A DNA stretch of 64,000 nucleotides. Source: Streptomyces jeddahensis (GTDB lineage: Bacteria > Actinomycetota > Actinomycetes > Streptomycetales > Streptomycetaceae). The stretch covers positions 124,001-188,000 of the forward strand of contig NZ_LOHS01000084.1 of NCBI RefSeq assembly GCF_001642995.1, in the 5' to 3' direction. The notes beneath the pieces were generated by a model. The model searched no databases. It was not told the DNA's origin and saw only the letters and a program-made list of their open reading frames with translations. A program made the position numbers and the translations under genes. Shown in pieces: positions 1 through 64,000 of this stretch. Within the stretch, counting starts at the first letter, position 1. Each line of letters starts with the position of its first letter.

Positions 1-300
1 GCATACGCCGACCGAGGCCGCGTGATCCCCCGGACTACCGTGCGTTGGTGACCCGCAACAACGGCGACGTGCTGCCGACGCTGCTCGTCGATGGCTACGT
101 CGCCGGCGTGTGGCGCCCGGTCGACGGCGGCATCGAGGCGACGGCCTTCCACGACCTTTCACCCGAGACCTGGGACGGACTCGCCGCGGAGGCAGAGTCC
201 CTGACGATGCTGCTGACTGATCACGATCCCCGGGTCTACAGCCGCTACGACCACTGGTGGGCCAAGCTCTCCGGCGCTCAGGGCTGCTCAGGTGCGGATA
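1..300 (+). pseudogene. 3' end of a winged-helix DNA-binding protein (HTH_42/AlkZ-like), frameshifted, partial
   Basis: Seen: frame 1 reads AYADRGRVIP and frame 3 continues DYRALVTRNNGDVLPTLLVD then GYVAGVWR. In the HTH_42 (winged-helix DNA-binding domain) family as I recall it, these two segments are contiguous (ADR-R-IP-DYR-NGDVLPT-LVDG-VAG-WR). The frame changes at a run of five C at 26-31; a sixth C would restore one frame. Homology ends near RYDHWWAKL at about residue 85 of the visible part. Frame 3 then stays open to a TGA at 633-635, passing through a terminator-like hairpin at 582-604, so that tail is probably not native. The gene begins upstream of the window. Either a recent pseudogene or a single-base sequencing error. 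Confidence 0.6.
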
Positions 301-581
301 CTCCCGCGCACGCGCCAGAACTCCAGCACCGACACCGAACCACAACCGGAGTAAAAGGCGGCGCGGCCATCACACCTCAGGGAACTGATGGGGATTGGTC
401 CAACCGGCCGCCGCCACCTGGCCGATCAGCGGGGGTGAACCCCATGGCACAGGAGACCTGCCCAACACCACCTCAGCCCATATGCCCGCGGCCACCAGCC
501 TCTATCGGTCGTCGCCACACCGGGCGACTTGGCCGGTGCGTTCACCGATGGGACCCCGACTCAGATGGCAAAGTTCAGAAG

Positions 582-604
582 CCGCAGCCGCAATGGGGCT
601 GCGG
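582..604. terminator. Hairpin between winged-helix gene and cold-shock gene
   Basis: CCGCAGCC (582-589) pairs with GGCTGCGG (597-604) around a 7-nt loop. It could end transcription of the upstream gene or be a 5'-UTR structure of the cold-shock gene that starts at 651. Confidence 0.4.
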
Positions 605-650
605 GGTGCGGCGGCGAGGTCGCGCCGCGGTGTGAGACGAGGGTGGACTG

Positions 651-854
651 ATGGCAACAGGCACTGTGAAGTGGTTCAACGCCGACAAGGGCTTCGGCTT
701 CATCCAACCGGACAACGGCGGCCCAGACGTGTTCGTGCACTTCTCCGCCATCCAGGCCACAGGCTTCAAGGAGCTGCAGGAGGGCGACAAGGTCGAATAC
801 GACGTCACCCAGGGGCCCAAGGGACCGCAGGCGGAGAACGTCTACCGCAGGTAG
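651..854 (+). CDS. Cold-shock protein, CspA family
   Basis: A 67-residue single cold-shock domain, the usual length for the family. It carries RNP1 (KGFGFIQP) and RNP2 (DVFVHFSAI), the surface aromatic patch that binds single-stranded RNA/DNA. It starts [10 protein letters not shown] like typical Streptomyces CspA/ScoF proteins. A purine-rich AGGGTGG lies before ATG 651. It acts as a cytoplasmic RNA chaperone; cold induction is typical of the family but not shown here. It is monocistronic, with the next gene convergent. Confidence 0.95.
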
Positions 855-877
855 GTCCCCTCGGGAGTGTGGGCAGG

Positions 878-1903
878 TCAGCCGGTGGTGAGCACCATGC
901 GGAAACGTGCGGCGCCGGAGAGCATCTTCCGGTACGCCTCATCGGTCTGCTCCAGCGGCATGATCTCCGTCATCGGGCGGATGCCGTGCAGGGTGCTGAA
1001 TGCCATGGTGTCCTCCACGTCCAACGCCGTTCCGGACGGGTGGCCGCGCACGATCTTGCCGTGCAGGAGCAGCTGGACGGGGCTGACACCCAACGGCTCG
1101 GCATCCGCACCGATGACCACCAGTTCGCCGCGGTGGGACAGCCCGTCGACGGTCGCCGTGATGGCGTCGGAATTGGCGGCGGTGGCCAGGACCACTGTGG
1201 CGCCGCCCAGGGACCGCAGCGCGTCTGCGACGCTGGTGTCCGCCGTACTGTCGATGTAGTGATGCGCGCCGAGCTGCTTGGCGAAGTCGGCCTTGTCGGA
1301 CCCGCGGGCGATGGCCACGGTCTCGAAGCCCATGGCGGCGGCATACCTCACTCCCAGGTGGCCGAGGCCACCGATGCCGAGGACGGCGACCAGATCGCCC
1401 GGCCGTGCGGAGCTGCGCCGAAGCCCGTTGTACGTGGTCACCCCCGCGCAGGCCAGGGGCGCCGCATCGGTCGCCGCAAGCGCGTCGGGGATCCGGGCCA
1501 GCGCGTCGACCGGTGCGATCACCACGTCGGCATAACCTCCGTCGTACGCCCATCCGGGAACCTTCAGGTTCTCGCACACGACGAAGTCGCCCTGTCTGCA
1601 GGCCGTGCAGTAGCCGCAGCTGCCGCCGAACCAGCCCACCGCCACCCGGTCACCCACCTGCCAGCCACGGCTCTCCGTCCCCTCGCCGAGCTCTTCGATG
1701 CGACCGGCGACCTCATGACCGGGGACCAGAGGAAAACGGACGCCCGGAAACACGGCGTCGACGAATCCAGCGTCGCTGTGGCAGATCCCGCACGCGTCCA
1801 CGGCGATCCGAACATGGCCGGGGCCCGGCTTCGGTGTCTCACGCTCGACGATCTCGAAAGGCCCGCCGGCGGCGGCCACCTGAGCAGCTCGATACGTGCT
1901 CAT
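878..1903 (-). CDS. Zinc-dependent alcohol dehydrogenase (medium-chain, AdhP-like)
   Basis: A 341-residue protein with the MDR architecture. The N-terminal GroES-like catalytic domain has the first zinc ligand in CGICHSD and the PGHEVAGRI motif. The structural zinc lobe is CGYCTACRQGDFVVC. A Rossmann domain follows with the nucleotide-binding GIGGLGHLG. It oxidises or reduces primary alcohols/aldehydes with NAD(P), in the cytosol. The start chosen is ATG 1903 (MSTYRAAQ), preceded by GAGAGGTCC; the frame stays open about 230 bases further upstream without homology. It is transcribed towards the cold-shock gene and looks monocistronic. Substrate is not predictable. Confidence 0.93.
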   Translation of the reverse strand: MSTYRAAQVAAAGGPFEIVERETPKPGPGHVRIAVDACGICHSDAGFVDAVFPGVRFPLVPGHEVAGRIEELGEGTESRGWQVGDRVAVGWFGGSCGYCTACRQGDFVVCENLKVPGWAYDGGYADVVIAPVDALARIPDALAATDAAPLACAGVTTYNGLRRSSARPGDLVAVLGIGGLGHLGVRYAAAMGFETVAIARGSDKADFAKQLGAHHYIDSTADTSVADALRSLGGATVVLATAANSDAITATVDGLSHRGELVVIGADAEPLGVSPVQLLLHGKIVRGHPSGTALDVEDTMAFSTLHGIRPMTEIMPLEQTDEAYRKMLSGAARFRMVLTTG

Positions 1904-2133
1904 CTGGACCTCTCCCGGGTCTGGCTGGGAACTGCCCTTGAAACCATCAGACCATGTCCGGTTCTGTCGCGCGCGTGGGCACGGTTCAGGTCGTGTTCTG
2001 CGGATCGTGTTCTGCGGATCAGCCGCGGTGGCCACCTGCTGCGACGGGATCAGCAGCAGCACCTCCGCGGCTTGCGGACCTGCTGCCGCGAGACGCGCCT
2101 CGGGAACGGCGCGCCATACCGCGCGTGCCTTCG

Positions 2134-2739
2134 TCAATCACCACGCCAAATGTTGTCGAAGGCCGCCTCGTCGAGGGTTCGCCGTTGCCGTACGCCCCCC
2201 AGTTCCCTCAACGCGTCATGGACGGCGGCCAGCACTGTCGCCACCGGGTCGTCGACCACAGTCGGGGAGTCCTCCGTCGGCTGGCCGCCGATGCCGATGG
2301 CGGCCGCAAGCGCGGCGAGGACGGGCTCACCCGATGTCCAGCGGTGCACCGCCAGGCGGCGAGCGGGCGAATCGACCAGCACCATCTGGGCGGTCCGGAA
2401 GGGCGTCCAACGGCGGCGCTGCCGCGTGAGCAGCCCCTCCCCTTCGAGGGCGCCCAGATAGGCCGAGGACAGTCCGCGGCCTCTGCGCCACAGCCAGTCG
2501 CCCACCGATTCGTACGGTTCCTGGCGGGCGAGCGACGACGCGGCCTCGTCCAGCAGACGATCAGCGATTGCCGACGGTTCGCCCGGCACGATGCGATCCC
2601 CGTCCAGTCTGATGGCCTGTGCTCTCAGCAGGTCGATCACCTCGGCTCCCGCGAGCGCCAGCGACAGGTCACCTTGCTCCAGAGGCCGCTCGGATGCCGC
2701 ATCCATGGCAATGATCAACAGGTCTCGCGGTGTGGTCAT
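2134..2739 (-). CDS. GPP34 (GOLPH3/Vps74-like) family protein
   Basis: 201 residues from ATG 2739 (MTTPRDLLII), which has GGAGCG six bases upstream; an in-frame start at 2814 lacks a ribosome site. The pattern of an N-terminal helix 'DLLIIAMD', repeated leucine-rich helices and LLT(R)QRRRWTPFRT is that of GPP34/GOLPH3 proteins. These are phosphoinositide-binding Golgi proteins in eukaryotes and are common paralogues of unknown role in Streptomyces, likely lipid- or membrane-associated. It stands alone, downstream of an unannotated 600-base region. Function in bacteria is unknown. Confidence 0.8.
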   Translation of the reverse strand: MTTPRDLLIIAMDAASERPLEQGDLSLALAGAEVIDLLRAQAIRLDGDRIVPGEPSAIADRLLDEAASSLARQEPYESVGDWLWRRGRGLSSAYLGALEGEGLLTRQRRRWTPFRTAQMVLVDSPARRLAVHRWTSGEPVLAALAAAIGIGGQPTEDSPTVVDDPVATVLAAVHDALRELGGVRQRRTLDEAAFDNIWRGD

Positions 2740-3351
2740 GATTCGCTCCACGTCAGCAGGCATCAGTGGCGACGCGTCGCTGAGCAGATGGTCTTCCGGC
2801 AACCGGCGCGACACCGAGCCGCAAGATCACAGGTGGGAGAGCTGGGTCTGGTTTCGGTGGAGAAGTACGCAGTCTGGGCGAGGCTCCGCGTGGTCTCCGG
2901 CGCCCAGCCGTCAAGACCACTCCACACGAGCTTACGAAGGGAGCGCGGCAGCTGCATCCCGCGCCGGGCCTGCCTGCCGGGAGCGCGCATCCGGCCGCCA
3001 TCGAGACCGGCGCCTGTCGCATCGTCCTGAGACGGCGACTGGGTAGTCAGCTTGCCCGTTGAGGCCGGGCGGACGTCAATTCGTGGATCAGCTTTGTGGC
3101 GTCACGGAGAAAGATGCGGTTCGCTTTCGTTCATGGCCGGGTCGGCTGCTCGCATGTCTCCGGCCTCTGCGGCGAAACGTCCGCGCTGCGGCCCGAGCCG
3201 AGTAACTCACCGGTCTGCATGTCCGGACGCTATCCACCCATCAGCGGGTTCAGCCGCTTCCCCCCTGCCGAGCCACTGCATCCCTGCCGCGCCGCAGGCC
3301 CAGGGGCCAGTAGCATGCGGATGCATCGCACTGGATCAAGTGAGGAGCGTC
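2740..3351. other. Intergenic region before the PRPP synthetase
   Basis: I see no convincing coding frame here. Open frames on both strands lack ribosome sites and recognisable motifs. A TAGCAT at 3311-3316 could be the -10 of the downstream gene. Confidence 0.5.
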
Positions 3352-4296
3352 GTGCGGGAGATCGCCGTATTCAGTGGCAGTGCCCATCCCGAGCTGGCGG
3401 CCGAGATGTGCGCGCACCTGGGAGTTCCGCTGAGCCCGGTGAAGGTCGACCGGTTCGCGAACGACTGCCTCGAGGTGCAGCTGCAGGCCAACTGCCGTGA
3501 ACGGGATGTCTTCCTGGTCCAGCCCTTGGTGGCTCCCGTTCAGGAGAACCTCGTCGAGCTGCTGCTGATGTGCGACGCCGCCCGCGGCGCCTCGGCCAGC
3601 CGGATCACCGTGGTGATGCCGCACTACGCCTATGCCCGCTCCGACAAGAAGGACGCGCCGAGGATCTCCATCGGAGGGCGCCTGGTGGCGGACCTGCTGG
3701 TCACGTCGGGAGCCAGTCGTGTTCTGGCGCTGACACTGCACTCGCCGCAGGTGCACGGATTCTTCTCCGTCCCGGTGGACCACCTGCATGCGCTGCAGGA
3801 GCTGGCGCAGTACTTCCGACGCTATGACCTGTCCAACACCACGGTCGTTTCTCCCGACTTGGGCAACGCCAAGGAGGCGGCGGCCTTCGCCCGGCTGCTG
3901 GGCACGAAGGTGGCCGCCGGAGCCAAGCAGCGCTTCGCCGACGACCGGGTGAGCATCAGTTCTGTCATCGGGGACATCGCCGACCGCGACGTCATCGTGC
4001 TGGACGACGAGATCGCCAAGGGCAGCACCGTCCTGGAGCTCTTGGAGCGTCTGCGCGAGCTGGGACCCCGCTCGATCCGCGTCGCCTGCACGCACGGACT
4101 GTTCTCCGCGGGAGCACTGGGGCGCCTGTCCGACCAGCCTGACGTGCTGGAGATCGTGTGCACCAACACCGTGCCCATCCCGATCGAGCACCGCACCGAC
4201 AAGCTGCGGGTGCTGTCGATCGCCCCGGCCCTGGCCGAGGCTGTGCGGCGCATCCACAACGGCGAGTCCGTCAGCGCCCTGTTCGACGCCCACTGA
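3352..4296 (+). CDS. prs: Ribose-phosphate pyrophosphokinase (PRPP synthetase), divergent form
   Basis: 314 residues from GTG 3352 (AGGAG a few bases upstream; GTG 3340 is an alternative). It shows two phosphoribosyltransferase-like halves, the ATP loop region RSDKKDAPRISIGG (typically RQDKK-E-R-P) and the ribose-5-phosphate/PRPP loop VIVLDDEIAKGST in place of the usual DDMIDTGGT. It makes PRPP from ribose-5-phosphate and ATP for nucleotide, histidine and tryptophan synthesis. The altered PRPP loop and the isolated location, away from glmU-like neighbours, suggest a secondary paralogue rather than the housekeeping enzyme; that is inference. Confidence 0.88.
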   Translation: MREIAVFSGSAHPELAAEMCAHLGVPLSPVKVDRFANDCLEVQLQANCRERDVFLVQPLVAPVQENLVELLLMCDAARGASASRITVVMPHYAYARSDKKDAPRISIGGRLVADLLVTSGASRVLALTLHSPQVHGFFSVPVDHLHALQELAQYFRRYDLSNTTVVSPDLGNAKEAAAFARLLGTKVAAGAKQRFADDRVSISSVIGDIADRDVIVLDDEIAKGSTVLELLERLRELGPRSIRVACTHGLFSAGALGRLSDQPDVLEIVCTNTVPIPIEHRTDKLRVLSIAPALAEAVRRIHNGESVSALFDAH

Positions 4297-4416
4297 TCTG
4301 ACGGCTTTGCCCATATGCCATGGCTGTTTCCACGTCGGTTGCGACCCGCGACTGCGCCACCGTCCTTGTCGAGGGCCCCGCATCGTCCCCGTGGTCATCA
4401 GCAGCGGAGGCCGGCC

Positions 4417-4509
4417 GTGAACGCGTCCCACCTGGTCGCTCTCCTCCGGGCCGGAGCCCGCTTCGGACGCGGGCACCTCCTCGAGCGCGCCAAGGCGGCG
4501 AACGCGTGA
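4417..4509 (+). CDS. Thirty-residue coupled small ORF upstream of VOC gene
   Basis: GTG 4417 is preceded at six bases by a perfect GGAGG (4406-4410). The peptide is 30 residues (starts VNASHLVALL, ends LLERAKAANA), basic and amphipathic. Its TGA (4507-4509) overlaps the GTG (4506-4508) of the next gene, a classic coupling arrangement. It may be a leader peptide, a tiny protein, or the tail of a deleted gene. No family recognised. Confidence 0.4.
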   Translation: MNASHLVALLRAGARFGRGHLLERAKAANA

Positions 4510-4934
4510 GCCGACCGGTGCATGGCGCGCTTCACCACGTCGAGTTGTGGGTGCCGGACCTCCACCGCGCGCTTGCCTCGTTCGGGTGGCTGCTGGAGGC
4601 CCTGGGCTACACCCTGTTCCAGAGCTGGGAGGGCGGCCGCAGTTGGCGGCTCGGGCCCACTTATCTGGTCATCGAGCAGTCCCCGGCCCTCACTGCCGGA
4701 CAGCACGACCGCTGCCGCCCGGGACTGAACCACCTGGCCTTCCACGTCGAAGACGCTGCCACCGTCGAGAAGCTGGCCGCCAACGCCGCTCAGCACGGCT
4801 GGCACCTGATGTTCCCCGAGCGGCATCCCTATGCCGGCGGCGCACAGCATTACGCCGCTTACCTGGAGAACGGCGACGGCTTCGAGGTCGAACTCGTCGC
4901 GATCAAGCCACCCGAACGACCCGAACGACACTGA
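4506..4934 (+). CDS. VOC (glyoxalase/bleomycin-resistance) family protein
   Basis: 142 residues with two beta-alpha-beta-beta-beta modules of the vicinal-oxygen-chelate fold: LHHVELWVPDL opens the first and GLNHLAFHVED the second. It ends NGDGFEVELVA, giving the metal-ligand positions H (HHVE), H (NHLAF) and E (FEVELV). It probably binds a metal and a small substrate or toxic compound in the cytosol. GTG 4506 overlaps the preceding mini-gene by four bases, and AAGG lies about ten bases upstream. Substrate unknown. Confidence 0.85.
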   Translation: MSRPVHGALHHVELWVPDLHRALASFGWLLEALGYTLFQSWEGGRSWRLGPTYLVIEQSPALTAGQHDRCRPGLNHLAFHVEDAATVEKLAANAAQHGWHLMFPERHPYAGGAQHYAAYLENGDGFEVELVAIKPPERPERH

Positions 4935-4989
4935 GATCAACCGATGCACAGCTCGTCCTGAGGAACCGCGCGGCGGCGGATCGTCGTGG

Positions 4990-5451
4990 TCAGGGCACGA
5001 AGTCGGTGTTGCCCCCGACATTGCCGATCATCCGGCGCAGCACCTTGATGGTGAGTACGAACTCCTCGTCGCTGACGCCTTCCCGTACCCGGGCCAGAGC
5101 CCCGGGAATGACGTCGTCCCGAATCTGCACCAAGGCAGTGGACCCTGCACCGGTGAGCGTCAGCCGACCGTCGAAGTCCGCTTCGAGCCAGCCTCGTTCG
5201 AGAAGGTCGTCGATGGCGGACCCCACGACCGAGGCGTCGACGTACGGCCGCACCTCGACGATCTTCTTCGCCACATCCTCGCGGGTGAGCCCGTGCTCGC
5301 TCTCGCTCACCCGGTACAGGGACCACCAGTGGCGTTGTGCGATGCCCAGTTGGTGCAGGGAGGCGTTGATGTGCCCGACGATGGCCTGGTTCGCCGCTCC
5401 GGTCCAGTAGCCCATCGGTTGCGTGAGCAGTTCCGCGTCGGTGAATTCCAT
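4990..5451 (-). CDS. MarR-family-like winged-helix regulator
   Basis: 153 residues from ATG 5451 (MEFTDAELL). A helix-rich N-terminus (YWTGAANQAIV) is followed by a winged-helix region with 'RHWWSLYRVSE', 'LTREDVAKKI', 'SAIDDLLERGWLEADF' and a wing LTLTGAG. This layout is common in Streptomyces MarR-type proteins. It likely binds DNA as a dimer. GAGG elements sit at 0 and 9 bases before the ATG. It is read from a promoter with a MerR/SoxR-like dyad at 5492-5522. Target genes unknown; autoregulation is possible. Confidence 0.75.
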   Translation of the reverse strand: MEFTDAELLTQPMGYWTGAANQAIVGHINASLHQLGIAQRHWWSLYRVSESEHGLTREDVAKKIVEVRPYVDASVVGSAIDDLLERGWLEADFDGRLTLTGAGSTALVQIRDDVIPGALARVREGVSDEEFVLTIKVLRRMIGNVGGNTDFVP

Positions 5452-5491
5452 CCTCAGAACCTCACTATGCGCAGATTCGGTTGACGAGGAG

Positions 5492-5522
5492 ACGCTAAGA
5501 CCTCGATCAAGGTTGAGGTCAA
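5492..5522 (-). promoter_or_regulatory. Promoter with 19-bp spacer and SoxR/MerR-like dyad
   Basis: On the minus strand -35 TTGACC (5522-5517) and -10 TAGCGT (5497-5492) are 19 bp apart, the overlong spacing of MerR-class promoters. The spacer holds an imperfect dyad whose outer arms are GACCTC/GAGGTC (5499-5504 and 5515-5520). The core, CCTCAA..CGAGG, resembles SoxR boxes. It drives the MarR-like gene at 4990-5451. Confidence 0.5.
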
Positions 5523-5642
5523 CACCTCGCCCCCGCAGCGACCACCAAGTCTTCGCCGACATAACCTCGACGGAACGTCAGTGGTGTACGTACCGGCGGT
5601 AATTGTGCGTTTTGCCGCACACCCGAGTAGGGTGACTCTGCC

Positions 5643-7844
5643 ATGCGACGCTCAGACGGCTCGAGTCACGGCCCGAGCAACCCCCCCTGCCGGCCGCCGA
5701 AGCCCGGCAACCTGGCCCTCGAACGCAACGCCTTCGTGGGCCGCTCGGCCGAACTCGCGGTTTTGACGGGTGTGCTGGAGGCGGGACGACTGGTCACGGT
5801 CACCGGGGTGGGCGGGGTCGGAAAGTCGCGGCTTGCAGCGCGGGCCGCGTCGCTGGCCGAACCACACGACGGCGTCTGGCTGGTGGAGCTCGCGTCGGTG
5901 AGCCGGCCGCACCTCGTCGAGTACGCGGTTGCCGAGGCGCTGGAGCTGACAGACCACACGTCCCGGCCGCCACGCCAGGTGCTGCTCGAGCATCTTGCGG
6001 AGCGCCGGCTCCTGCTCGTCCTGGACGGGTTCGAGCACCTCCTGGACGCCAGCCGGTCACTGGTGCGGGACCTGCTGAGACGGGCGCCGGGCCTGCGGGT
6101 GCTGGCTGTGGGACGCAGGCCGCTGGGCGTCGAAGGCGAACGGCTGTTCCCGCTCTGCCCGATGCCCGCGCAGGAGGCCGCCGAGCTGTTCGCAGACCGT
6201 GCCACCGCGGCACGGCCGGACTTCGCGCTGCACGACGGCAATCTCCCCGACGTACTGGAGGTCTGCCGGCGCCTGGACGGCATTCCGCTCGCGGTCGAGC
6301 TGGCCGCGGGCAGGTTGCGGGGGCTGTCTCCGGCGCAGCTGCTGTTGCGGCTGGACGACCGGTTCACGTTGCTGACGGGCGGCGTGAGTGGTGCTCTGCC
6401 GCGACACCAGACGCTGCGTACGGCCATCGGCTGGAGCCATGAGCTATGCACGCCCGATGAGCGGCTGCTGTGGGCGCGGCTCTCGGTGTTCTCGGGGCGC
6501 TTCGATCTCGAGGCCGCCGAATACATCTGCGGCGGGTTCGGGCTGGCCGACGATGCCGTGCTGGACGTGCTGGGCGAGCTGCTCGCGCAGTCGGTGGTGA
6601 TCCGCGAGGAGACCCCGGCCGGCGTGCGCTACCGGATGCTGGACACCGTCAGGGCGTACGGCGCCGACTGGCTGGAGGCGATGGGCGACGGCCCCCGGCT
6701 GCGGCGCCGTCACCGCGACTGGTACGTGGGGCTCGCCACCTCCTGCGAGGTGGAGTGGTTCTCCGCCCGGCAGCCGGACGTCGCGGCGCGCGTCGATGCG
6801 GATCTGCCGAATCTGCGGATCGCCCTGGACCACTGTCTGTCAGAGCCGGGCGAGGTGCACCTCGGCCAGTATCTGACGGGCACTCTGTGGTTCTACTGGG
6901 TCGGCTGCGGGCGGCTTGCGGAGGGCCGGCACTGGCTGGAGCGGAGCCTGGAGCAGGCCTGCGACAACGAGGACGCGCGGCTGAAGGCGCTGCGGGCGCT
7001 CGGCTATGTGGCGATCCTGCAGGGCGACATGGTGCCCGCCCTGGCCGCACTGCAGGAGTGCCAGGCAGAGGCGAAACGTATCGGCAACATCACGGCGGCC
7101 ACCGGCGCGGTGCACCTCATCGGGTTCCTCGAGCTGGTCACGGGCGACGTGCCACGTGGTGAGCAGCTGTTGCGGTCAGCCCTCGACCAGTACCACGAGA
7201 TCGGCGAGCTCAACAGCAGTGTGCTGATCTGCCAGGTCGGCCTGGCGATGGCGATGGCCTTGCAGGGCGATCTGCCGGGCGCCGTCATGCTCTGCGAGGA
7301 CGTGCGGACGGTATGCGACGACCACGGCGAGCGCTGGGCCCTGGCGTACGCGCTGTACGTCCTTGCCTTCGCCTCCTGGGCGGACCGCGATCTGGCGGCG
7401 GCACGGGAGCTGCTGGAGGAGTTCCTCGTCATCTGCCACGGATTTCACGATCTCCTCGGCACGGTGCTCGCGATCGAGACCTTGGCGCTGGTCACGGCGG
7501 AGGACGGAGACTTCGCGGAGGCCGCCCTGTTGCAGGGCGTGGCAGGCCGGATCTGGCCTTCGGTCGGGCTGCCCCGCTTCGGCTCCAGCCAGTTCAACGC
7601 GTCGCACGAGTTGTGCGAGGCGCTGGTGCGCGACCACCTGGGCGACGAGAAGTACGACGAGTGGCTGACCACCGGGGCGCAGCTCGGCACGGATGCGGCG
7701 GTGGCCCGGGTGCTGGACAGAAAGCACCGCGAGCAGGCGGGCCCGGTGCCGCCACAGTGTGGGCCCGGGCCGGATGCCTCCCAGGCCCCGAACCGGAGAG
7801 AGCCCGCCTCCTGTCCCACGGAGGGTGGGAAGGCGGCGGGCTGA
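5643..7844 (+). CDS. STAND-type ATPase with TPR-like repeats, no output HTH
   Basis: 733 residues. Walker A GVGGVGKSRLA lies near residues 54-64 and Walker B LLLVLDGFEH near 125. The NB-ARC-like GIPLAVELAAGRL sits near 220, and a winged-helix part 'RHQTLRTAIGWSHELC' near 260. A long alpha-helical TPR-like region (about 400-680) follows. This is the AfsR/LuxR-like (MalT, SARP) signalling ATPase group, which usually carries an N-terminal SARP/BTAD or C-terminal LuxR helix-turn-helix. Neither is visible: the C-terminus ends in a Pro/Gly-rich tail overlapping a hairpin. It may act as an orphan sensor or be truncated. The start is ATG 5643. Confidence 0.85.
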   Translation: MRRSDGSSHGPSNPPCRPPKPGNLALERNAFVGRSAELAVLTGVLEAGRLVTVTGVGGVGKSRLAARAASLAEPHDGVWLVELASVSRPHLVEYAVAEALELTDHTSRPPRQVLLEHLAERRLLLVLDGFEHLLDASRSLVRDLLRRAPGLRVLAVGRRPLGVEGERLFPLCPMPAQEAAELFADRATAARPDFALHDGNLPDVLEVCRRLDGIPLAVELAAGRLRGLSPAQLLLRLDDRFTLLTGGVSGALPRHQTLRTAIGWSHELCTPDERLLWARLSVFSGRFDLEAAEYICGGFGLADDAVLDVLGELLAQSVVIREETPAGVRYRMLDTVRAYGADWLEAMGDGPRLRRRHRDWYVGLATSCEVEWFSARQPDVAARVDADLPNLRIALDHCLSEPGEVHLGQYLTGTLWFYWVGCGRLAEGRHWLERSLEQACDNEDARLKALRALGYVAILQGDMVPALAALQECQAEAKRIGNITAATGAVHLIGFLELVTGDVPRGEQLLRSALDQYHEIGELNSSVLICQVGLAMAMALQGDLPGAVMLCEDVRTVCDDHGERWALAYALYVLAFASWADRDLAAARELLEEFLVICHGFHDLLGTVLAIETLALVTAEDGDFAEAALLQGVAGRIWPSVGLPRFGSSQFNASHELCEALVRDHLGDEKYDEWLTTGAQLGTDAAVARVLDRKHREQAGPVPPQCGPGPDASQAPNRREPASCPTEGGKAAG
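7801..7842. terminator. Hairpin overlapping the 3' end of the STAND gene
   Basis: AGCCCGCC (7801-7808) pairs with GGCGGGCT (7835-7842), with an inner CCCAC/GTGGG pair. It lies between convergent genes. Confidence 0.45.
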
Positions 7845-7955
7845 AGCCCGGTGCTACCGAGGCACCCCGACAAGGTCGCCGATCGGTACGGCGTGGTCCG
7901 GGCGGCGATCCACCCGGACATTCACGACCGCCTCAGGGTGCTTGGCGCTCACCGG

Positions 7956-8837
7956 TCAGGCAGGCTGTGAGGCTGTCTTTCCGGCCCCCCACCGCCGGGT
8001 GCGGTACGTGCCCGCCAGGCGGCAGGCGGCGTACACGGTGAAGGAGATCGTTGTCACGTAGGGGCTGATGGGGATGCTGCTGCCCAGGGCGAGCAGGATG
8101 CCGCCCTCGATCGAGAGTACGGCGAAGACCACGCTGAGCACTGGCAGCAGCACTGGTGAGGCGGTGATGCGGGCGGCGGCCGCAGCGGGGGTGACGACGA
8201 GGCTGAGGACCAGCAGCGCGCCGACGATCTGCACCGACAGGGCGACCGCGAGTCCGAGCACGATCATGAAGGCGAAGGACAGTGCGCGCACCGGCACGCC
8301 GCGGGCCTCGGCGACGTCGGGGTCGGCGCTGGCGAAGGCCAGGGGGCGCCACATGGCCGCCAGGGCGATCAGTACCAGGGCGGAGGTGCCGAGCAGCCAG
8401 GTCGTCTGCGGGGTGTCGACGGCGACGATCTGCCCGGTGAGGAGGCCGAACTTGTTCGCGGCCCGGCCCTTGTAGAGGGCGAGGAACAGCACGCCGAGTC
8501 CGAGGCCGAACGGCATGATGATGCCGATGACCGAGTTGCGGTCGCGGGCGCGCGCGCCCAGGATCCCGATCGCACCGGCCGCGAGGAGTGAGCCGGCGAT
8601 AGAGCCCGCGACGATGTTCGTCTCCAGCAGCAGTGCCGCCGACGCGCCCGCGAACGACAGTTCACTGATGCCGTGCACCGCGAAGGGCAGGTCGCGCATG
8701 ACGACGAAGACTCCGGCCAGGCCGCCGACGAGGCCTAGCGCGGCGCCGACGATGAGGGAGTTGCGGACCAGTGCCAGGAGTTCGCCGTAGTTGTCGAAGC
8801 TGAAGATCTGTTGCCAGACCCCGTCGGCGAGCGTCAT
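7956..8837 (-). CDS. znuB: Zinc/manganese ABC transporter permease (ZnuB family)
   Basis: 293 residues, mostly membrane-spanning, about eight to nine helices. Family signatures include LVGGLAGVFVVMRDLPFAVHG, the HGISELSFAGA loop that faces the ATPase, and the late LVLSLVVTPAAAAA. It is an ABC-3 metal permease for high-affinity uptake. ATG 8837 overlaps the ATPase stop (8834-8836) in an ATGA. It is the last gene of znuA-znuC-znuB transcribed from 10.7 kb, with a Zur-like box upstream of znuA. Zinc rather than manganese is inferred from the adjacent Zur. Confidence 0.92.
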   Translation of the reverse strand: MTLADGVWQQIFSFDNYGELLALVRNSLIVGAALGLVGGLAGVFVVMRDLPFAVHGISELSFAGASAALLLETNIVAGSIAGSLLAAGAIGILGARARDRNSVIGIIMPFGLGLGVLFLALYKGRAANKFGLLTGQIVAVDTPQTTWLLGTSALVLIALAAMWRPLAFASADPDVAEARGVPVRALSFAFMIVLGLAVALSVQIVGALLVLSLVVTPAAAAARITASPVLLPVLSVVFAVLSIEGGILLALGSSIPISPYVTTISFTVYAACRLAGTYRTRRWGAGKTASQPA

Positions 8838-9706
8838 GGGCGCACTCCGTCCGTCTCGTGGAGTGCGTGGGCTCTGTCGGCGTCGTGGGGGTGGTGCGGC
8901 GGCGCGGCCGTGCCGTCGGGGGCTCCGACGACCACGACGCGGCCGTGGACGCGGACGACGTCGACCTGCGTGCCGTACAGCTGCGACAGCGCATGGGAGG
9001 TCAGGACCTCTTCCGGGGTCCCGACCCGGTGACCGCCCCGCGCCAGATACAGCACCCGGTCCACCAGGCCGAGCACCGGGTTGATCTCGTGCGTCACAAA
9101 GACCACGGCCGTGCCGTGGGAGCGGCGCCGGGCGTCCACCAGTTCGGTGACGGCCTGCTGGTGGTGCAGGTCGAGGGACAGCAGCGGCTCGTCGCACAGC
9201 AGGATGCGCGGGTCGGTCGCCAGGGCTTGTCCGATGCGTACGCGCTGCCGTTCGCCTCCCGACAGCAGCCCGAGGGGGACATCGGCGTACGCCGAGGCCC
9301 CGACCGATGCGAGGATCTCGTCCACCCGGCGGCGGACGGCGCCTGTGCGCACCCGTGGTCCAAAGCGGTGCCCGTCGATCCCGAAGCGCACGAGATCGCG
9401 GGCGCGCACCATCGCCTGTGCGGACAGTTCCGCCTGCTGGGGGACATAGCCGAGGTGCCGGGCGGCGTCGCGCGGAGGCCTGCCGAGGACGGTCAGCTCT
9501 CCGGCGGACAGCGGCTGCCGGCCCAGCAGCGCCCGTACGAAGCTGGTCTTGCCCGCTCCGTTCGGTCCGAGCACGGCCAGGAACTCCCCGGGCCGTACGT
9601 CGAGGTCGAGATCGCGCCACACCACGCGCTCGCCGTAGGACAGGGCGGCCCCGCGCAGACTGATCACCGCCGCGGTGTCGCTGCCGCCCGTACCTGCTCC
9701 GGACAT
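8834..9706 (-). CDS. znuC: Zinc ABC transporter ATP-binding protein (ZnuC family)
   Basis: 290 residues. Walker A is GPNGAGKTSF, the signature [15 protein letters not shown], Walker B RILLCDEPLLSLD and the H-loop VFVTHEINPV. This is a typical metal-importer ATPase plus a C-terminal extension ending in a His/Asp/Ala-rich stretch (HHPHDADRAHALHE), which may bind zinc. The start at ATG 9706 keeps the protein close to family length; ATG 9742, with GAGG nine bases upstream, is an alternative. It sits between the binding protein and permease in one transcript. Confidence 0.92.
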   Translation of the reverse strand: MSGAGTGGSDTAAVISLRGAALSYGERVVWRDLDLDVRPGEFLAVLGPNGAGKTSFVRALLGRQPLSAGELTVLGRPPRDAARHLGYVPQQAELSAQAMVRARDLVRFGIDGHRFGPRVRTGAVRRRVDEILASVGASAYADVPLGLLSGGERQRVRIGQALATDPRILLCDEPLLSLDLHHQQAVTELVDARRRSHGTAVVFVTHEINPVLGLVDRVLYLARGGHRVGTPEEVLTSHALSQLYGTQVDVVRVHGRVVVVGAPDGTAAPPHHPHDADRAHALHETDGVRP

Positions 9707-9753
9707 GGTCCCGCCGTGGCGGGCCCGTGGCACAAAGGCCATGCCGGGCCGCC

Positions 9754-10698
9754 TCACTTGCCCAGCGCGCTCGCGAGCGCGTCGACGTTGGCGGTCATCC
9801 AGCCGAGGTAGTCCTCGCCCTTCGGCAGAGTCTCGGTCACGGGTACGACGGGAATGCCGGCCGCCTTGGCCGCGGCCTCGGCCTTCTCCGTCTGCGGGCC
9901 GGAGGTCTGCTCGTTGTAGACCAGTGCCTTGACCTGCTTGCCGGTGAACAGGCCCAGCGTGGCCTGCAGGGTCTTGGGGGAGACGTCGTCGCCTTCCTCG
10001 ATGGCCTCGCTGAACGCCTCGGGCGTCTTGTTGACCAGACCGCACGCGTCGAGCATGTACAGCGGCACGGGTTCGGTGATGGCCACCGCCTCGCCTTCGT
10101 GGTCCTTCTTGATCTGGGCCTCCTTCGTCTCCAGCGGCTCCAGCTTCGCCTTGAAGGATTCCGCGTTCCCGGTGAAGGCGGCGGCGTCGTCGGGGTCGGC
10201 TTTGCCCAGGGCAGCGGCTATGCGGTCGGCGAGCTTGGCGACGGTGGGGACGTCGTACCAGACGTGCTCGTTGAGTTCGCCGCCCTTCGGGGCGGTCCTG
10301 CCGGACACCTTGACGGCGTTGATCACCTCGGCGGAAGAGCGGCTGCTCTTCAGCATCCGGTCGACGAAGTCGTCGTACCCGCCGCCGTTCTCGATGACGA
10401 CCTTGGCCTTGGACAGCGCCAGCTGGTTCTGGGTGCTGGCCTCGTAGGAGTGGGGGTCCTGGGCGGGATCGCTGATGATCGAGGTGACGTCGACCTTCCC
10501 GGCGCCTATCTGCTTCGCGATGTCGCCGTAGACGTTCGTCGAGGCGACCACCGTGACTGCGGACGAGGAGGCCGGGCTCTGTGAGGTGCTCCCGTCGCTC
10601 CCGCCACTGCCGGAGTTCGATGAGCTGCCACAGCCGGTCAGGAGGACCAGGGCGGCTCCGGTGATGAGCGCCAGGCGCCGGGACGGGAACGTGGGCAT
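9754..10698 (-). CDS. znuA: Zinc ABC transporter substrate-binding lipoprotein (ZnuA/AztC family)
   Basis: 314 residues. Signal peptide with lipobox LLTGC (Cys about residue 19), a Ser/Gly-rich linker, then a cluster A-I solute-binding protein. Likely metal ligands are His in DPHSYEAS and His in NEHVWYDVPT, then E/D in the C lobe. The His-rich loop seen in many ZnuA proteins is absent. ATG 10698 has GGAGG five bases upstream; the frame is open further but without signal. It is the first gene of znuACB, with a Zur-like box at 10776-10794. Confidence 0.93.
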   Translation of the reverse strand: MPTFPSRRLALITGAALVLLTGCGSSSNSGSGGSDGSTSQSPASSSAVTVVASTNVYGDIAKQIGAGKVDVTSIISDPAQDPHSYEASTQNQLALSKAKVVIENGGGYDDFVDRMLKSSRSSAEVINAVKVSGRTAPKGGELNEHVWYDVPTVAKLADRIAAALGKADPDDAAAFTGNAESFKAKLEPLETKEAQIKKDHEGEAVAITEPVPLYMLDACGLVNKTPEAFSEAIEEGDDVSPKTLQATLGLFTGKQVKALVYNEQTSGPQTEKAEAAAKAAGIPVVPVTETLPKGEDYLGWMTANVDALASALGK

Positions 10699-10775
10699 GG
10701 GTCCTCCACGACAGGTGGGAACAGGGGCGTTGACGAGAGCTCGGTGAGCCGGTGCGAGCCGAGCCCGCATCACGC

Positions 10776-10794
10776 TAGATGGAAACGGATGTCA
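10776..10794. promoter_or_regulatory. Zur-like box upstream of znuA
   Basis: TAGATGGAAACGGATGTC is closely related to the box before the Zur gene at 12010-12029 (shared TAGATGGAAAYGRA). The 15-bp core TGGAAACGGATGTCA fits the imperfect A/T-rich TGaaAa-N-TTttCA type of actinobacterial Zur sites. It lies 78-96 bases before the znuA start. Confidence 0.55.
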
Positions 10795-10924
10795 AAAACA
10801 TGACCGAATCCGATCGATGTGACAATCATTGCCAAGGCTTGACGCTATGTGCCGCGGTCGATGACGGCGGTGCGGCTTTTCAGTACCGGCAGGTCCAGGG
10901 CGTGCGCGGTGCGGTCGGGCCTGC

Positions 10925-11012
10925 GCGCGTCACGCCCTCTCGGCGAGCCGGCGGGGGCGCGGCCAAACCGCGGCTCCGCCGCTCCACCCGGCGAAGTGAG
11001 GACGTGACGCGC
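10925..11012. repeat. Widely spaced 10-bp inverted repeat
   Basis: GCGCGTCACG (10925-10934) and CGTGACGCGC (11003-11012) are perfect inverted copies enclosing 68 GC-rich bases. They sit just after the stop of the SCO5389-like gene and before znuA's promoter. It could be a long-stem terminator. No gene lies within. Confidence 0.4.
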
Positions 11013-11022
11013 TCCCGCGGGG

Positions 11023-11415
11023 TCAGCAGTCGCGGAGCTCGGGGGACTGGTTGAGGATCTGGGCGCGCAGGGAGGTGAAGCGGCTGTGGGTCTCGCCGCC
11101 GCGGCCCTCGGGGTGGAATACGGCCACGCGGTGGCAGTTCTGGAAGGCGAGAGCGACGCCGAAGTGCCGTTCCAGGCTGCCGCGGATCGCGTCGCTGGAC
11201 AGTGCCCGCAACAGCTGACCGCGTTCCTTCTCGGAGGGCGGCGGGGTCTGGTTGTCGGCGAACTCGGCGTCGCCGTCCCCTAGTTGGGCGACCAGGCGGG
11301 CGATGAGGTCGTAGGCGTACGGCAGGGACGTGCGGACCGCTTCCATGAAGTCCTCCTCCCGCACCTCGCCGTTCTCGGCTTCGGCGAGCAACTGCGGGGA
11401 GACGTCGAGCGACAT
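11023..11415 (-). CDS. SCO5389-family protein, paralogue in the zinc locus
   Basis: 130 residues. The start MSLDVSPQLL, the middle FADNQTPPP and the end LLNQ-type 'QILNQSPELRDC' match the SCO5389 family of Streptomyces as I recall it, a small soluble protein conserved in the genus but of unknown function. Here it sits between zur and znuACB on the same strand, 78 bases after the zur stop. It is therefore probably part of the zinc response, perhaps a copy expressed under zinc limitation. The ATG is at 11415, and AAGGGCAAGTT precedes it. Confidence 0.8.
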   Translation of the reverse strand: MSLDVSPQLLAEAENGEVREEDFMEAVRTSLPYAYDLIARLVAQLGDGDAEFADNQTPPPSEKERGQLLRALSSDAIRGSLERHFGVALAFQNCHRVAVFHPEGRGGETHSRFTSLRAQILNQSPELRDC

Positions 11416-11493
11416 GAACTTGCCCTTTCCGGTGGTTCTGTGTGGTTTGGTATTGGGGGCGACCCACGCGGGTGGAACGGCGGCGTGCCGCCT

Positions 11494-11961
11494 TCAGTTC
11501 GCGCAGCTACGAGGCTCGCCCCGGTTGTCCTGGTGTGCCGGCTCCCAACGGCACGGCGGCTCTCCTTCTCCCGTGGTGGTGTGGCAGCCGGCGCACAGGC
11601 CGGTGAGTTCGACGGTGTGCTGCACCGCGGCGAACCCGGTCTCGGCGGCGATCCGGTCCGCCCACTGCTCGACGACCTCGGAGTCCACCGGGCGGCTGCT
11701 GCCGCAGCAGCGGCAGATCAGGTAGTGGCGGTGCCCCTCGGCGGGACGCTGACGATAAAGCCGTCCGCCGGCATCATCGCGTACGACGTCCACGCCGCCG
11801 GCCGCCTCCAGCTCGCGCAGCGCGCGGTAGACGGTGGTCAGGCCGATCGACTGGGCGTCTGCGACGAGCCGGGCGTACAACTCCTGGGCCGACACGAAGT
11901 CCTGACAGCTCGCGAGCACACGCATGACCGCCTTCCGCTGCCGGGTCGTGCGGCCGCCCAC
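11494..11961 (-). CDS. zur: Fur-family zinc uptake regulator (Zur)
   Basis: 155 residues. An N-terminal winged helix has TTRQRKAVMRVL and LTTVYRALREL. The dimerisation domain carries GHRHYLICRCCGSSRPVD (His ligands and the first Cys pair) and GLCAGC (second Cys pair), the structural zinc site of Zur/Fur. The C-terminal tail with further His/Cys is longer than usual. With zinc bound it should repress znuACB and itself. GTG 11961 is preceded by GGGGGTGA. A matching Zur-like box lies at 12010-12029. Confidence 0.9.
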   Translation of the reverse strand: MGGRTTRQRKAVMRVLASCQDFVSAQELYARLVADAQSIGLTTVYRALRELEAAGGVDVVRDDAGGRLYRQRPAEGHRHYLICRCCGSSRPVDSEVVEQWADRIAAETGFAAVQHTVELTGLCAGCHTTTGEGEPPCRWEPAHQDNRGEPRSCAN

Positions 11962-12009
11962 GGCAGATCACCCCCGTCAGCGCTCGCCGGTTCGATACAT
12001 GGAACACCG

Positions 12010-12029
12010 TAGATGGAAATGAAATCCAT
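12010..12029. promoter_or_regulatory. Zur-like box upstream of zur
   Basis: The dyad ATGGAAATGAAATCCAT (12013-12029) has arms ATGGA/TCCAT. It shares TAGATGGAAA-G-A with the znuA box at 10776. Its position, about 50-70 bases before the GTG of zur, fits autoregulation. Confidence 0.6.
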
Positions 12030-12133
12030 GTCCATGTATGCGCGCGGGGCGGCGGGGATCATGTGTTGTGGGATTCGGATCCCAGTATTCGGCGTGCGGG
12101 CGTGCGGGCCTGCGGGCGAGCGGCGTGCGCAAG

Positions 12134-12162
12134 CCTGGGCCTGGCGTGGTGCCAGGCCCAGG
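12134..12162. terminator. Perfect 12-bp hairpin after nmtR
   Basis: CCTGGGCCTGGC (12134-12145) pairs with GCCAGGCCCAGG (12151-12162) around a 5-nt loop. It lies 36 bases past the nmtR stop on the minus strand. Confidence 0.75.
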
Positions 12163-12197
12163 GGAGATGTCTGTGTGCGGCGGCGTGATCCCGCTGG

Positions 12198-12584
12198 TCA
12201 GTCGACGGCTGTCGCCGTGACGGCGGTGGCCGGCATGTCGCGCAGGCCCAGGCGCAGGTGTTCCACGTGGTAGAGGGCCTGCTCCAGAAGTTCCGCGACG
12301 TGGTTGTCGTACAGCGCGTAGATGACCGAGCGGCCCCGGCGCTCACCGGTGACCAGGCCGAGGTTGCGCAGCAGGCGCAGCTGGTGGGAGCAGGCGGACT
12401 GCTCCATGCCGACGGCATCGGCGAGTTCGGTCGCCGCGCACGGGCCCTCCTGGAGGCGGGCCAGGATGCGCAGTCGGGATGGGGTCGCCAGGGCCTGGAG
12501 TGTGGCGGCCACGTCGGCGGCGCCCACGGTCTCGAGGCGCTCGCGTGCCGTCGCGGCGGTTCTGGTGTCAGCTCCGTGGCCCAT
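12198..12584 (-). CDS. nmtR: ArsR/SmtB-family nickel/cobalt sensor, NmtR type
   Basis: 128 residues. The winged helix has ATPSRLRILARL, the recognition helix MEQSACSHQLRLLRNLG and a wing RRGRSVIYALYD. Helix alpha-5 reads DNHVAELLEQALYHVEH, giving Asp-x-His-x10-His-x2-His, the metal site spacing of CzrA and NmtR. The N-terminus MGHG matches NmtR of Mycobacterium, where the N-terminal Gly-His takes part in Ni(II) binding as I recall. This fixes the start at ATG 12584 rather than 12593 or farther upstream. It should repress the divergent ATPase until Ni/Co (or Zn) binds. Confidence 0.88.
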   Translation of the reverse strand: MGHGADTRTAATARERLETVGAADVAATLQALATPSRLRILARLQEGPCAATELADAVGMEQSACSHQLRLLRNLGLVTGERRGRSVIYALYDNHVAELLEQALYHVEHLRLGLRDMPATAVTATAVD

Positions 12585-12616
12585 GCCCCTCATTCTACGG
12601 AGCTGGAGCGGCCCGG

Positions 12617-12642
12617 CATGAAGAGATGAATCAGTCTTCATG
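12617..12642. promoter_or_regulatory. ArsR-type operator between nmtR and the P-type ATPase
   Basis: CATGAAGA/TCTTCATG (12617-12624, 12635-12642) form perfect 8-bp arms. Overlapping them, ATGAATCAGTCTTCAT (12626-12641) has the TGAA-N6-TTCA form of SmtB/ArsR operators. It sits in the 144-base divergent gap. Confidence 0.75.
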
Positions 12643-12728
12643 TGTTCCTGTATGGTGGGGGTCGCAGCCGCCGGTGCGGCCGCTTGCCCGTATGCCCTGA
12701 CGTGTCCCTCGTGAAGGACCCGACGCTG

Positions 12729-14735
12729 ATGACCTCCACCCTTACTCCGCCCTCGGCCGGTGTGTCCGCGCATGCGCGTGACGCGGGCGTGCCCCGGCGG
12801 CGCACCCGGATCTTCGCGCTGCCCGAGGTGCGCTGGGCCACCGCGGCCACCGTCTTCTTCCTGCTCGCGCTGCCGTTGCAGCTCACCGACACCCCGGTCT
12901 CGCTGTGGGGGCCGCTGTACGCACTGGCGTACGTCACCGGCGGGTGGGAGCCGGGCTGGGAGGGGCTCAAGGCGCTGAAGGACAAGACGCTGGATGTCGA
13001 CCTGCTGATGGTCGTCGCGGCGCTGGGTGCGGCCGCGATCGGGCAGGTGATGGACGGTGCCCTCCTGATCGTCATCTTCGCGACCTCTGGTGCGCTGGAG
13101 GCGCTGGCCACGGCCCGGACCGCCGACTCCGTGCGCGGACTGCTCGATCTGGCGCCGGCCACGGCCACCCGGCTGGGCAGGGATGGCACCGAACAGACCG
13201 TCCCTGTCGAGGAGCTGGCTGTCGGCGACCTGATCCTCGTACGGCCGGGGGAGCGCGTCGGCGCCGACGGCCGGGTGCTGGACGGGGCCAGCGAGGTGGA
13301 CCAGGCGACCATCACCGGCGAACCGCTCCCGGTGGCGAAGGAACCCGGCGACGAGGTGTTCGCGGGCACCCTCAACGGCACGGGCGCGCTGCGCGTCCAG
13401 GTCGAACGTGACGCCTCCGACTCGGTGATCGCCCGGATCGTACGGATGGTCGAGGAGGCATCGGAGACCAAGGCGCCCACCCAGCTGTTCATCGAGAAGG
13501 TCGAACAGCGCTACTCACTGGGCATGGTGGCGGCGACGCTCGCCGTGTTCGCTGTGCCGCTCGCGTTCGGCGAGGAGCTGACCGAGGCACTGCTGCGGGC
13601 CATGACCTTCATGATCGTGGCATCCCCGTGCGCCGTGGTACTGGCCACGATGCCGCCGCTGCTGTCGGCCATCGCCAACGCAGGACGGCACGGTGTTCTG
13701 GTGAAGTCGGCGGTGGTGATGGAGCGTCTGGGGCAGGTTGACGCGGTCGCGCTGGACAAGACCGGCACGCTGACCGAGGGCGTGCCGCGGGTGGCAGACG
13801 TGCGGCCGCTGCCCTCGTCATGCCTGGGGGAGCGGGAGTTGCTTCGGCTTGCGGCCTCGGCTGAGCACCCCAGCGAGCATCCGCTGGCGCGGGCCATCGT
13901 GGACGCGGCGCGGGAGCGCGGTCTGTCGCTGTCCCCCGCGGAGGACTTCGAATCCACGCCCGGTGTGGGAGTGACCGCCATCGTCGACGGGCGACCCGTC
14001 GCTGTGGGGGCGCCGGGCCGGCTGCTCGACGGAGCGACCGACGCGACGGCCGCACACGCGACAGCCGCACATGCGGCCGCCATCGCCGCCGAGCTGGAGG
14101 AGGGCGGGCGTACCGCCGTCCTGGTCGAAGTCGACGGTATCCCGGTCGGCGTCCTCGGGCTGGCCGACCGGCTGCGTCCGGACGCCGCCGCCACCGTCGC
14201 GTCTCTCACCGCCCTCACCGGCGCCGCGCCCGCGCTGCTGACCGGCGACAACCCGCGCGCTGCCGCACGGCTGGCCTCTGAGGTCGGCATCGGGGACGTA
14301 CGGGCCGGACTGCTGCCGCAGGACAAGGTGAGCGCGGTCAAGGAGTTCGAGGGCGCGGGCCGCAAGGTCCTGGTCGTAGGCGACGGCGTCAACGACGCCC
14401 CGGCGCTGGCCGCCGCCCACACCGGCGTCGCCATGGGCCGGGCCGGCTCCGACCTCGCCCTGGAGACCGCCGACGCGGTGATCGTCCGCGACGAACTCGC
14501 CACGGTGCCCGCCGTGATCGCCCTCTCCCGCCGCGCCCGGCGGCTGGTCGTGCAGAACCTCGTGATCGCAGGGACGTTCATCGCCGCGCTCGTCGTCTGG
14601 GACCTTGCAGGCACATTGCCCCTGCCGCTCGGCGTCGCAGGCCACGAAGGCTCCACCGTCATCGTCGGCCTCAACGGACTGCGGCTGTTGAGGGAAGCGG
14701 CCTGGCAGCGGGCCGCCTCGGAGAGCGGGCGGTGA
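12729..14735 (+). CDS. P1B-4-type heavy-metal-exporting ATPase (CtpD/CtpJ-like)
   Basis: 668 residues. Motifs in order: TGE in the actuator near 195, the intramembrane SPC (ASPCAVVLA) near 298, the phosphorylation site DKTGTLTEG near 343, GDGVNDAPAL near 560 and the late HEGSTVIVGLN near 638. SPC plus HEGxT in the last helices is the P1B-4 group (Co2+, also Ni2+, Fe2+, Zn2+). There is no N-terminal metal-binding domain. It pumps metal out of the cytosol. The start is ATG 12729 with GAAGGA ten bases upstream; GTG 12711 is possible. Pairing with NmtR mirrors the mycobacterial nmtR-ctpJ locus. Confidence 0.92.
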   Translation: MTSTLTPPSAGVSAHARDAGVPRRRTRIFALPEVRWATAATVFFLLALPLQLTDTPVSLWGPLYALAYVTGGWEPGWEGLKALKDKTLDVDLLMVVAALGAAAIGQVMDGALLIVIFATSGALEALATARTADSVRGLLDLAPATATRLGRDGTEQTVPVEELAVGDLILVRPGERVGADGRVLDGASEVDQATITGEPLPVAKEPGDEVFAGTLNGTGALRVQVERDASDSVIARIVRMVEEASETKAPTQLFIEKVEQRYSLGMVAATLAVFAVPLAFGEELTEALLRAMTFMIVASPCAVVLATMPPLLSAIANAGRHGVLVKSAVVMERLGQVDAVALDKTGTLTEGVPRVADVRPLPSSCLGERELLRLAASAEHPSEHPLARAIVDAARERGLSLSPAEDFESTPGVGVTAIVDGRPVAVGAPGRLLDGATDATAAHATAAHAAAIAAELEEGGRTAVLVEVDGIPVGVLGLADRLRPDAAATVASLTALTGAAPALLTGDNPRAAARLASEVGIGDVRAGLLPQDKVSAVKEFEGAGRKVLVVGDGVNDAPALAAAHTGVAMGRAGSDLALETADAVIVRDELATVPAVIALSRRARRLVVQNLVIAGTFIAALVVWDLAGTLPLPLGVAGHEGSTVIVGLNGLRLLREAAWQRAASESGR

Positions 14736-14824
14736 GGCTTCAGCGGCCCTTCCCGCGGCAGGCGGCCGCGTTCCTCGGGCAACGCTGAACCGCCGCCCCA
14801 AGAGTCAGGCTCGCTTGCCGCACT

Positions 14825-14871
14825 GATTCTGACGGCGGGCCCGATTCTGACGGTAAGCCCGATTCTGACGG
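14825..14871 (+). repeat. Three 18-bp tandem repeats
   Basis: GATTCTGACGG recurs at 14825, 14843 and 14861 (period 18, with related spacers GCGGGCCC and TAAGCCC). Two copies of GGGCTGATTGCGG follow at 14878 and 14893. They lie between the P-type ATPase and the DinB gene. Confidence 0.8.
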
Positions 14872-14955
14872 CGGGGCGGGCTGATTGCGGGTGGGCTGAT
14901 TGCGGCGCTTGGGACGGTGCGCTCGATCTGCCGACGTCGGGCAGCGCTCCAGCCC

Positions 14956-14969
14956 TAGTCTGGCCGCCA
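14956..14969 (+). promoter_or_regulatory. Leaderless-type promoter of the DinB gene
   Basis: TAGTCT (14956-14961) is a good -10 and lies seven bases before ATG 14969, the spacing expected when transcription starts at the A of ATG. No ribosome-binding site is present, in agreement. Confidence 0.5.
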
Positions 14970-15745
14970 TGAGCGACAGTGACGTCACCGACCTCCGGGG
15001 CAGGGAGTTCGAGCGCGCAGACATGACGGGGGCGCGGTTCACCACGGTCAGCCTGAAAGGGGCGACGTTCCGGGCATGTGAGCTCCACCAGGTCGTGATG
15101 CGTGGCGTCGAGATGGTCGACGCCACCATCGACGGCGATATCCATGGCCTCGTCATCAACGGGGTTGACGTCGCGCCCTTGGTGGAGGCCGAGCTGGACC
15201 GTCGGCACCCCGACCGACCCAAGTTCCGGACGACCAGCCCCGAGGGGTTCCGGGAGGCCTGGGGCCTCAACGAGCGGCTGTGGGAGTCGACCGTCGCGCG
15301 GGCGCGCCGGCTGCCTCCGGAGATGCTGCACGCGTCGGTCGACGGCGAGTGGTCCTTCATCCAGACCCTGCGCCACCTCGCGTTCGCGACGGAGTCGTGG
15401 GTCGGCCGCTGCATCCTGGGAGATCCCAGCCCGTGGCATCCGCTGTCCCTGCCGTGGGACCAAATGGGCCCGCGGCCGGGAGTGCCGCACGACCGTGACG
15501 CGCGCCCGTCGCTCGACGAGGCGCTCGCCGTACGGCTCGAGGCGATGGCCATGATGCGGCGGGTGGTCGACGGCCTGACCGACGAGCAGCTCGACCGCCG
15601 GACCGAGCCGCTCGTGGGTCCCGGCTGGCCGGACGAGGGCGAGACCTTCCCCGTCCGCGAGTGCCTGCTGGTCGTCCTCAACGCGGAGTGGTGGCACCGC
15701 ATGTACGCCGAACGCGATCTGGCGGTCCTCGAGGAAGGGGACTGA
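14969..15745 (+). CDS. DinB-like protein with N-terminal pentapeptide segment
   Basis: 258 residues. The first 60 show pentapeptide-repeat periodicity (LRGREFERADMTGARF, LKGATF). A four-helix DinB/YfiT-like bundle follows with GEWSFIQTLRHLAFATESWVG and a late NAEWWHRMYAERDL, giving the three His that coordinate metal in this fold. The family includes bacillithiol/mycothiol S-transferases and maleylpyruvate isomerases, so a thiol-dependent role is plausible but not shown. The gene is probably leaderless and is followed after 4 bases by a DUF1905 gene. Confidence 0.82.
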   Translation: MSDSDVTDLRGREFERADMTGARFTTVSLKGATFRACELHQVVMRGVEMVDATIDGDIHGLVINGVDVAPLVEAELDRRHPDRPKFRTTSPEGFREAWGLNERLWESTVARARRLPPEMLHASVDGEWSFIQTLRHLAFATESWVGRCILGDPSPWHPLSLPWDQMGPRPGVPHDRDARPSLDEALAVRLEAMAMMRRVVDGLTDEQLDRRTEPLVGPGWPDEGETFPVRECLLVVLNAEWWHRMYAERDLAVLEEGD

Positions 15746-15749
15746 GCTC

Positions 15750-16046
15750 GTGGAGCCGGAGCTCGTCTTCGCCGGCCAGGTGATCGAATGGCGCGGGCTG
15801 TCGCCGTACTACTTCGTCCCCGTGCCGGACGAGGAGTCCGCCGACCTCCGGGAGGTGGCCGCGATGGCCACGTACGGCTGGGGCATGATCCCGGTCCTCG
15901 CCCGGATCGGCGAGGTCGCCTTCGAGACGTCGCTCTTTCCCAAGGACGGTGGCTACCTGCTGCCGGTCAAGGACGCGGTGCGCAGGCCGCAGGGCCTCTC
16001 GGCAGGAGACGACGTGACCGTCGCGATGACCGTGCGCCTCTCGTGA
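15750..16046 (+). CDS. DUF1905 family protein
   Basis: 98 residues from GTG 15750 with GGAAGGGG upstream, inside the end of the previous gene. The pattern FAGQVIEWRG..YYFVPVPDEES, ..GWGMIPVLARIG and a final DDVTVAMTVRL is the small beta-barrel of DUF1905. It is cotranscribed with the DinB-like gene. Biochemical role unknown. Confidence 0.8.
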   Translation: MEPELVFAGQVIEWRGLSPYYFVPVPDEESADLREVAAMATYGWGMIPVLARIGEVAFETSLFPKDGGYLLPVKDAVRRPQGLSAGDDVTVAMTVRLS

Positions 16047-16572
16047 TCTGAGTCGGCGATTCGTCGCCGGTGGTCGCTGGTGCCACTGGCGCGCGGATGC
16101 GGCGTCACTGGCACGCGGATGCGGCGGGCACTGGCACGCGGCGCGGCGGCCGGGTCGGCCTGCCATCGCGCCTGCCGCCTGCGGCCCGGGCTGCGACTGT
16201 GTCTGCCGCCTGCGGCCCGGCACCGGTCGGCATCGGCGGGCGGAGAGGTCGGCTCGGGGGGATCGAAGGCTCCAGCCGTTCGGCGCGCCCTCGGTCGACT
16301 GCGATCCGGTCGATCCGGGCCCGCCGCCGTCCTGCACGACTTCGACGGCCCACACCCAGCGGCGTAGGTACCACTGCCGGCTGCGTACGGACCACTGCCG
16401 CCCGGCCGCGGCCGCGAGGGCCGTCAGGAGCTGGCGGGTCGCGGGGCTGGACCGGACAGTACTCCGGACAGCCCCGAGAGCTGTAGGCCAGGAGGGCCCT
16501 GGTCGGCGGACATATCGACGCTGGACGCTGTTGGTCTTTGCTTCTGCGGCGGCGCCGCGCGAGGCTGGACGT
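16047..16572. repeat. Non-coding stretch with three ~22-bp tandem repeats
   Basis: Units beginning CACTGGC-CGCGGATGCGGCG start at 16084, 16106 and 16129 (periods 22 and 23). TGCCGCCTGCGGCCCGG is repeated near 16175 and 16203. No coding frame in this stretch has a ribosome site or family motif. Confidence 0.6.
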
Positions 16573-16803
16573 ATGCCCGAAGAGGCGCCTGTGATTGTTT
16601 CCCCGCCGCAGCAAGACGGCGGACGCCGAGTGGTGATCCGTGGCGAGCAAGCAGGGACGGCCTACACGCTGTTCGATCTGCTGGAGTTCCTGCGCGGCGC
16701 CGATCTGCCTGAGACCGATACGGCGGTCGACGACCCCGAACTGATCGATTGGCGTGGAGGCGGGCCTGACGTGTGGAACGCCGAGCCGCCCGCTCACGGA
16801 TGA
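16573..16803 (+). CDS. Small conserved-type hypothetical protein
   Basis: 76 residues from ATG 16573 with GAGG eight bases upstream (MPEEAPVIVS). It is acidic, with a beta-rich start (RRVVIRGEQAG) and a helix TLFDLLEFLRGADL, ending in a Trp-containing acidic tail. This resembles small Streptomyces proteins of unknown role. It is not in an obvious operon. Confidence 0.6.
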   Translation: MPEEAPVIVSPPQQDGGRRVVIRGEQAGTAYTLFDLLEFLRGADLPETDTAVDDPELIDWRGGGPDVWNAEPPAHG

Positions 16804-16992
16804 CGGCAGACGGCCCACAGAACGCCCGCGGCCGCGAAGACGATCAGCAGCCCACGCGGCAGCCCGCCCGCTCGCGATGTGGTGCGGATGCCAGCGGCTG
16901 GGCGAGGGCGCCGAGACGCCCGCCACACCGAGCGGGTGTCGGCGCCGCCGAGGTGCGCTGGCCGGCGGCACCGACGCTGATGCGCGAGGACC

Positions 16993-18168
16993 TCATCGGG
17001 TGTTGAGGAGATGGACGACGAGTTCGCGGGGCAGACCGTGGGTGTCGTGCAGGTAGCCGTAGTCCCCTTCGCTCAGCGGCCCTTCGAACTCCGGCCGGGA
17101 GAGCACGCGGCGCCCGCGTTCGAGGAGTGTGTTGAACCGCCGCTCCTCATCCAGGAGCACGTCGCGGACGGGGTCGGCGCCGCCGGTCTGGCGGAAGTGG
17201 TCCAGAGTGTGCTGGAGGAGCTCCACGGGCAGGTCGGACAGGGTGCGCGAGGGGTCGTCGCGCCACAGCGTGGTCAGCAGGCGGCGGGTCAGCCGGCGCA
17301 GTACGTAGCCGCGGCCGGTGGGCGACGGCCGCACTCCGTCGCCGATGACGACGATGCTTGAGCGCAGGTGATCGCAGACGAGGCGGATCGACGGCTCGTC
17401 CAGGTCCCACAGCGGCGGTAGAAGCCTCATCCACGGCTCGAACAGGTCGGTGTCGTACACCGAGCGGTGGCCCTGCAGGACGGCCACGAGCCGTTCCAGT
17501 CCCATGCCGGTGTCGATGCCGGGTTGCTGGAGGGGGGTGAGGCTGCCGTCGTCGTAACGGCGGTAGCGCAGGTGCACGTGGTTCCATACCTCGACCCAGC
17601 GCGGGTCGGTGGTGGGGCTGCCCTGGGGCGGGGTGCCGGCATCGCCGGTCCACACGAAGATCTCCGAATCGGGGCCGCACGGTCCGACGGGTCCGTTGGA
17701 CCACCAGTTCTCCTCACCGGTGAGCTCCACGGGCAGGCCGAGCTCCTGCCAGGTGCGGAGCGATTCGGTGTCGGGGCCGACCTGCTCGTATCCACCGAAA
17801 ACGGTGGCGTGCATCCGCTGTTGGGGGATGCCGAATCCGTCGCGCAGCAGCTCGTATCCCCAACGAAGGCTCTGTGAGTGGCCGTAGTCGCCGAGCGACC
17901 ACGAGCCGAGCATCTCGAACACCGTCAGGTGGGTGGGGTCGCCGATCTCGTCGAGGTCGGTGGTGCGCAGACAGCGCTGGAGGTTGACCAGGCGCCGTCC
18001 TTGTGGGTGGGGACGGCCCTGCAGGAAGGGCGTGAGCGGGTGCATGCCGGAGGTGGTGAACAGCACCGGGTCTGAGGGCGGCGGCAGGAGCGAGCTTCCG
18101 GTGATGAGCCGGTGTCCGCGCTCGCGGAAGAAGTCGGTGAACGTGCGCACGGCCTGATCTGTGTTCAT
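16993..18168 (-). CDS. Alanyl-tRNA synthetase-related protein, catalytic core only
   Basis: 391 residues against about 880 for AlaRS. Present are class II motif 1-2 regions (FFRERGHRLI, GSSLLPPPSDPVLFTTSGM, VNLQRCLRTTDLDEIG, FEMLGSWSLGDY), NGPVGPCGPDSEI, DTGMGLERLVAVLQG (motif 3) and GRGYVLRRLTRR. The editing domain and C-Ala are absent. ATG 18168 has AGGAA eight bases upstream. It may activate alanine for a tRNA or another acceptor, or serve as a resistant duplicate. No T-box leader was found upstream. Adjacent genes give no pathway. Confidence 0.85.
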   Translation of the reverse strand: MNTDQAVRTFTDFFRERGHRLITGSSLLPPPSDPVLFTTSGMHPLTPFLQGRPHPQGRRLVNLQRCLRTTDLDEIGDPTHLTVFEMLGSWSLGDYGHSQSLRWGYELLRDGFGIPQQRMHATVFGGYEQVGPDTESLRTWQELGLPVELTGEENWWSNGPVGPCGPDSEIFVWTGDAGTPPQGSPTTDPRWVEVWNHVHLRYRRYDDGSLTPLQQPGIDTGMGLERLVAVLQGHRSVYDTDLFEPWMRLLPPLWDLDEPSIRLVCDHLRSSIVVIGDGVRPSPTGRGYVLRRLTRRLLTTLWRDDPSRTLSDLPVELLQHTLDHFRQTGGADPVRDVLLDEERRFNTLLERGRRVLSRPEFEGPLSEGDYGYLHDTHGLPRELVVHLLNTR

Positions 18169-18457
18169 GGCGGTATTCCTTCGGGTCAGGGGGACCGGAA
18201 AGAACCGCGGAGCAGACTGCGACAGGCGTGGGAACGATGCACCGGCGATCCGTTTCCGGCCGCCGGGGAAAGAGGGTGAGGTCAGGCGTCGGCAGCCGGC
18301 GAGCTGGTCGCTCGCGCGTCTGCGGTGGTGGGGCGAATGATGACCTCCATGGAAGCGAACGCTAACAGCGGGCGGCCCCGGCGTCACTGGGATTTCTCGC
18401 TGCTGGTCTTTTGCCCGCGGGACGTCCGGACTTCGTGACGGGGCGCTTTGGTTCAGA

Positions 18458-19225
18458 TCAGGGCAGGGTCAGGATGCGTGGGCCCTCTTCGGTGACCGCG
18501 ACGGTGTGCTCGATGTGGGCCGCTCGGCTGCCGTCGGTGGTGCGGAGGGTCCAGCCGTCGAGTGCGGTGTAGTAGTCGTCGTGGCCGCCGGCCATGAGCA
18601 TGGGTTCGATGGCGAGGGCCAGGCCGTGGCGGAGGGGGAAGCCGCGGCCGGGGCGTCCTCGGTTGGGGACGTGGGGATCCTCGTGCATGCGGCGGCCGAT
18701 GCCGTGGCCGCCGAAGTCGGCGGGCATGCCGCAGCGGGCCGCTCCGGCGATGGTACCGATGGCGTGGGAGATGTCGCCGATGCGGTTGCCGGGAACGGCG
18801 GCGGCGATGCCGGCGTCGAGGGCCTGCTGCGTGGCGTTGATCAGGTCCAGGTCGCCGGAGCGAGGGGTGCCGACGGTGAAGGTGATGGCGGCGTCGCCGG
18901 TCCAGCCGTCGAGTTCGGCGCCGCAGTCGATGCTGACCAGGTCGCCGTCGCGCAGGCGGTAGCCGGTGGGGATGCCGTGGACGATGGCGTCGTTGACGGA
19001 GGTGCAGATCACTGCCGGGAAGGGGGTGGGGGCGAAGGAGGGCCGGTAGCCGAGGAAGGGCGAGCGGGCCCCGGCCTCGGTCAGGACCGTGCGGGCCGCT
19101 TCGTCCAGTTCTTGCAGGGATACCCCGACGCCTCCCGCTTCCCGGGCGGCGGCGAGGGCCTGGGCCACGATGCGCCCGGCCTCCCGCATCGCGTCCAGTG
19201 CCGCGTTGGTTTTGATCTCCACCAT
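18458..19225 (-). CDS. map: Methionine aminopeptidase, type I
   Basis: 255 residues, normal length. The metal ligands are visible: Asp in VSIDCGAELDGW, Asp in TGDAAITF, His in GGHGIGRRMHE, Glu in LAIEPML and Glu in HIEHTVAVTE. It removes the initiator Met from nascent proteins. ATG 19225 has GAGGAG upstream. Streptomyces genomes carry several map paralogues; this lone copy near an AlaRS paralogue is probably an accessory one. An A/T-rich promoter with the palindrome ATACCGGTAT lies at 19274-19283. Confidence 0.93.
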   Translation of the reverse strand: MVEIKTNAALDAMREAGRIVAQALAAAREAGGVGVSLQELDEAARTVLTEAGARSPFLGYRPSFAPTPFPAVICTSVNDAIVHGIPTGYRLRDGDLVSIDCGAELDGWTGDAAITFTVGTPRSGDLDLINATQQALDAGIAAAVPGNRIGDISHAIGTIAGAARCGMPADFGGHGIGRRMHEDPHVPNRGRPGRGFPLRHGLALAIEPMLMAGGHDDYYTALDGWTLRTTDGSRAAHIEHTVAVTEEGPRILTLP

Positions 19226-19273
19226 GTCCTGCGACTCCTCGCCTCATGTCTCACGCTTCGTGCTCCAATTTTT

Positions 19274-19283
19274 ATACCGGTAT
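19274..19283. promoter_or_regulatory. ATACCGGTAT palindrome in the map promoter
   Basis: A perfect 10-bp palindrome inside an A/T-rich patch (19268-19291) about 50 bases before the map ATG. On the minus strand it overlaps TATAAA, a possible -10. Likely operator for an unknown repressor. Confidence 0.45.
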
Positions 19284-19451
19284 TAGTATCACGGTCGCGC
19301 CGAGGACTCCTGCGACTTCGTGGGAACGGCAGGCTGCGGATGGCTTCCAACCGCCTTTTGGGGGCGTCACCTCGCCGAACAGTTCGGCGGCCCTGCGATG
19401 GACGCACGTACGGTCTCCAGCTCGGCGATGCGCCTGCGGACGTCGAGGCGC

Positions 19452-20096
19452 TCAGCGGTCGACGAACAGCCCTGACTTTGCGAGGTAATCGGCCGTCTCG
19501 GCGAGCGAGGTGAAGACCAGGTCAGCAGGCTGCAGATCGGCCGCGGCATGGGTCGTGGTCAACCCGGCTACCTGGCAACCGGCTGCCTTCCCCGCTGCCA
19601 CTCCGGCCGGCGAATCCTCGACGACCAGGCACATTGACGGTTCGACACCCAGCGCGGCCGCTGCGAGCACGTAGCACTCCGGTGCCGGCTTGGCTTCGGT
19701 CACATCACTGCCGAAGATCTGCACCGTCGGCAGCGGCAAGCCCACCACCGCGAACCGGGCATGTACGGAGGTCCTGTCCCCCGAGGTGACGATGGCCCAG
19801 GCATTCCGAGGCAGCCCGGCAAGAAGCCACGCCGCATTCTCCACCGCAGGGAAGGCATCGAGTTCCTGATGCAGGAGCTGGTCCAGCACCAGCCGCTCCG
19901 CGGCCGGGTCCAGATGCGGCGCCGCAAGGCCAACGGTGTCCTCCGGCCGACGGCCGTGGGTCAGCGACCAGACCTTCTCTGCATCCAGCCCCCGCGACTG
20001 CGACCAGGCGTTCCAGATCCGCCGGTGCGCGGCGGTGGAGTCCAGCAGAACGCCGTCGACGTCGAACAGTACTGCGCTCACGGTCATGATCCGCAT
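19452..20096 (-). CDS. HAD-superfamily hydrolase (subfamily IA)
   Basis: 214 residues. Motif I is VLFDVDGVLLDS, motif II IVTSGD, motif III Lys in EAKPAPECY and motif IV VVEDSPAGVAAG. The cap is the small helical type of beta-phosphoglucomutase and sugar-phosphate phosphatases. It likely dephosphorylates or isomerises a small sugar phosphate in the cytosol. Starts at 20096 or 20087 (MTVSAVLF) are both possible and neither has a strong ribosome site. Confidence 0.9.
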   Translation of the reverse strand: MRIMTVSAVLFDVDGVLLDSTAAHRRIWNAWSQSRGLDAEKVWSLTHGRRPEDTVGLAAPHLDPAAERLVLDQLLHQELDAFPAVENAAWLLAGLPRNAWAIVTSGDRTSVHARFAVVGLPLPTVQIFGSDVTEAKPAPECYVLAAAALGVEPSMCLVVEDSPAGVAAGKAAGCQVAGLTTTHAAADLQPADLVFTSLAETADYLAKSGLFVDR

Positions 20097-20203
20097 GGTC
20101 GCAGCAAGCCGGGGACGACAGCACCCGATTCGCCGATGCCCGAGGCCTGAAGGCTTACGTCGGCTCCTCCCCGGTCACCCGAACCTCCAGCAAGTAGTCG
20201 GCC

Positions 20204-20372
20204 ATCTCACGGCGGTGGGTGAAGGACGACCGGCTCAACCACGCTGGATATCTCTGGGCCTTCGCCTCACTCCGCGCGTTCGCCAAGCCAACTCCCCCTA
20301 CCGGCGCCGACGCGAGCGCGGCGACTGGCACGCAGCCGCTCAGAGAAACCTCTTCAACCGCATGATCGGAGC
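20204..20372 (+). pseudogene. Relic of an IS110-family transposase C-terminus
   Basis: Frame from 20213 reads RWVKDDRLNHAGYLWAFASL. After a frame change near 20270-20290 the other frame reads YRRRRERGDWHAAAQRNLFN then RMIG. In IS110/IS116-type transposases these two blocks are consecutive near the C-terminus. Neither frame is open as a gene and the flanks are unrelated, so this is a decayed fragment of about 55 codons. Confidence 0.55.
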
Positions 20373-20452
20373 CTCCGTGAGGCGTCCGCCCTGCAGAAGG
20401 GCGGCGTATAAACGCTCGACTGGACGGGTTGGGGCGGCCATGATCCGCACTT

Positions 20453-21163
20453 GTGACGACGCCGAAGCAGTTCCTGGTCCAGGCCGCCGCCCGTAACAAC
20501 GCCGTATGGTGCGCGACGATGAGCCGATCGCACGGCGTGGTGGGCGAGTTCGGGGTGCAGGCGTGGGCTGCGCCGACCCGTACGCCGCCGTTGTACCCCG
20601 ATGCGGTGACGCTGGTGCCGGGCGCCGACCTGTCCGCGCTGGTGGCCAGGATCGACACCGCGGCGTCCGGCGCCTCCGTCAAGGACAGCTTCGCCGACCT
20701 CGACCTGACCGAGGCCGGCTTCCAGGTGCTGTTCGAGGCGCAGTGGATCCACCGCCCGGCGAGTGCGCCCGCCGTCGCGCCGGATCTCGCCTGGGATGTC
20801 GCAGCCGACCCGGAGATGCTGCGCTCATGGGCCCTGGCCTGGGACGACGGGGACGGCAACATCGATCTCTTCCGGCCTGAACTGCTCGACGACCCGGCCG
20901 TCTGCGTGCTCGCCGGACGGTCCGCCGACGGTCGGATAGGCGCCGGAGCGGTGGCGTGCCGCAGCGACCAGGTGGTCGGAGTCTCCAACGTTTTCGCACG
21001 GGACGGCGGCGCTGACGTGGCCTGGCCGGGCGTACTCGATGCGGTGCACCGGCTGTTCCCCACCCTGCCGGTGGTCGGCTACGAGTACGGCGATGCACTG
21101 GCCGCTGCCGTGCGCCATGGGTTCGAGCCAGTCGGTCCGCTGCGGATCTGGGTGCACGGCTGA
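20453..21163 (+). CDS. Hypothetical protein with GNAT-like C-terminus
   Basis: 236 residues from GTG 20453 (TTPKQFLVQAAA). The C-terminal half resembles a degenerate acetyltransferase fold: a central strand VCVLAGRSADGRIGAGAVACR and a terminal 'YEYGDALAAAVRHGFEPVGPLRIWV', as in GNAT proteins that end 'GFEPVGPLRVW'. The acetyl-CoA loop is not clear. There is no good ribosome site. Role unknown. It follows the transposase relic. Confidence 0.65.
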   Translation: MTTPKQFLVQAAARNNAVWCATMSRSHGVVGEFGVQAWAAPTRTPPLYPDAVTLVPGADLSALVARIDTAASGASVKDSFADLDLTEAGFQVLFEAQWIHRPASAPAVAPDLAWDVAADPEMLRSWALAWDDGDGNIDLFRPELLDDPAVCVLAGRSADGRIGAGAVACRSDQVVGVSNVFARDGGADVAWPGVLDAVHRLFPTLPVVGYEYGDALAAAVRHGFEPVGPLRIWVHG

Positions 21164-21360
21164 GAGGTTCATCGATCACCGTCGCGGGAGCGGCGGTGAA
21201 GACGTGCGGAAGACGGGTGCCCGGCGCCGTCCCGGTGCCTGGCGGCATCGTCGTGCTCCTGCCATGAGCCGTGCACCAGTGAATCGCGCCTTCCGTGTGC
21301 CTGACGACCACCCTGCCGTCGCCGCGTTGCGAGAAGGGAGACGTACGTCACATTCGTAGG

Positions 21361-21388
21361 TGTCACATCTTTCCCGAGCTGATCCGTC
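21361..21388 (+). promoter_or_regulatory. ECF41-type sigma promoter of the AhpD-like gene
   Basis: TGTCACA (21361-21367) and CGTC (21385-21388) are separated by 17 bases. TGTCACA/CGTC is the ECF41 promoter signature as I recall, and its usual target is a carboxymuconolactone-decarboxylase-like gene, as here. A second GTCACAT lies 15 bases upstream (21347-21353). Confidence 0.55.
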
Positions 21389-21429
21389 AAGGATGTGTAT
21401 CCACCAACAACGGCGCATGGGAGTTCACG

Positions 21430-21903
21430 ATGGACGCTCGTTTGAACCTCTTCGGCAACCCGGTCGGAGGCAAGGTCCTGAGGTACATCAACTCGGCAGG
21501 GAAGGAGGTCTCGGGCTCGACGCTGCCGGCCGCGACGCAGGAACTGGTGAAGATCCGCGCCAGCCAGATCAACGGCTGCGGATTCTGCACCGACATGCAC
21601 ACCAAGGACGCCGCGCACGCGGGAGAGACCTCGACGCGCCTCAACCTGATCGCGGCCTGGCGCGAGGCCACGGTGTTCACCGATGCCGAGCGCGCTGCCC
21701 TGGAGCTGACGGAGCAGGGGACCCGCATCGCCGACGCAGCCGGTGGTGTCACCGACGAGGCCTGGGCGAATGCCGCCAAGCACTACGACGAGGACCAGCT
21801 CACCGCCCTGGTGTCCCTCATCGCCCTGATCAACGCCTACAACCGGCTGAACGTCATCGTCCAGCAGCCCGCAGGCGACTATCAGCCCGGTCAGTTCGGA
21901 TAA
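21430..21903 (+). CDS. Carboxymuconolactone decarboxylase / AhpD-family alkylhydroperoxidase
   Basis: 157 residues from ATG 21430 (GGAG seven bases upstream). The AhpD catalytic motif is present: E-LVKIRASQINGCGFCTDMH, with the redox CxxC and following His. It is likely a disulfide-dependent peroxidase or stress protein. In Streptomyces such genes are often controlled by an ECF41 sigma factor; none is encoded nearby, though the promoter matches. A 12-bp terminator follows. Confidence 0.9.
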   Translation: MDARLNLFGNPVGGKVLRYINSAGKEVSGSTLPAATQELVKIRASQINGCGFCTDMHTKDAAHAGETSTRLNLIAAWREATVFTDAERAALELTEQGTRIADAAGGVTDEAWANAAKHYDEDQLTALVSLIALINAYNRLNVIVQQPAGDYQPGQFG

Positions 21904-21952
21904 CGAGGAGCACCTGGCCGGGACCGCCGGTGCCGCCTCGCACCAGCAGCAC

Positions 21953-21987
21953 ACGCCCCGGGCCTCTCTCGCGGGGGCCCGGGGCGT
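21953..21987 (+). terminator. Strong hairpin after the AhpD-like gene
   Basis: ACGCCCCGGGCC (21953-21964) and GGCCCGGGGCGT (21976-21987) form a perfect 12-bp stem with an 11-nt loop, followed by TGTTCT. Confidence 0.8.
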
Positions 21988-22203
21988 TGTTCTGGTACGC
22001 CCGGCGGGCCGGCTGAGTGGCAGAGGTGCCGACCTCCAGTCGTGCTCTGTGACGCGCCTGTGACAGTCGGCGGACACCGTCGTGAAGTCGGGCGGGCAGG
22101 ATTTTTGAAACGGGACAAACAGCCACATTCAGGCATATGTCTCCCGCTTCCGAGGGTGTGAGCAGGGATGACCGAGCCGATCCGATCTGTCGCAGGAGAT
22201 CCC

Positions 22204-22434
22204 ATGAGCCTCGCCCTCGCCACGCCGCACGCCGAAGCCGCCGCGCCTGCGCTGGCTCCGCGTGAGCAGGAGACGCTGCGGCACATCGCCGCAGGTCGCA
22301 CCTACCTGCAAGCGGCCCGTCATATGGGGCTCTCCAAGCACACGGTCGACGCCTATCTCCGCCGTATCCGGGCCAAGCTCAACATCAACAGCACGGCGGA
22401 GCTCACCCGGCTGGCCATCTCTCTGGGGCTGTGA
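22204..22434 (+). CDS. Single-domain LuxR-type helix-turn-helix protein
   Basis: 76 residues from ATG 22204 (AGGAG five bases upstream, better than ATG 22168). Nearly the whole protein is a GerE/LuxR DNA-binding domain: LAPREQETLRHIAAGRTYLQ, LSKHTVDAYLRRIRAKL and TAELTRLAISLGL. There is no receiver or sensor domain. Such miniproteins occur beside secondary-metabolite or siderophore genes in Streptomyces, but none is evident here. Likely a DNA-binding regulator that depends on a partner or on its own level. Confidence 0.8.
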   Translation: MSLALATPHAEAAAPALAPREQETLRHIAAGRTYLQAARHMGLSKHTVDAYLRRIRAKLNINSTAELTRLAISLGL

Positions 22435-22612
22435 CGCCCGGCCGCCCGCGGACTCCGTCTCTAAGATCCCGTGCGAGGTGGGCACGGAAGCGGAAACAAA
22501 CGGTCATTAAATCGGGCGTATCAGGTGCATTCGGGAGTGAACCGGGCTAATGTGGGCATGCAGCGGTGCGTGGTCTGCGCTGTCGCCACGACTTTGACCC
22601 GAGGAGAGCTTC

Positions 22613-22804
22613 ATGGGACATGGGGTAGCTGCCGCCCCCGACTCGACCCCCCGTGCCAATGCTGTTCTGGCCGCTGGTTGTGACGTATGCAGCGGCTGGG
22701 GCAGCGTGATCACCCCCCGTGGGCTTCATGAGCTGTGCCCCGACTGCCAACCCCATAGCGATCAGAGCCACTCCGGCAGCGGCATCGCCTCGCGGGAGGT
22801 GTGA
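22613..22804 (+). CDS. Small zinc-ribbon protein
   Basis: 63 residues from ATG 22613 with AGGAG seven bases upstream, a strong start. CDVCSGWG and CPDC form a CxxC...CxxC zinc knuckle like half of a DnaJ zinc finger, with a flexible Ser/His-rich tail (HSDQSHSGS). It could bind metal or chaperone/RNA partners. It lies after the LuxR-like miniprotein, with 178 bases between. No assigned family. Confidence 0.65.
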   Translation: MGHGVAAAPDSTPRANAVLAAGCDVCSGWGSVITPRGLHELCPDCQPHSDQSHSGSGIASREV

Positions 22805-22910
22805 GGCCGGACAGGGCGGCCCCACACTCGAGGCGGGCGGGCACATCGGGCGGGCGCGTCATGAGGTTCTGCCGCGCATCGACGCGGAAGATCCGCCCGG
22901 AGGCAGCAGA

Positions 22911-23837
22911 TCAGACGGAGGGGTCCGCGACGGGTGTGGGGCGGGCGGCGTCGAGCTCGCTGACCAGGTCGCGCAGGATGGGGCCGTACTCGGGGTGGGC
23001 GAGGGCGTGAGCCATCTGGGCGACGAGGTAGTCGGCCGGGTTGCCCGTGTCGTACCAGCGGCCCTGGATGACCTGTCCGTACACCGCCCGGTCCCGGGCG
23101 TAGGCGTTGATGGCGTCCGTCAGGTAGATCTCGCCCTCGCGGTGCTCGTACCAGCGGCGAGTCTGCTCCCGCAGTTCGTCGACGATGCCGGGGGTGATGA
23201 CGTAGCCGCCGATCGCCGCGTACGGGGACGGCGCGTCAGCCGGCTTCGGCTTCTCGACGAGGCCGGTGATGCGCAGCTGGCCGTCGCCGAGGTCTTCCTT
23301 GACGATGGGGACGCCATAGCGCTGGGAGTCGGTGGGATTCATCGGCATCAGGGCCAGCACCGGGCAGCCGGTCTGCTCGTAGGCGCGGATCAGTTGCTGG
23401 GCGCGCGGTATCTCGGCCACGAACACGTCGTCCGGCCACAGCACGAGAACCGGTTCGTCGCCGAATGAGCGGGCGGCGTTCAGTACCGGCGTGCCGTTGC
23501 CGTACGGGCCGTGCTGGTCGAGATAGGTGATGTGGCCCCGGCGGGCCAGCTCGGCCACCTCCTCCACCGCGTCCGCGTACGCCGTCTTGCCGTCTTCGCG
23601 CAGCTGGGCGACGAGGCCCGGGTTGGGGCGGAAATGGTCCTGAATCAGGCTCTTGCCGCCGGAGACGACGATGGTGATGTCGGTGATGCCCGAGTCCACC
23701 AGCTCGCGCACGGTGTGCTCGATCACCGGCTTGTCGCCGACCGGGAGCATCTCCTTCGGGGTCGCCTTGGTCAGGGGCAGCAGACGGGAGCCCAGTCCGG
23801 CGGCGGGGATCACTGCCCTGCGGATCGTCGGGGACAT
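22911..23837 (-). CDS. galU: UTP-glucose-1-phosphate uridylyltransferase
   Basis: 308 residues. The nucleotidyltransferase motif is VIPAAGLGSRLLPLTKATPK then EMLPV, with KPVIEHTVREL, LVLWPDDVFV, VEKPKP and a late GRWYDTGNPADYLVAQM. It makes UDP-glucose for cell-wall polymers, glycogen-type and trehalose pathways. ATG 23837 has GAGAGA upstream. A longer frame to 23900 lacks homology. It is probably a second galU paralogue for this genome type. It stands alone; UDP-sugars could feed the glycosyltransferases at 44.8-48.7 kb, which is inference. Confidence 0.93.
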   Translation of the reverse strand: MSPTIRRAVIPAAGLGSRLLPLTKATPKEMLPVGDKPVIEHTVRELVDSGITDITIVVSGGKSLIQDHFRPNPGLVAQLREDGKTAYADAVEEVAELARRGHITYLDQHGPYGNGTPVLNAARSFGDEPVLVLWPDDVFVAEIPRAQQLIRAYEQTGCPVLALMPMNPTDSQRYGVPIVKEDLGDGQLRITGLVEKPKPADAPSPYAAIGGYVITPGIVDELREQTRRWYEHREGEIYLTDAINAYARDRAVYGQVIQGRWYDTGNPADYLVAQMAHALAHPEYGPILRDLVSELDAARPTPVADPSV

Positions 23838-24197
23838 CAGGTCTCTCTCGGTCGAGCGGCACACCGTACCGGCCGGCACGGCACACGCCGACGCTACCAA
23901 GGCACACCCCCCGCCCTCGGCGATGCACGGCCTTGCCGGTCCTGCGGGCGCTCATCGGCATGGCGCAGGAAACGGCACGTGTATTCCAGTCACCGTGAAG
24001 AGGAACGGCAACGGGAGATTCGACCGTGGGCCGGCCACTGCGCGCGCCTCCGCCCCCGTCGAGGCGCTGCCCGTCGCAGTGCACCTGACTGCGGAGGCGC
24101 TACCGCGCCGCGTCCAGTGATCCGCGCCGGGTGGCTTCACCGGTGCCACACAGAGAACCGGCGCCGCACGGCGCGCACGCCATGCCATGCTGGGCAG

Positions 24198-24617
24198 GTG
24201 ACGCTCTCCGACCTGGTTCGGCTTCGCCGCGCCCGTGACCTGATGGACCGCGCCTACGCCGAGCCGCTCGACGTCCCGGCGCTGGCGCGGGCCGCCCACA
24301 TGTCGCCCGGCCACTTCTCGCGCAGCTTCCGTGCCGCCTTCGGCGAGACGCCGTACAGCTACCTGATGACCCGCCGGATCGAGCGGGCCAAGGCGCTGCT
24401 GCGGCGCGGCGACCTGTCGGTGACGGAGGTCTGCTTCGCGGTCGGGTGTACGTCGCTGGGGTCGTTCAGCTCGCGGTTCACCGAGCTGGTGGGCGAGAGC
24501 CCGAGCGCCTACCGAGCACGCGATCACGACCAGGGCGCGGCCGTTCCGCCGTGCGTCTCCAAGATCATCACCCGACCGGTCAGGAACGGAGAAGCGAAGC
24601 ACGATGCCCGGCCGTAG
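24198..24617 (+). CDS. AraC-family transcriptional regulator, DNA-binding domain only
   Basis: 139 residues from GTG 24198. It consists of two helix-turn-helix units: LDVPALARAAHMSPGHFSRS then FRAAFGETPYSYL, and LSVTEVCFAVGCTSLGSFSS then RFTELVGESPSAYR. There is no N-terminal ligand domain. Ten bases later begins a VOC gene on the same strand. AraC-plus-VOC pairs are common in actinobacteria and suggest the regulator controls its neighbour. No clear ribosome site. Confidence 0.88.
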   Translation: MTLSDLVRLRRARDLMDRAYAEPLDVPALARAAHMSPGHFSRSFRAAFGETPYSYLMTRRIERAKALLRRGDLSVTEVCFAVGCTSLGSFSSRFTELVGESPSAYRARDHDQGAAVPPCVSKIITRPVRNGEAKHDARP

Positions 24618-24626
24618 CGTGACGGC

Positions 24627-25043
24627 ATGGACATCAAGCTGCAACAGTGCTTCATCTCCGTCGACGACCACGACAAGGCGCTCGCCTTCTACCGCGACGC
24701 GCTCGGGCTCCAGGTCCGCAACGACGTCGGGTACGAGGGCATGCGCTGGGTGACCGTCGGCTCGCCGTCGCAGCCCGACACGGAGATCGTCCTCGAGCCG
24801 CCGCTCGCGGACCCGAACGCCTCGCCGGCGGACAAGCAGGCCATGGTGGAACTGCTGGCCAAGGGCATGCTGCGCGGGGTGAACTTCTCGACCGACGACG
24901 TCGACGCCACCTTCGAGCGGATCCGCGCCGCGGGCGGCGAGGTCCTGCAGGAGCCGATCGACCAGCCGTACGGGGTCCGCGACTGCGCCTTCCGTGACCC
25001 CGCGGGCAACATGGTGCGCTTCCTGCAACGCATGAGCGGGTGA
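24627..25043 (+). CDS. VOC (glyoxalase-like) family protein
   Basis: 138 residues. The paired beta-alpha-beta modules begin QQCFISVDDHDKALAFYRDA and GVNFSTDDVDATFERI, ending AFRDPAGNMVRFLQ. Metal-ligand positions are partly replaced (Q/N), as in extradiol-like proteins without metal. It is cotranscribed with the AraC regulator. A perfect 19-bp terminator starts five bases after the stop. Substrate unknown. Confidence 0.88.
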   Translation: MDIKLQQCFISVDDHDKALAFYRDALGLQVRNDVGYEGMRWVTVGSPSQPDTEIVLEPPLADPNASPADKQAMVELLAKGMLRGVNFSTDDVDATFERIRAAGGEVLQEPIDQPYGVRDCAFRDPAGNMVRFLQRMSG

Positions 25044-25047
25044 GCCC

Positions 25048-25095
25048 GCCGGTCGAGCCCGCCGGCCGCCGCATCAGCCGGCGGGCTCGACCGGC
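25048..25095 (+). terminator. Perfect 19-bp hairpin after the VOC gene
   Basis: GCCGGTCGAGCCCGCCGGC (25048-25066) pairs fully with its inverse at 25077-25095 around a 10-nt loop, right after the VOC stop. Confidence 0.85.
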
Positions 25096-25604
25096 GTCAG
25101 AGGCCGGTGCCGTAGCCCGCCGCCCCCTCCGCGCCTACGGCCTCGGGGCAGCCCGGAGGGGCGTCGACGAGGTTGTGGGTGGCCCGGTCGGCGGCGCGCG
25201 ATGGGGTGGCGGCCGGGGCGGCCCGGCGCACACCGACGACGTCCGCGTACTCGATCCGCCCGGGACGGGCAGGCCGAGGGCGGCGAGCGCGGCACGCAGC
25301 CGGACCTCGCACGGTGCTGGATCGTCGTACCCGGGGCGCCGTTGACGAGCAGCCGACCAAGCGACGAGTAACGGCCACGGGAAGTGCCGGGCGCCCGCGC
25401 CAGGAGCGCCCGCCGGACCGGCGTCCCGCCACCGCGGCCGCCACCCACCGCGGCCGCCACCACCGCCGATCACGCAGACAGCGACCGTTGCCGCGATCGC
25501 GCCAACGACGGAAAACCAGCCGCTACGCTCGGAGCCGGTCAGATCGACCCTGGCGACGCCGACGGAGACCGCGCAGGCGGTCCCGCCCGACAGATGGAGA
25601 CACG
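25096..25604. other. Gap before uvrA-like gene, possible decayed gene
   Basis: Three minus-strand frames give protein-like pieces that do not join: LLVNGAPG, then YDDPAPCEVRLRAALAALGL, then VGVRRAAPAATPSRAADRA. This looks like a gene broken by frameshifts between about 25100 and 25420, but I do not recognise it. The promoter of the UvrA paralogue must lie in the last 100 bases. Confidence 0.25.
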
Positions 25605-27998
<2,394 letters not shown>

Positions 27999-28058
27999 CC
28001 GAGGCATTCCTGATCGAGGCACTCCTGATCGAGGCACTCAAGGCGCTGCCGGAACGGC

Positions 28059-28098
28059 ACGGGTTCGACGACGGGATGGTGCCCGTCGTCGAACCCGT
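28059..28098. terminator. Bidirectional 17-bp hairpin between uvrA-like gene and nucleotidyltransferase
   Basis: ACGGGTTCGACGACGGG (28059-28075) and its perfect inverse (28082-28098) with a 6-nt loop. Its right edge touches the stop codon of the convergent gene. A short repeat (GAGGCACTCCTGATC) precedes it. Confidence 0.85.
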
Positions 28099-28589
28099 CA
28101 GAAGTGGGTGGCGATTCCGAATACTCGTCGGAGCTGGGCCATGTCGTGACGGTCGTGATCGGCCGGATCGTAGCCCCGGTGGAAGTACACCTGCTGCTCG
28201 GGCGACAGGCACGGGACGGTGGTGCCCAGAATCGTGCCGGTGACGAAACACGAGGGGGGATAGACGAACGGCTGCTGCGGGTCGGGCGAGGACTGCACGG
28301 CGGATCCGTCCGCGGCGAAGGCCAGAGGGTGCAGATCGATCTCTCGACCGGCCGGGTCGGTGACGACGAACCGCACAGGGCGCCAGTCGAGGGTCTCGAC
28401 GAACCCAGCGTCCGCCAGAGCCGCCACGACGGATGGTTCCTGGTCTTGCCGATGCAACAAGTCCAAGTCACGGTGCCGGCGCGTTTGCTCACCGACCAGA
28501 GCGTCGATGCCCCAGCCGCCGCCGATCCAGATGTCGACGTCCGCGTCCCGCAGCACGGTGAGGATGGACAACACGTCGTCAGCCGTCAT
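28098..28589 (-). CDS. Nucleotidyltransferase of the lincosamide/aminoglycoside type
   Basis: 163 residues. The Pol-beta-like nucleotidyltransferase motif is IWIGGGWGIDALVGEQTRRH then RDLDL, followed by DWRPVRFVVTDPAGREIDLH with the third acidic residue. This resembles LnuA/LinA and related aminoglycoside-nucleotidyltransferase-like proteins. It could adenylylate an antibiotic or be a housekeeping relative. The start is ATG 28589, or GTG 28592, leaderless seven bases after TAACGT. Resistance function is not proven. Confidence 0.82.
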   Translation of the reverse strand: MTADDVLSILTVLRDADVDIWIGGGWGIDALVGEQTRRHRDLDLLHRQDQEPSVVAALADAGFVETLDWRPVRFVVTDPAGREIDLHPLAFAADGSAVQSSPDPQQPFVYPPSCFVTGTILGTTVPCLSPEQQVYFHRGYDPADHDRHDMAQLRRVFGIATHF

Positions 28590-28706
28590 CACCCCTGGCA
28601 CGTTAGCGGTGATGGTCTGGGCGGGCGAGTGGATTTGTTGCCCCGTGGGAGACCGACTGGGCCGGCGTACGACGGCGCATCACCGGGGCCCCCGAGGCGG
28701 CATCCG

Positions 28707-29084
28707 TCAGGGCGACAGGTCGGCTGGAGAAGCCGTACGAGAAGCGACGACGGCAGGCTCAGGCGCGGGTGCGGCGCCCGTGTGCAGGGGAACGCCGCGG
28801 CGTCCGGCCAGCCGGCATCCGAGGCAGCCCGCGTGCCCCTCGCGCGCGGAGCGGTCCCGGACCCGCATGGCCCACTGGTCGGCGGGCCGCGGACCAGGCG
28901 GTTTGCCCCAGCCCGCGAGGTGCAGGCCCCAGGTGACCAGCACTGCCGACGCCATGACCCCGAGCCCCAACCAGATCCCCGGCTGCCAGCCGCATAACCC
29001 GATGCCGGTGACCGCGGCCCCTGCCGTGGCAAAGGCGCAACCGGCCCATCCGGCGACGGTGTGGCCCTCGTCGTGCTGGCTCAT
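28707..29084 (-). CDS. HGxxPAAW-like small membrane protein
   Basis: 125 residues. It starts with EGHTVAGWAG, a variant of the HGxxPAAW motif. Two membrane helices follow (AFATAGAAVTGIGLCG and IWLGLGVMASAVLVTWGLHL), then the hallmark AGWGKPPGPRPADQW and a Cys-containing CLGCRLAGRRG. Streptomyces carries these near tryptophan-biosynthesis genes; function unknown. GAGGAG lies eight bases before ATG 29084. It is divergent from the MarR gene. Confidence 0.8.
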   Translation of the reverse strand: MSQHDEGHTVAGWAGCAFATAGAAVTGIGLCGWQPGIWLGLGVMASAVLVTWGLHLAGWGKPPGPRPADQWAMRVRDRSAREGHAGCLGCRLAGRRGVPLHTGAAPAPEPAVVASRTASPADLSP

Positions 29085-29151
29085 GTGGCTGTCTCCTCGC
29101 CCGCCGGGGCGTACCGCGGCGTTGCCGCGGCCAGGCCACCGACGTCGGACC

Positions 29152-29194
29152 TATGATGCCTTAGTAAGTGAGGAATTTAACTTAGGCACTAAGG
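29152..29194 (+). promoter_or_regulatory. MarR promoter with nested dyad operator
   Basis: TATGAT (29152-29157) is a good -10. The likely start point lies in a 36-bp dyad: CCTTAGT (29159-29165) and ACTAAGG (29188-29194), with inner AAGT/ACTT. This unusually A/T-rich patch just upstream of the MarR start is a natural autoregulatory operator. Confidence 0.6.
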
Positions 29195-29202
29195 GAATTT
29201 CA

Positions 29203-29688
29203 ATGGAGGGTACGCCCCGCGCCGGTACCGCCTCGGACGCGCTCAACGCGATGGACGACCTCATCGCGACGAATGTCGTGGCCCAGCAGGAGTTCGCCCG
29301 GAATCTGGGTCTGAGCGTCACGGACCTCATCTGCTTCGCGTACGTCCTTCAGAGTCCCGACTCCCCGGTTACCGCGGGCGACTTGGCCGCGCGCGCACAC
29401 GTCACGACGGGGGCCGTGACCGGCGTCCTCAACCGCCTGGAACGCGGCGGGTTCGTGACCCGGCGGCAGGACCCCGCCGACCGGCGCCGGGTACGCGTCA
29501 GCGCCGTCCCGGAGGCCGCGGAGCGAGTGCGGGCCGTCTACGAGCCGTACTACGCGCGGCTCGCGGAGCTCCTCGCCACCTACACGCCGGACGAAGTCGC
29601 CGTGCTCGCCGACTGGTTCACGCGCGCCGGTGCGCTGGCGCGCTCGTACCTGGAGGACTCGTGCGAGAGCGGATCTTCCAGCCGCTGA
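29203..29688 (+). CDS. MarR-family transcriptional regulator
   Basis: 161 residues from ATG 29203 (AAGGGA six bases upstream). The winged helix reads TAGDLAARAHVTTGAVTGVL with NRLERGGFVTRR, and the wing DPADRRRVRVSAV. Flanking dimerisation helices are at both ends. It likely represses itself and perhaps the divergent HGxxPAAW gene through the dyad at 29159-29194. Ligand unknown. A 12-bp terminator follows. Downstream lies a relic of an ABC-2 permease that may once have been its target. Confidence 0.9.
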   Translation: MEGTPRAGTASDALNAMDDLIATNVVAQQEFARNLGLSVTDLICFAYVLQSPDSPVTAGDLAARAHVTTGAVTGVLNRLERGGFVTRRQDPADRRRVRVSAVPEAAERVRAVYEPYYARLAELLATYTPDEVAVLADWFTRAGALARSYLEDSCESGSSSR

Positions 29689-29741
29689 GGATGAAGGCAG
29701 CGGCGCTGGGCCTCGCCCGTATCAGGGAACGAAAGAGGGCC

Positions 29742-29778
29742 GACCGCCCGTACGTCAGGAAGGGTGGTACGGGCGGTC
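29742..29778. terminator. Perfect 12-bp hairpin after the MarR gene
   Basis: GACCGCCCGTAC (29742-29753) pairs with GTACGGGCGGTC (29767-29778), loop 13. Confidence 0.75.
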
Positions 29779-29803
29779 CGTGGGGTGCCGGCCGCGATCG
29801 GGC

Positions 29804-29950
29804 TCACGCATCGCGCCGCTTGAGCAGGGCTGCCGCGCCGGCCAGGAGCACGACGAGGTACCCGGCGAACACCGCGAGCCCGGACCCGGGTGACAGCGAG
29901 TCGGCGGCTGTCTGTCTGCACCGGTCATGAACGCGTTCGCCGCGTTCGAC
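29804..29950 (-). pseudogene. C-terminal relic of an ABC-2 type permease
   Basis: On the minus strand one frame reads SNAANAFMTG and, after a frameshift near 29915, another reads ADSLSPGSGLAVFAGYLVVL then LAGAAALLKRRDA and stop. This is the standard C-terminus of ABC-2 drug-export permeases (LPSNA-NAFM..LSPG-GL-VF-GY...RRDA). The rest of the gene and its ATPase are missing. MarR regulators commonly sit beside such exporters. Confidence 0.6.
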
Positions 29951-30124
29951 GGTGGTGGTGGGGGCGCAGGCGGTGCGGTGGCGCCCTGCCCTCCCGAGAG
30001 CGTCGTCCAGAGCGAATGCGGCTGACGGCCGCTCAACTTTGTCGTACCCGGACGCACCTTTGCCGCGGCATTGCCTCCGTATGACCGGACACCGACAGGC
30101 ATGTGGTCATCATGGTCGAGGCAA

Positions 30125-30145
30125 GTAAGGCATGGCTTCACTTAC
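30125..30145. promoter_or_regulatory. Iron box (DmdR/IdeR-type) upstream of efeUO
   Basis: The dyad TAAGGCATGGCTTCACTTA (30126-30144), outer arms GTAAG/CTTAC, matches about 12 of 19 positions of the IdeR/DmdR consensus. It lies 46 bases before the efeUO start, so repression by Fe(II)-DmdR is likely. Confidence 0.6.
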
Positions 30146-30190
30146 CCGGGCCATGCTGGGCCGGGCCGGAGGCGGGAAGGGGCGCGGCAC

Positions 30191-32263
30191 ATGTGGGACG
30201 ACGCGTTTCCGAGCTTTCTCATCGGACTGAGGGAGGGGCTCGAGGCCGGGCTCATCGTCTCGCTTCTCGTCGCCACACTGGTGCGGGCCGGCGCCAGGAA
30301 CCGGCTGCCGATGGTCTGGACGGGCGTCCTGGCCGCGATCGCGCTGGCCATGAGTTTCGGCGCTGTGCTCACCTTCACCGTGGCCTCCCTCTCCACGGCC
30401 GCGCAGGAGGCGTTCGGCGGCACACTCAGCATCGTCGCCGTCGCGTTCGTCACCGTGATGGTGTTCTGGATGCGCCGTTCGGCGCGCAGTCTCTCCGGCC
30501 AGATCAGGGAGAAGGTCACCGGAGCCCTCTCCATGGGCGCGGGCATGCTGGTGGTCACGTCTTTCCTGGCCGTGGGCCGCGAGGGCCTGGAGACCGCGCT
30601 GTTCCTGTGGACCACGGCCCGCGCGGCCGGCGAGTCCACGGGTCCGCTGACCGGCGCAGGCATCGGCCTCGTCCTGGCGGCGGGGTTGTGCTGGGGCCTG
30701 TACCGCCGCGTCCTGAAGATCAACCTGACGCGCTTCTTCACCGCCACCGGCGCCGTCCTCGTCGTCATCGCCGCCGGTGTCCTCGGCTACGGCCTGCGCG
30801 ACCTCCAGGAGGGCGGGGTGCTGCCCGGCGGGACGGCGTACGCCGTCGACCTCTCCCGCAGCGTGGACGCCGGCTCCTGGTACAGCGCCCTGGCGCAGGG
30901 CGTGTTCAACCTGACCCCGACCATGACGTGGCTGCAGGTGGTGGGGTACACGGGCTACTTCGCCGTCGTCATGACCCTGTTCATACGTGGCGTCCACGAT
31001 GTGCGGCGGCCTGCCGTCACCGGGGCCGGGACCGCCGCTGCACCGCGCGAGCCGCAGGGGAAGCGCGACCCGCTGGGGAAGGCGGTGCCGCCCGTACGGC
31101 GTCGCCCCGCCTGGGTCATCCCGGTTGCGGTGGTCGCCGTACCCGCACTCCTGGCGGGCCTCGCCGTCGCGTTCGGCCGCCCCGAACCCGCCGGGGCCCA
31201 GACCGTGGCCGTCTCCGAGACCGACTGCGGCAAGGGGTTCACCGCGCCGGAACCGGGTCGCCAGACCTTTCGGATGCGCAACACCGGTGACCAGACCTCC
31301 GAGGTGTACCTCATCGACCCGGCCACCGACGCCGTCTACGGCGAGATCGAGGGACTGGCGCCCGGCACCACCCGCGACCTGGCCGCTACGGTCACGGCCG
31401 GCACGTACGCCTGGCGCTGCGTCCCCTCCAGCGGCAGGACCGTCACCTCCCGGGCGGTCCGCGTCAGCGGCGGCGGAGGGGCGGGAGCGAAGGCCGTCGT
31501 ACCGGTCACGGAACACGACCTCGCCGCGCCTCTCACCGCGTACAAGGCCTACGTCCGCCGGGGCCTGGCCAGCTTCGTCACCCAGACGCGCAGGCTCAGC
31601 GACGACATCGCCCACGGCCGCCTCGCCCGGGCCCGCACCGACTGGCTGACCGCGCACCTCACCTACGCCTCGCTCGGCGCCGCCTACGGCACCTTCCAGG
31701 ACTACGACCAGAAGATCAACGGCAGGCCGGACGGGCTGCCGGGCGGAGTACACGACAAGAACTTCACCGGGTTCCACCGCATCGAATACGGGCTGTGGCA
31801 CGGCCAGTCGGCCCGTGATCTGAAGGGCCCGGCCCGACACCTCGCCGACGATGCCGTCAGCCTCCAAAAGGCCTTCCCCACCCAGGACTTCGACCCCGGC
31901 GACCTGCCGCTGCGTACCCACGAGATCCTGGAGAACACCCTCCAGTTCGAGCTCACCGGCGACGCCGACCAGGGCAGCGGCACCGAGCTGGCCACCGCCG
32001 ACGCCAACCTCGCCGGCACCCGCGAACTGCTCACCGTACTCAAGCCGTTGCTGACCACCCGCGCACCGCACCTGCTCACGACAGCCGACGCCGAGATCGC
32101 GCGACTGCGGCACCTGCTCGACGCCGCGCACCACGGCAGGACCTGGACTCCGGTCGACCGGCTCGACGCGACCGCGCGGGCCCGGCTGAACGGGGTCACC
32201 GGGCAGCTGCTGGAGGACCTCGCGCCGGTGCCGGACCTGCTGGAGATCAGGAAGTCCGCGTGA
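30191..32263 (+). CDS. efeU: EfeU-EfeO fusion: FTR1 iron permease with cupredoxin and imelysin domains
   Basis: 690 residues. Residues 1-275 are a seven-helix FTR1 permease with both REGLE motifs ([22 protein letters not shown]). A linker and an extra membrane helix (about 315-340) follow, then an EfeO-type cupredoxin segment (about 345-430) and an M75/imelysin helical domain (about 440-690) with [12 protein letters not shown]. In Gram-negatives EfeU and EfeO are separate proteins; fusion is known in actinobacteria. It imports Fe after periplasmic handling, with EfeB. ATG 30191 has GGAAGGGG upstream; the iron box at 30125 fits. Its TGA overlaps the next open frame. Confidence 0.92.
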
Positions 32264-32289
32264 TGACCGCACAGCACGACTCGACCGCC

Positions 32290-32397
32290 CGAAACGAACA
32301 GCTCACGACGTCCGTACGCAGTGATCCGTTTGCCACGGCTGCACGCAGCGATCAGCTCGCCACGACCATACGCAGTGAAGGGATTCACGCCATGGCA
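32290..32397 (+). repeat. Four degenerate 27-bp tandem repeats at the efeUO/efeB junction
   Basis: Units start at 32290, 32317, 32344 and 32371 (exactly 27 bp), each CGCAGYGATC-like. Read in the efeB frame they give [27 protein letters not shown] and RSEGIHAMA. The reverse complement (CGTGGCGAGCTGATC..CTGCG) resembles the 27-bp repeats at the start of livG. Confidence 0.75.
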
Positions 32398-33663
32398 TCC
32401 GCCGAAACGACGGGCTGCCCCGCCGGTGCCGACCGGCGCTCCTTCGTGAAGACGGCCCTGGGCGCGGGTGCCGCGGGCGCCGTGCTGGCCGGAGGCGGAT
32501 TCGCGCTGAGCCAGAGCGGCGGCACGGCCGAGGCACAGGCCGCGGAGACGACGAGCACCGCCAAGGTGCCCTTCCACGGCACCCACCAGGCCGGCATCGT
32601 CACCCCGGCACCGGCCGCGGCGGCCTTCGTCTCCTTCGACGTCATCGCCGACGACCGCGACGGACTGGCCGACCTGCTGCGCACGATCACCGAGCGGGCC
32701 CGCTTCCTCACCTCCGGCGGCACCCCCGCCGACCTGGGTGTCGGCGCGCCACCTGCGGACAACGGCATCCTTGGCCCGGTCGTCCCCACCGACGCGCTCA
32801 CCGTCACGGTAGGCGTCGGCGCCTCGCTCTTCGACGACCGCTACGGACTGGCCAAGGCCAAGCCTCGACGGCTGACGGCGATGCGCACCTTCCCCAACGA
32901 CAACCTGCGCCCGGCCGAGTGCCACGGAGACCTCTCCCTGCAGATATGCGCGGCCCGTCAGGATGTGGTGCTGCACGCGCTGCGCGACATCGCCAAGCAC
33001 ACCCGGGGCGGTATGCAGATCAAGTGGCGCATCGACGGGTTCCAGAACGTGCCGCGCCCGAGCGGCACCCAGCGCAACCTGCTCGGATTCAAGGACGGCA
33101 TCGCCAACCCGGACGTGACATCGGCCCGCGAGATGAACCACCTTGTGTGGGTGGGCGAAGGCCTAGGCGAGCCGACCTGGGCCGTGGGCGGCAGCTACCA
33201 GGTCATCCGCGTCATCCGGATGCTGGTGGAGTTCTGGGACCGGGTCTCGCTGACCGAGCAGGAGAAGATGTTCGGCCGCCGCAAGGACACCGGCGCCCCG
33301 CTGGACGGAGCCAAGGAGACCGACAACCCCGACTACGCCAAGGACCCGCGCGGCACCGCCATCCCGCTCGACGCCCACATCCGGCTCGCCAACCCGCGCA
33401 CCACCGCCACCGACGACTCCCGTGTCCTGCGCCGGGGCTACAACTACGACCGGGGTATCGACGACGTCGGCAACCTCGACATGGGGCTGGTCTTCTGCTG
33501 CTACCAGCAGGACGTCCGCCGCCAGTTCGAGGCCACGCAGACCCGCCTGATCGACGAGCCCCTCGTCGACTACATCTCCCCGACCGGCGGCGGCTACTTC
33601 TTCGCTCTGCCCGGCGTCAGGAACGCCTCGGACTGGCTCGGCCGCGGCCTGCTCGCCACCTGA
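32392..33663 (+). CDS. efeB: EfeB, deferrochelatase/DyP-type haem peroxidase
   Basis: 423 residues from ATG 32392 (AAGGG nine bases upstream). A Tat signal, [13 protein letters not shown], lies at residues 14-26. The DyP motif is GFKDGIANP (catalytic Asp), the proximal haem His [10 protein letters not shown], and a late conserved RRGYNYDRG. It oxidises Fe(II) or haem outside the membrane to supply EfeUO. An alternative start, GTG 32260 or ATG 32263, overlaps the efeUO stop and would add 43 residues made of nonapeptide repeats before the Tat motif. That would be unusual for a signal peptide. Confidence 0.92.
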
Positions 33664-33803
33664 ATCTCCCGGCCGTCCTCGACGGCAGGCCAGTCGTGCG
33701 AGTTTGCTGGTCCCTCCCGTGGTAACCAGAAGCCAGGTAAACGTTCTGCGGCGAATTGGGTACGGTGAATGACTGGCTTCTGCGATCGAATGGACAGTGC
33801 GTG

Positions 33804-34925
33804 ATGTCGGCGCCCTCGGCCCCGACCGGCCCCGCTGCGGAACCTCTCGTTTCGCCGGTGAATTCACACAACGAGTGGGACCCGCTGGAGGAGATCATCG
33901 TCGGGCGTCTCGATGGCGCGACGATCCCCTCCAAGCATCCGGTTGTGGCCTGCAACATGCCCCCGTGGGCGGCGCGGCTGCAGGGGCTGGCCGCCGGCTT
34001 CCGGTATCCGCGGGTGCTGATCGAGCGGGCGCAGCAGGAGCTCGAGGAGTTCGTTGCTCTCCTCCAGTCGCTCGGCATCACGGTCAGGCGCCCGGACGCG
34101 GTCGACCACGCGCGACGCTTCGGCACCCCCGACTGGTCGTCGCGCGGCTTCTGCAACACCTGTCCGCGTGACAGCATGCTCGTGATCGGTGACGAGATCA
34201 TCGAGACCCCGATGGCCTGGCCGTGCCGCTACTTCGAGACCCACTCCTACCGTGCGGTCCTCAAGGACTACTTCCGGCGCGGCGCGCGCTGGACGGCGGC
34301 TCCGAAGCCGCAGCTCACTGACGACCTGTTCGAGGCGGACTTCCGTACCCCCGGACCCGGCGAGCCCATGCGGTACATCCTCACCGAGTTCGAGCCGGTG
34401 TTCGATGCGGCGGACTTCGTGCGCGCCGGACGCGACCTGTTCGTCACGCGGAGCAACGTCACCAACCGCATGGGCATCGAGTGGTTGCGCCGCCATCTCG
34501 GACCCGGCTACCGCATCCACGAGATCGAGAGCCGCTGCCGCACGCCCATGCACATCGACACGACGTTCGTCCTGCTCGCGCCCGGCAAGGTGATGGTCAA
34601 TCCCGAGTACATCGACGTCGACCGCCTGCCCGACGTCCTGAGCTCGTGGGACATTCTGATCGCCCCCGAGCCCACCCCGATCCACGAGCGCATGCTCAAG
34701 ATCACCTCGATGTGCGGCAAATGGCTCAGCATGAACGTACTCATGATCGACGAGAAACGCGTGATCGCGGAGCGACACCACACCGGCATGCTGCGCGCGC
34801 TGGAGCAGTGGGGTTTTGAGCCGATCCCGTGCGACCTCATGCACTACGCGCCGTTCGGCGGTTCCTTCCACTGCGCGACGCTCGATGTGCGGCGCCGCAG
34901 CACGCTCGAGTCGTACTGTCCCTGA
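33804..34925 (+). CDS. Amidinotransferase (glycine/inosamine amidinotransferase family)
   Basis: 373 residues. WDPLEEIIVGR opens the pentein fold. CRTPMHIDTTF carries the catalytic His/Asp region and FGGSFHCATLDVRR the catalytic Cys near residue 355. It transfers an amidino group from arginine to an amine acceptor, as in AGAT or StrB1. No aminocyclitol or guanidino-compound biosynthesis genes are nearby, so the acceptor is unknown. ATG 33804 is the chosen start; GTG 33765 in frame is possible. It is monocistronic. Confidence 0.9.
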   Translation: MSAPSAPTGPAAEPLVSPVNSHNEWDPLEEIIVGRLDGATIPSKHPVVACNMPPWAARLQGLAAGFRYPRVLIERAQQELEEFVALLQSLGITVRRPDAVDHARRFGTPDWSSRGFCNTCPRDSMLVIGDEIIETPMAWPCRYFETHSYRAVLKDYFRRGARWTAAPKPQLTDDLFEADFRTPGPGEPMRYILTEFEPVFDAADFVRAGRDLFVTRSNVTNRMGIEWLRRHLGPGYRIHEIESRCRTPMHIDTTFVLLAPGKVMVNPEYIDVDRLPDVLSSWDILIAPEPTPIHERMLKITSMCGKWLSMNVLMIDEKRVIAERHHTGMLRALEQWGFEPIPCDLMHYAPFGGSFHCATLDVRRRSTLESYCP

Positions 34926-34980
34926 GCGGCCCACCGAGCGGCCCACCGATCGTCAGGACCAGGGTCGCTGTCCTACCGGC

Positions 34981-36057
34981 TTACCGGCCTACGGGCAGGG
35001 ACCGGTTCAGGGAGTCCGGCAGGTCGGCGAGTGGTGACGGGCTCGGCGGGGTGCCGGGCCGCGTAGGTGTGGGCTGGTCGTCGTCCCACGGCGGGAGGTG
35101 GGACGAACCGTCCTTCGGCGGTGAGCTCGGCTGCCCGGACGGACTGGACGGTCCTGGCTCCCGGGGCCCGCTCGATCGCTCCGGCTCCGGCTCCGGGCGA
35201 GGCGAGGGCGCGGTGCTCTGGGAACTGGTGTTCGGGACGGCGGCGCCGGGGACGATGTTCGCCGTGTATACGCGCATCCAGCTCAGCACGAGCCGCAGGT
35301 ACGCCTCGGAGTGGTTGTAGGCGAGCACCGCCCGCCGTACTCCCTCGGCCTGCCGCAGATCGCCGCCTGCCGCGCAGAGGTAGCGCCCCGCGGCCAGCCA
35401 CGCGTCGTCGACCTGGTGCGGATCGGTCGCCCCGTCACTGTTGCCGTCGGATCCCCAGCGGCGCCACGTGGAGGGGATGAACTGCGCGGGGCCGACAGCC
35501 CGGTCCCAGACGGTGTCGCCGTCATAGGCGCCGCCGTCGGTGTCCCGGATGGCCATGACGCCGGGGCTGCCGTCGAGCCGCGGACCGAGAATCGGACTGC
35601 GGGTCCGGCCGCCGGCGTCCAGGTCCCCGCCGCGGGCGTGGCCGGACTCCACGCGGCCGATCGCCGCCAGCAGGGGGAGTTCCAGACCGCACTCCGGCTG
35701 CGACCCGGCCAGCATCGACACCGCGTTGCGGTAGGCGGCCAGGACCCGGCCGGGAATCCCGTGCATGGCGGGCAGGGGCGTGCCGGCCGCCTTCGGGCTG
35801 TCACCGTCCCCGTCGTCCGTCTTCCACGGCACCGGGCGCGTCTCGGGCACCTCCACCGGAGGCTCGGGGTACAGCGGCGGGCTGCCGCCTCCCCGGTCCC
35901 ATGCCGCCGACGGCTCCGAAGCGGCCAGCGCGGGGGTCTGCCCGGCCAGTTGCCAGACGCAGGCCGTTGCCATCCCGCCCGTCGCGCCGACCGCCACCAC
36001 TCCGGCGATCACCTGGTTCCACAGCAGCGACCTGCGCTGCGTACCCGGGCGGCTCAC
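34981..36057 (-). CDS. Membrane-anchored lytic transglycosylase with Pro-rich tail
   Basis: 358 residues. GTG 36057 overlaps the stop of the binding-protein gene (GTGA), so it is the last gene of the operon. A short cytoplasmic segment precedes one membrane helix (NQVIAGVVAVGATGGMATAC). An acidic Pro-rich linker is followed by an SLT/MltB-like domain with catalytic Glu in IGRVESGHA, VGPAQFIPSTWRRWG, DDAWLAAGRYLC and AVLAYNHSEAYL. The tail of about 75 residues is Ser/Pro-rich. It cleaves peptidoglycan outside the cell. Its place behind an ABC importer suggests it opens the wall for the transported molecule or assembly. Confidence 0.88.
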   Translation of the reverse strand: MSRPGTQRRSLLWNQVIAGVVAVGATGGMATACVWQLAGQTPALAASEPSAAWDRGGGSPPLYPEPPVEVPETRPVPWKTDDGDGDSPKAAGTPLPAMHGIPGRVLAAYRNAVSMLAGSQPECGLELPLLAAIGRVESGHARGGDLDAGGRTRSPILGPRLDGSPGVMAIRDTDGGAYDGDTVWDRAVGPAQFIPSTWRRWGSDGNSDGATDPHQVDDAWLAAGRYLCAAGGDLRQAEGVRRAVLAYNHSEAYLRLVLSWMRVYTANIVPGAAVPNTSSQSTAPSPRPEPEPERSSGPREPGPSSPSGQPSSPPKDGSSHLPPWDDDQPTPTRPGTPPSPSPLADLPDSLNRSLPVGR

Positions 36058-37469
36058 CAGCACACCGGCTTTCCGCTCGACGGCGCCGTCCACTTTCCTC
36101 CTGACCCGCGCATGAAGAAGGTGCACTTGGAGTCGGTGGTTCCCTTACCGGCGACGTAGCCCAACGGGACGGTCAGGCCGCCGAAGCGTTCTCCGCGGAA
36201 CGTGTAGAGCTCCTTGACCAGTCCGGCCCGGCTGATGTCGTCCGCGCCGCGGGCCGCCTTCTCGAACACCTTCGCCGACGCCCATCCCTGTGCGGCCGCC
36301 GGCCCGGCTGCCCTGCCGCCTCCGTATTTCTTCCACGCGGCGTCGAACTCGCTGATGGCCGACGACGAGGCACCCGCGAAGGGGAACACGGGCATCGACG
36401 CCAGCGCATCGGACAGACCGGGCTTGGCCGCGGTGTCGGCCGCCACCGTGGCACCCGGCTGCAGGAACTGGGGGGTGAAGTTCTGCCGGCGGCACGACGA
36501 GGCGACCCTGGCCACCGTATTCGGGTCGCCCGTGACCATCAGCAACTCCACGCCCGCGTTGCGCGCCTGGATGCACTCGGCGGTGTAGTCGGGCTGCGTG
36601 AGCGAGATCTTCGCCTGATAGACCGGATCGAGGCCGAAACGCTCCGCCGCCCTCCCGTCGCCGAACACGTGGTTCCCGGCATGCGAGCACGCATCGCTCT
36701 CGGTACAGATCAGGCCGCCGATCTTCTTGCCCTTTCCGTACTTCGCGCCGATGTTCACCAGGCCGTCCATCGCGGTCGCCGAGGCGGGGCACTGACTGAA
36801 CATCATCGGGCTGTTGCTCCACAAGGTCGTCGAGCAGTCGCCGCCCACGACGGGCACCTTCTTCTTCTCGACGTAGCTCTTCCATGCGGCGAGCGTGTGG
36901 GTGGTGGTGAAGGAGGCGACGATGGCGACCGCCTTGCGCTCCTCGACCAACTCCTGCACCTGGCTGCGGCCCTTGGCGGCGTCGGCGCCGTCGTCCATGA
37001 CGATCACCTGCACCCTGCGGCCGTCGATGCCGCCCTTGGCGTTGACGGCCGCCGCCCAGGCCTGCAACGCACGTGGCCCCTGCGCGAAGGCAACCCCTCC
37101 GGGGCCGGAGTAGGTTCCGACGCTGCCGATGACGATGGTGGAACCGCCCTTGGTCTTACCGCCGTTGGATTCGCCGCCTGACGTGCCGGAACCCCCTGAC
37201 CGCCCGCCGTTCTCGTCCGACTCGCCGCCTCGCCCTCCGGTCGACCCGGATCCGCCGGAGTCGCCTGCCGCGGCCTCACCGGACGATCCGTCGGCCGCAC
37301 CGTCCGCACCCGGCAGGGTCTCGCCGGTGCCCTCTCCGGTCCCGGCCTGCCCGTTGCCGGCGGCGGCGCGGACGATGGTGTCGTGGTCCAGGCGCGTACC
37401 GCAGGCGGTGAGCACCAGGCTCAACACCGCCACGGCCGCGAGCGTGCTGTGGGTTCGGAGTGGGGTCAT
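36054..37469 (-). CDS. Liv-type (LivK-like) substrate-binding lipoprotein with long linker
   Basis: 471 residues. ATG 37469 has GGAGGAG upstream. A signal peptide ends at lipobox LVLTAC (about residue 21). About 75 residues of Gly/Ser/Glu linker are followed by a periplasmic-binding type I fold (IVIGSVGTYSGPGG, AFAQGPRALQAWAAAVNAKG). It is unusually rich in Cys (GGDCSTT, ICTESDACSH, AECIQARN, SSCRRQN, KCTFF, PVCW), implying several disulfides. It delivers an unknown ligand to the fused permease. It lies 77 bases after livF in the same operon. Confidence 0.88.
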   Translation of the reverse strand: MTPLRTHSTLAAVAVLSLVLTACGTRLDHDTIVRAAAGNGQAGTGEGTGETLPGADGAADGSSGEAAAGDSGGSGSTGGRGGESDENGGRSGGSGTSGGESNGGKTKGGSTIVIGSVGTYSGPGGVAFAQGPRALQAWAAAVNAKGGIDGRRVQVIVMDDGADAAKGRSQVQELVEERKAVAIVASFTTTHTLAAWKSYVEKKKVPVVGGDCSTTLWSNSPMMFSQCPASATAMDGLVNIGAKYGKGKKIGGLICTESDACSHAGNHVFGDGRAAERFGLDPVYQAKISLTQPDYTAECIQARNAGVELLMVTGDPNTVARVASSCRRQNFTPQFLQPGATVAADTAAKPGLSDALASMPVFPFAGASSSAISEFDAAWKKYGGGRAAGPAAAQGWASAKVFEKAARGADDISRAGLVKELYTFRGERFGGLTVPLGYVAGKGTTDSKCTFFMRGSGGKWTAPSSGKPVCW

Positions 37470-37546
37470 GGTCTCCTCCACGTGCGGTTGTCGGTGGTAC
37501 GGGTGCAGGTGCGGCTGCAGGTGCGGATCAGACGCCACTGTGGGCG

Positions 37547-38242
37547 TCACGCCCGTGCGCCCAGGTACTGCTCCATGAGCCGGGCGCCGTCGAGCTCGCC
37601 GGGCTCTCCCGCGAAGTCGATGCGTCCCCTGTTCATGAGATAGACGTAGTCCGCCAGCTCCAGTGCCCGGGTGACGTACTGCTCGACGAGCAGCAGGGCG
37701 CACCCCGAGGTGGCCAGCCTGCCGAGGAACTCGAAGATCTCGTCCACGACCACCGGGGCCAGGCCCATGGAGACCTCGTCGAGCAGGACGTAGGCGGGGT
37801 CGGTGACGTAAGCGCGCGCCACCGCGAGCATCTGCTGCTGACCGCCGCTCAGCGAACCGGCGGGCTGGCGGAGTTTCCGGCCCAGGATCGGGAAGGCGGA
37901 GACGGCCTTCTCGATCGCCTCGTCGACAGGGGTGCCGGCCGCCTGGATCAGGATGTTGTCCCGTACCGTCAGGTTGGGAAACACCCCGCGCCCCTCGGGC
38001 ACATGGCAGACACCGGCCCGGGCCAGGACGTGCGGGGGCTTGCCCGTAAGGTCGTGGCCGTCCAGGCGGAGCTCCCCGGTGGTGGGCGTGAGCAGCCCGG
38101 AGGCGACGCGCAGCAGTGTGGTCTTGCCTGCGCCGTTGGTGCCCAGCAGTGCCACCACCGACCGCGGCGGCACCCACAGCGCCACCTCGCGCAGGACGGG
38201 CGTGTCGCCGTAGCCGGCGCTGATGTCCAGCAGTTCGAGCAT
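37547..38242 (-). CDS. livF: Branched-chain-type ABC transporter ATPase (LivF)
   Basis: 231 residues. Walker A is LGTNGAGKTTLLRV, the signature GSLSGGQQQMLAVARA, Walker B YVLLDEVSMGLAP and the Q/H-loop LVEQYVTRAL. This is the second ATPase of HAAT-family importers. ATG 38242 shares one base with the livG stop (TGATG), indicating coupling. Amino-acid specificity is not supported; Liv-type importers also carry urea, amides and aromatic or steroid acids. Confidence 0.9.
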   Translation of the reverse strand: MLELLDISAGYGDTPVLREVALWVPPRSVVALLGTNGAGKTTLLRVASGLLTPTTGELRLDGHDLTGKPPHVLARAGVCHVPEGRGVFPNLTVRDNILIQAAGTPVDEAIEKAVSAFPILGRKLRQPAGSLSGGQQQMLAVARAYVTDPAYVLLDEVSMGLAPVVVDEIFEFLGRLATSGCALLLVEQYVTRALELADYVYLMNRGRIDFAGEPGELDGARLMEQYLGARA

Positions 38243-39180
38243 CACGCGGCCTCCGATCCCAGGTATGCGGCGCGTACGGTCTCGCTGGCGCGTACGTCCG
38301 CCGGGGTGCCCTCGAAGATCATCTGGCCGAAGTCCAGGACGTAGAGGAAGTCGCAGACGGACATGACCAGCGCCATGTCGTGCTCCACCAGCAGCACTCC
38401 GCAACCCCGTTCGGCCACCACCTGGGTCACGATCGCGCCGAACCGTTCAGTCTCCGCGGTGTCCAGACCGGACGACGGCTCGTCGAGCAGCAGCATCGAG
38501 AACCCGCCGGCCAGCACCCGGCCGAGGTCGACCAGGCGCCGCTGGCCGGTCGACAACGAGCCCGCCACGGCGCGGCGCAGGTCCCCGAGGCCGCACACCT
38601 CGAGCACCTCCTCGGTGGCCTGCCGCACCGCCTTCCGTTCGGCCGGGGGGCAGAGAAGCTGCCTGAGGGGGTTGCTGCGCGCCAGGCGCGCTTCGAGTCC
38701 GAGAGCGAGGTTCTGTTCCACGGTCAGTGAGTCGAACAGGTCCATCTGCTGGAAGGTCCGGCCGAGACCCGCCTGCGCGCGTGCCGAGGGCGGGCGGCCC
38801 GTTATGTCCTCCCCGAAGAGGTGGATCTCGCCCTCAGAGGGCCGCAGCAAGCCGGAGCAGGCATTGAACGTGGTCGTCTTTCCCGCCCCGTTGGGGCCGA
38901 TCAGGCCGGTGATCCGCCCGAGCGGCGCCTCGAAGGCCACCGAGTCCACAGCGGTGTTGCCGCCGAACCGGATCGTCAGGCCCTGGACCCGCAGACCGGG
39001 GGCTCCGCCGTGGCTCTTCGTGGTGCTTGCCTCACCGTGGTTGGCCGTGGTGCTTGTCTCGCCATGGCTCTTCACGGCACCTTCCTCGCCACGGCCTTCT
39101 GCGAAGCTCCCCTCGCCGCGGCCCTCTACGACGCTCCCCTCACCATCGCTCACCGCGAAGCTCCCCTCACCACCGCTCAT
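38242..39180 (-). CDS. livG: Branched-chain-type ABC transporter ATPase (LivG) with repeat N-terminus
   Basis: 312 residues. The first 60 are seven nonapeptide repeats (MSGGEGSFA, VSDGEGSVV, EGRGEGSFA, EGRGEEGAV, KSHGETSTT and so on), a hydrophilic extension not seen in LivG. The normal ATPase follows: LRVQGLTIRFGG, Walker A GPNGAGKTTTFN, signature GSLSTGQRRLVDLG and H-loop LLVEHDMALV. The signature reads STGQ, as in LivG. ATG 39180 overlaps the TGA of an 11-codon mini-ORF, and GAGGTGA lies upstream. Internal GTG starts could remove part of the repeat. Confidence 0.9.
   Translation of the reverse strand: MSGGEGSFAVSDGEGSVVEGRGEGSFAEGRGEEGAVKSHGETSTTANHGEASTTKSHGGAPGLRVQGLTIRFGGNTAVDSVAFEAPLGRITGLIGPNGAGKTTTFNACSGLLRPSEGEIHLFGEDITGRPPSARAQAGLGRTFQQMDLFDSLTVEQNLALGLEARLARSNPLRQLLCPPAERKAVRQATEEVLEVCGLGDLRRAVAGSLSTGQRRLVDLGRVLAGGFSMLLLDEPSSGLDTAETERFGAIVTQVVAERGCGVLLVEHDMALVMSVCDFLYVLDFGQMIFEGTPADVRASETVRAAYLGSEAA
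39004..39180 (-). repeat. 27-bp tandem repeats encoding the LivG N-terminus
   Basis: Six full units and a partial seventh of exactly 27 bp, consensus near GGCCGTGGCGAGGGGAGCTTCGC; a further imperfect copy lies upstream of the ATG (39181-39225). Each unit starts with an AGC/GGC codon and holds GGYGAG. Being a multiple of three it keeps the frame open. Confidence 0.85.
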
Positions 39181-39212
39181 CGCGAAGTCACCTCACCCTG
39201 CATATCGCTCAT
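39177..39212 (-). CDS. Eleven-codon coupled mini-ORF between livHM and livG
   Basis: ATG 39212 overlaps the livHM stop (ATGA) and its own TGA overlaps the livG ATG (ATGA). It encodes MSDMQGEVTSR. The sequence looks like one 27-bp repeat unit expanded and duplicated at the junction (CTTCGCGATGAGCG occurs at both ends). It may serve only to carry ribosomes across. Confidence 0.35.
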   Translation of the reverse strand: MSDMQGEVTSR

Positions 39213-41188
39213 CGCGAAGCCCCCCTCGTCAGGCCCGCGCCCAGCCGGACCCGCGCCGGCCCTGGCTCGGCGCGGCGCGCGCCTGTGGCGGCGGCGACCC
39301 TGAGCCGCTGGGCGGCCGGACCTTCCGAGCCGAGGCGCTCGCCGGCCCGGGACGCCGCCGGGGTCGCGGTGCCCGCTTCTCCGCCGCGCCGCCCCGCCGC
39401 CTGCGCTTCGCGGATGGCCACGGCGAGCGCACCGAGCCCGAACAGCACCGGCTGCCACGCCACGACCGTCGCGTTGGTGATGTACGCCGGTACGACCACC
39501 AGCCCCACCGCTGCGGCCACCGGGGCCGCCGAGCGCAGGCCGGAGCAGAGCACCAGGATCGCCAGCCAGGTCAGCGAGGCGTACGACGTGAACGGCACGC
39601 TGGTCGCGGACTGCCCCTGGGAGGCGTGGAGGGCTCCGGCGATCCCGGCGATGAACGCCGAGATGGCGAAGACGGTGACCCTGGTGACGTTCACGCCGAG
39701 CCCGAGCGTGGACAGCGTGGTCGGCGAGTCGGCCATGGCGCGCAGCAGCCGCCCCAGCCGACTGCGGCCGATGGTCGCGGCCAGCAGTGATCCGGCGACG
39801 GCGGCGGCGAGCAGCACGTAGTAGAAGGCGGTGTCGCCGGCGAGCAGGGCGGGCCGAGTCGCGGGTAGCGTGCCGGTCGCCCCGAACATCCACGTCGAGC
39901 CGTAGACGACCTTCTCGAGCAGCAACCCGAGACCGAAGGTGGCCAGGGCCAGATACAGCCCGGAGAGCCGGATCGCGGGTACGGCCACCAGCACACCGAC
40001 CGGCACCGCGACCGCGCCCGCCAGCACCACCGCGACCGCCCACGGCAGCCCAGCCCCGACCGCAAGGTGCGAGAAGGCCGAGGCGCCCACCGCGACCAGG
40101 GCGGCATGGGCCAGCGACACCTGGCCCGAGGTGCGTACCAGCAGGTGCAGCGAGGAGAAGACCAGCACGAACACCAACGCCGTCGAATACACCGGCAGTT
40201 TGGTGCCGGCCAGGAACGGGACCGCCACCGCCACCGCAACGGCGGCGACCGCCACCACACGCGCGGCGGTACGGGACATCAGCGGCGGCGACGGCGGCGC
40301 GGAGCGGTGTTCACCGACCTCCAGGAGCCTGCCGCGGCCCGCAAGCAGCAGCACGGCGAACAGGACCAGGAACGGCAGCGCCGGCGGCAGCCCGGACAGC
40401 ACCTCCGACTGCGACACCACCTTGGTGGCGAGGGCGGCCAGCACCCCGATGAGCAGTCCGCCCGCGTACGTGAGCGGGAGGCTGGAGAAGAAACCCACCG
40501 CCGCGGCGCCGTAGGCCTGCACGACCAGCAGCGTCAACAGCAGGGCGTCAAGACCGATTTGAGGGGCCAGCAACACGCCGGAGACCGCGGCGAACCAGCA
40601 TCCGATCAGCCAGGCCCAGGCCCGTACCGTGAACGCACTGGTGCCGCACAGCGCCAGCAGCGCCGGATCGTCCACGACGGCCCGCATCTTCACGCCCATG
40701 GGCGAGATCCGGAAGAACAGGAAGAACCCGAGCGCTCCCGCGGCGGCGACGGACGCGGAGATCAGCTGGTCGACACCCACGTTGATGCCGGCCAGCTCGA
40801 CGGTGTCGGTGGGCAGGAAGGCGGGGAAGTCCAGGCCGGAGCCGCCGTAGTGGGCGACCAGGGCCATGGTGAGGGCGAGTTGCAGACCGACCGTCGCCAC
40901 GATCTTCGTGGTCGGCGTGGAGCCCGCCAGGCCCCGGGTGACGCGTTCCATGACCAGCGCGATCACCGGCGGCACCACGACCACGGCGACGGCCAGCGCG
41001 ACGGGCCGGGGCAGCCCGCGCACGACGTGCAGCTCGTAGTACGCGAACGCGGCCACCGCGGCGATCGCACCGTGCGCGAAATTGAAGATGCCGGAGGTCT
41101 TGTACGTCAGCACCAGGCCCATCGCAGCCAGCCCGTACACCGAGCCGGTGGTGATACCGATGACGACGAAGGACAGCACATCGTTCAC
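39209..41188 (-). CDS. Fused LivH-LivM permease
   Basis: 659 residues. Residues 1-290 are LivH-like (VIGITTGSVYGLAAMGLVLT, TSGIFNFAHGAIAA). After a hinge near 290-310 (LLEVGEHRSAPPSPP), residues 310-600 are LivM-like (SLHLLVRTSGQVSLAHAALV, LATFGLGLLLE, STLGLGVNVTRV). A basic, Arg/Ala-rich cytoplasmic tail of about 60 residues ends the protein. Normally two proteins; here one chain supplies both halves of the channel. GTG 41188 overlaps the stop of the upstream membrane gene (GTGA), confirming the start. Confidence 0.9.
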   Translation of the reverse strand: MNDVLSFVVIGITTGSVYGLAAMGLVLTYKTSGIFNFAHGAIAAVAAFAYYELHVVRGLPRPVALAVAVVVVPPVIALVMERVTRGLAGSTPTTKIVATVGLQLALTMALVAHYGGSGLDFPAFLPTDTVELAGINVGVDQLISASVAAAGALGFFLFFRISPMGVKMRAVVDDPALLALCGTSAFTVRAWAWLIGCWFAAVSGVLLAPQIGLDALLLTLLVVQAYGAAAVGFFSSLPLTYAGGLLIGVLAALATKVVSQSEVLSGLPPALPFLVLFAVLLLAGRGRLLEVGEHRSAPPSPPLMSRTAARVVAVAAVAVAVAVPFLAGTKLPVYSTALVFVLVFSSLHLLVRTSGQVSLAHAALVAVGASAFSHLAVGAGLPWAVAVVLAGAVAVPVGVLVAVPAIRLSGLYLALATFGLGLLLEKVVYGSTWMFGATGTLPATRPALLAGDTAFYYVLLAAAVAGSLLAATIGRSRLGRLLRAMADSPTTLSTLGLGVNVTRVTVFAISAFIAGIAGALHASQGQSATSVPFTSYASLTWLAILVLCSGLRSAAPVAAAVGLVVVPAYITNATVVAWQPVLFGLGALAVAIREAQAAGRRGGEAGTATPAASRAGERLGSEGPAAQRLRVAAATGARRAEPGPARVRLGAGLTRGASR

Positions 41189-41646
41189 GCCGCACACACC
41201 CCGCACGGCTCACCGTCGTCGAGACCGGCCGGCGTCACGTCCTTGCCGGCCACCAGCGGGCAGTCCGGATGGTGCACCCGCGTCATCCCGGCTGCCCGCA
41301 CCAGCGGCAACGGGACGGTCGTGTCCGTCGGTCTGGTACACCGCGGTGGTCTCGCCGTACGCATCGGCTCCTGCGCATCCTCCTGCGGCGCGAGGGAGAT
41401 CAGCGCGACACGGCGCTCGCCCACCGCACGACGCAGCCTCAGCAGCCACAGGCACAGGCCGCCCGCCTCGATGGCGAACCCGGCGGCCCCGGCGTTCAGC
41501 CAGGCCGCCTGCCGGGTCGCCGACACCGTTCCACTGACGCCGAACCAGGCACCCGCGATCACGGCGAGCCCGATCAGGGTGGTGGCGCAGACCGTCAGGG
41601 CGTCGCCGTCGCGCCACGGTTCGGTGCGGCGGTCCGTGGCGTTCAC
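41185..41646 (-). CDS. Small two-helix membrane protein with Cys/His C-terminus
   Basis: 153 residues from GTG 41646, which overlaps the previous stop (GTGA). Two membrane helices (ALTVCATTLIGLAVIAGAWF and LNAGAAGFAIEAGGLCLWLL) are followed by a charged cytoplasmic region. The tail HHPDCPLVAGKDV..GEPCGVCAA has four to six potential metal ligands. The tail resembles a small zinc site. No family recognised. Its fixed place ahead of the permease suggests a structural or regulatory subunit. Confidence 0.75.
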   Translation of the reverse strand: MNATDRRTEPWRDGDALTVCATTLIGLAVIAGAWFGVSGTVSATRQAAWLNAGAAGFAIEAGGLCLWLLRLRRAVGERRVALISLAPQEDAQEPMRTARPPRCTRPTDTTVPLPLVRAAGMTRVHHPDCPLVAGKDVTPAGLDDGEPCGVCAA

Positions 41647-42122
41647 CGCGTGTCCTCGGCTGAGGGAGCGGGCTTGGGTGCGGTCGCGGGCACGGCACCG
41701 GCAGGGGCAGCGGTCGCGATGGCGGTGCGGCCGTGCTCGGCGGGTGCGGGTGCGGGTGCTGCGTAGGCTGCGGGAACAGGGGTACCAGCGGGAGCCCCGG
41801 TGGGCCCGAAAGCCCCGGGAGCTCCAGAGGCCCCGACGACCCGCCCGGCCTCGAACGTACCGAGCCCGTCCGCAGCGCGGAGCGCCTGCTCGATGCGGTC
41901 GAGTTTGCGCCACTCGTCACGCAGGTCGGCCGACAGCCACAGGGCGGTCGAGACGCCGAGCAGGAACAGCCCGCCGAAGCCGGCGCTGGCCAGATAGGGC
42001 AGTTGCTCGGCCGGGTACGGCGTGCCGCTCACCCCGTGCCAGCCGACGATCAGCGCTACGGCACCGCCCACACCGGTCGCCGCCGCGGTCAGCCGATCCC
42101 ACTGGCTGCGTACTCGGGTCAT
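41643..42122 (-). CDS. Small membrane protein with Ala/Pro-rich tail
   Basis: 159 residues. ATG 42122 forms an ATGA with the stop of the upstream secreted-protein gene; ATG 42131 is an alternative three codons earlier. Two membrane helices (TGVGGAVALIVGWHGV, and LASAGFGGLFLLGVSTALWL) resemble those of the next gene, with a similar GVSGT loop, so the two may be ancient duplicates. A short coiled region (DLRDEWRKLDRIEQAL) and an Ala/Pro tail follow. Unknown function. Confidence 0.75.
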   Translation of the reverse strand: MTRVRSQWDRLTAAATGVGGAVALIVGWHGVSGTPYPAEQLPYLASAGFGGLFLLGVSTALWLSADLRDEWRKLDRIEQALRAADGLGTFEAGRVVGASGAPGAFGPTGAPAGTPVPAAYAAPAPAPAEHGRTAIATAAPAGAVPATAPKPAPSAEDTR

Positions 42123-43444
42123 GAGGTCCATCGAGTCTTCACTCCCAACAGGCGCAGCAGGTTTCCGAAGGCGAACGTGGCCGCGGCGCCGAACGCGAGC
42201 ACGAGGAAGACGCCGGTCACCCCCATGTCGGCCGGGTTTCCGGCCAGACGCCATGCCGTCCGCGCATCGGGTGCGGGGGAGGCCTCGTCGGCGGCTTGGT
42301 CCGGCGGTGCGTCGGATCCCGTCGCCGGCTCTTCCTCCGGCGCGGGCGCCGAGTCGGCGGGCGCGTCATCGCCGCTCGTGGGCGGAGGTACCGCTGCGGG
42401 CGGCAGCGGCATCTCCACGTCGCCCGGCGGTGATTCGACCCGGTCGGCGGCGGCGAACGCCCGGCCGAAGACGTAGTGCAGCGTGTAGACAGCCCCCGAC
42501 TGAGGGTCCTTCTGCCGGGCGAGGACCTCGAGGCCGGCCGAGATCACGCCGTGTTCCGTGCGTTCCTCGCTGAGGTAGCGCACCCGTACTCCGGCAGCCG
42601 CGAGAGCCTCGGCCGGATCGGCCGGATCGGCCGGATCGCCGGGATCGGCCGGATTGCCCGCGTCAGGCAGGGGCACCGCCTGACCCGCCGCCCGTATCCC
42701 CTTCCGGGTGATCTCCACGACCTGCCCTGCGACTTCCGTGCGGCCGATGGTCAGCCGCGCATCGCGCACCAGCTTGCCGTCCGCGTCGACCGTGGCCGTA
42801 GCGGCGCTGAGGACCCGGCCGAGCCGCAGCACGCCGTTGACGGTGATCGGCTGGGTGTCCGCGGTGGCCGAGGCCTTGCCCACCCGCTTGGCCGGATCGA
42901 CGTCGGCCTGAGCGAGCGCGGTGGTGGACGCCGAAGCGGCGTCCTGCCCCAGGCGTGTCTGCGCCTTCGCCCGCGTGGAGTTCTTCGTGCTGTGCGAGGT
43001 GAGAGTGAGGCCCTGCTGCCCGGCGTCGGACTTCTCCTCGGACGGGTACCGGGAGGACGCGTACGCCGGGTATCCGGGGAACTTCTGACCGGTCTGGCTG
43101 CCGAGCAGTGCGGGCGCGGAGACGATCGTCTCGCCGGGATACGGGTTGCCGGCGAACCCGGACGACTCCCCGACACCGGAGTTGACGCAGGCCTGTGCGG
43201 CTGGGATCGCCGCGCCCGACGGGGCCTGCAGCGCCGTGTTGTCGCTGGCGCTCACCATCACCTGCAGGCCCTGCGCGCTCGCCACCACCGGGCAGTCCGA
43301 CTCGCCTGACTCGGCCGGCTCCGCCGCCGTGGCCGCTCCGGGCAGGCACGTCAGCAGGGCGGCCGTGCCCATCCCGGCGAACGCGGAGGCACGCGAGGAG
43401 AAGGAACGGGCCGGCTTCTTGACCGGCTTCTTGGACAGGGACAT
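42119..43444 (-). CDS. Secreted protein with C-terminal membrane anchor (choice-of-anchor type)
   Basis: 441 residues. ATG 43444 has GGAG seven bases upstream; 43450 and 43477 are weaker. The signal peptide is Lys/Arg-rich, then AGMGTAALLTCLPGAATAA. The extracellular body has an N-terminal segment with a Cys pair and Gly/Ser stretches (SGVGESSGFAGNPYPGE), a beta-rich middle with LRLGRVLSAATATVDADGKL, and YTLHYVFGRAFAAAD. An acidic Pro/Asp linker and a final helix (GVFLVLAFGAAATFAFGNLL) close with a short basic tail. It is the first gene of the operon and may be a wall-facing component of the transporter. No enzyme motif. Confidence 0.8.
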   Translation of the reverse strand: MSLSKKPVKKPARSFSSRASAFAGMGTAALLTCLPGAATAAEPAESGESDCPVVASAQGLQVMVSASDNTALQAPSGAAIPAAQACVNSGVGESSGFAGNPYPGETIVSAPALLGSQTGQKFPGYPAYASSRYPSEEKSDAGQQGLTLTSHSTKNSTRAKAQTRLGQDAASASTTALAQADVDPAKRVGKASATADTQPITVNGVLRLGRVLSAATATVDADGKLVRDARLTIGRTEVAGQVVEITRKGIRAAGQAVPLPDAGNPADPGDPADPADPAEALAAAGVRVRYLSEERTEHGVISAGLEVLARQKDPQSGAVYTLHYVFGRAFAAADRVESPPGDVEMPLPPAAVPPPTSGDDAPADSAPAPEEEPATGSDAPPDQAADEASPAPDARTAWRLAGNPADMGVTGVFLVLAFGAAATFAFGNLLRLLGVKTRWTS

Positions 43445-43531
43445 GGACATGCTCCACCCCGGGATCGACGACGTCATCGAGGACGTCGTTCAGACGGTGA
43501 CGCGACCTTGGGGGGAGGCATGTCCCACCCT

Positions 43532-43552
43532 CGTCTGACGCATCGTCAGACG
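43532..43552. promoter_or_regulatory. 21-bp perfect palindrome in the operon/IclR divergent region
   Basis: CGTCTGACG-CAT-CGTCAGACG: 9-bp arms, 3-nt centre, 88 bases before the first operon gene. A second inverted repeat, TCCCGGTGAG/CTCACCGGGA, lies at 43573-43609. The 437-base gap (43445-43881) holds nothing coding. The palindrome is the best candidate operator for the adjacent IclR protein, or a 5'-UTR attenuator. Confidence 0.5.
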
Positions 43553-43881
43553 GAAGCCCGGATCCCGGTGAATCCCGGTGAGCGGTCTCCCCGTTCCCAC
43601 TCACCGGGACACGCTCTGGACGCCGAACCGACCAGGGCCGGCGCAGAGCGGCTTCGGGTCGCGACGCAAGGTCGCCGGACGCAAGGTCGCCGGGGCGCGG
43701 TTATGCGCGGTTACCTCTGGTATTGCTACGAATCGTGAGGCCTCTGACGCGTGACAGCGTCTGCCACTTCAGCCCGGGAGGGCCGCCGGGCTGTCCTGGC
43801 TCTTCCCCTCTCGGCCGAAGCCTGACATACCGGCAGACAGGCGCAGGGTTCTCGGCGTCAGTGACCAGGCGGAGGTGGAAC

Positions 43882-44748
43882 ATGACGTCCCCGTTGATCG
43901 TCGATGACCACGTGGGGACCTCTCTCCCCGGGCAGGACGGCCGCGCGTCGGCGGCGGCCGACACCGCGCAGGCCCGGCACCGTTCCTCGCCGCCGAACTC
44001 CATGATCGAGCGGATGACGCTCATACTCGACGCGTTCGATCCGGGCACGCCCACGCTGTCCCTGCTGGAGCTGGCGGAGCGCACCGGCCTGCCGCGCTCC
44101 ACCGTCCACCGCATACTCGACCAGATGATCCGGCTGCGCTGGCTCGCGCACTCCGCCGGTGGCTACCGTCTCGGCATGCGCCCGCTGGAACTCGGCGGGC
44201 TCGCGGCGGATCACAGCGAGGTCCGGGACGTCGTCAACCCACTGCTGTACGAGCTGTGCCAGAGAACGGGCTTCGTCAGCCACCTCGCCGTGCTGGACGG
44301 ACGCGATGTCGTCTACCTGGACAAGGTGGGCGGGCGGTTCGCCGCCAACCTGCCCACCCGGCTCGGAGGCCGCCTGCCCGCGCACACCACTGCGGTGGGC
44401 AAGGCCATCCTCGCGTCGCTGGACCCGGCCCACGTCGATGCCACCTACCGCTCGTACCGGGGGCGGCTTCCGGTCAGAACCACGCACACGATCCGCACCA
44501 TCGCGGACCTGCTGCGCGAGCTGGAACAGGTCCGGCTGCGGCACGGAGTCGCCCTGGACAACGAGGAGTCCATGACCGGCATCTCCTGCGTCGCGGCCCC
44601 GCTGCGCGGCCGCGGCCCGGCCACCGCGGCGCTCTCCCTCTGCGGCGACACACGGGCGATGGACCCACGACGGCTGGCGCCGATGGTGCTGGAGGTCGCC
44701 CGGGAGGCGGGCCACCTTCTGTTCCCTTGCCGGCGCCGATGGCAGTAA
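43882..44748 (+). CDS. IclR-family transcriptional regulator
   Basis: 288 residues from ATG 43882 (GGAGG seven bases upstream). The N-terminal helix-turn-helix reads LSLLELAERTGLPRSTVHRI. The IclR effector domain has VVNPLLYELCQRTGFVSHLA, VGKAILASLDPAHVDATYRS and a closing ESMTGISCVAAPLRG. It senses a small organic acid or similar and represses or activates. Divergent from the Liv-type operon, it is the natural candidate regulator, which points to a catabolic-type ligand. An unusual N-terminal extension of about 40 residues precedes the HTH. Confidence 0.9.
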   Translation: MTSPLIVDDHVGTSLPGQDGRASAAADTAQARHRSSPPNSMIERMTLILDAFDPGTPTLSLLELAERTGLPRSTVHRILDQMIRLRWLAHSAGGYRLGMRPLELGGLAADHSEVRDVVNPLLYELCQRTGFVSHLAVLDGRDVVYLDKVGGRFAANLPTRLGGRLPAHTTAVGKAILASLDPAHVDATYRSYRGRLPVRTTHTIRTIADLLRELEQVRLRHGVALDNEESMTGISCVAAPLRGRGPATAALSLCGDTRAMDPRRLAPMVLEVAREAGHLLFPCRRRWQ

Positions 44749-44831
44749 CTGCCTGACGATGCCGCGACGGCTCGGGAGCCTACGGCGAGGCGGTTCCCCC
44801 GGGCCATGGTCCACACGGGCGGAGTCCCGGA

Positions 44832-46232
44832 TCAGCGGCGTGGCAGGAAGACCGACCAGGTGGTGCCGGCAAGGCGATGGGGCGTCCAGCTGTGGGCGTA
44901 GTGCGGGCGAGGGCTGCTGCGGCGGGTGAGGAGGCCGGCGGGGATCCGGGTGCGTGTCTGCGGTGAGCTGCAGCCGGCGTCGTATGCAGGGGCCAGTGCG
45001 AAGGTGCCCGCGACCACGCAGGGCGGGCGTATACCGAGACCACTCAGGTCGTGACCCACCGTCTGGTAGAGGGTGGCGGTCTTCGCGGTCTGCGTGGTGG
45101 CGCGCTGTAGGACGAGGCCCTGGCCGGTGAGGTGCAGGGCGACGGCGGTGGCGAGGAGGCCGCCGGCCAGGGCAGGGGTGCGGGACGTGCGCACTGCCTG
45201 GCATGCGAGCTCGGCCAGGGGCAGCGACAGCAGGGCGTAGGCGGGGAGGAGGAAGCGGGGTGCGGAGTAGGTGATGAGGAAGAGGTAGGGGAAGGCGGTG
45301 GCTGCCGCGCAGGCGATGGGCACGGCGGCGGGTTCGATGCGCCCGCGACGTGCGGCGGCGGCCAGCGCGGTGGCGGCGAGCAACGGCAATGCGAGCCACC
45401 AGAGGGTGAGTTCAGGGTGGACCAGGTGGGCGTGGCAGGGGCGGCACAGCTGCGGGCCGTCCAGGCTGCGCCACGCGTTGGCAAGGTTGAGGTGCAGGCC
45501 GAGGCCGCCCTCGTTGACGGACGACTGCTGCAGCCGTGCGCTGACGCCGCCGAAGCGTACGTAGGCCTCGACGATCCACTCCGCGGCGCCCGCCGCCAGG
45601 CCGCCGACGATCCACGGCAGCATCGGCCGCCGACGGCGTACCAGCGCGGCGGTGGCCAGCAGTGGCAGGGCCAGCCAGAGGCCATCGGAGAAGCGGAAGA
45701 GCGTAGCGGCAGCAAGGCAGCCGGCCAGCCATCCGCGGGCCCGGCGCTCGACGGGGGCGCGCAGGAACCATCCAGCGGCGGCGACCGCACTCAGTGCCAC
45801 CCAGAGGTTGGGCATGGCCTGCGTGCCGTTCGCCAGGGTCACCCACAGCCCGGCGAACAGCAGCGCGGCGAGCGCCGTGGCGCGCCGTCCTGGCAGCGGC
45901 TCCCAGATGCGGAAAGCCGCCCAGAGCCCGGTCGAGGAGAACAGGGCCAGCGCCACCCGCAGCGCGGTGACGGAGCCGGTGAACGCGACGACCGGGGCGA
46001 CCAGGAGGCTGGTGCCGCGGGAGCGGGGGGCACTGAAGTAGGCGGCGGGGTGGCGGGGATCAACCTGCGAGACGTAGACGGTCTCGTCCCAGCCGAGGGC
46101 GTGTCCCAGGCGCGGGATGACGAACAGCAGCTGCACGGCGAAATAGCCGGCCGCGACCAGGATCAGCCAGGGAACACGGTGAGCGGTCCGGCCCCGCGTC
46201 GGTTGGAACGCGGGGACAGCGAGGGCGGTCAT
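44832..46232 (-). CDS. GT-C-type membrane glycosyltransferase (PMT-like)
   Basis: 466 residues with about 10-12 membrane helices. The first extracytoplasmic loop holds LGWDETVYVSQVD, the Asp-Glu motif of dolichyl/polyprenyl-phosphate-sugar-dependent transferases (PMT/ArnT/RgtB group), and AAYFSAPRSRGTSLL. It probably adds a sugar from a polyprenyl carrier to an envelope glycan or protein. ATG 46232 chosen, GTG 46250 possible. It lies 70 bases downstream of the teichoic-acid-type polymerase, same strand, likely cotranscribed. Confidence 0.85.
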   Translation of the reverse strand: MTALAVPAFQPTRGRTAHRVPWLILVAAGYFAVQLLFVIPRLGHALGWDETVYVSQVDPRHPAAYFSAPRSRGTSLLVAPVVAFTGSVTALRVALALFSSTGLWAAFRIWEPLPGRRATALAALLFAGLWVTLANGTQAMPNLWVALSAVAAAGWFLRAPVERRARGWLAGCLAAATLFRFSDGLWLALPLLATAALVRRRRPMLPWIVGGLAAGAAEWIVEAYVRFGGVSARLQQSSVNEGGLGLHLNLANAWRSLDGPQLCRPCHAHLVHPELTLWWLALPLLAATALAAAARRGRIEPAAVPIACAAATAFPYLFLITYSAPRFLLPAYALLSLPLAELACQAVRTSRTPALAGGLLATAVALHLTGQGLVLQRATTQTAKTATLYQTVGHDLSGLGIRPPCVVAGTFALAPAYDAGCSSPQTRTRIPAGLLTRRSSPRPHYAHSWTPHRLAGTTWSVFLPRR

Positions 46233-46302
46233 GGTGTCGTAGTCCTGCACGTGAGGCGCTTGCGGATATCACGGACGCGAAAGGATGCTCGGCGGCGGCC
46301 GG

Positions 46303-48684
46303 TCAGGGCTGGGGCACCATCCGCCTGTCGGCATCCTCGCCGTGCGGGCTCGTTTCCCCACGGTGCAGCCCGGCGGCTGCGGGCCGCGGGGAGGTGTGCT
46401 CGCGATGCGGGCCGGCTGCGCCGGTCACGGCCGGACGTGCGGCCGTGACCGGCTGGGGTGCGGGCATCGGAAGGCGGGCACCGCCTGCGGGCGGTGTGAT
46501 CTCCTGCCCGAGCAGCACGCGGCGTACCACCCGCTCGGAGGCGTGCCCGTCGTCGTAGGCGCAAAAGCGCCGGCGGAACGCGGCGCGCAGCGCGGTGGTC
46601 TGCTCGGTGTCCCAGTCGCCGTCACGCAACAGCGCGACCAGTTCCTCCTCGGTGGTGACGACGGCGCCCGGCGTATCACCCTCCTTGCCGGAGAGCAGGT
46701 CGAACGTGACGCCGCGGGACCTGACGTAGGTCTCCCAGTCGGCGGCGTAGATGATGATGGGCCGGTCCAGGCAGGCGAAGTCGAACTGGATCGAGGAGTA
46801 GTCGGTGATCAGGGCGTCTGCGGCGAGGCAGAGTTCCTCCACGCTTGGGTGGCGGGAGACGTCCAGCAGCAGTCCCTGCTGCTGGAGCTCGGCCAGCCGG
46901 GGGTCCTGCGCGTAGGAGTAGTGCGTGCGGACCATCAGCAGGAAGTCTGGGCCCAGGGCGCGGGCGACGTTCGCCAGGTCCATGGCGGGCGCATAGCCGG
47001 CCTGGTAGTCGCGCAGGGTGGGGGCATAGAGCAGCGCCGTCCGGCCGGGGGCGATACCGAGCCGCTCTCGAGCCCTGGCGACATCGTGCGCGGTGGAGGT
47101 GTAGTACACGTCGTTGCGCGGATAGCCGTAGTCGAGGGATGTGAAGCCGCACGGATAGACGCGTTCCCAGTGCTCGGTGGAGAGTTGGTTGGACGACAGG
47201 CTGTAGTCCCAGCGGTCGGCGCGCTGCAGAAGCCGGCGAAAGCTCATCCCCTTGGCGGCCGCCGGGAAACGCTGCTGGTCCACACCCATGCGCTTCAGCG
47301 GCGTGCCGTGATGCGTCATCAGGTGTATCTGTCCTGGCCGCTTCGCGACGGAATCGGGGAAGTTGACGTTGTTGACGCAGAACTTGGCCCGGGCCATCAC
47401 CCGCCAGTAGCGGCGGCTGCCCAGAACGACATGATCCATGCCCTCAGGCACATCCCCCACCGCATCCGGCCTGACCACCCACACACCGTGCACCTCGGGC
47501 GCAAGTTCCTGCGCCGCACGGTAGACAGCCAGCGGATTACAGGCCGGTCCGCGGCTCCAGTAGGCCGAATAGACGGCCAGCTGCTCGTCGATCGGGAGCT
47601 GCCGCTGTATCCAGTAGTGAGCCGCCTGCAGGCGCCTGGCCACGGCACGTCTGTTCTTCCTGATCGCCTTCCTGGCCGATACCCGGGTGAAGTTGACCGT
47701 CTTGGCACACCGGAAAGCGGTGTATGACCCCAGATGCAGCGCCCTGAACTTCGCGCCGAGCAGGCCCGACGGCACCCGGAAGCCGGCCGGTACATGCGCC
47801 TTGTACATCGCTGAAGCCCGGCTGAAGAACTCCCTGCGGTCCGCGGGCACGACCCGGGAGGTACGGGCCAGAGTGAACAGGAAGTGACTGGCCATCCGCT
47901 GGAAAAGGACCGGCCGCAATGCGTCCAGTTCACGATGGGCGTCCAGGAAGTCGAACAGCCGCTGATACTGCTGGAAGATGGTGAAATGCTCACGGCCTGG
48001 CGTCTTCATCGAGTTGCCCTGCCTGCGCTGCCGGTACTCCACACACACTCGGTCCAGACAGGCCCCGGTATCGGCCGTGAGCATCGCCAGATACACCACC
48101 AGCGCATCCTCATACAGCCCGTCGGTGAACGTCAGATCGCTGCTGATGAAGAACTCTCGCCGAAACAGCCGGTTCCACACCACCGCGAACAAGTGGAACA
48201 GGTCGGGGCGCTCGGCGGGACGGAAAATCTCATCCCCGGTTTGCTCCAGCAGATGCGAGGTCGCACTCGGCTGGGCCATGTCCCACCAATACGTACGCAC
48301 ATGGTCGAAGAACAGCAGGTCGGGGTCGCGTGACTCCACCAGGCGCTGCTGCATGGAATGCAACGCATGCGCGGTCAGGGTGTCATCGCTGTCCAGGAAC
48401 AGGAGATAGTCGCCCCTGGCCAGCTTGACGCCCACATTACGGGCGTTGCCGATACCGCCGTTACGTTCCAGATGTACGGGCATCACCCGAGAATCACGGG
48501 CCGCATACTCGTCCAGGATCGCACCGCAGGCATCCGGTGAGCAGTCGTTGACAGCGATGACCTCGAAGTCCGTGAAGCCTTGCCCCAGTACCGAATCGAG
48601 GCACTCGCGCAAATAACCCTGCACCTTGTAGACAGGTATCACAATGCTGAACCGCGGCTTGCTCGAGGCGCTGTTCCAGACCAT
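46303..48684 (-). CDS. Bifunctional GT2 glycosyltransferase / CDP-glycerol glycerophosphotransferase
   Basis: 793 residues, two domains. Residues 1-250 are a GT-A family 2 enzyme (FSIVIPVYKVQGYLRECLDS, RNVGVKLARGDYLLFLDSDD). Residues about 370-760 are a TagF-type polymerase (THHGTPLKRMG near 455, GYPRNDVYYT, LLYAPTLRDY, ITDYSSIQFDF near 628, FDLLSGKEGDTPG). It builds a wall teichoic or teichulosonic-type glycerol/ribitol-phosphate polymer at the membrane. GGAG precedes ATG 48684. The downstream GT-C enzyme may decorate the same polymer. Confidence 0.92.
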   Translation of the reverse strand: MVWNSASSKPRFSIVIPVYKVQGYLRECLDSVLGQGFTDFEVIAVNDCSPDACGAILDEYAARDSRVMPVHLERNGGIGNARNVGVKLARGDYLLFLDSDDTLTAHALHSMQQRLVESRDPDLLFFDHVRTYWWDMAQPSATSHLLEQTGDEIFRPAERPDLFHLFAVVWNRLFRREFFISSDLTFTDGLYEDALVVYLAMLTADTGACLDRVCVEYRQRRQGNSMKTPGREHFTIFQQYQRLFDFLDAHRELDALRPVLFQRMASHFLFTLARTSRVVPADRREFFSRASAMYKAHVPAGFRVPSGLLGAKFRALHLGSYTAFRCAKTVNFTRVSARKAIRKNRRAVARRLQAAHYWIQRQLPIDEQLAVYSAYWSRGPACNPLAVYRAAQELAPEVHGVWVVRPDAVGDVPEGMDHVVLGSRRYWRVMARAKFCVNNVNFPDSVAKRPGQIHLMTHHGTPLKRMGVDQQRFPAAAKGMSFRRLLQRADRWDYSLSSNQLSTEHWERVYPCGFTSLDYGYPRNDVYYTSTAHDVARARERLGIAPGRTALLYAPTLRDYQAGYAPAMDLANVARALGPDFLLMVRTHYSYAQDPRLAELQQQGLLLDVSRHPSVEELCLAADALITDYSSIQFDFACLDRPIIIYAADWETYVRSRGVTFDLLSGKEGDTPGAVVTTEEELVALLRDGDWDTEQTTALRAAFRRRFCAYDDGHASERVVRRVLLGQEITPPAGGARLPMPAPQPVTAARPAVTGAAGPHREHTSPRPAAAGLHRGETSPHGEDADRRMVPQP

Positions 48685-48824
48685 GCGTCGTCTTCTCCAA
48701 ATGTGATGAGGTAACTCTCGCCGTCAGCGGTCCAATAGCCGACAGGGCAGGTGGTGCAGGTGGTGCCCTAGCGTGGGCAGGTCATCCGGGCGCTGGGACG
48801 GGGCGTCCTGGTGCCGGGAGCGGT

Positions 48825-49049
48825 TCACTCGAAATAGCCGCGCAGCATCTCGCGAAGCGAGGTCACGTCGCTGTCTTCGGCGAAGTCCAGGACACAGCAA
48901 CCCGCGTCCTCGCCTCCACCCACGTCCATGTCGTCGCCCTCGTTCTCGGGCAGCGTGTCGGTGAGATCACTCAAAGCGTCGTCGGAGCCTTCCCGGACTC
49001 CGTACGTCCCGCTGCCGGATGCCCTGGACAGCCAACGGAGCGCGCTCAT
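48825..49049 (-). CDS. Small acidic protein, unknown
   Basis: 74 residues from ATG 49049 (GAGAGAG about eight bases upstream). A short basic N-terminus (MSALRWLSRASG) is followed by a strongly acidic body (SDDALSDLTDTLPENEGDD) and a Gly/Asp segment with a Cys-Cys pair (EDAGCCVLDFAED), ending in LREMLRGYFE. No homologue recognised. The basic-leader/acidic-core pattern with CC is reminiscent of a peptide precursor, but no maturation enzyme is nearby. It lies 140 bases before the teichoic-acid gene on the same strand. Confidence 0.5.
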   Translation of the reverse strand: MSALRWLSRASGSGTYGVREGSDDALSDLTDTLPENEGDDMDVGGGEDAGCCVLDFAEDSDVTSLREMLRGYFE

Positions 49050-49243
49050 ATCAGCTCTCTCTCGCCCCCGCCCTTGCCGCAGCCCCGCCAGCCGGGGTGC
49101 GCCACACACGATGGCCCAACCGGGTAAAGCACCGCGATGACAGAGGTAAGAGCCGAGTGTGACTCCACGCGGTGCGGTCGGCCACAGCCACCGAGCCCTG
49201 TGGTCAGGATCTGTTCAGGCAACGGCTGGCACCGTCGGGTCTC

Positions 49244-50077
49244 ATGACATCTGAGACTTCTGAGACGTCCGCGGCCTACAGCCGCGTCGGTGCCGCACCA
49301 GGCCACCGCCTTCGGTGGAACAAGGTTCCCGAAGTCACCGTGTACTTCTGGGTGATCAAGGTGCTGTGCACGACGGTCGGCGAGACCGCGGCCGATCTCC
49401 TGAACGAGAAGCTGGGACTGGGCCTGACGGGCGTGTCGCTGCTGATGAGCGTGCTGCTGGTCGCGGTGCTCATTGCCCAGTTCCGGACGACCGCCTACCG
49501 CGCCGGCGTCTACTGGCTCGCCGTCGCCCTGATCAGCGTCGTCGGCACCCTGATCAGCGACAATCTCACCGACAACCTGGGCGTACCACTGGAGACGAGT
49601 ACGACGGTGTTCGCGGTCGTCCTCGCGGTGGTGTTCGTCGTCTGGTATAGCCGTGAGCGGACCCTGTCCATCCACAGCATCGACACCCTGCCCCGCGAGA
49701 CCTTCTACTGGCTCGCGGTCCTGTTCACCTTCGCGCTGGGCACCGCAGCCGGTGACCTGGTCGCCGAGCGCATGGCACTCGGATACTGGGTGTCCGCAGT
49801 CCTCTTCGCTCTCGCGATCGCCGCGGTCGCGGTGGGGCACTTCGCGCTCGGCCTGGACGCGGTGTGGAGCTTCTGGATCGCGTACGTCCTCACCCGGCCG
49901 CTCGGCGCGTCGGTGGGCGACTACCTGTCCCAGCCGACCGCGGACGGCGGCCTCGGCCTGGGCACCGTGGTCACCAGCGTGCTGTTCCTGGTGGTCATTC
50001 TTGGGCTGGTCGTGTTCCTGACGGTGACGCGAAAGGACGTCGGCGAGCCCGGGCGGGTCACGCGGGAGGCAGCGTGA
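49244..50077 (+). CDS. COG4705 multi-helix membrane protein
   Basis: 277 residues from ATG 49244, about eight membrane helices in two similar halves: VYFWVIKVLCTTVGETAADL and FYWLAVLFTFALGTAAGDLV share the FYW...T-GxxAxDLxxE pattern, and WIAYVLTRPLGASVGDYLSQ is a third copy. This tandem pattern is the COG4705 'membrane-anchored protein' family, proposed metal or small-molecule transporters. There is no good ribosome site. Its 3' end overlaps a relic kinase tail on the other strand. Confidence 0.85.
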   Translation: MTSETSETSAAYSRVGAAPGHRLRWNKVPEVTVYFWVIKVLCTTVGETAADLLNEKLGLGLTGVSLLMSVLLVAVLIAQFRTTAYRAGVYWLAVALISVVGTLISDNLTDNLGVPLETSTTVFAVVLAVVFVVWYSRERTLSIHSIDTLPRETFYWLAVLFTFALGTAAGDLVAERMALGYWVSAVLFALAIAAVAVGHFALGLDAVWSFWIAYVLTRPLGASVGDYLSQPTADGGLGLGTVVTSVLFLVVILGLVVFLTVTRKDVGEPGRVTREAA

Positions 50078-50165
50078 CCACGAACCGTGCACCAGCGGTG
50101 CGCCGTTGGCCGTAGCGCACGTCATGGCCGAAGGAGTGGGAGCGAGCCGCGGCCTCGCCTGGACG
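50058..50165 (-). pseudogene. Orphan C-terminal tail of a second histidine kinase
   Basis: Minus-strand frame GEAAARSHSFGHDVRYGQRR then TAGARFVVTLPPA and stop. It parallels the end of the intact kinase at 50240 (GGEVNYDPQHTPGAGFAVSL then PAG). The kinase core is absent. It is probably what remains of a tandem kinase copy and overlaps the 3' end of the COG4705 gene. Confidence 0.45.
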
Positions 50166-50239
50166 AGGCCGCGGCCCGCTCCGCGGTACGCGGCCCGGCC
50201 TTCTGCGACAGCTCCGGACTCGGTACACGCCTGCGGCGT

Positions 50240-51601
50240 TCACCCCGCAGGCAGGCTCACCGCGAACCCCGCCCCGGGCGTGTGCTGGGGGTCGTAGTTG
50301 ACCTCCCCGCCGGCGGATCGGGCCAGGCGTCGCGCGAGCGGTAGCCCCAGGCCCGCTCCGCCGTGCCCGTCCCCGGGAGCGGTACGCCGGCCCGGGTGGA
50401 AGAGCTGGCCGGCGAACGAGGGCGGTACGCCGGGGCCGTCGTCGGTGACGTCGATGCGTACGCCGTCCGGCTGTCGGCCTGCCAGGACGGTGACGCGTGA
50501 GCGCGCGTACCGCACGGCGTTCTCGAGGAGAGGGCTGATGATGCGTTCGAGGAGCGCGGGTGGTACTCCGGCCTCCAGATGCGGTTCCGTCCCGCTGATG
50601 AGTACCTTCACGTGGCCCGGGAGATCGAGGTGTTCGGTGAGCCGGCGCAGCGTGGGCAGAACCTCGGCCGTGCCGGGCACGGCGGACGCACTGTCGCGGG
50701 CGTCGTCCAGCAGGGTGTCGCAGATCGTGCGCATGCACTGGGCGGCGTCCGCTATCGCCGCGTGGGTTGTCTGGGTGTCGGCTTCGGAGCGCGGGCGAGC
50801 TCGCCACCAGTCGAGCTCGGCGATGATCCGGCTGAGCGGGGTGCGCAGTTCGTGCGACAGCTCCCTGGTGAGCTGCTGCTCGTGGCGCAGCACCGCGCGT
50901 ATGCGGTCCAGGAGCGCGTCCAACGACGCACCCAGCCGAGCGAGTTCCGTGGGCCGTTCCCCGCGGCCGAAACGCTCGGTGGAGGCGACGGCGCTCCACT
51001 GGGTGGCCTGGTCGGTCATGGTGCGTACGGGACGCAACGCACGGCCCACCGCGAGACGCGTGAGCGCGTAGGTGCAGGCGAGCATGACGGCGTCGAGTGT
51101 GAGGGACGCCAGGAGCATGGTGTCGGCGGAGCTGCGATAGGGGGACAGGTCCAGGGCGGCGACGACCGTCGCGTCGCTCGTTCCGCCGCTCACGGGCTGT
51201 GAGCACAGCCGGACGGGGGCGCGGCTGTCGAGGGTGGCGCAGTGCGGCCCGCCGCGTGCGGCGAGCCTGCCGGCGGCGCGCGTGACGGGGCTGCTGGCGG
51301 GGGCGGACGGCGGCCGTTCGAGCAGGCGCGTACCTGCGTAGATCCACACGTTGGTGTCGAGGAGAGCGTCGTTCGACGTCTCCAGGACCCGCACTCCGTG
51401 GGGGCCGGTGTCGACGGTGGTGGCGACGGCGGCGGCCCGGGTGCGCAGTTCGTCGTCCGCCTGGTGCTGAAGATGCTGACGGACCACGGCGTTGAACACG
51501 ACGGTGAGGATGACCATCAGGAACGCGGCGGTGGTGAGTGCCACCAGGGAGAGCCGGCCGCGCAGCGTGCGGGGCGTGAGACGGGATACGAACACGATCA
51601 T
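50240..51601 (-). CDS. Two-component sensor histidine kinase
   Basis: 453 residues. A membrane helix (LSLVALTTAAFLMVILTVVF) is followed by an extracytoplasmic sensor of about 120 residues with a Cys pair (HCATLD, RLCSQ), a second helix (LASLTLDAVMLACTYALTRL), HAMP, a DHp with phospho-His in QLTRELSHELRTPLSR near 255, and an ATPase with ENAVRYA, VTDDGPGVPP and GGAGLGLPLARRL. ATG 51601 overlaps the response-regulator stop (ATGA). It sits in an operon with envelope lipid genes, so it may sense membrane or wall stress. Confidence 0.93.
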   Translation of the reverse strand: MIVFVSRLTPRTLRGRLSLVALTTAAFLMVILTVVFNAVVRQHLQHQADDELRTRAAAVATTVDTGPHGVRVLETSNDALLDTNVWIYAGTRLLERPPSAPASSPVTRAAGRLAARGGPHCATLDSRAPVRLCSQPVSGGTSDATVVAALDLSPYRSSADTMLLASLTLDAVMLACTYALTRLAVGRALRPVRTMTDQATQWSAVASTERFGRGERPTELARLGASLDALLDRIRAVLRHEQQLTRELSHELRTPLSRIIAELDWWRARPRSEADTQTTHAAIADAAQCMRTICDTLLDDARDSASAVPGTAEVLPTLRRLTEHLDLPGHVKVLISGTEPHLEAGVPPALLERIISPLLENAVRYARSRVTVLAGRQPDGVRIDVTDDGPGVPPSFAGQLFHPGRRTAPGDGHGGAGLGLPLARRLARSAGGEVNYDPQHTPGAGFAVSLPAG

Positions 51602-52260
51602 GACAGGCGGTGGCCGATTCCACGCGCAGTGGTGACGGTCAGCTCACTGCCGCTGTCGCGGAGCTTACGGCGCAGCCGGGTCAGATACTGGTCGAGGGTG
51701 TTGTCGCTGACCTGGGCGCCCTCGGGCCAGGCCGCTCTGATCAGCTCGCGGCGGCGCACGATGTTCCCGGACGCGGCCATGAGCGCGGCCAGGAGGCGGA
51801 ACTCCGTCGGGGTGAGGGCGACCTCGGCGCCACGGACGGTGAAGCTGTGGCGGACGGCGTCCAGCACCAGGTCTCCGGTCGCGGTGGCCGGATGAGGGCC
51901 GGAGCGTTTGAGTGCGGCCCGCAGCCGGGCGGCGAGTTCGGCCAGGTGGAAGGGCTTTGGCAGGTAGTCGTCTCCGCCGGCGGAGAACCCGCTGAGTCGG
52001 TCCGTGAGCCGGTGGTGAGCCGTCAGGAAGATGACGGGGGAGGGGAAGCCGTTTGCTCGCATCGCCTGGCAGACGTCCCGTCCGTCCGCATCGGGCAGCC
52101 CGACATCGAGTACGACGGCGACGACGTCGTCACAGGCCAGGCGCAGGGCGGTCGCACCGTCCCGCGCGGGCACGGTCTCGAAGCCTTCGTCGCGCAGGCC
52201 GCGCAGCAGTACGTCACGCAGGGCGTGATCGTCCTCGACGACCAGGATCTTGTGGCGCAT
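51598..52260 (-). CDS. OmpR-family response regulator
   Basis: 220 residues. The receiver has acidic pair VVEDD, phospho-Asp in VVLDVGLPDADG near 51, the Thr switch IFLTA and Lys in LPKPF. The C-terminal winged helix reads LTPTEFRLLAALMAASGNIV and DNTLDQYLTRLRRKL. GGAGGACGC precedes ATG 52260. It starts 17 bases after the PAP2 gene and overlaps the kinase, so the five genes from DedA on look like one transcript. Confidence 0.95.
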   Translation of the reverse strand: MRHKILVVEDDHALRDVLLRGLRDEGFETVPARDGATALRLACDDVVAVVLDVGLPDADGRDVCQAMRANGFPSPVIFLTAHHRLTDRLSGFSAGGDDYLPKPFHLAELAARLRAALKRSGPHPATATGDLVLDAVRHSFTVRGAEVALTPTEFRLLAALMAASGNIVRRRELIRAAWPEGAQVSDNTLDQYLTRLRRKLRDSGSELTVTTARGIGHRLS

Positions 52261-52277
52261 GCGTCCTCCGCGTGTTC

Positions 52278-53006
52278 TTATGTCCGGTCTTTGGCAGCGG
52301 CTTGCTCGCGTGTCCCCTTCGCCGCAACGGCTGGCTCCCGGGTCATTCCGGCGGTGCCGACGACGAAGTGCTCCGGCAGCCACCTGGCCGCGGCGCCGAG
52401 GCACAGCCCCAGCCAGCCGACGGCGAACAGCCAGCCGCCCATGACGTCGGTGAACCAGTGCACCCCGAGATAGACGCGGGTGAGTCCGACCAGCGCGCCC
52501 CAGCAGCCGATGACGAAGGTGAGCACCGTTCTGCCGCGAGGAGCGCGCACGACCACCGCGATGACGAGCATTCCGGCGGTGACGACCGCGGTGGTGGCGT
52601 GGCCGGAGGGGAACGACCAGCCCGATGCGTGCGACGCCCAGTCCGCCTGAGGCGGGCGGGGCCGGGTGATCAGATGCATCACGGTGTACCGGGCGGCCTG
52701 CCCGGCCCCGAGGCACGCGACGCAGAGGGCCACCGCGAGCAGACGGTGCCGCACGGTGCGCCCGAGAAGAATTCCCGCCAGCACGGCCAGCGTATAGGGG
52801 ACGACACCAGTGCCGGTGGCGGTGAGACCACGGGCCAGGGCCACCACGACGTCCGGGCGGTGCGCGAGGGACCATGAGTGGAGGTCATCGTCCGTGAACA
52901 GTGTGTCTCCGTTGGCGCCGACCACGACGATGGCCAGTACGCCGAACGCGGCCAGCGCGCCGAGGCCCGTGCAGACGGCCGTGTCGGCGACGTCCCTGCG
53001 GATCAT
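52278..53006 (-). CDS. PAP2-family membrane phosphatase
   Basis: 242 residues, about six helices. Phosphatase motifs C1 MHLITRPRPP (K/R-x6-RP), C2 SFPSGHATTA and C3 RVYLGVHWFTDVMGG carry the catalytic His pair. It hydrolyses undecaprenyl- or phosphatidate-type lipid phosphates at the outer face. ATG 53006 overlaps the preceding PAP2 stop (ATGA). A Lys/Glu/Ala-rich tail follows the last helix. Confidence 0.93.
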   Translation of the reverse strand: MIRRDVADTAVCTGLGALAAFGVLAIVVVGANGDTLFTDDDLHSWSLAHRPDVVVALARGLTATGTGVVPYTLAVLAGILLGRTVRHRLLAVALCVACLGAGQAARYTVMHLITRPRPPQADWASHASGWSFPSGHATTAVVTAGMLVIAVVVRAPRGRTVLTFVIGCWGALVGLTRVYLGVHWFTDVMGGWLFAVGWLGLCLGAAARWLPEHFVVGTAGMTREPAVAAKGTREQAAAKDRT

Positions 53007-53608
53007 GGCGCCACCAGCAGCGGCCTCAGCCGCGTCGCGGTGAGCCGTCGCGCCAGGGCGTCGGGACGGCTGCGCACTCCCGCCGTCAGGAGCAGCGCGA
53101 CCAGGGCACCGACCGCGGCACCGGCCACGACGTCGTGGGGGTAGTGCGCGCCGACCCACACCCGGGCGGCGGCCATCGCGCAGGCGGCCACCACCGCGAC
53201 CGCACCGAGGCGGCGGGAGACGAAGAGGAGTGCGACGGCGGCCGCGGCGGCGATGGCCGCATGGTTGCTGGGAAACGACCAGTCGCCCGGTGCCGGACAC
53301 GCCTCCAGCGTCGTCACACGCAGGCTCTGACAGGGACGGTCCTCTCGCACCACCAGCTTGAGCGCGTCGTTCACCGCGTACGCCACGACGACCGTCACCG
53401 GCGCGGCCATCGCGACCACCGCCGCCGAGGCGCTCACGCGCCGCGCCCGCCACCAGCCCACGACCATGAGCACGGCGAACAGAGCCAGCCCGTACGTGGA
53501 CCAGGCAGACACGAGGCTGTCCAGCCAGGCGGGGGAGCGGCGGGCGAGGTCCACCACCCCTGTGTAGGCGGAGCCGTCGATCGCGGACCCGTCGAAGGCG
53601 AGCATCAT
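53003..53608 (-). CDS. PAP2-family membrane phosphatase (second copy)
   Basis: 201 residues. C1 is LVVREDRPCQ, C2 SFPSNHAAIA (Asn for Gly) and C3 RVWVGAHYPHDVVAGA. It is similar in plan to undecaprenyl-diphosphatase BcrC. Its ATG 53608 overlaps the DedA stop (ATGA) and its stop overlaps the next PAP2 start. Two different PAP2 enzymes after a DedA point to recycling or flipping of undecaprenyl phosphate. Confidence 0.93.
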   Translation of the reverse strand: MMLAFDGSAIDGSAYTGVVDLARRSPAWLDSLVSAWSTYGLALFAVLMVVGWWRARRVSASAAVVAMAAPVTVVVAYAVNDALKLVVREDRPCQSLRVTTLEACPAPGDWSFPSNHAAIAAAAAVALLFVSRRLGAVAVVAACAMAAARVWVGAHYPHDVVAGAAVGALVALLLTAGVRSRPDALARRLTATRLRPLLVAP

Positions 53609-54291
53609 CCCGCGCTTCCCTTCTCCTCGGCTGTCTCATGGCGGGAGCGGTACAACTCGGCGGCGAGGGGAACCAACGACAGGGTGACGATCACCGCGAC
53701 CATCGGGAGCAGATAGCGGTCCACGTTCGGGACGGACGAACCGAGGAAGTATCCGGCGAGGGTGAGGCCCAGGCTCCAGGCCAGTCCGCCGATCACCTGC
53801 CACACGGTGAACGTGCCTACGGGCACCCGCAGTGCGCCTGCCATGGGGTTCAGCACCGTGCGCACCACCGGCACGAACCGGGCCAGCACGACCGCCTTTG
53901 CGTATCCGTACCGCTCCAGCAACTCCTCGGCGCGCCGAGCTCCCGCATGCAGGCGGGCCGAGCGACTGCGGGCGATCAGCGTTCCTCCCGCCTTCCGCCC
54001 GATCAGATAGCCGCACTGCGAGCCGGCCAGCGCCCCCGCGGCAGCGACGAGCAAGAGGGGCATCAGCGACGGCCGCAGGCCGCCGTGAGCCGACCCGCTG
54101 CTCAGCAGGCCCGCCGTGAAAAGCAGAGAATCACCGGGCAGGAAGAAGCCGATCAACAGCCCCGTCTCGGCGAACAGCACCGCGCCGACACCCAGCACGC
54201 CGAAAGCGGACAGCAGGGACGGTGCGCTGAGGACATTCACCGCCAGTTGTGACAGTGCCGGTTGTGATGCTGTGAACAAGGGTGCGGCCAT
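53605..54291 (-). CDS. DedA-family membrane protein
   Basis: 228 residues. The family region LLIGFFLPGDSLLFTAG, the re-entrant loop and the Arg motif ARFVPVVRTVLNPMAGALRV are all present, with about five helices. DedA proteins translocate undecaprenyl phosphate or phospholipid across the membrane. ATG 54291 has GAGAGGG nine bases upstream; ATG 54309 is possible. It is the first gene of a DedA-PAP2-PAP2-RR-HK operon, divergent from BlaI, with BlaI-like boxes in the shared promoter. Confidence 0.92.
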   Translation of the reverse strand: MAAPLFTASQPALSQLAVNVLSAPSLLSAFGVLGVGAVLFAETGLLIGFFLPGDSLLFTAGLLSSGSAHGGLRPSLMPLLLVAAAGALAGSQCGYLIGRKAGGTLIARSRSARLHAGARRAEELLERYGYAKAVVLARFVPVVRTVLNPMAGALRVPVGTFTVWQVIGGLAWSLGLTLAGYFLGSSVPNVDRYLLPMVAVIVTLSLVPLAAELYRSRHETAEEKGSAG

Positions 54292-54349
54292 CGTCGCGAG
54301 CCCTCTCATACTTGACGGGCGGGAGCACGTGGACACGGCACCCGATCGA

Positions 54350-54383
54350 CTACAATCCTGTAGACGGTCTACTGCACTGTAGA
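54350..54383. promoter_or_regulatory. Two BlaI-type operators between dedA and blaI
   Basis: CTACAATCCTGTAG (54350-54363) and TCTACTGCACTGTAGA (54368-54383) are adjacent dyads of the TACA-N-TGTA type bound by BlaI/MecI repressors. They lie just before the BlaI start and could also control the divergent DedA operon. Confidence 0.7.
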
Positions 54384-54408
54384 CGATGACGTGGTGAGGA
54401 TCGTTCCC

Positions 54409-54780
54409 ATGACCGACGCGAAGGACGAACGCCGACCGGCGGGCGAGCTCGAAGCCACCGTCATGGCCGCCCTGTGGGCCGCCGGCAGACCGCGCACACC
54501 CGCGCAGGTACAGGCCGACCTCGCCTCGGACCTCGCCCGCACCACCGTTACGACCATCCTGTCCCGCCTGTACGAGAAGGGCATCGTCGACCGTCACCGG
54601 CAGGGGCGCGGCTATGCGTACTTCCCCGTCCAGGACGCCCCCGGCCTCACCGCCCGCCGCATGCACAGCGAGCTCGACCGGGACGCCGACCGCGAGACGG
54701 TCCTGGCCCGCTTCGTCGCGCAGCTCAGCTCCGACGACGAGCGGCTCCTGCGGGAGCTCCTGGAATCGGGTGAGCAATGA
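54409..54780 (+). CDS. BlaI/MecI-family transcriptional repressor
   Basis: 123 residues from ATG 54409 (GAGG upstream; ATG/GTG 54391 is weaker). The winged helix reads GELEATVMAALWAAGRPRTP, LARTTVTTILSRLYEKGIVD, RHRQGRGYAYFPV, and a C-terminal dimerisation helix follows. Its stop overlaps the M56 peptidase start (ATGA). In Streptomyces and mycobacteria such pairs often control beta-lactam-responsive or respiratory genes. Confidence 0.93.
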   Translation: MTDAKDERRPAGELEATVMAALWAAGRPRTPAQVQADLASDLARTTVTTILSRLYEKGIVDRHRQGRGYAYFPVQDAPGLTARRMHSELDRDADRETVLARFVAQLSSDDERLLRELLESGEQ

Positions 54781-55706
54781 CCGCTCTGCTGCTGGTGCCC
54801 TTGCTCCTGCCCTTCGCGGTGCAGCCGCTGGCCGGGCGCGCGCTCGACCGCCTCGGTCCCGTCGCCGCGCTGTGGGCACTGACCCTCACCGCGATCGTGC
54901 TGGCCGGAGCCTCCGTGTCCGCGCTCGGGGCGCTGGTCCTGACGGGCTTGCTGAAGCTGCCCCTCTTTGCCGCGCTCGGCGAGCTCGTCCGGCCCCTGCC
55001 TACGCCGTCGGACCTCCTCGTCCTGCCCGCGGCCGCGGCGGCCACCGGCGTACTCACCGTCAGCGTCCTGACGATTCTGCGATCGGCCCTGCGTCAGCTC
55101 CGTGCCTTCCGCTCGGCCCGCGTGCAGGCCGAGCGCAGTCCCACCGCAGGAGACCTGTGCGTCATCGACTCGCCCCATCCGGATGCGTACGCCCTGCCGG
55201 GCCGGCCGAACCGCATCGTCGTCACCACAGCGATGCTCCGGACGCTCGGCCCGGCTGAGAGAGAGGCGCTGTTCGCCCATGAACGCGCCCACAACGCCGG
55301 CAGCCACCACCGCTTCCTCGTCGCCGCAGAACTGGCGGCACACTGCCACCCCGGCCTGCGTCGTGTCCGCGGCGCCATCCAGCTCGCCGCGGAAAGAGCC
55401 GCTGACGAGGCCGCTGCCGCCGCCGTCGGCGATCGGCGCCTGACCGCGCGTGCCATCGCCCGCGCCGCTCTCGCGGCCCAGGCCTCGCGCTCCACCCGGC
55501 CCGACTTCGCCTCCGCGGCGACCACCGGCCCGGTCCCTCAGCGGGTCGCGGCCCTCCTCGCGTCGCCGGAGGCCCGTCCGCGCACCGCCTCCTGGATCGC
55601 CCTGCTCCTCGCCGCCTGCACGGCCGTCTCGGCCTGCGCCGCGGTGACCGGCGTGATCACCTTCCACCACGAAGTCGAGGTCGCCCAGGGCGAGGCACCA
55701 CGCTGA
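54777..55706 (+). CDS. M56-family membrane metallopeptidase (BlaR1/MecR1-like, no sensor domain)
   Basis: 309 residues. Three N-terminal membrane helices, a cytoplasmic zinc-peptidase loop with FAHERAHNAGSHH (HExxH, reads HERAH) and a downstream ERAADEAA Glu, then a last helix. The extracellular penicillin-binding sensor of BlaR1 is absent, as usual in actinobacteria. It probably cleaves or inactivates BlaI. A 16-bp terminator follows at 55790. Confidence 0.92.
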   Translation: MTALLLVPLLLPFAVQPLAGRALDRLGPVAALWALTLTAIVLAGASVSALGALVLTGLLKLPLFAALGELVRPLPTPSDLLVLPAAAAATGVLTVSVLTILRSALRQLRAFRSARVQAERSPTAGDLCVIDSPHPDAYALPGRPNRIVVTTAMLRTLGPAEREALFAHERAHNAGSHHRFLVAAELAAHCHPGLRRVRGAIQLAAERAADEAAAAAVGDRRLTARAIARAALAAQASRSTRPDFASAATTGPVPQRVAALLASPEARPRTASWIALLLAACTAVSACAAVTGVITFHHEVEVAQGEAPR

Positions 55707-55789
55707 CCGCCCCGAGCGCCAAGCGAAAGGGCGGCCCAAAGCGGCCCCAGCCGCGTCGGTGAGGCGGCTCTTCAAGCAGCGCCTGAAAC

Positions 55790-55829
55790 GGAGGTGCGAC
55801 GGGACGTCTGGCTGTCCCGTCGCCCCTCC
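55790..55829. terminator. Hairpin between M56 gene and S8 protease gene
   Basis: A 16-bp stem (55790-55805 with 55814-55829, one mismatch) around an 8-nt loop; core GCGACGGGAC/GTCCCGTCGC. It lies between convergent genes. Confidence 0.8.
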
Positions 55830-55884
55830 GATCACCGCCTCCGCCTCCGACTGCCGTGCTCAACAGCGGTTGAGGACCGGCCGA

Positions 55885-58800
55885 TCAGCGGAACCGGGCC
55901 CGCACCGTGTCCCGTGCCGTCTCGGTGCCGCCTTCCACGAGCCGTACCACGATCGTCCGGTGGCCGTTGCCGTACGAGGACGTGGTCAGCGGGAACGACC
56001 ATGCGCCCAGGCCGGCGGCGCGACGCCAGGCCTCCCCATCCACGGGAGCGTTGCGGCTGACGACCTGCCATTCGACGTGGGCGTCCGGCGTGACGCGGAA
56101 CGTCGTCTTGGCGACGTCCGAGGGCGTCCCGTCCCGGACCGCGCGTGCGTACAGCACGTGCTCGCCCACGTCGAGCCGGCCCGCCTCGGCCCGCCAGGTG
56201 CCGGTGGCCTCGTCGAGCCTCGCGGAGACGGGTGAGGCGAAGGTCTCGTCGTCCACCGACAGTTGCACCCGCCGGGTCTCCGGCCGGCCGCCGACGCCTT
56301 CCGGGTCGGTGCCGAGGTCGGGGAAGGCGTACCGGCCGCCCGCGATGACGGTCTCGCCCTCGGCGACCTGGGCGCCGTCCGACGGAGCAGCGATCGTGAC
56401 GCCGAACTCAAGGCCGCTCGGGGGCAGTGGCGCCGGGTCGATCGACAGCTGCGTGGCGTGGCCGTCCTCGTAGCCCACGATGGCCAACGCGGTGGTGTCG
56501 GAGAGCAGTTGTACGGTCAGCTGCTCTCCGGTGAAGGCGTGCCGGTCGGTGTCGAACTCGATGGTGAACCTGGTCCAGGCGCCCGTGACCGGCTGTGCCG
56601 CGGCCTTGGCGCGACCGATCTCCCGGTCGGTGGCGAGGAGGACGACGGTGGGGCCCACCAGTGCCGCCGGGGCGCGGGTACGCACGTACAGTTCGGCCCG
56701 TACCTGCGATCCCGCGGCGAGTGGCGCGTCCAGGGTGTCGGTCGCGGGGTGGGCGGCGGTGGGCAGATACGGCGCCGCGGACGACAGGGTGTCGCCGACG
56801 GCGCAGCCGTCCGCGTCGTCGTCGCGGTCGGTGCGGTCCATCGTCCGTTCACCCGCACAGTCCGGGCCCTGGTGCAGGTAGTAGCGATACGCCTGTGCGG
56901 AGTGCGGGCCTTGGGCCTGCCCGCCCTCGTCCTTCTGTGCGCCGTTCTGCGCCTCCAGCGTTCTGCGCAGCACGGCGAGCGAGCCGTCGAGTGTCGCCAC
57001 GTCGTCCAGACCGGCCGACAGCCCGGTGGGCAGCGATGCCTGGTCCTCCGTGCCGTCGCCGTCCCGGTCGTAGCCGCCCCAGATCGTGTCCCTGATGGCA
57101 CGGTCGGCGGCGAAGAAGTCGTCCTCGACGGGCCGTTCGGGCAGCAGCGCCCGGCCGAGCAGCACGTCCACGGCCCGTCGTGCCGTCTCCGGTGTCGCGG
57201 CTCCGTAGCCCTCGAAGAGGACGTTGCCGGCCGAGTACGGCGAGGCGAGCGGCCAACTGGCGGAGGGCAGGTCGTCCTCGCCGAGCGGGAAGGCGTTCTT
57301 CAGGACCGCCTCACGCAGTTCGCCCCGCGTGAGCCTGCCGTCGTCCAGGTACACGCTCTCGGGCAGCGCCGTGCCTTCGGCGACCACCTGGCCGCTCTTC
57401 TGACCTGCCCTAGCGTCACCGATCGTGTCGCGGACCCGTTGCAGCGTCGTGCCGAAGACACCTGCCGTGTACGGGGTGGCGGCGGAGGTGCCGCTGAACT
57501 GGTCCTGGCACAGTACGCCGGTGTGGCAGGGGGACGGCAGGCTGCCGATGCCCCACGACGACAGATGCACGGGGATTCCGTCGCCGACGACGGCGCGCTG
57601 GTCGTCGCGGCGCAGCGCTCCGACGGTGATGTTCCAGTCGGGTCCCGTCTGGTCGGAGTGCCAGGTGCTGACCGGTACGTCGAAGGCGTTGCCGACGCCG
57701 TTGCCGGCGGCGAACAGCACGGTCTGGCCGCGTTCGGCGGCGTCCTTGGTCACCTCCTCGCCGCTGAGCACAGGGCCCACCGGGGCGCCTCCGATGTAGC
57801 CGAAGGAGTGCGACGTGATGTCGACCCAGGGGTACTTGGTGGCGACCGTCTCGTCGAGTCCTTCGACCATGACGAGCAGGCAACTCGGGCAGTAGCCGTA
57901 GCGGTTCCCGGCCGCGACGGAGGCGGAGCCGGTGCCGTGCCCGTTGTCGTCGAGGACCGGATGATCACCGTCCATGCTCGACGAGTACGCGCCGATGATC
58001 TTGGTGCCGGGGATCCAGTGCAGCGTGCCGCCGGGCACCCGCCCGCTCCTCCACAAGTCCTTGTCCTCCTCCGGCAGATAGCCCTTGCCGAGGGTCACCG
58101 GGAGGGCGGGCGCGGAGGCGGGATAGCCGGGGATGTACTCCGACGGGTGGCGGGTGAAGTTCCTCGTCAGCGCCAGGACGTCCGGATCCGGATAGGTGCG
58201 GGCCGAGAACTCCAGGTGGTACGGGTTGATGCCGGTGTCGGCGATGCCGATGACCGTGACCGGCGGCCCGGCAGCGAGCCGGTCCGCGCTGCCCACCAGC
58301 ACGGAGGTGGTCTCGCGGCGTTCCAGACCGTTCGCGTCGGTCGCCTTGAGGGTGACCAGGTGCCTGCCCTCGGGCAGCTCGGGTGTGGCCGTCGTGCCCG
58401 TACCGTCGTCGAACCGCCCATCGGCGTCGAGGTCCCAGGCCGCTTCGACGGGCCCGGTGCCTCCGGAGACCGTGCCGCTGAGCCGCTGCTCGGCGCCGGT
58501 CTCGAACTCGTACGGTCCTCCTGCGTCCACCACCGGCCGCGGGTCGGCGGGGCGCTGGCTGGCGACGACCCGGGCCGTCACCTCGTCGGTCACTGTGGCC
58601 CACTTGACGGCGACGACCTTCCAGGTGCCCGCGCGCGGGGAGGAGACCGAGGTCCGCTCCGGGTGGTCGGCCGACTCGGACCGCGCCACGATCTCGCCCG
58701 ATGGATCGGTGACCCGCAGATCGTAGTCCTGGGCGGTCGTCGTCCACGACAACGTGACGTCGAGGGAAGCGACGCCGGACGGGACGTCGAAGGGGAACTC

Positions 58801-59358
58801 CACGGCCTGGCCGGTGGGGAAGACGCCCGGCGTCGGGTCCGCCTTGGTCTCGTTGAGCAGTTCGTCGGTGGTCTCCTGGACCACGACGACCTTGACGGTG
58901 TCGCTCGCCGTGCCGCCCGCGGCGTCGGTGACGGTGAGCCGCACCTCGTACGTGCCTGCGTCGAGCCCGGTGGTGTCGAAGGAGGTGCTCGCCGAGTCCG
59001 CGCCGGTGATGGTGCCGCGCTCTGCGGTCCAGGCCCAGGTGTACGGCGCGGTGCCGCCGTAGGCGCTGCCGAGCAGCACGGCCTTCTGACCCACGGCCAC
59101 GAAGGAGCTGTCGCCCGCGTCGGCGTGCAACGGGGCGGGGGCGGGCGCTGCGCCCGGGGATCCTGTGCGTGCTGTGCCTGTCACGTCGACCGGGCCGCTG
59201 ACCGGCTGCGGCACCGCGCCGTCGACGACCTCCTGGCCGTCGACCGTGGTGACGGCGACATCGGATCCGTCCGCCGCGGCGGCCGCGGCAGGAAGCAGTG
59301 ACGCGGCCAGCACCAGCGAGGCGGTGGCGGCGAGGCGTCTCAACCATGCGCGCGCCAT
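55885..59358 (-). CDS. Secreted subtilisin-like serine protease (S8) with PKD-type domains
   Basis: 1157 residues. The signal peptide LAATASLVLAASLLPAAAAA is followed by a PKD/Ig-like domain (about 70-160), a prepeptidase-like beta domain (about 170-270), a second PKD-like domain (about 275-355) and the S8 catalytic domain: Asp in VIGIADTGINPYH (about 371), His in DDNGHGTGSASV (about 474) and Ser in FSGTSAATPYTAGVF (about 621). The C-terminal half has jelly-roll/carbohydrate-binding-like beta domains and dockerin-like Asp repeats (GYDRDGDGTEDQ). ATG 59358 shares a base with the M14 stop (TGATG), so the two proteases are coupled. Confidence 0.93.
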   Translation of the reverse strand: MARAWLRRLAATASLVLAASLLPAAAAAADGSDVAVTTVDGQEVVDGAVPQPVSGPVDVTGTARTGSPGAAPAPAPLHADAGDSSFVAVGQKAVLLGSAYGGTAPYTWAWTAERGTITGADSASTSFDTTGLDAGTYEVRLTVTDAAGGTASDTVKVVVVQETTDELLNETKADPTPGVFPTGQAVEFPFDVPSGVASLDVTLSWTTTAQDYDLRVTDPSGEIVARSESADHPERTSVSSPRAGTWKVVAVKWATVTDEVTARVVASQRPADPRPVVDAGGPYEFETGAEQRLSGTVSGGTGPVEAAWDLDADGRFDDGTGTTATPELPEGRHLVTLKATDANGLERRETTSVLVGSADRLAAGPPVTVIGIADTGINPYHLEFSARTYPDPDVLALTRNFTRHPSEYIPGYPASAPALPVTLGKGYLPEEDKDLWRSGRVPGGTLHWIPGTKIIGAYSSSMDGDHPVLDDNGHGTGSASVAAGNRYGYCPSCLLVMVEGLDETVATKYPWVDITSHSFGYIGGAPVGPVLSGEEVTKDAAERGQTVLFAAGNGVGNAFDVPVSTWHSDQTGPDWNITVGALRRDDQRAVVGDGIPVHLSSWGIGSLPSPCHTGVLCQDQFSGTSAATPYTAGVFGTTLQRVRDTIGDARAGQKSGQVVAEGTALPESVYLDDGRLTRGELREAVLKNAFPLGEDDLPSASWPLASPYSAGNVLFEGYGAATPETARRAVDVLLGRALLPERPVEDDFFAADRAIRDTIWGGYDRDGDGTEDQASLPTGLSAGLDDVATLDGSLAVLRRTLEAQNGAQKDEGGQAQGPHSAQAYRYYLHQGPDCAGERTMDRTDRDDDADGCAVGDTLSSAAPYLPTAAHPATDTLDAPLAAGSQVRAELYVRTRAPAALVGPTVVLLATDREIGRAKAAAQPVTGAWTRFTIEFDTDRHAFTGEQLTVQLLSDTTALAIVGYEDGHATQLSIDPAPLPPSGLEFGVTIAAPSDGAQVAEGETVIAGGRYAFPDLGTDPEGVGGRPETRRVQLSVDDETFASPVSARLDEATGTWRAEAGRLDVGEHVLYARAVRDGTPSDVAKTTFRVTPDAHVEWQVVSRNAPVDGEAWRRAAGLGAWSFPLTTSSYGNGHRTIVVRLVEGGTETARDTVRARFR

Positions 59359-61463
59359 CAGCTCGTGCCCCACTTCTTCGCGCAGGTCTTCAGATCCGCC
59401 TTGACCCGCTGTCCGCGGTCGACGACGACCGGCACCTGCTCGAGGACCTTTCCGTCCTTCTCGCAGGACAGCGTCCAGTTCTCGATGACGCCGCCCACCT
59501 CGTCCGCGGTCGCGTCGTAGAGCGATGCCGTGAGGGTCCAGGAGGGCGCGACGGAGGCCCAGTTCTCCACCCGCAGCACGTACGTGCCCTGCTCCGGGTC
59601 GTCGCGGAGGACCCGTTCCTTCTCCCCGACGGAGCCGGTGGAACTGCCGACCTGGCTGAGGCTGCCGTCGGCGTTCTTGCGGAACACGTAGAGGTCGAGG
59701 TCGTCCGGGGTAGCCCAGTCGAGTTTCACTTCGAGGACGTCGGCTGCCCGGTCGACGGTGAACTCCTGATCCGAGGGCTGCGTCGGAGTGGTCGTGCCCG
59801 TGTACGTCTGCCGCTTCAGGGGCTCGGAGGAGATGACCTCGATCTGGCGGGCCTTGACGACCGGCCGGGTCGAGGGGTTCACGTGCCACGTGTAGCTGCC
59901 GCCCTCGCCGACAGTCATGGTGGTGTCGAGGGTGTCCTTGATCGTGCCCGACCAGGTGGGCGTGGCGAAGGTCTTCTTCAGCCGCAGCGTGGCCCCTTCG
60001 GGAGCCTTGCCGCTGATCACGGAGTGGGACTCGGGATCGACTGCGCTTTCCAGCGCGAGCAGGAACGCCTCGCGGTTGCCCTTCCCGGCGTACTGGCCGG
60101 AGCCGAGGTACTCGTCGACGACCTCCGGGAACGGCGGATGGAACTCGTCGGGCCCGATCTCGAAGGTGTAGCCGAAGCCGCCCGTCGCGTTGTACGACCA
60201 GTCCTCGGTGGTGCCGGTGGTGTCGTACAGCTCCCAACTGTGCTGGCTCGTATAGCCGTTCTGCTGAGCCATGCGATCGCCGAGCTCCTTCAGCGCGGCC
60301 TCGTCCGGCGGGTTGCCGACGGGCAGTCCGTCGGGGCCGACCGTGTCGGGCGCGACGCCGTTCGGGCGCAGCACCAGGTTGGAGAAGGTGTGGTTGGTGA
60401 TCAGGCCGGTGACCTGGCGGGTGCTGATCAGCTCGCGGATGTTCTGCGTCTCGGGCTCGGAGAACGGTGCGGGGCCGCGGTAGGTGGCGTCGGCGGGCTC
60501 AGCGGCGGCGCCCGGACCGCCCCAGAAGCCGCCGTAGTTGCGGTTGAGGTCGATGCCGGCGCCGAAGCCGCCGGGGCTGCTCGCGAGGGCGCATTCGTTC
60601 GCCAGCGGAGTGAGGCCGTCGACGATCCGGCAGTTCTTGCGCTTGTACGCGTTGCCGGGCGTGGCCAGGATCGAGCCGGTGCCACCGCCGTCGATCGCGC
60701 GCAGGTCGATCAACTGGCCGTCGTTGACGGACTTCTCGAAGCCGTCGACGTTGACCACGGGCACAACCAGAACGCGGGCCTTCTTCAGCAGGGCGGTGAT
60801 GCGCTCATCGGTGCCGTAGTTCTCGACCAGGTCGTAGGCGAACTCGATGGCGTGCTCGCCGGAGGGCCACTCGCGCGCGTGGTGCAGGCCCATCATGAGG
60901 AAGACGGGACGGCCGTCCTCGGCGGCCGTCACGTCGTGCGCTATCTCCACCCCGTACACCGGCTTGCCCTCGAGGCTCCTGTGGTTGAGGGCGAACTTCT
61001 TCACCAGACCAGGACGCAGCGACGCCAGTCGGTCCAGGTCGTCGTTGTAGTCGGAGAGCCGGCGGTAGCTGTCGCGTCCTGACGGGAGCGGTGAGGTCGC
61101 GGTGGCGGCGGCATAGGCGCGGTTCGCGGCGTTGACCTCGGACTCCCGCTCGACGAGGTCGGGTATGCGGACCTCCCAGCTGAGACCCGCCATCTGCAGC
61201 GCGATGGCGTCGGCCGGGCGGTGCAGGACGACTTCGGTGAAGTCGTGTCCGGCGTGCTCGGTGAGGTCCAGGCCGAGGGCTGCGAGCTTTTCCTTGGCGG
61301 CGCGGCTGGGGGTGTCGACCGTCACGAGCTGGGGCCGGAAATCGTCCGCCGCCTTGGCGGACGGCGCCGTGGCGATCGGCAGCAGCAGTCCGCTCGCCGC
61401 GGCGGTGACCACGGCGCAGGCGATGGCCATGCGTCTGCCAGGTCGTCGAAGTGAAATCACCAC
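59358..61463 (-). CDS. Secreted zinc carboxypeptidase (M14) with prepeptidase C-terminal-like domain
   Basis: 701 residues from GTG 61463 (AGGAG five bases upstream). Signal peptide region RRPGRRMAIACAVVTAAASG. The M14 zinc site is GLHHAREWPSGEH (HxxE, about 193), His in LITNHTFSN, and the catalytic Glu YTFEIGPDEF (about 434). Later beta domains include a pre-peptidase-like module (about 580-690, 'LDLYVFRKNADGS'). It trims C-terminal residues of extracellular proteins. With the S8 gene it forms a secreted protein-degrading pair. Confidence 0.93.
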   Translation of the reverse strand: MVISLRRPGRRMAIACAVVTAAASGLLLPIATAPSAKAADDFRPQLVTVDTPSRAAKEKLAALGLDLTEHAGHDFTEVVLHRPADAIALQMAGLSWEVRIPDLVERESEVNAANRAYAAATATSPLPSGRDSYRRLSDYNDDLDRLASLRPGLVKKFALNHRSLEGKPVYGVEIAHDVTAAEDGRPVFLMMGLHHAREWPSGEHAIEFAYDLVENYGTDERITALLKKARVLVVPVVNVDGFEKSVNDGQLIDLRAIDGGGTGSILATPGNAYKRKNCRIVDGLTPLANECALASSPGGFGAGIDLNRNYGGFWGGPGAAAEPADATYRGPAPFSEPETQNIRELISTRQVTGLITNHTFSNLVLRPNGVAPDTVGPDGLPVGNPPDEAALKELGDRMAQQNGYTSQHSWELYDTTGTTEDWSYNATGGFGYTFEIGPDEFHPPFPEVVDEYLGSGQYAGKGNREAFLLALESAVDPESHSVISGKAPEGATLRLKKTFATPTWSGTIKDTLDTTMTVGEGGSYTWHVNPSTRPVVKARQIEVISSEPLKRQTYTGTTTPTQPSDQEFTVDRAADVLEVKLDWATPDDLDLYVFRKNADGSLSQVGSSTGSVGEKERVLRDDPEQGTYVLRVENWASVAPSWTLTASLYDATADEVGGVIENWTLSCEKDGKVLEQVPVVVDRGQRVKADLKTCAKKWGTS

Positions 61464-61725
61464 ATGAACTCCTGTCGAAAGGAGCTCCGCCCGGTGAAGG
61501 GGGCATGCCCGTGGCAACCACTTCAACCGGGCGTTGCCCGAGTGCCCATGGGGGGAGGCGGTCGGGAAGGTACCCAGGAGAAGTGGCATGTACACGAGGC
61601 GCGGCTCGGGGCATGGCTGACGTACGGTCCGGCGGCATGGACTGGACCGCCGAGACCCCGGCCTGCCTGCTTACCGGACTATCCGGTACGGGACCGCACC
61701 TGGCGCAGGCCGTGGAGTTGTGTCC

Positions 61726-61764
61726 GCTGGCCCTTGCCCGGCCGAGGGGCGGGCAAGGGCCAGC
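61726..61764. terminator. Perfect 15-bp hairpin beyond the ALDH fragment
   Basis: GCTGGCCCTTGCCCG (61726-61740) pairs fully with CGGGCAAGGGCCAGC (61750-61764), loop 9. It lies 32 bases after the aldehyde-dehydrogenase stop. The rest of 61464-61795 shows no gene. Confidence 0.85.
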
Positions 61765-61795
61765 GCAATTCATGCACGTGATGCCCAGCGCGAGG

Positions 61796-62395
61796 TCAGA
61801 GGAAGCTGACGTTCTGAGCGAGCGCGAGCCGGCTTGAGTAGTTGATGGTGTTGGTGGCCGGGCGCATGTAGGCCTTCCACGAGTCCGAGCCGGACTCGCG
61901 GCCGCCGCCGGTCTCCTTCTCGCCACCGAAGGCACCGCCGATCTCCGCACCGGAGGTGCCGATGTTGACGTTGGCGATGCCGCAGTCGGAACCCTCGGAG
62001 GAGAGGAAGATCTCGGCCTCCTGCTGGTCGCGGGTGAAGATGCTGGAGGACAGGCCCTGGGGTACGTCGTTGTGCAGGGCGATCGCCTCGTCGAGGGTGT
62101 CGTACGTCAGGACGTACAGGATCGGGGCGAACGTCTCTTCCCGTACGACGTCGAGCTGTTCGTCGACGCGGACGATGACCGGCTCGACGTATGCGGCCCG
62201 GGGAGCGTTGGCGGACAGGCGCCGGTTGCCGCCCGCCAGGATCTTGCTGCCTTGGGCCTGGGCGCGGGTGAGGGCGTTCTGCATGCCGTCGAGGGCCTGG
62301 GTGGAGATGAGCGGGCCGACGAGGGTGTTCTCGTGGAAGGGGTCGCCGATGGGCAGCTTCTGGTAGGCGCTGGTCAGGCGCGCGATGAGGTGGAG
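61796..62395 (-). pseudogene. C-terminal fragment of ALDH7-type aldehyde dehydrogenase (AmaB/Pcd-like)
   Basis: About 200 of an expected 500 residues. Recognisable family text runs from [20 protein letters not shown] through [40 protein letters not shown] and [20 protein letters not shown] to SFL-stop. This is the end of L-aminoadipate-semialdehyde / piperideine-6-carboxylate dehydrogenase (lysine catabolism). The NAD-binding domain is gone, and homology breaks near 62395. An internal ATG at 62284 could start a 162-residue peptide, but it would lack the cofactor domain. An IS630 fragment begins 46 bases farther, so a transposon-linked deletion is likely. Confidence 0.8.
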
Positions 62396-62440
62396 CAGCA
62401 GCGGGCGGGCGTGTGGGGGCGGGACCGGGGCCGCGGTCGC

Positions 62441-62602
62441 TCAGGTCCCGTTCCGCTCCCCGCCGGTCCATGAGTGCGCGGACAGCAGCACCATCTGGGC
62501 GCGCCGCCAGGTCACCACTGACCCCGTGCCTCTGCGGATGATCCGCAGCAGGCGCTTCACTTCGTCGTCATCGATCTCGCGGACGCGTACTCGCTCAGCC
62601 AC
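62441..62602 (-). mobile_element. N-terminal fragment of an IS630-family transposase
   Basis: From GTG 62602 the frame reads AERVRVREIDDDEVKRLLRI then IRRGTGSVVTWRRAQMVLLS, the standard N-terminus of Streptomyces IS630 transposases (there followed by AQGMDV). Here it changes after SAH to SWTGGERNGT and stops at 62441, giving 53 residues with no DDE domain. It lies at the broken edge of the ALDH gene. Confidence 0.75.
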
Positions 62603-62638
62603 CAGCACAGCTGCCCTGCCGCGGGCTGCCGACGGGTG

Positions 62639-62971
62639 TCATTCCGTCGGCGTGCCGATCCGCAGCCGGTTGCCGTCAGGGTCGCGCAGCTCAATCTCAC
62701 GCGCCCACGGAGCGTCCTTCGCCTGCACACCGAACTCGGAGGCGATGGCCTCCACATCGCGAATGCGGAGGTAGACCAACGTGTCGGGCCGGGCATCGCC
62801 CTTGTGCTCCGACAAGAACAACCGCATCCCACCCCGGGCGACCTCGACGAACGCGGGAAGTCCCGGTTCGAAGCGGTGTTCCCACTGCTTGGCGAAGCCA
62901 AGTCGCTGGTACCAAGCGACCGCGGCCGCAGCGTCCTCGACGCGAAGAATGGGAATTACTTCCTCGTCCAT
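62639..62971 (-). CDS. VOC (glyoxalase/bleomycin-resistance-like) protein
   Basis: 110 residues. Pattern VIPILRVEDAAAAVAWYQRL then GFAKQWEHRF, and a second module ending REIELRDPDGNRLRIG with the conserved Glu and the DPDGN turn. It is the single-domain bleomycin-resistance/antibiotic-binding type, acting as a dimer that sequesters or modifies a small molecule. ATG 62971; no clear ribosome site. Its stop is 36 bases from the IS630 fragment. Confidence 0.85.
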   Translation of the reverse strand: MDEEVIPILRVEDAAAAVAWYQRLGFAKQWEHRFEPGLPAFVEVARGGMRLFLSEHKGDARPDTLVYLRIRDVEAIASEFGVQAKDAPWAREIELRDPDGNRLRIGTPTE

Positions 62972-63459
62972 GGAGTCATGGTCGCAGACCGCCCAGGGCG
63001 AACGCGCTGGATGTGTCGATCACGGCGTCCAGGGGCCGCGCTGAGCCAAGTTCAGTAGGTCGGCCCTGCGCACCCGGTCCGCCGCCTGGCGGGTGCCGCC
63101 GGCTCCCAGCACGGTCGGACGGCCCGAGGACGATTCGTCGCTCCTCGTCTACGTCTCCCCCTCCACGAGGAGCGCCCACTGGTGTTCGGCGAGTGGGCCG
63201 TGCACTTCTACGGCACATACGTGCGGGCATGCCGGAAGGGCGCCGAGGCATGCTCGTACGTACCGGACCGCCCAGTCCATGTGGACCGTCCTGTGGATGT
63301 CCAGCGTTCAGGATGGCTGCGCATTCTCGCCGAGAGCGGGTTCACCTTCGACTTACGGCGCCCACGGCGTTCTTCCGGTACGAGCACGCATTGGTCCGTG
63401 CCGTGCGCGAGGTGTGTGCGCGTTGCGGTACGGATGCCCGGCCGCGTCCTCAGGTCCTG
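62972..63459. other. Gap with a possible decayed coding stretch
   Basis: A plus-strand frame near 63150-63250 reads LPLHEERPLVFGEWAVHFYG then TYVRACRKG, which looks like real protein, perhaps a methyltransferase tail. It lacks a start, and upstream the protein-like text is in another frame (DDSSLLVYVS). I take it as a broken gene of unknown identity. Nothing else is seen. Confidence 0.25.
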
Positions 63460-63921
63460 TCACCACGGGAGGATGGCGTGCACGGACTTGCCGCCGGGTT
63501 CCGGTAGGACGTAGGTGTGCTCCGCCAGAGTGCTGATGACCTGCCAGCCCAGCCCGCCCTGTCCCGACATGTCCGGGTGGCGGGGCCGGGGGGAGGCGGT
63601 GTTGGTGTCCGTGATGGAGACGTGGATCGCCTCGCCGGTGTCACGCAGCATGAGGGTGAAGGGCCCTGGAGCGAAGCGGATGGTGTTGGTTGTCAGTTCG
63701 TTGGCGACGAGCAGGACGTCCTCAGCTGCTTCCGTGGACTCGGGTGGGCGGGTCCTGGCGAGGTCGGCAAGGAAGGCCGCGGTCGCATCGCGTGCTCCGG
63801 TGACGCAGTCGAGGCCACCGGTGAAGTACTGGACGAGCAACTCGCCCTTCAGCTCGGCAAGCCGGACAGGGCCGTCGTCCCCTCGTCTTGGTGCAGGGAC
63901 CATGCTGACCACTCTTCCCAT
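63460..63921 (-). CDS. RsbW-like ATP-binding protein (HATPase_c, anti-sigma/regulatory)
   Basis: 153 residues. N-box VLLVANELTTNTIRFAPGPF, a G1-like VSITDTNTAS (Asp kept, Gly replaced) and G2 GQGGLGWQVISTLAE define a single GHKL ATPase domain without kinase or membrane parts. Streptomyces have dozens of these; most act as serine kinases or anti-sigma factors. No partner STAS or sigma gene is in view. The start is ATG 63921 or 63903 (MVPAPRRGD). Confidence 0.85.
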   Translation of the reverse strand: MGRVVSMVPAPRRGDDGPVRLAELKGELLVQYFTGGLDCVTGARDATAAFLADLARTRPPESTEAAEDVLLVANELTTNTIRFAPGPFTLMLRDTGEAIHVSITDTNTASPRPRHPDMSGQGGLGWQVISTLAEHTYVLPEPGGKSVHAILPW

Positions 63922-64000
63922 GGTCGGGAGTTCCGTTCCTAGCGCGCTTGCCCCCTCTGGGCACCATGCATACCTGACCCGACGCCGAGTGCTTCTCGGA

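Follow-up and report, generated by a model that had tools for sequence, protein, structure and literature searches.

Can a gene that carries the promoter type of ECF41 sigma factors be switched on by a sigma factor encoded far away in the genome? The question is raised by an AhpD-like gene in the window, as we call the whole stretch of 64,000 nucleotides analysed here (G000:C84:124001-188000, from a genome of 8.45 Mb in 206 contigs). Few sigma groups are as common in actinobacteria as ECF41, and we know of no inducing signal established for it. The features that bear on the question are these:

21337..21352, + strand: upstream element GGAGACGTACGTCACA, 8 nt before the -35 element, a candidate regulator site
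21361..21367, + strand: -35 element TGTCACA, from the motif scan and conservation in relatives
21368..21384, + strand: spacer of 17 nt (16 in most relatives), from spacer counts
21385..21388, + strand: -10 element CGTC, from the motif scan and conservation
21395..21402, + strand: conserved GTGTATCC, family consensus GTGTAACC, at +7 to +14 after CGTC, from column counts
21430..21903, + strand: AhpD-like gene of the carboxymuconolactone-decarboxylase (CMD) family, 157 aa, with CxxC within NGCGFC
21942..21996, + strand: strong terminator-like hairpin 3' of the gene (-44.8 kcal/mol, z -6.2)

The promoter, its gene and their surroundings

The protein passes both the Pfam CMD model PF02627 (77.6 bits, cut-off 23) and the NCBIfam model of the AhpD core domain, TIGR00778 (71.1 bits, cut-off 27.8). 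We call it AhpD-like only, because it scores 20.3 bits against the full-length AhpD model TIGR00777, for which the cut-off is 191.95. Solved structures related to it include 2gmy (E 3e-22), and a role in peroxide or thiol stress may be supposed for the enzyme. Since the strong hairpin follows the gene, its message is probably monocistronic, a single-gene transcript; the simple terminator scan is weak and near chance (1 found vs 0.4 expected). A search for a sigma-70 promoter near the gene found none. Downstream, at 22168-22434, lies a small 88-aa LuxR-type (GerE) helix-turn-helix protein.

The original prediction placed TGTCACA-17-CGTC in front of a CMD-like gene, and this arrangement is confirmed at 21361-21388 on the + strand, with 41 nt from CGTC to the ATG and with the core kept in relatives. 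It has the published ECF41 form, namely TGTCACA and CGTC with a spacer of 16 +/- 1 (PMC3426412), and it lies before a CMD gene, one of the target classes of such promoters beside oxidoreductase and epimerase genes; in other species, experiments have shown that ECF41 sigmas use this -35/-10 motif and have CMD genes as targets (PMC3426412, PMC6180224). Although it is the sole TGTCACA/CGTC match with a spacer of 16-18 in the 64-kb window, the core motif by itself is weak evidence. Shuffled windows hold a mean of 0.22 core matches each, and 21 of 100 have one or more; the whole genome, at spacers of 15-18, has 10 core sites vs 5 for the reversed pattern, about a twofold excess. Among 299 stretches upstream of long ORFs at loci of this genome, 6 carry at least 10 of the 11 bases and 3 carry all 11, a background that is an overestimate because ten of those loci were fetched for the motif. 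We judge the promoter to be real because of its place before the CMD gene and its conservation. No site upstream of the three further CMD genes that we scanned in this genome matches at more than 7 of 11 bases.

Relatives of the AhpD-like gene, found by protein search in GTDB genomes, are mostly from Streptomyces. Our first set comprises the best 80 of 570 confirmed relatives, with flanks of up to 4 kb on each side, and a core was counted if it had at least 10 of 11 bases and lay 20-130 nt before the start codon. Such a core is found in 73 of the 80 (74/81 with the window) and missing in 7; the spacer is 16 nt in 66/74 and 17 nt in 8/74, the window included. The core is also present at 15 of 17 loci outside Streptomyces, and the leader from CGTC to ATG has a median of 39 nt in relatives. 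The second set takes one best CMD gene from each of 82 same-genus genomes; these were drawn from the 110 non-own genomes (of 120) that had a match, the other 28, mostly weaker matches, being left out. The sets are not independent of each other, and some species may be in both. In the second set the core reaches at least 10/11 in 75/82 (11/11 in 49) and is missing in 7, with a spacer of 16 in 63 and of 17 in 12 of the 75 promoters.

The second half of the original prediction concerned the sigma gene, which it held to be not adjacent, and this too is borne out. The only PF04542 match on contig C84 is at C84:189149, or about window position 65149, which is outside the window and not among the ECF41-like matches; the nearest ECF41-type genes of this genome all lie on other contigs. 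The same is seen widely in relatives. The fetched flanks of 75/80 first-set loci (best 80 of 570) hold no ECF41-like gene, and those of the remaining five (L086, L089, L102, L112, L114) encode an ECF41-like protein. An ECF41-like gene lies within the locus in 11/82 of the second set, and none lies within the fetched 1.5-2.5 kb in 71/82, flanks being shorter at contig ends and also in some of a group of 13 loci. Among the 71 loci, 65 have the core and 59 have both the core and the upstream element. With this pattern the predicted control in trans is well supported: the sigma factor that switches on the AhpD-like gene is probably encoded at another place in the genome. Our preferred reading goes one step further, and we consider it fairly likely: the gene would be a detached ECF41-type target whose promoter is modulated by a protein bound upstream.

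The upstream element and the start region

The start of the feature as originally predicted, 21347, cuts through the 16-bp element at 21337-21352, which had been missed. When promoters are aligned on the -35 element, its consensus is TG[AT]GACGCA[CG]GTCACA. With a model trained on the first set (best 80 of 570) and a threshold of above 6 bits, the element is found in 72 of 79 first-set promoters, in 0/79 control stretches further upstream and in 0.7% of shuffled ones. Its distance to the -35 element in that set is 8-11 nt in 58 promoters, 19-20 in 13 and 13 in 1, which gives two clusters about one helical turn apart. The second set has the element in 70/82 and lacks it in 12/82; of its 67 promoters that have both the core and the element, 51 carry the latter 8-10 nt before the -35 element, 11 at 19-20 nt and 5 at another value (12, 13, 13, 14, 23). 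In its exact core form, GWGACGYASGTCACA, the element is present a single time in this genome; with one mismatch allowed there are 8 sites vs 4 for the reversed form.

Element and promoter also recur together. The composite pattern GTCACA-N7-11-TGTCACA-N16-17-CGTC has a single occurrence in this genome, and a search of 199 genomes gave 78 sites, spread over 62 of them, vs one site for the reversed control. All 30 of the sites that were fetched (of 78) lie 38-51 nt before a CMD gene; an ECF41 gene stands by the CMD gene in 12 of these 30 and is absent in 18, and CMD genes thus have the same promoter whether or not an ECF41 gene lies beside them. Some ECF41-adjacent promoters also have a similar element: L240 scores 24.1 bits at 10 nt, L241 and L242 score 11.3 and 14.8 bits at 9 nt, and L212 and L213 score 12.6 and 12.2 bits at 3 nt. 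The promoter of the ECF41-type gene C89 of this genome has an element score of 5.0, and both L199 sites score below zero. By eye, L212, L213 and L245, which are C89-type and ECF41-adjacent, show an AGTGA-N6-TCACA-like site 3 nt before the -35 element.

What might bind the element? A second, tandem ECF41 promoter was considered and dropped, as inspection found no CGTC at the right distance, and Rex was set aside because the inner bases of the element differ from those of the Rex site. The best present guess, from the sequence, is a regulator of the Crp/Fnr family, and this genome has a Crp-like gene (C111:37431, 66 bits). The consensus for Streptomyces Crp is given as GTG(N)6GNCAC (PMC10033298), and the element resembles such sites in being a 16-bp, dyad-like sequence with a GNCAC right half. 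However, the window reads GAG(N)6GTCAC, one base off that consensus (PMC10033298); across the first set (best 80 of 570) the third base is A in 46/72 and T, as in the GTG of Crp, in 25/72. In addition, the six inner bases are conserved in the element, whereas they are free in the Crp consensus (PMC10033298). The same source relates that in the hands of several groups purified Streptomyces Crp failed to bind or shift its sites (PMC10033298). Because the inner bases are conserved beyond what Crp demands, and because purified Crp shifted no targets, we keep Crp as a lead only.

Downstream of the -10 element, in the first set (best 80 of 570) with the window, G stands at +7 after CGTC in 69/74 promoters and at +9 in 71/74, two positions that fall within the 6-10 bases named in the original prediction, and the GTG of this block is also found in most C117-type and operon-type promoters. 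The GTGTAACC block would be the start region, and transcription is predicted to begin at 21395 or 21397, both of them G. We observe that the block is as conserved as the promoter itself; it may be more than a start site.

Sigma factors that may read the promoter

Are there ECF41 sigma factors in the genome to act in trans? Their presence was the check that the original prediction had named, and they were found. Among 46 matches to sigma region 2, four genes stand out against ECF41 queries: C26, C43 and C89, which are full-length, and C117, which is truncated. The first three have PF04542 and PF08281 (sigma regions 2 and 4) over cut-off, the WLPEP linker, an NPDKL-like C-terminal motif in the alignment (NPEKL in C89) and a C-terminal extension of about 100 aa, and all three exceed the cut-off of NCBIfam SigJ; Pfam SnoaL_2 is below cut-off in C26 and C89 and does not appear among the matches listed for C43. 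C117 has 217 aa, 205 native and 12 foreign, and most of its C-terminal extension is gone; it scores 220.5 bits against SigJ, for which the cut-off is 271, and has LPDP instead of WLPEP, as do its full-length relatives. In a tree the four fall into separate clades, and the operon-type sigmas form another clade that has no member from this genome.

The C117 locus has a history of its own. The sigma gene has a CMD remnant as its neighbour (52% over residues 27-101 of the query), and the promoter between them, TGTCACATC...CGAGCTGATCCGTC, is nearly identical to that of the window. The region (L008 1143-2182, G000:C117, ~64.8-65.8 kb) looks like a decaying ECF41-CMD pair: the 5' part of the remnant is gone, the promoter runs straight into coding sequence, and the ECF41 gene is cut before the DGG motif and followed, by eye, by recombinase-like sequence. 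A fifth sigma that carries SnoaL, C81 (G000:C81:136681-137586, L247), is distant from ECF41 and has a relative in 15/15 genomes examined, and one C26-type ECF41 gene, at G029:C17:114694-115575, contains an in-frame TGA.

With presence thresholds of our own choice (1e-55 and 1e-105), we asked whether the promoter follows any one sigma type across genomes. The CMD core is kept in 17/18 genomes with the C26-type only, 18/20 with the C117-type only, 37/40 with both and 3/4 with neither, and the quality of the promoter has no association with the presence of the C117-type or the C26-type (Fisher p 0.20 and 0.14). No single sigma can be tied to the promoter, because the core is kept whichever of the two is present. 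C117 as sole driver was dropped, as 20 of the 22 genomes without the C117-type keep the core, and so was the C26-type, as 21 of 24 without it do. An impression from the first loci, that the 17-nt spacer is commoner without a C117-type sigma, was likewise abandoned (on 75 promoters, 7/55 vs 5/20, p 0.28). The upstream element is missing more often where there is no C117-type sigma (5/20 vs 3/55, p 0.028, a post hoc and uncorrected comparison in same-genus genomes).

These counts bear directly on the alternatives to our preferred reading. One is a split pair, in which the detached CMD gene would have the C26-type sigma as its dedicated driver. This type occurs in 85/121 genomes (E below 1e-105), and none of 30 of its loci carries a core of at least 10/11 in the fetched flanks, so no local target is visible for these sigmas. 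Two genomes, G008 and G082, have no strong ECF41 match besides the C26-type and carry a perfect CMD core. Yet 18 of the 20 genomes that have the C117-type without the C26-type keep the core, and G089 and G100 have a C26-type sigma with no CMD at E 1e-30; we regard such a pairing as rather unlikely. Lower still is our estimate for C117 as the sigma that drives the window gene, possibly in a state that is constitutively on. As the CMD partner of C117 has decayed, no intact target would be left to this sigma other than the window gene. The near identity of the two promoters speaks for this idea, as does the closer resemblance of 51/67 detached promoters to C117-type than to operon-type promoters; the corresponding 35-bit preference of the window, taken as the highest value among 17 one-base deletions, is optimistic. 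Furthermore, two other ECF41 sigmas gained ~20- and 120-fold in activity when truncated at the C-terminus (PMC3426412). However, the cut in C117 is at about residue 199, counted as in the full-length sigmas of this genome, and with a numbering that is comparable only roughly it lies between those of two B. licheniformis variants, 192 (reduced) and 204 (hyperactive), described there (PMC3426412), and the 12 foreign residues after it mean that the sigma may be dead. That the promoter stays in 20/22 genomes without the C117-type, and that 0/20 sites at C117-type loci have the upstream element, make this an unlikely explanation.

There are two further alternatives. The conserved block could be read by a different sigma, or be mainly the site of another regulator, with the likeness to ECF41 promoters secondary. 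Presence of the promoter follows no ECF41 subtype, and the SnoaL-carrying C81 has its relative in every one of the 15 genomes; but the same core precedes CMD genes that are joined to ECF41 genes, and the one ECF56 sigma studied in the cited work reads CCG / CCCTCC (PMC7730460), C81 being only possibly an ECF56 member. We hold this to be improbable. Even less credit is due to the idea that the promoter is a relic, out of use in this genome. Its spacer is 17 instead of the common 16 and the C117 partner is truncated, but its core matches at 11/11, a spacer of 17 is within the published 16 +/- 1 (PMC3426412) and occurs in 12/75 same-genus promoters, and three full-length ECF41 genes remain.

Proposed mechanism and relation to known systems

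If the AhpD-like gene is a detached ECF41-type target, its expression could be pictured as follows. An ECF41 sigma made from a distant chromosomal gene would join RNA polymerase and read TGTCACA/CGTC, and several ECF41 sigmas perhaps overlap on this one promoter. Transcription would begin 7 or 9 bases after CGTC, at a G in either case. The resulting message would be short, would carry this gene alone and would encode an AhpD-like thiol/peroxide enzyme. The timing of expression would be set by a protein on the 16-bp element, one or two helical turns upstream. One argument against this reading is that the neighbouring gene is the sole ECF41 target in the published work cited (PMC3426412, PMC6180224). 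Such adjacency is typical but not absolute, because about 30% of ECF41 sigmas are themselves orphans (PMC3426412). In addition, an Azospirillum ECF41 sigma controls lateral flagella, to judge from a title cited in PMC8999054, and ECF41 action beyond the neighbour therefore has precedent.

It is also worth considering how far this arrangement may extend. Tentatively, and with less confidence than for the window gene, we suggest that there is a family of detached ECF41 targets across actinobacteria, whose promoters would need both an ECF41 sigma in trans and an upstream activator from the Crp/Fnr family or another. If this is true, ECF41 circuits would be small regulons joined to a global signal and not closed units of one sigma and one neighbour, and the "orphan" ECF41 sigmas would gain their missing targets. 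A conserved target without an adjoining sigma offers a clean reporter and could be the target of ECF41 sigmas that lack one in their neighbourhood, and the second element is a possible route to the inducing signal. Our literature search found no description of detached ECF41 targets or of an ECF41-Crp composite promoter; an earlier notice may exist.

It is informative to set the locus beside the ECF41-CMD pairs already described, ydfG of B. licheniformis and RSP_0606 of R. sphaeroides (PMC3426412) and rpoE9-SMb20029 of S. meliloti (PMC6180224). The window shares with them a promoter of the TGTCACA/CGTC type, a spacer of 16 +/- 1 and a CxxC-containing CMD gene directly downstream. It differs in that, in the cited accounts of those pairs, the sigma adjoins its sole target (PMC3426412, PMC6180224), whereas the window has no ECF41 gene near, a 41-nt leader and the upstream element. 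Also close are the actinobacterial COE-ECF41 operons seen at 12/30 of the fetched composite sites, which have CMD proteins of 62-72% identity and the same distances of element and core; in contrast to the window, they keep the ECF41 gene beside the CMD gene, and their core is mostly TGTCACAGGG...CTCGTC.
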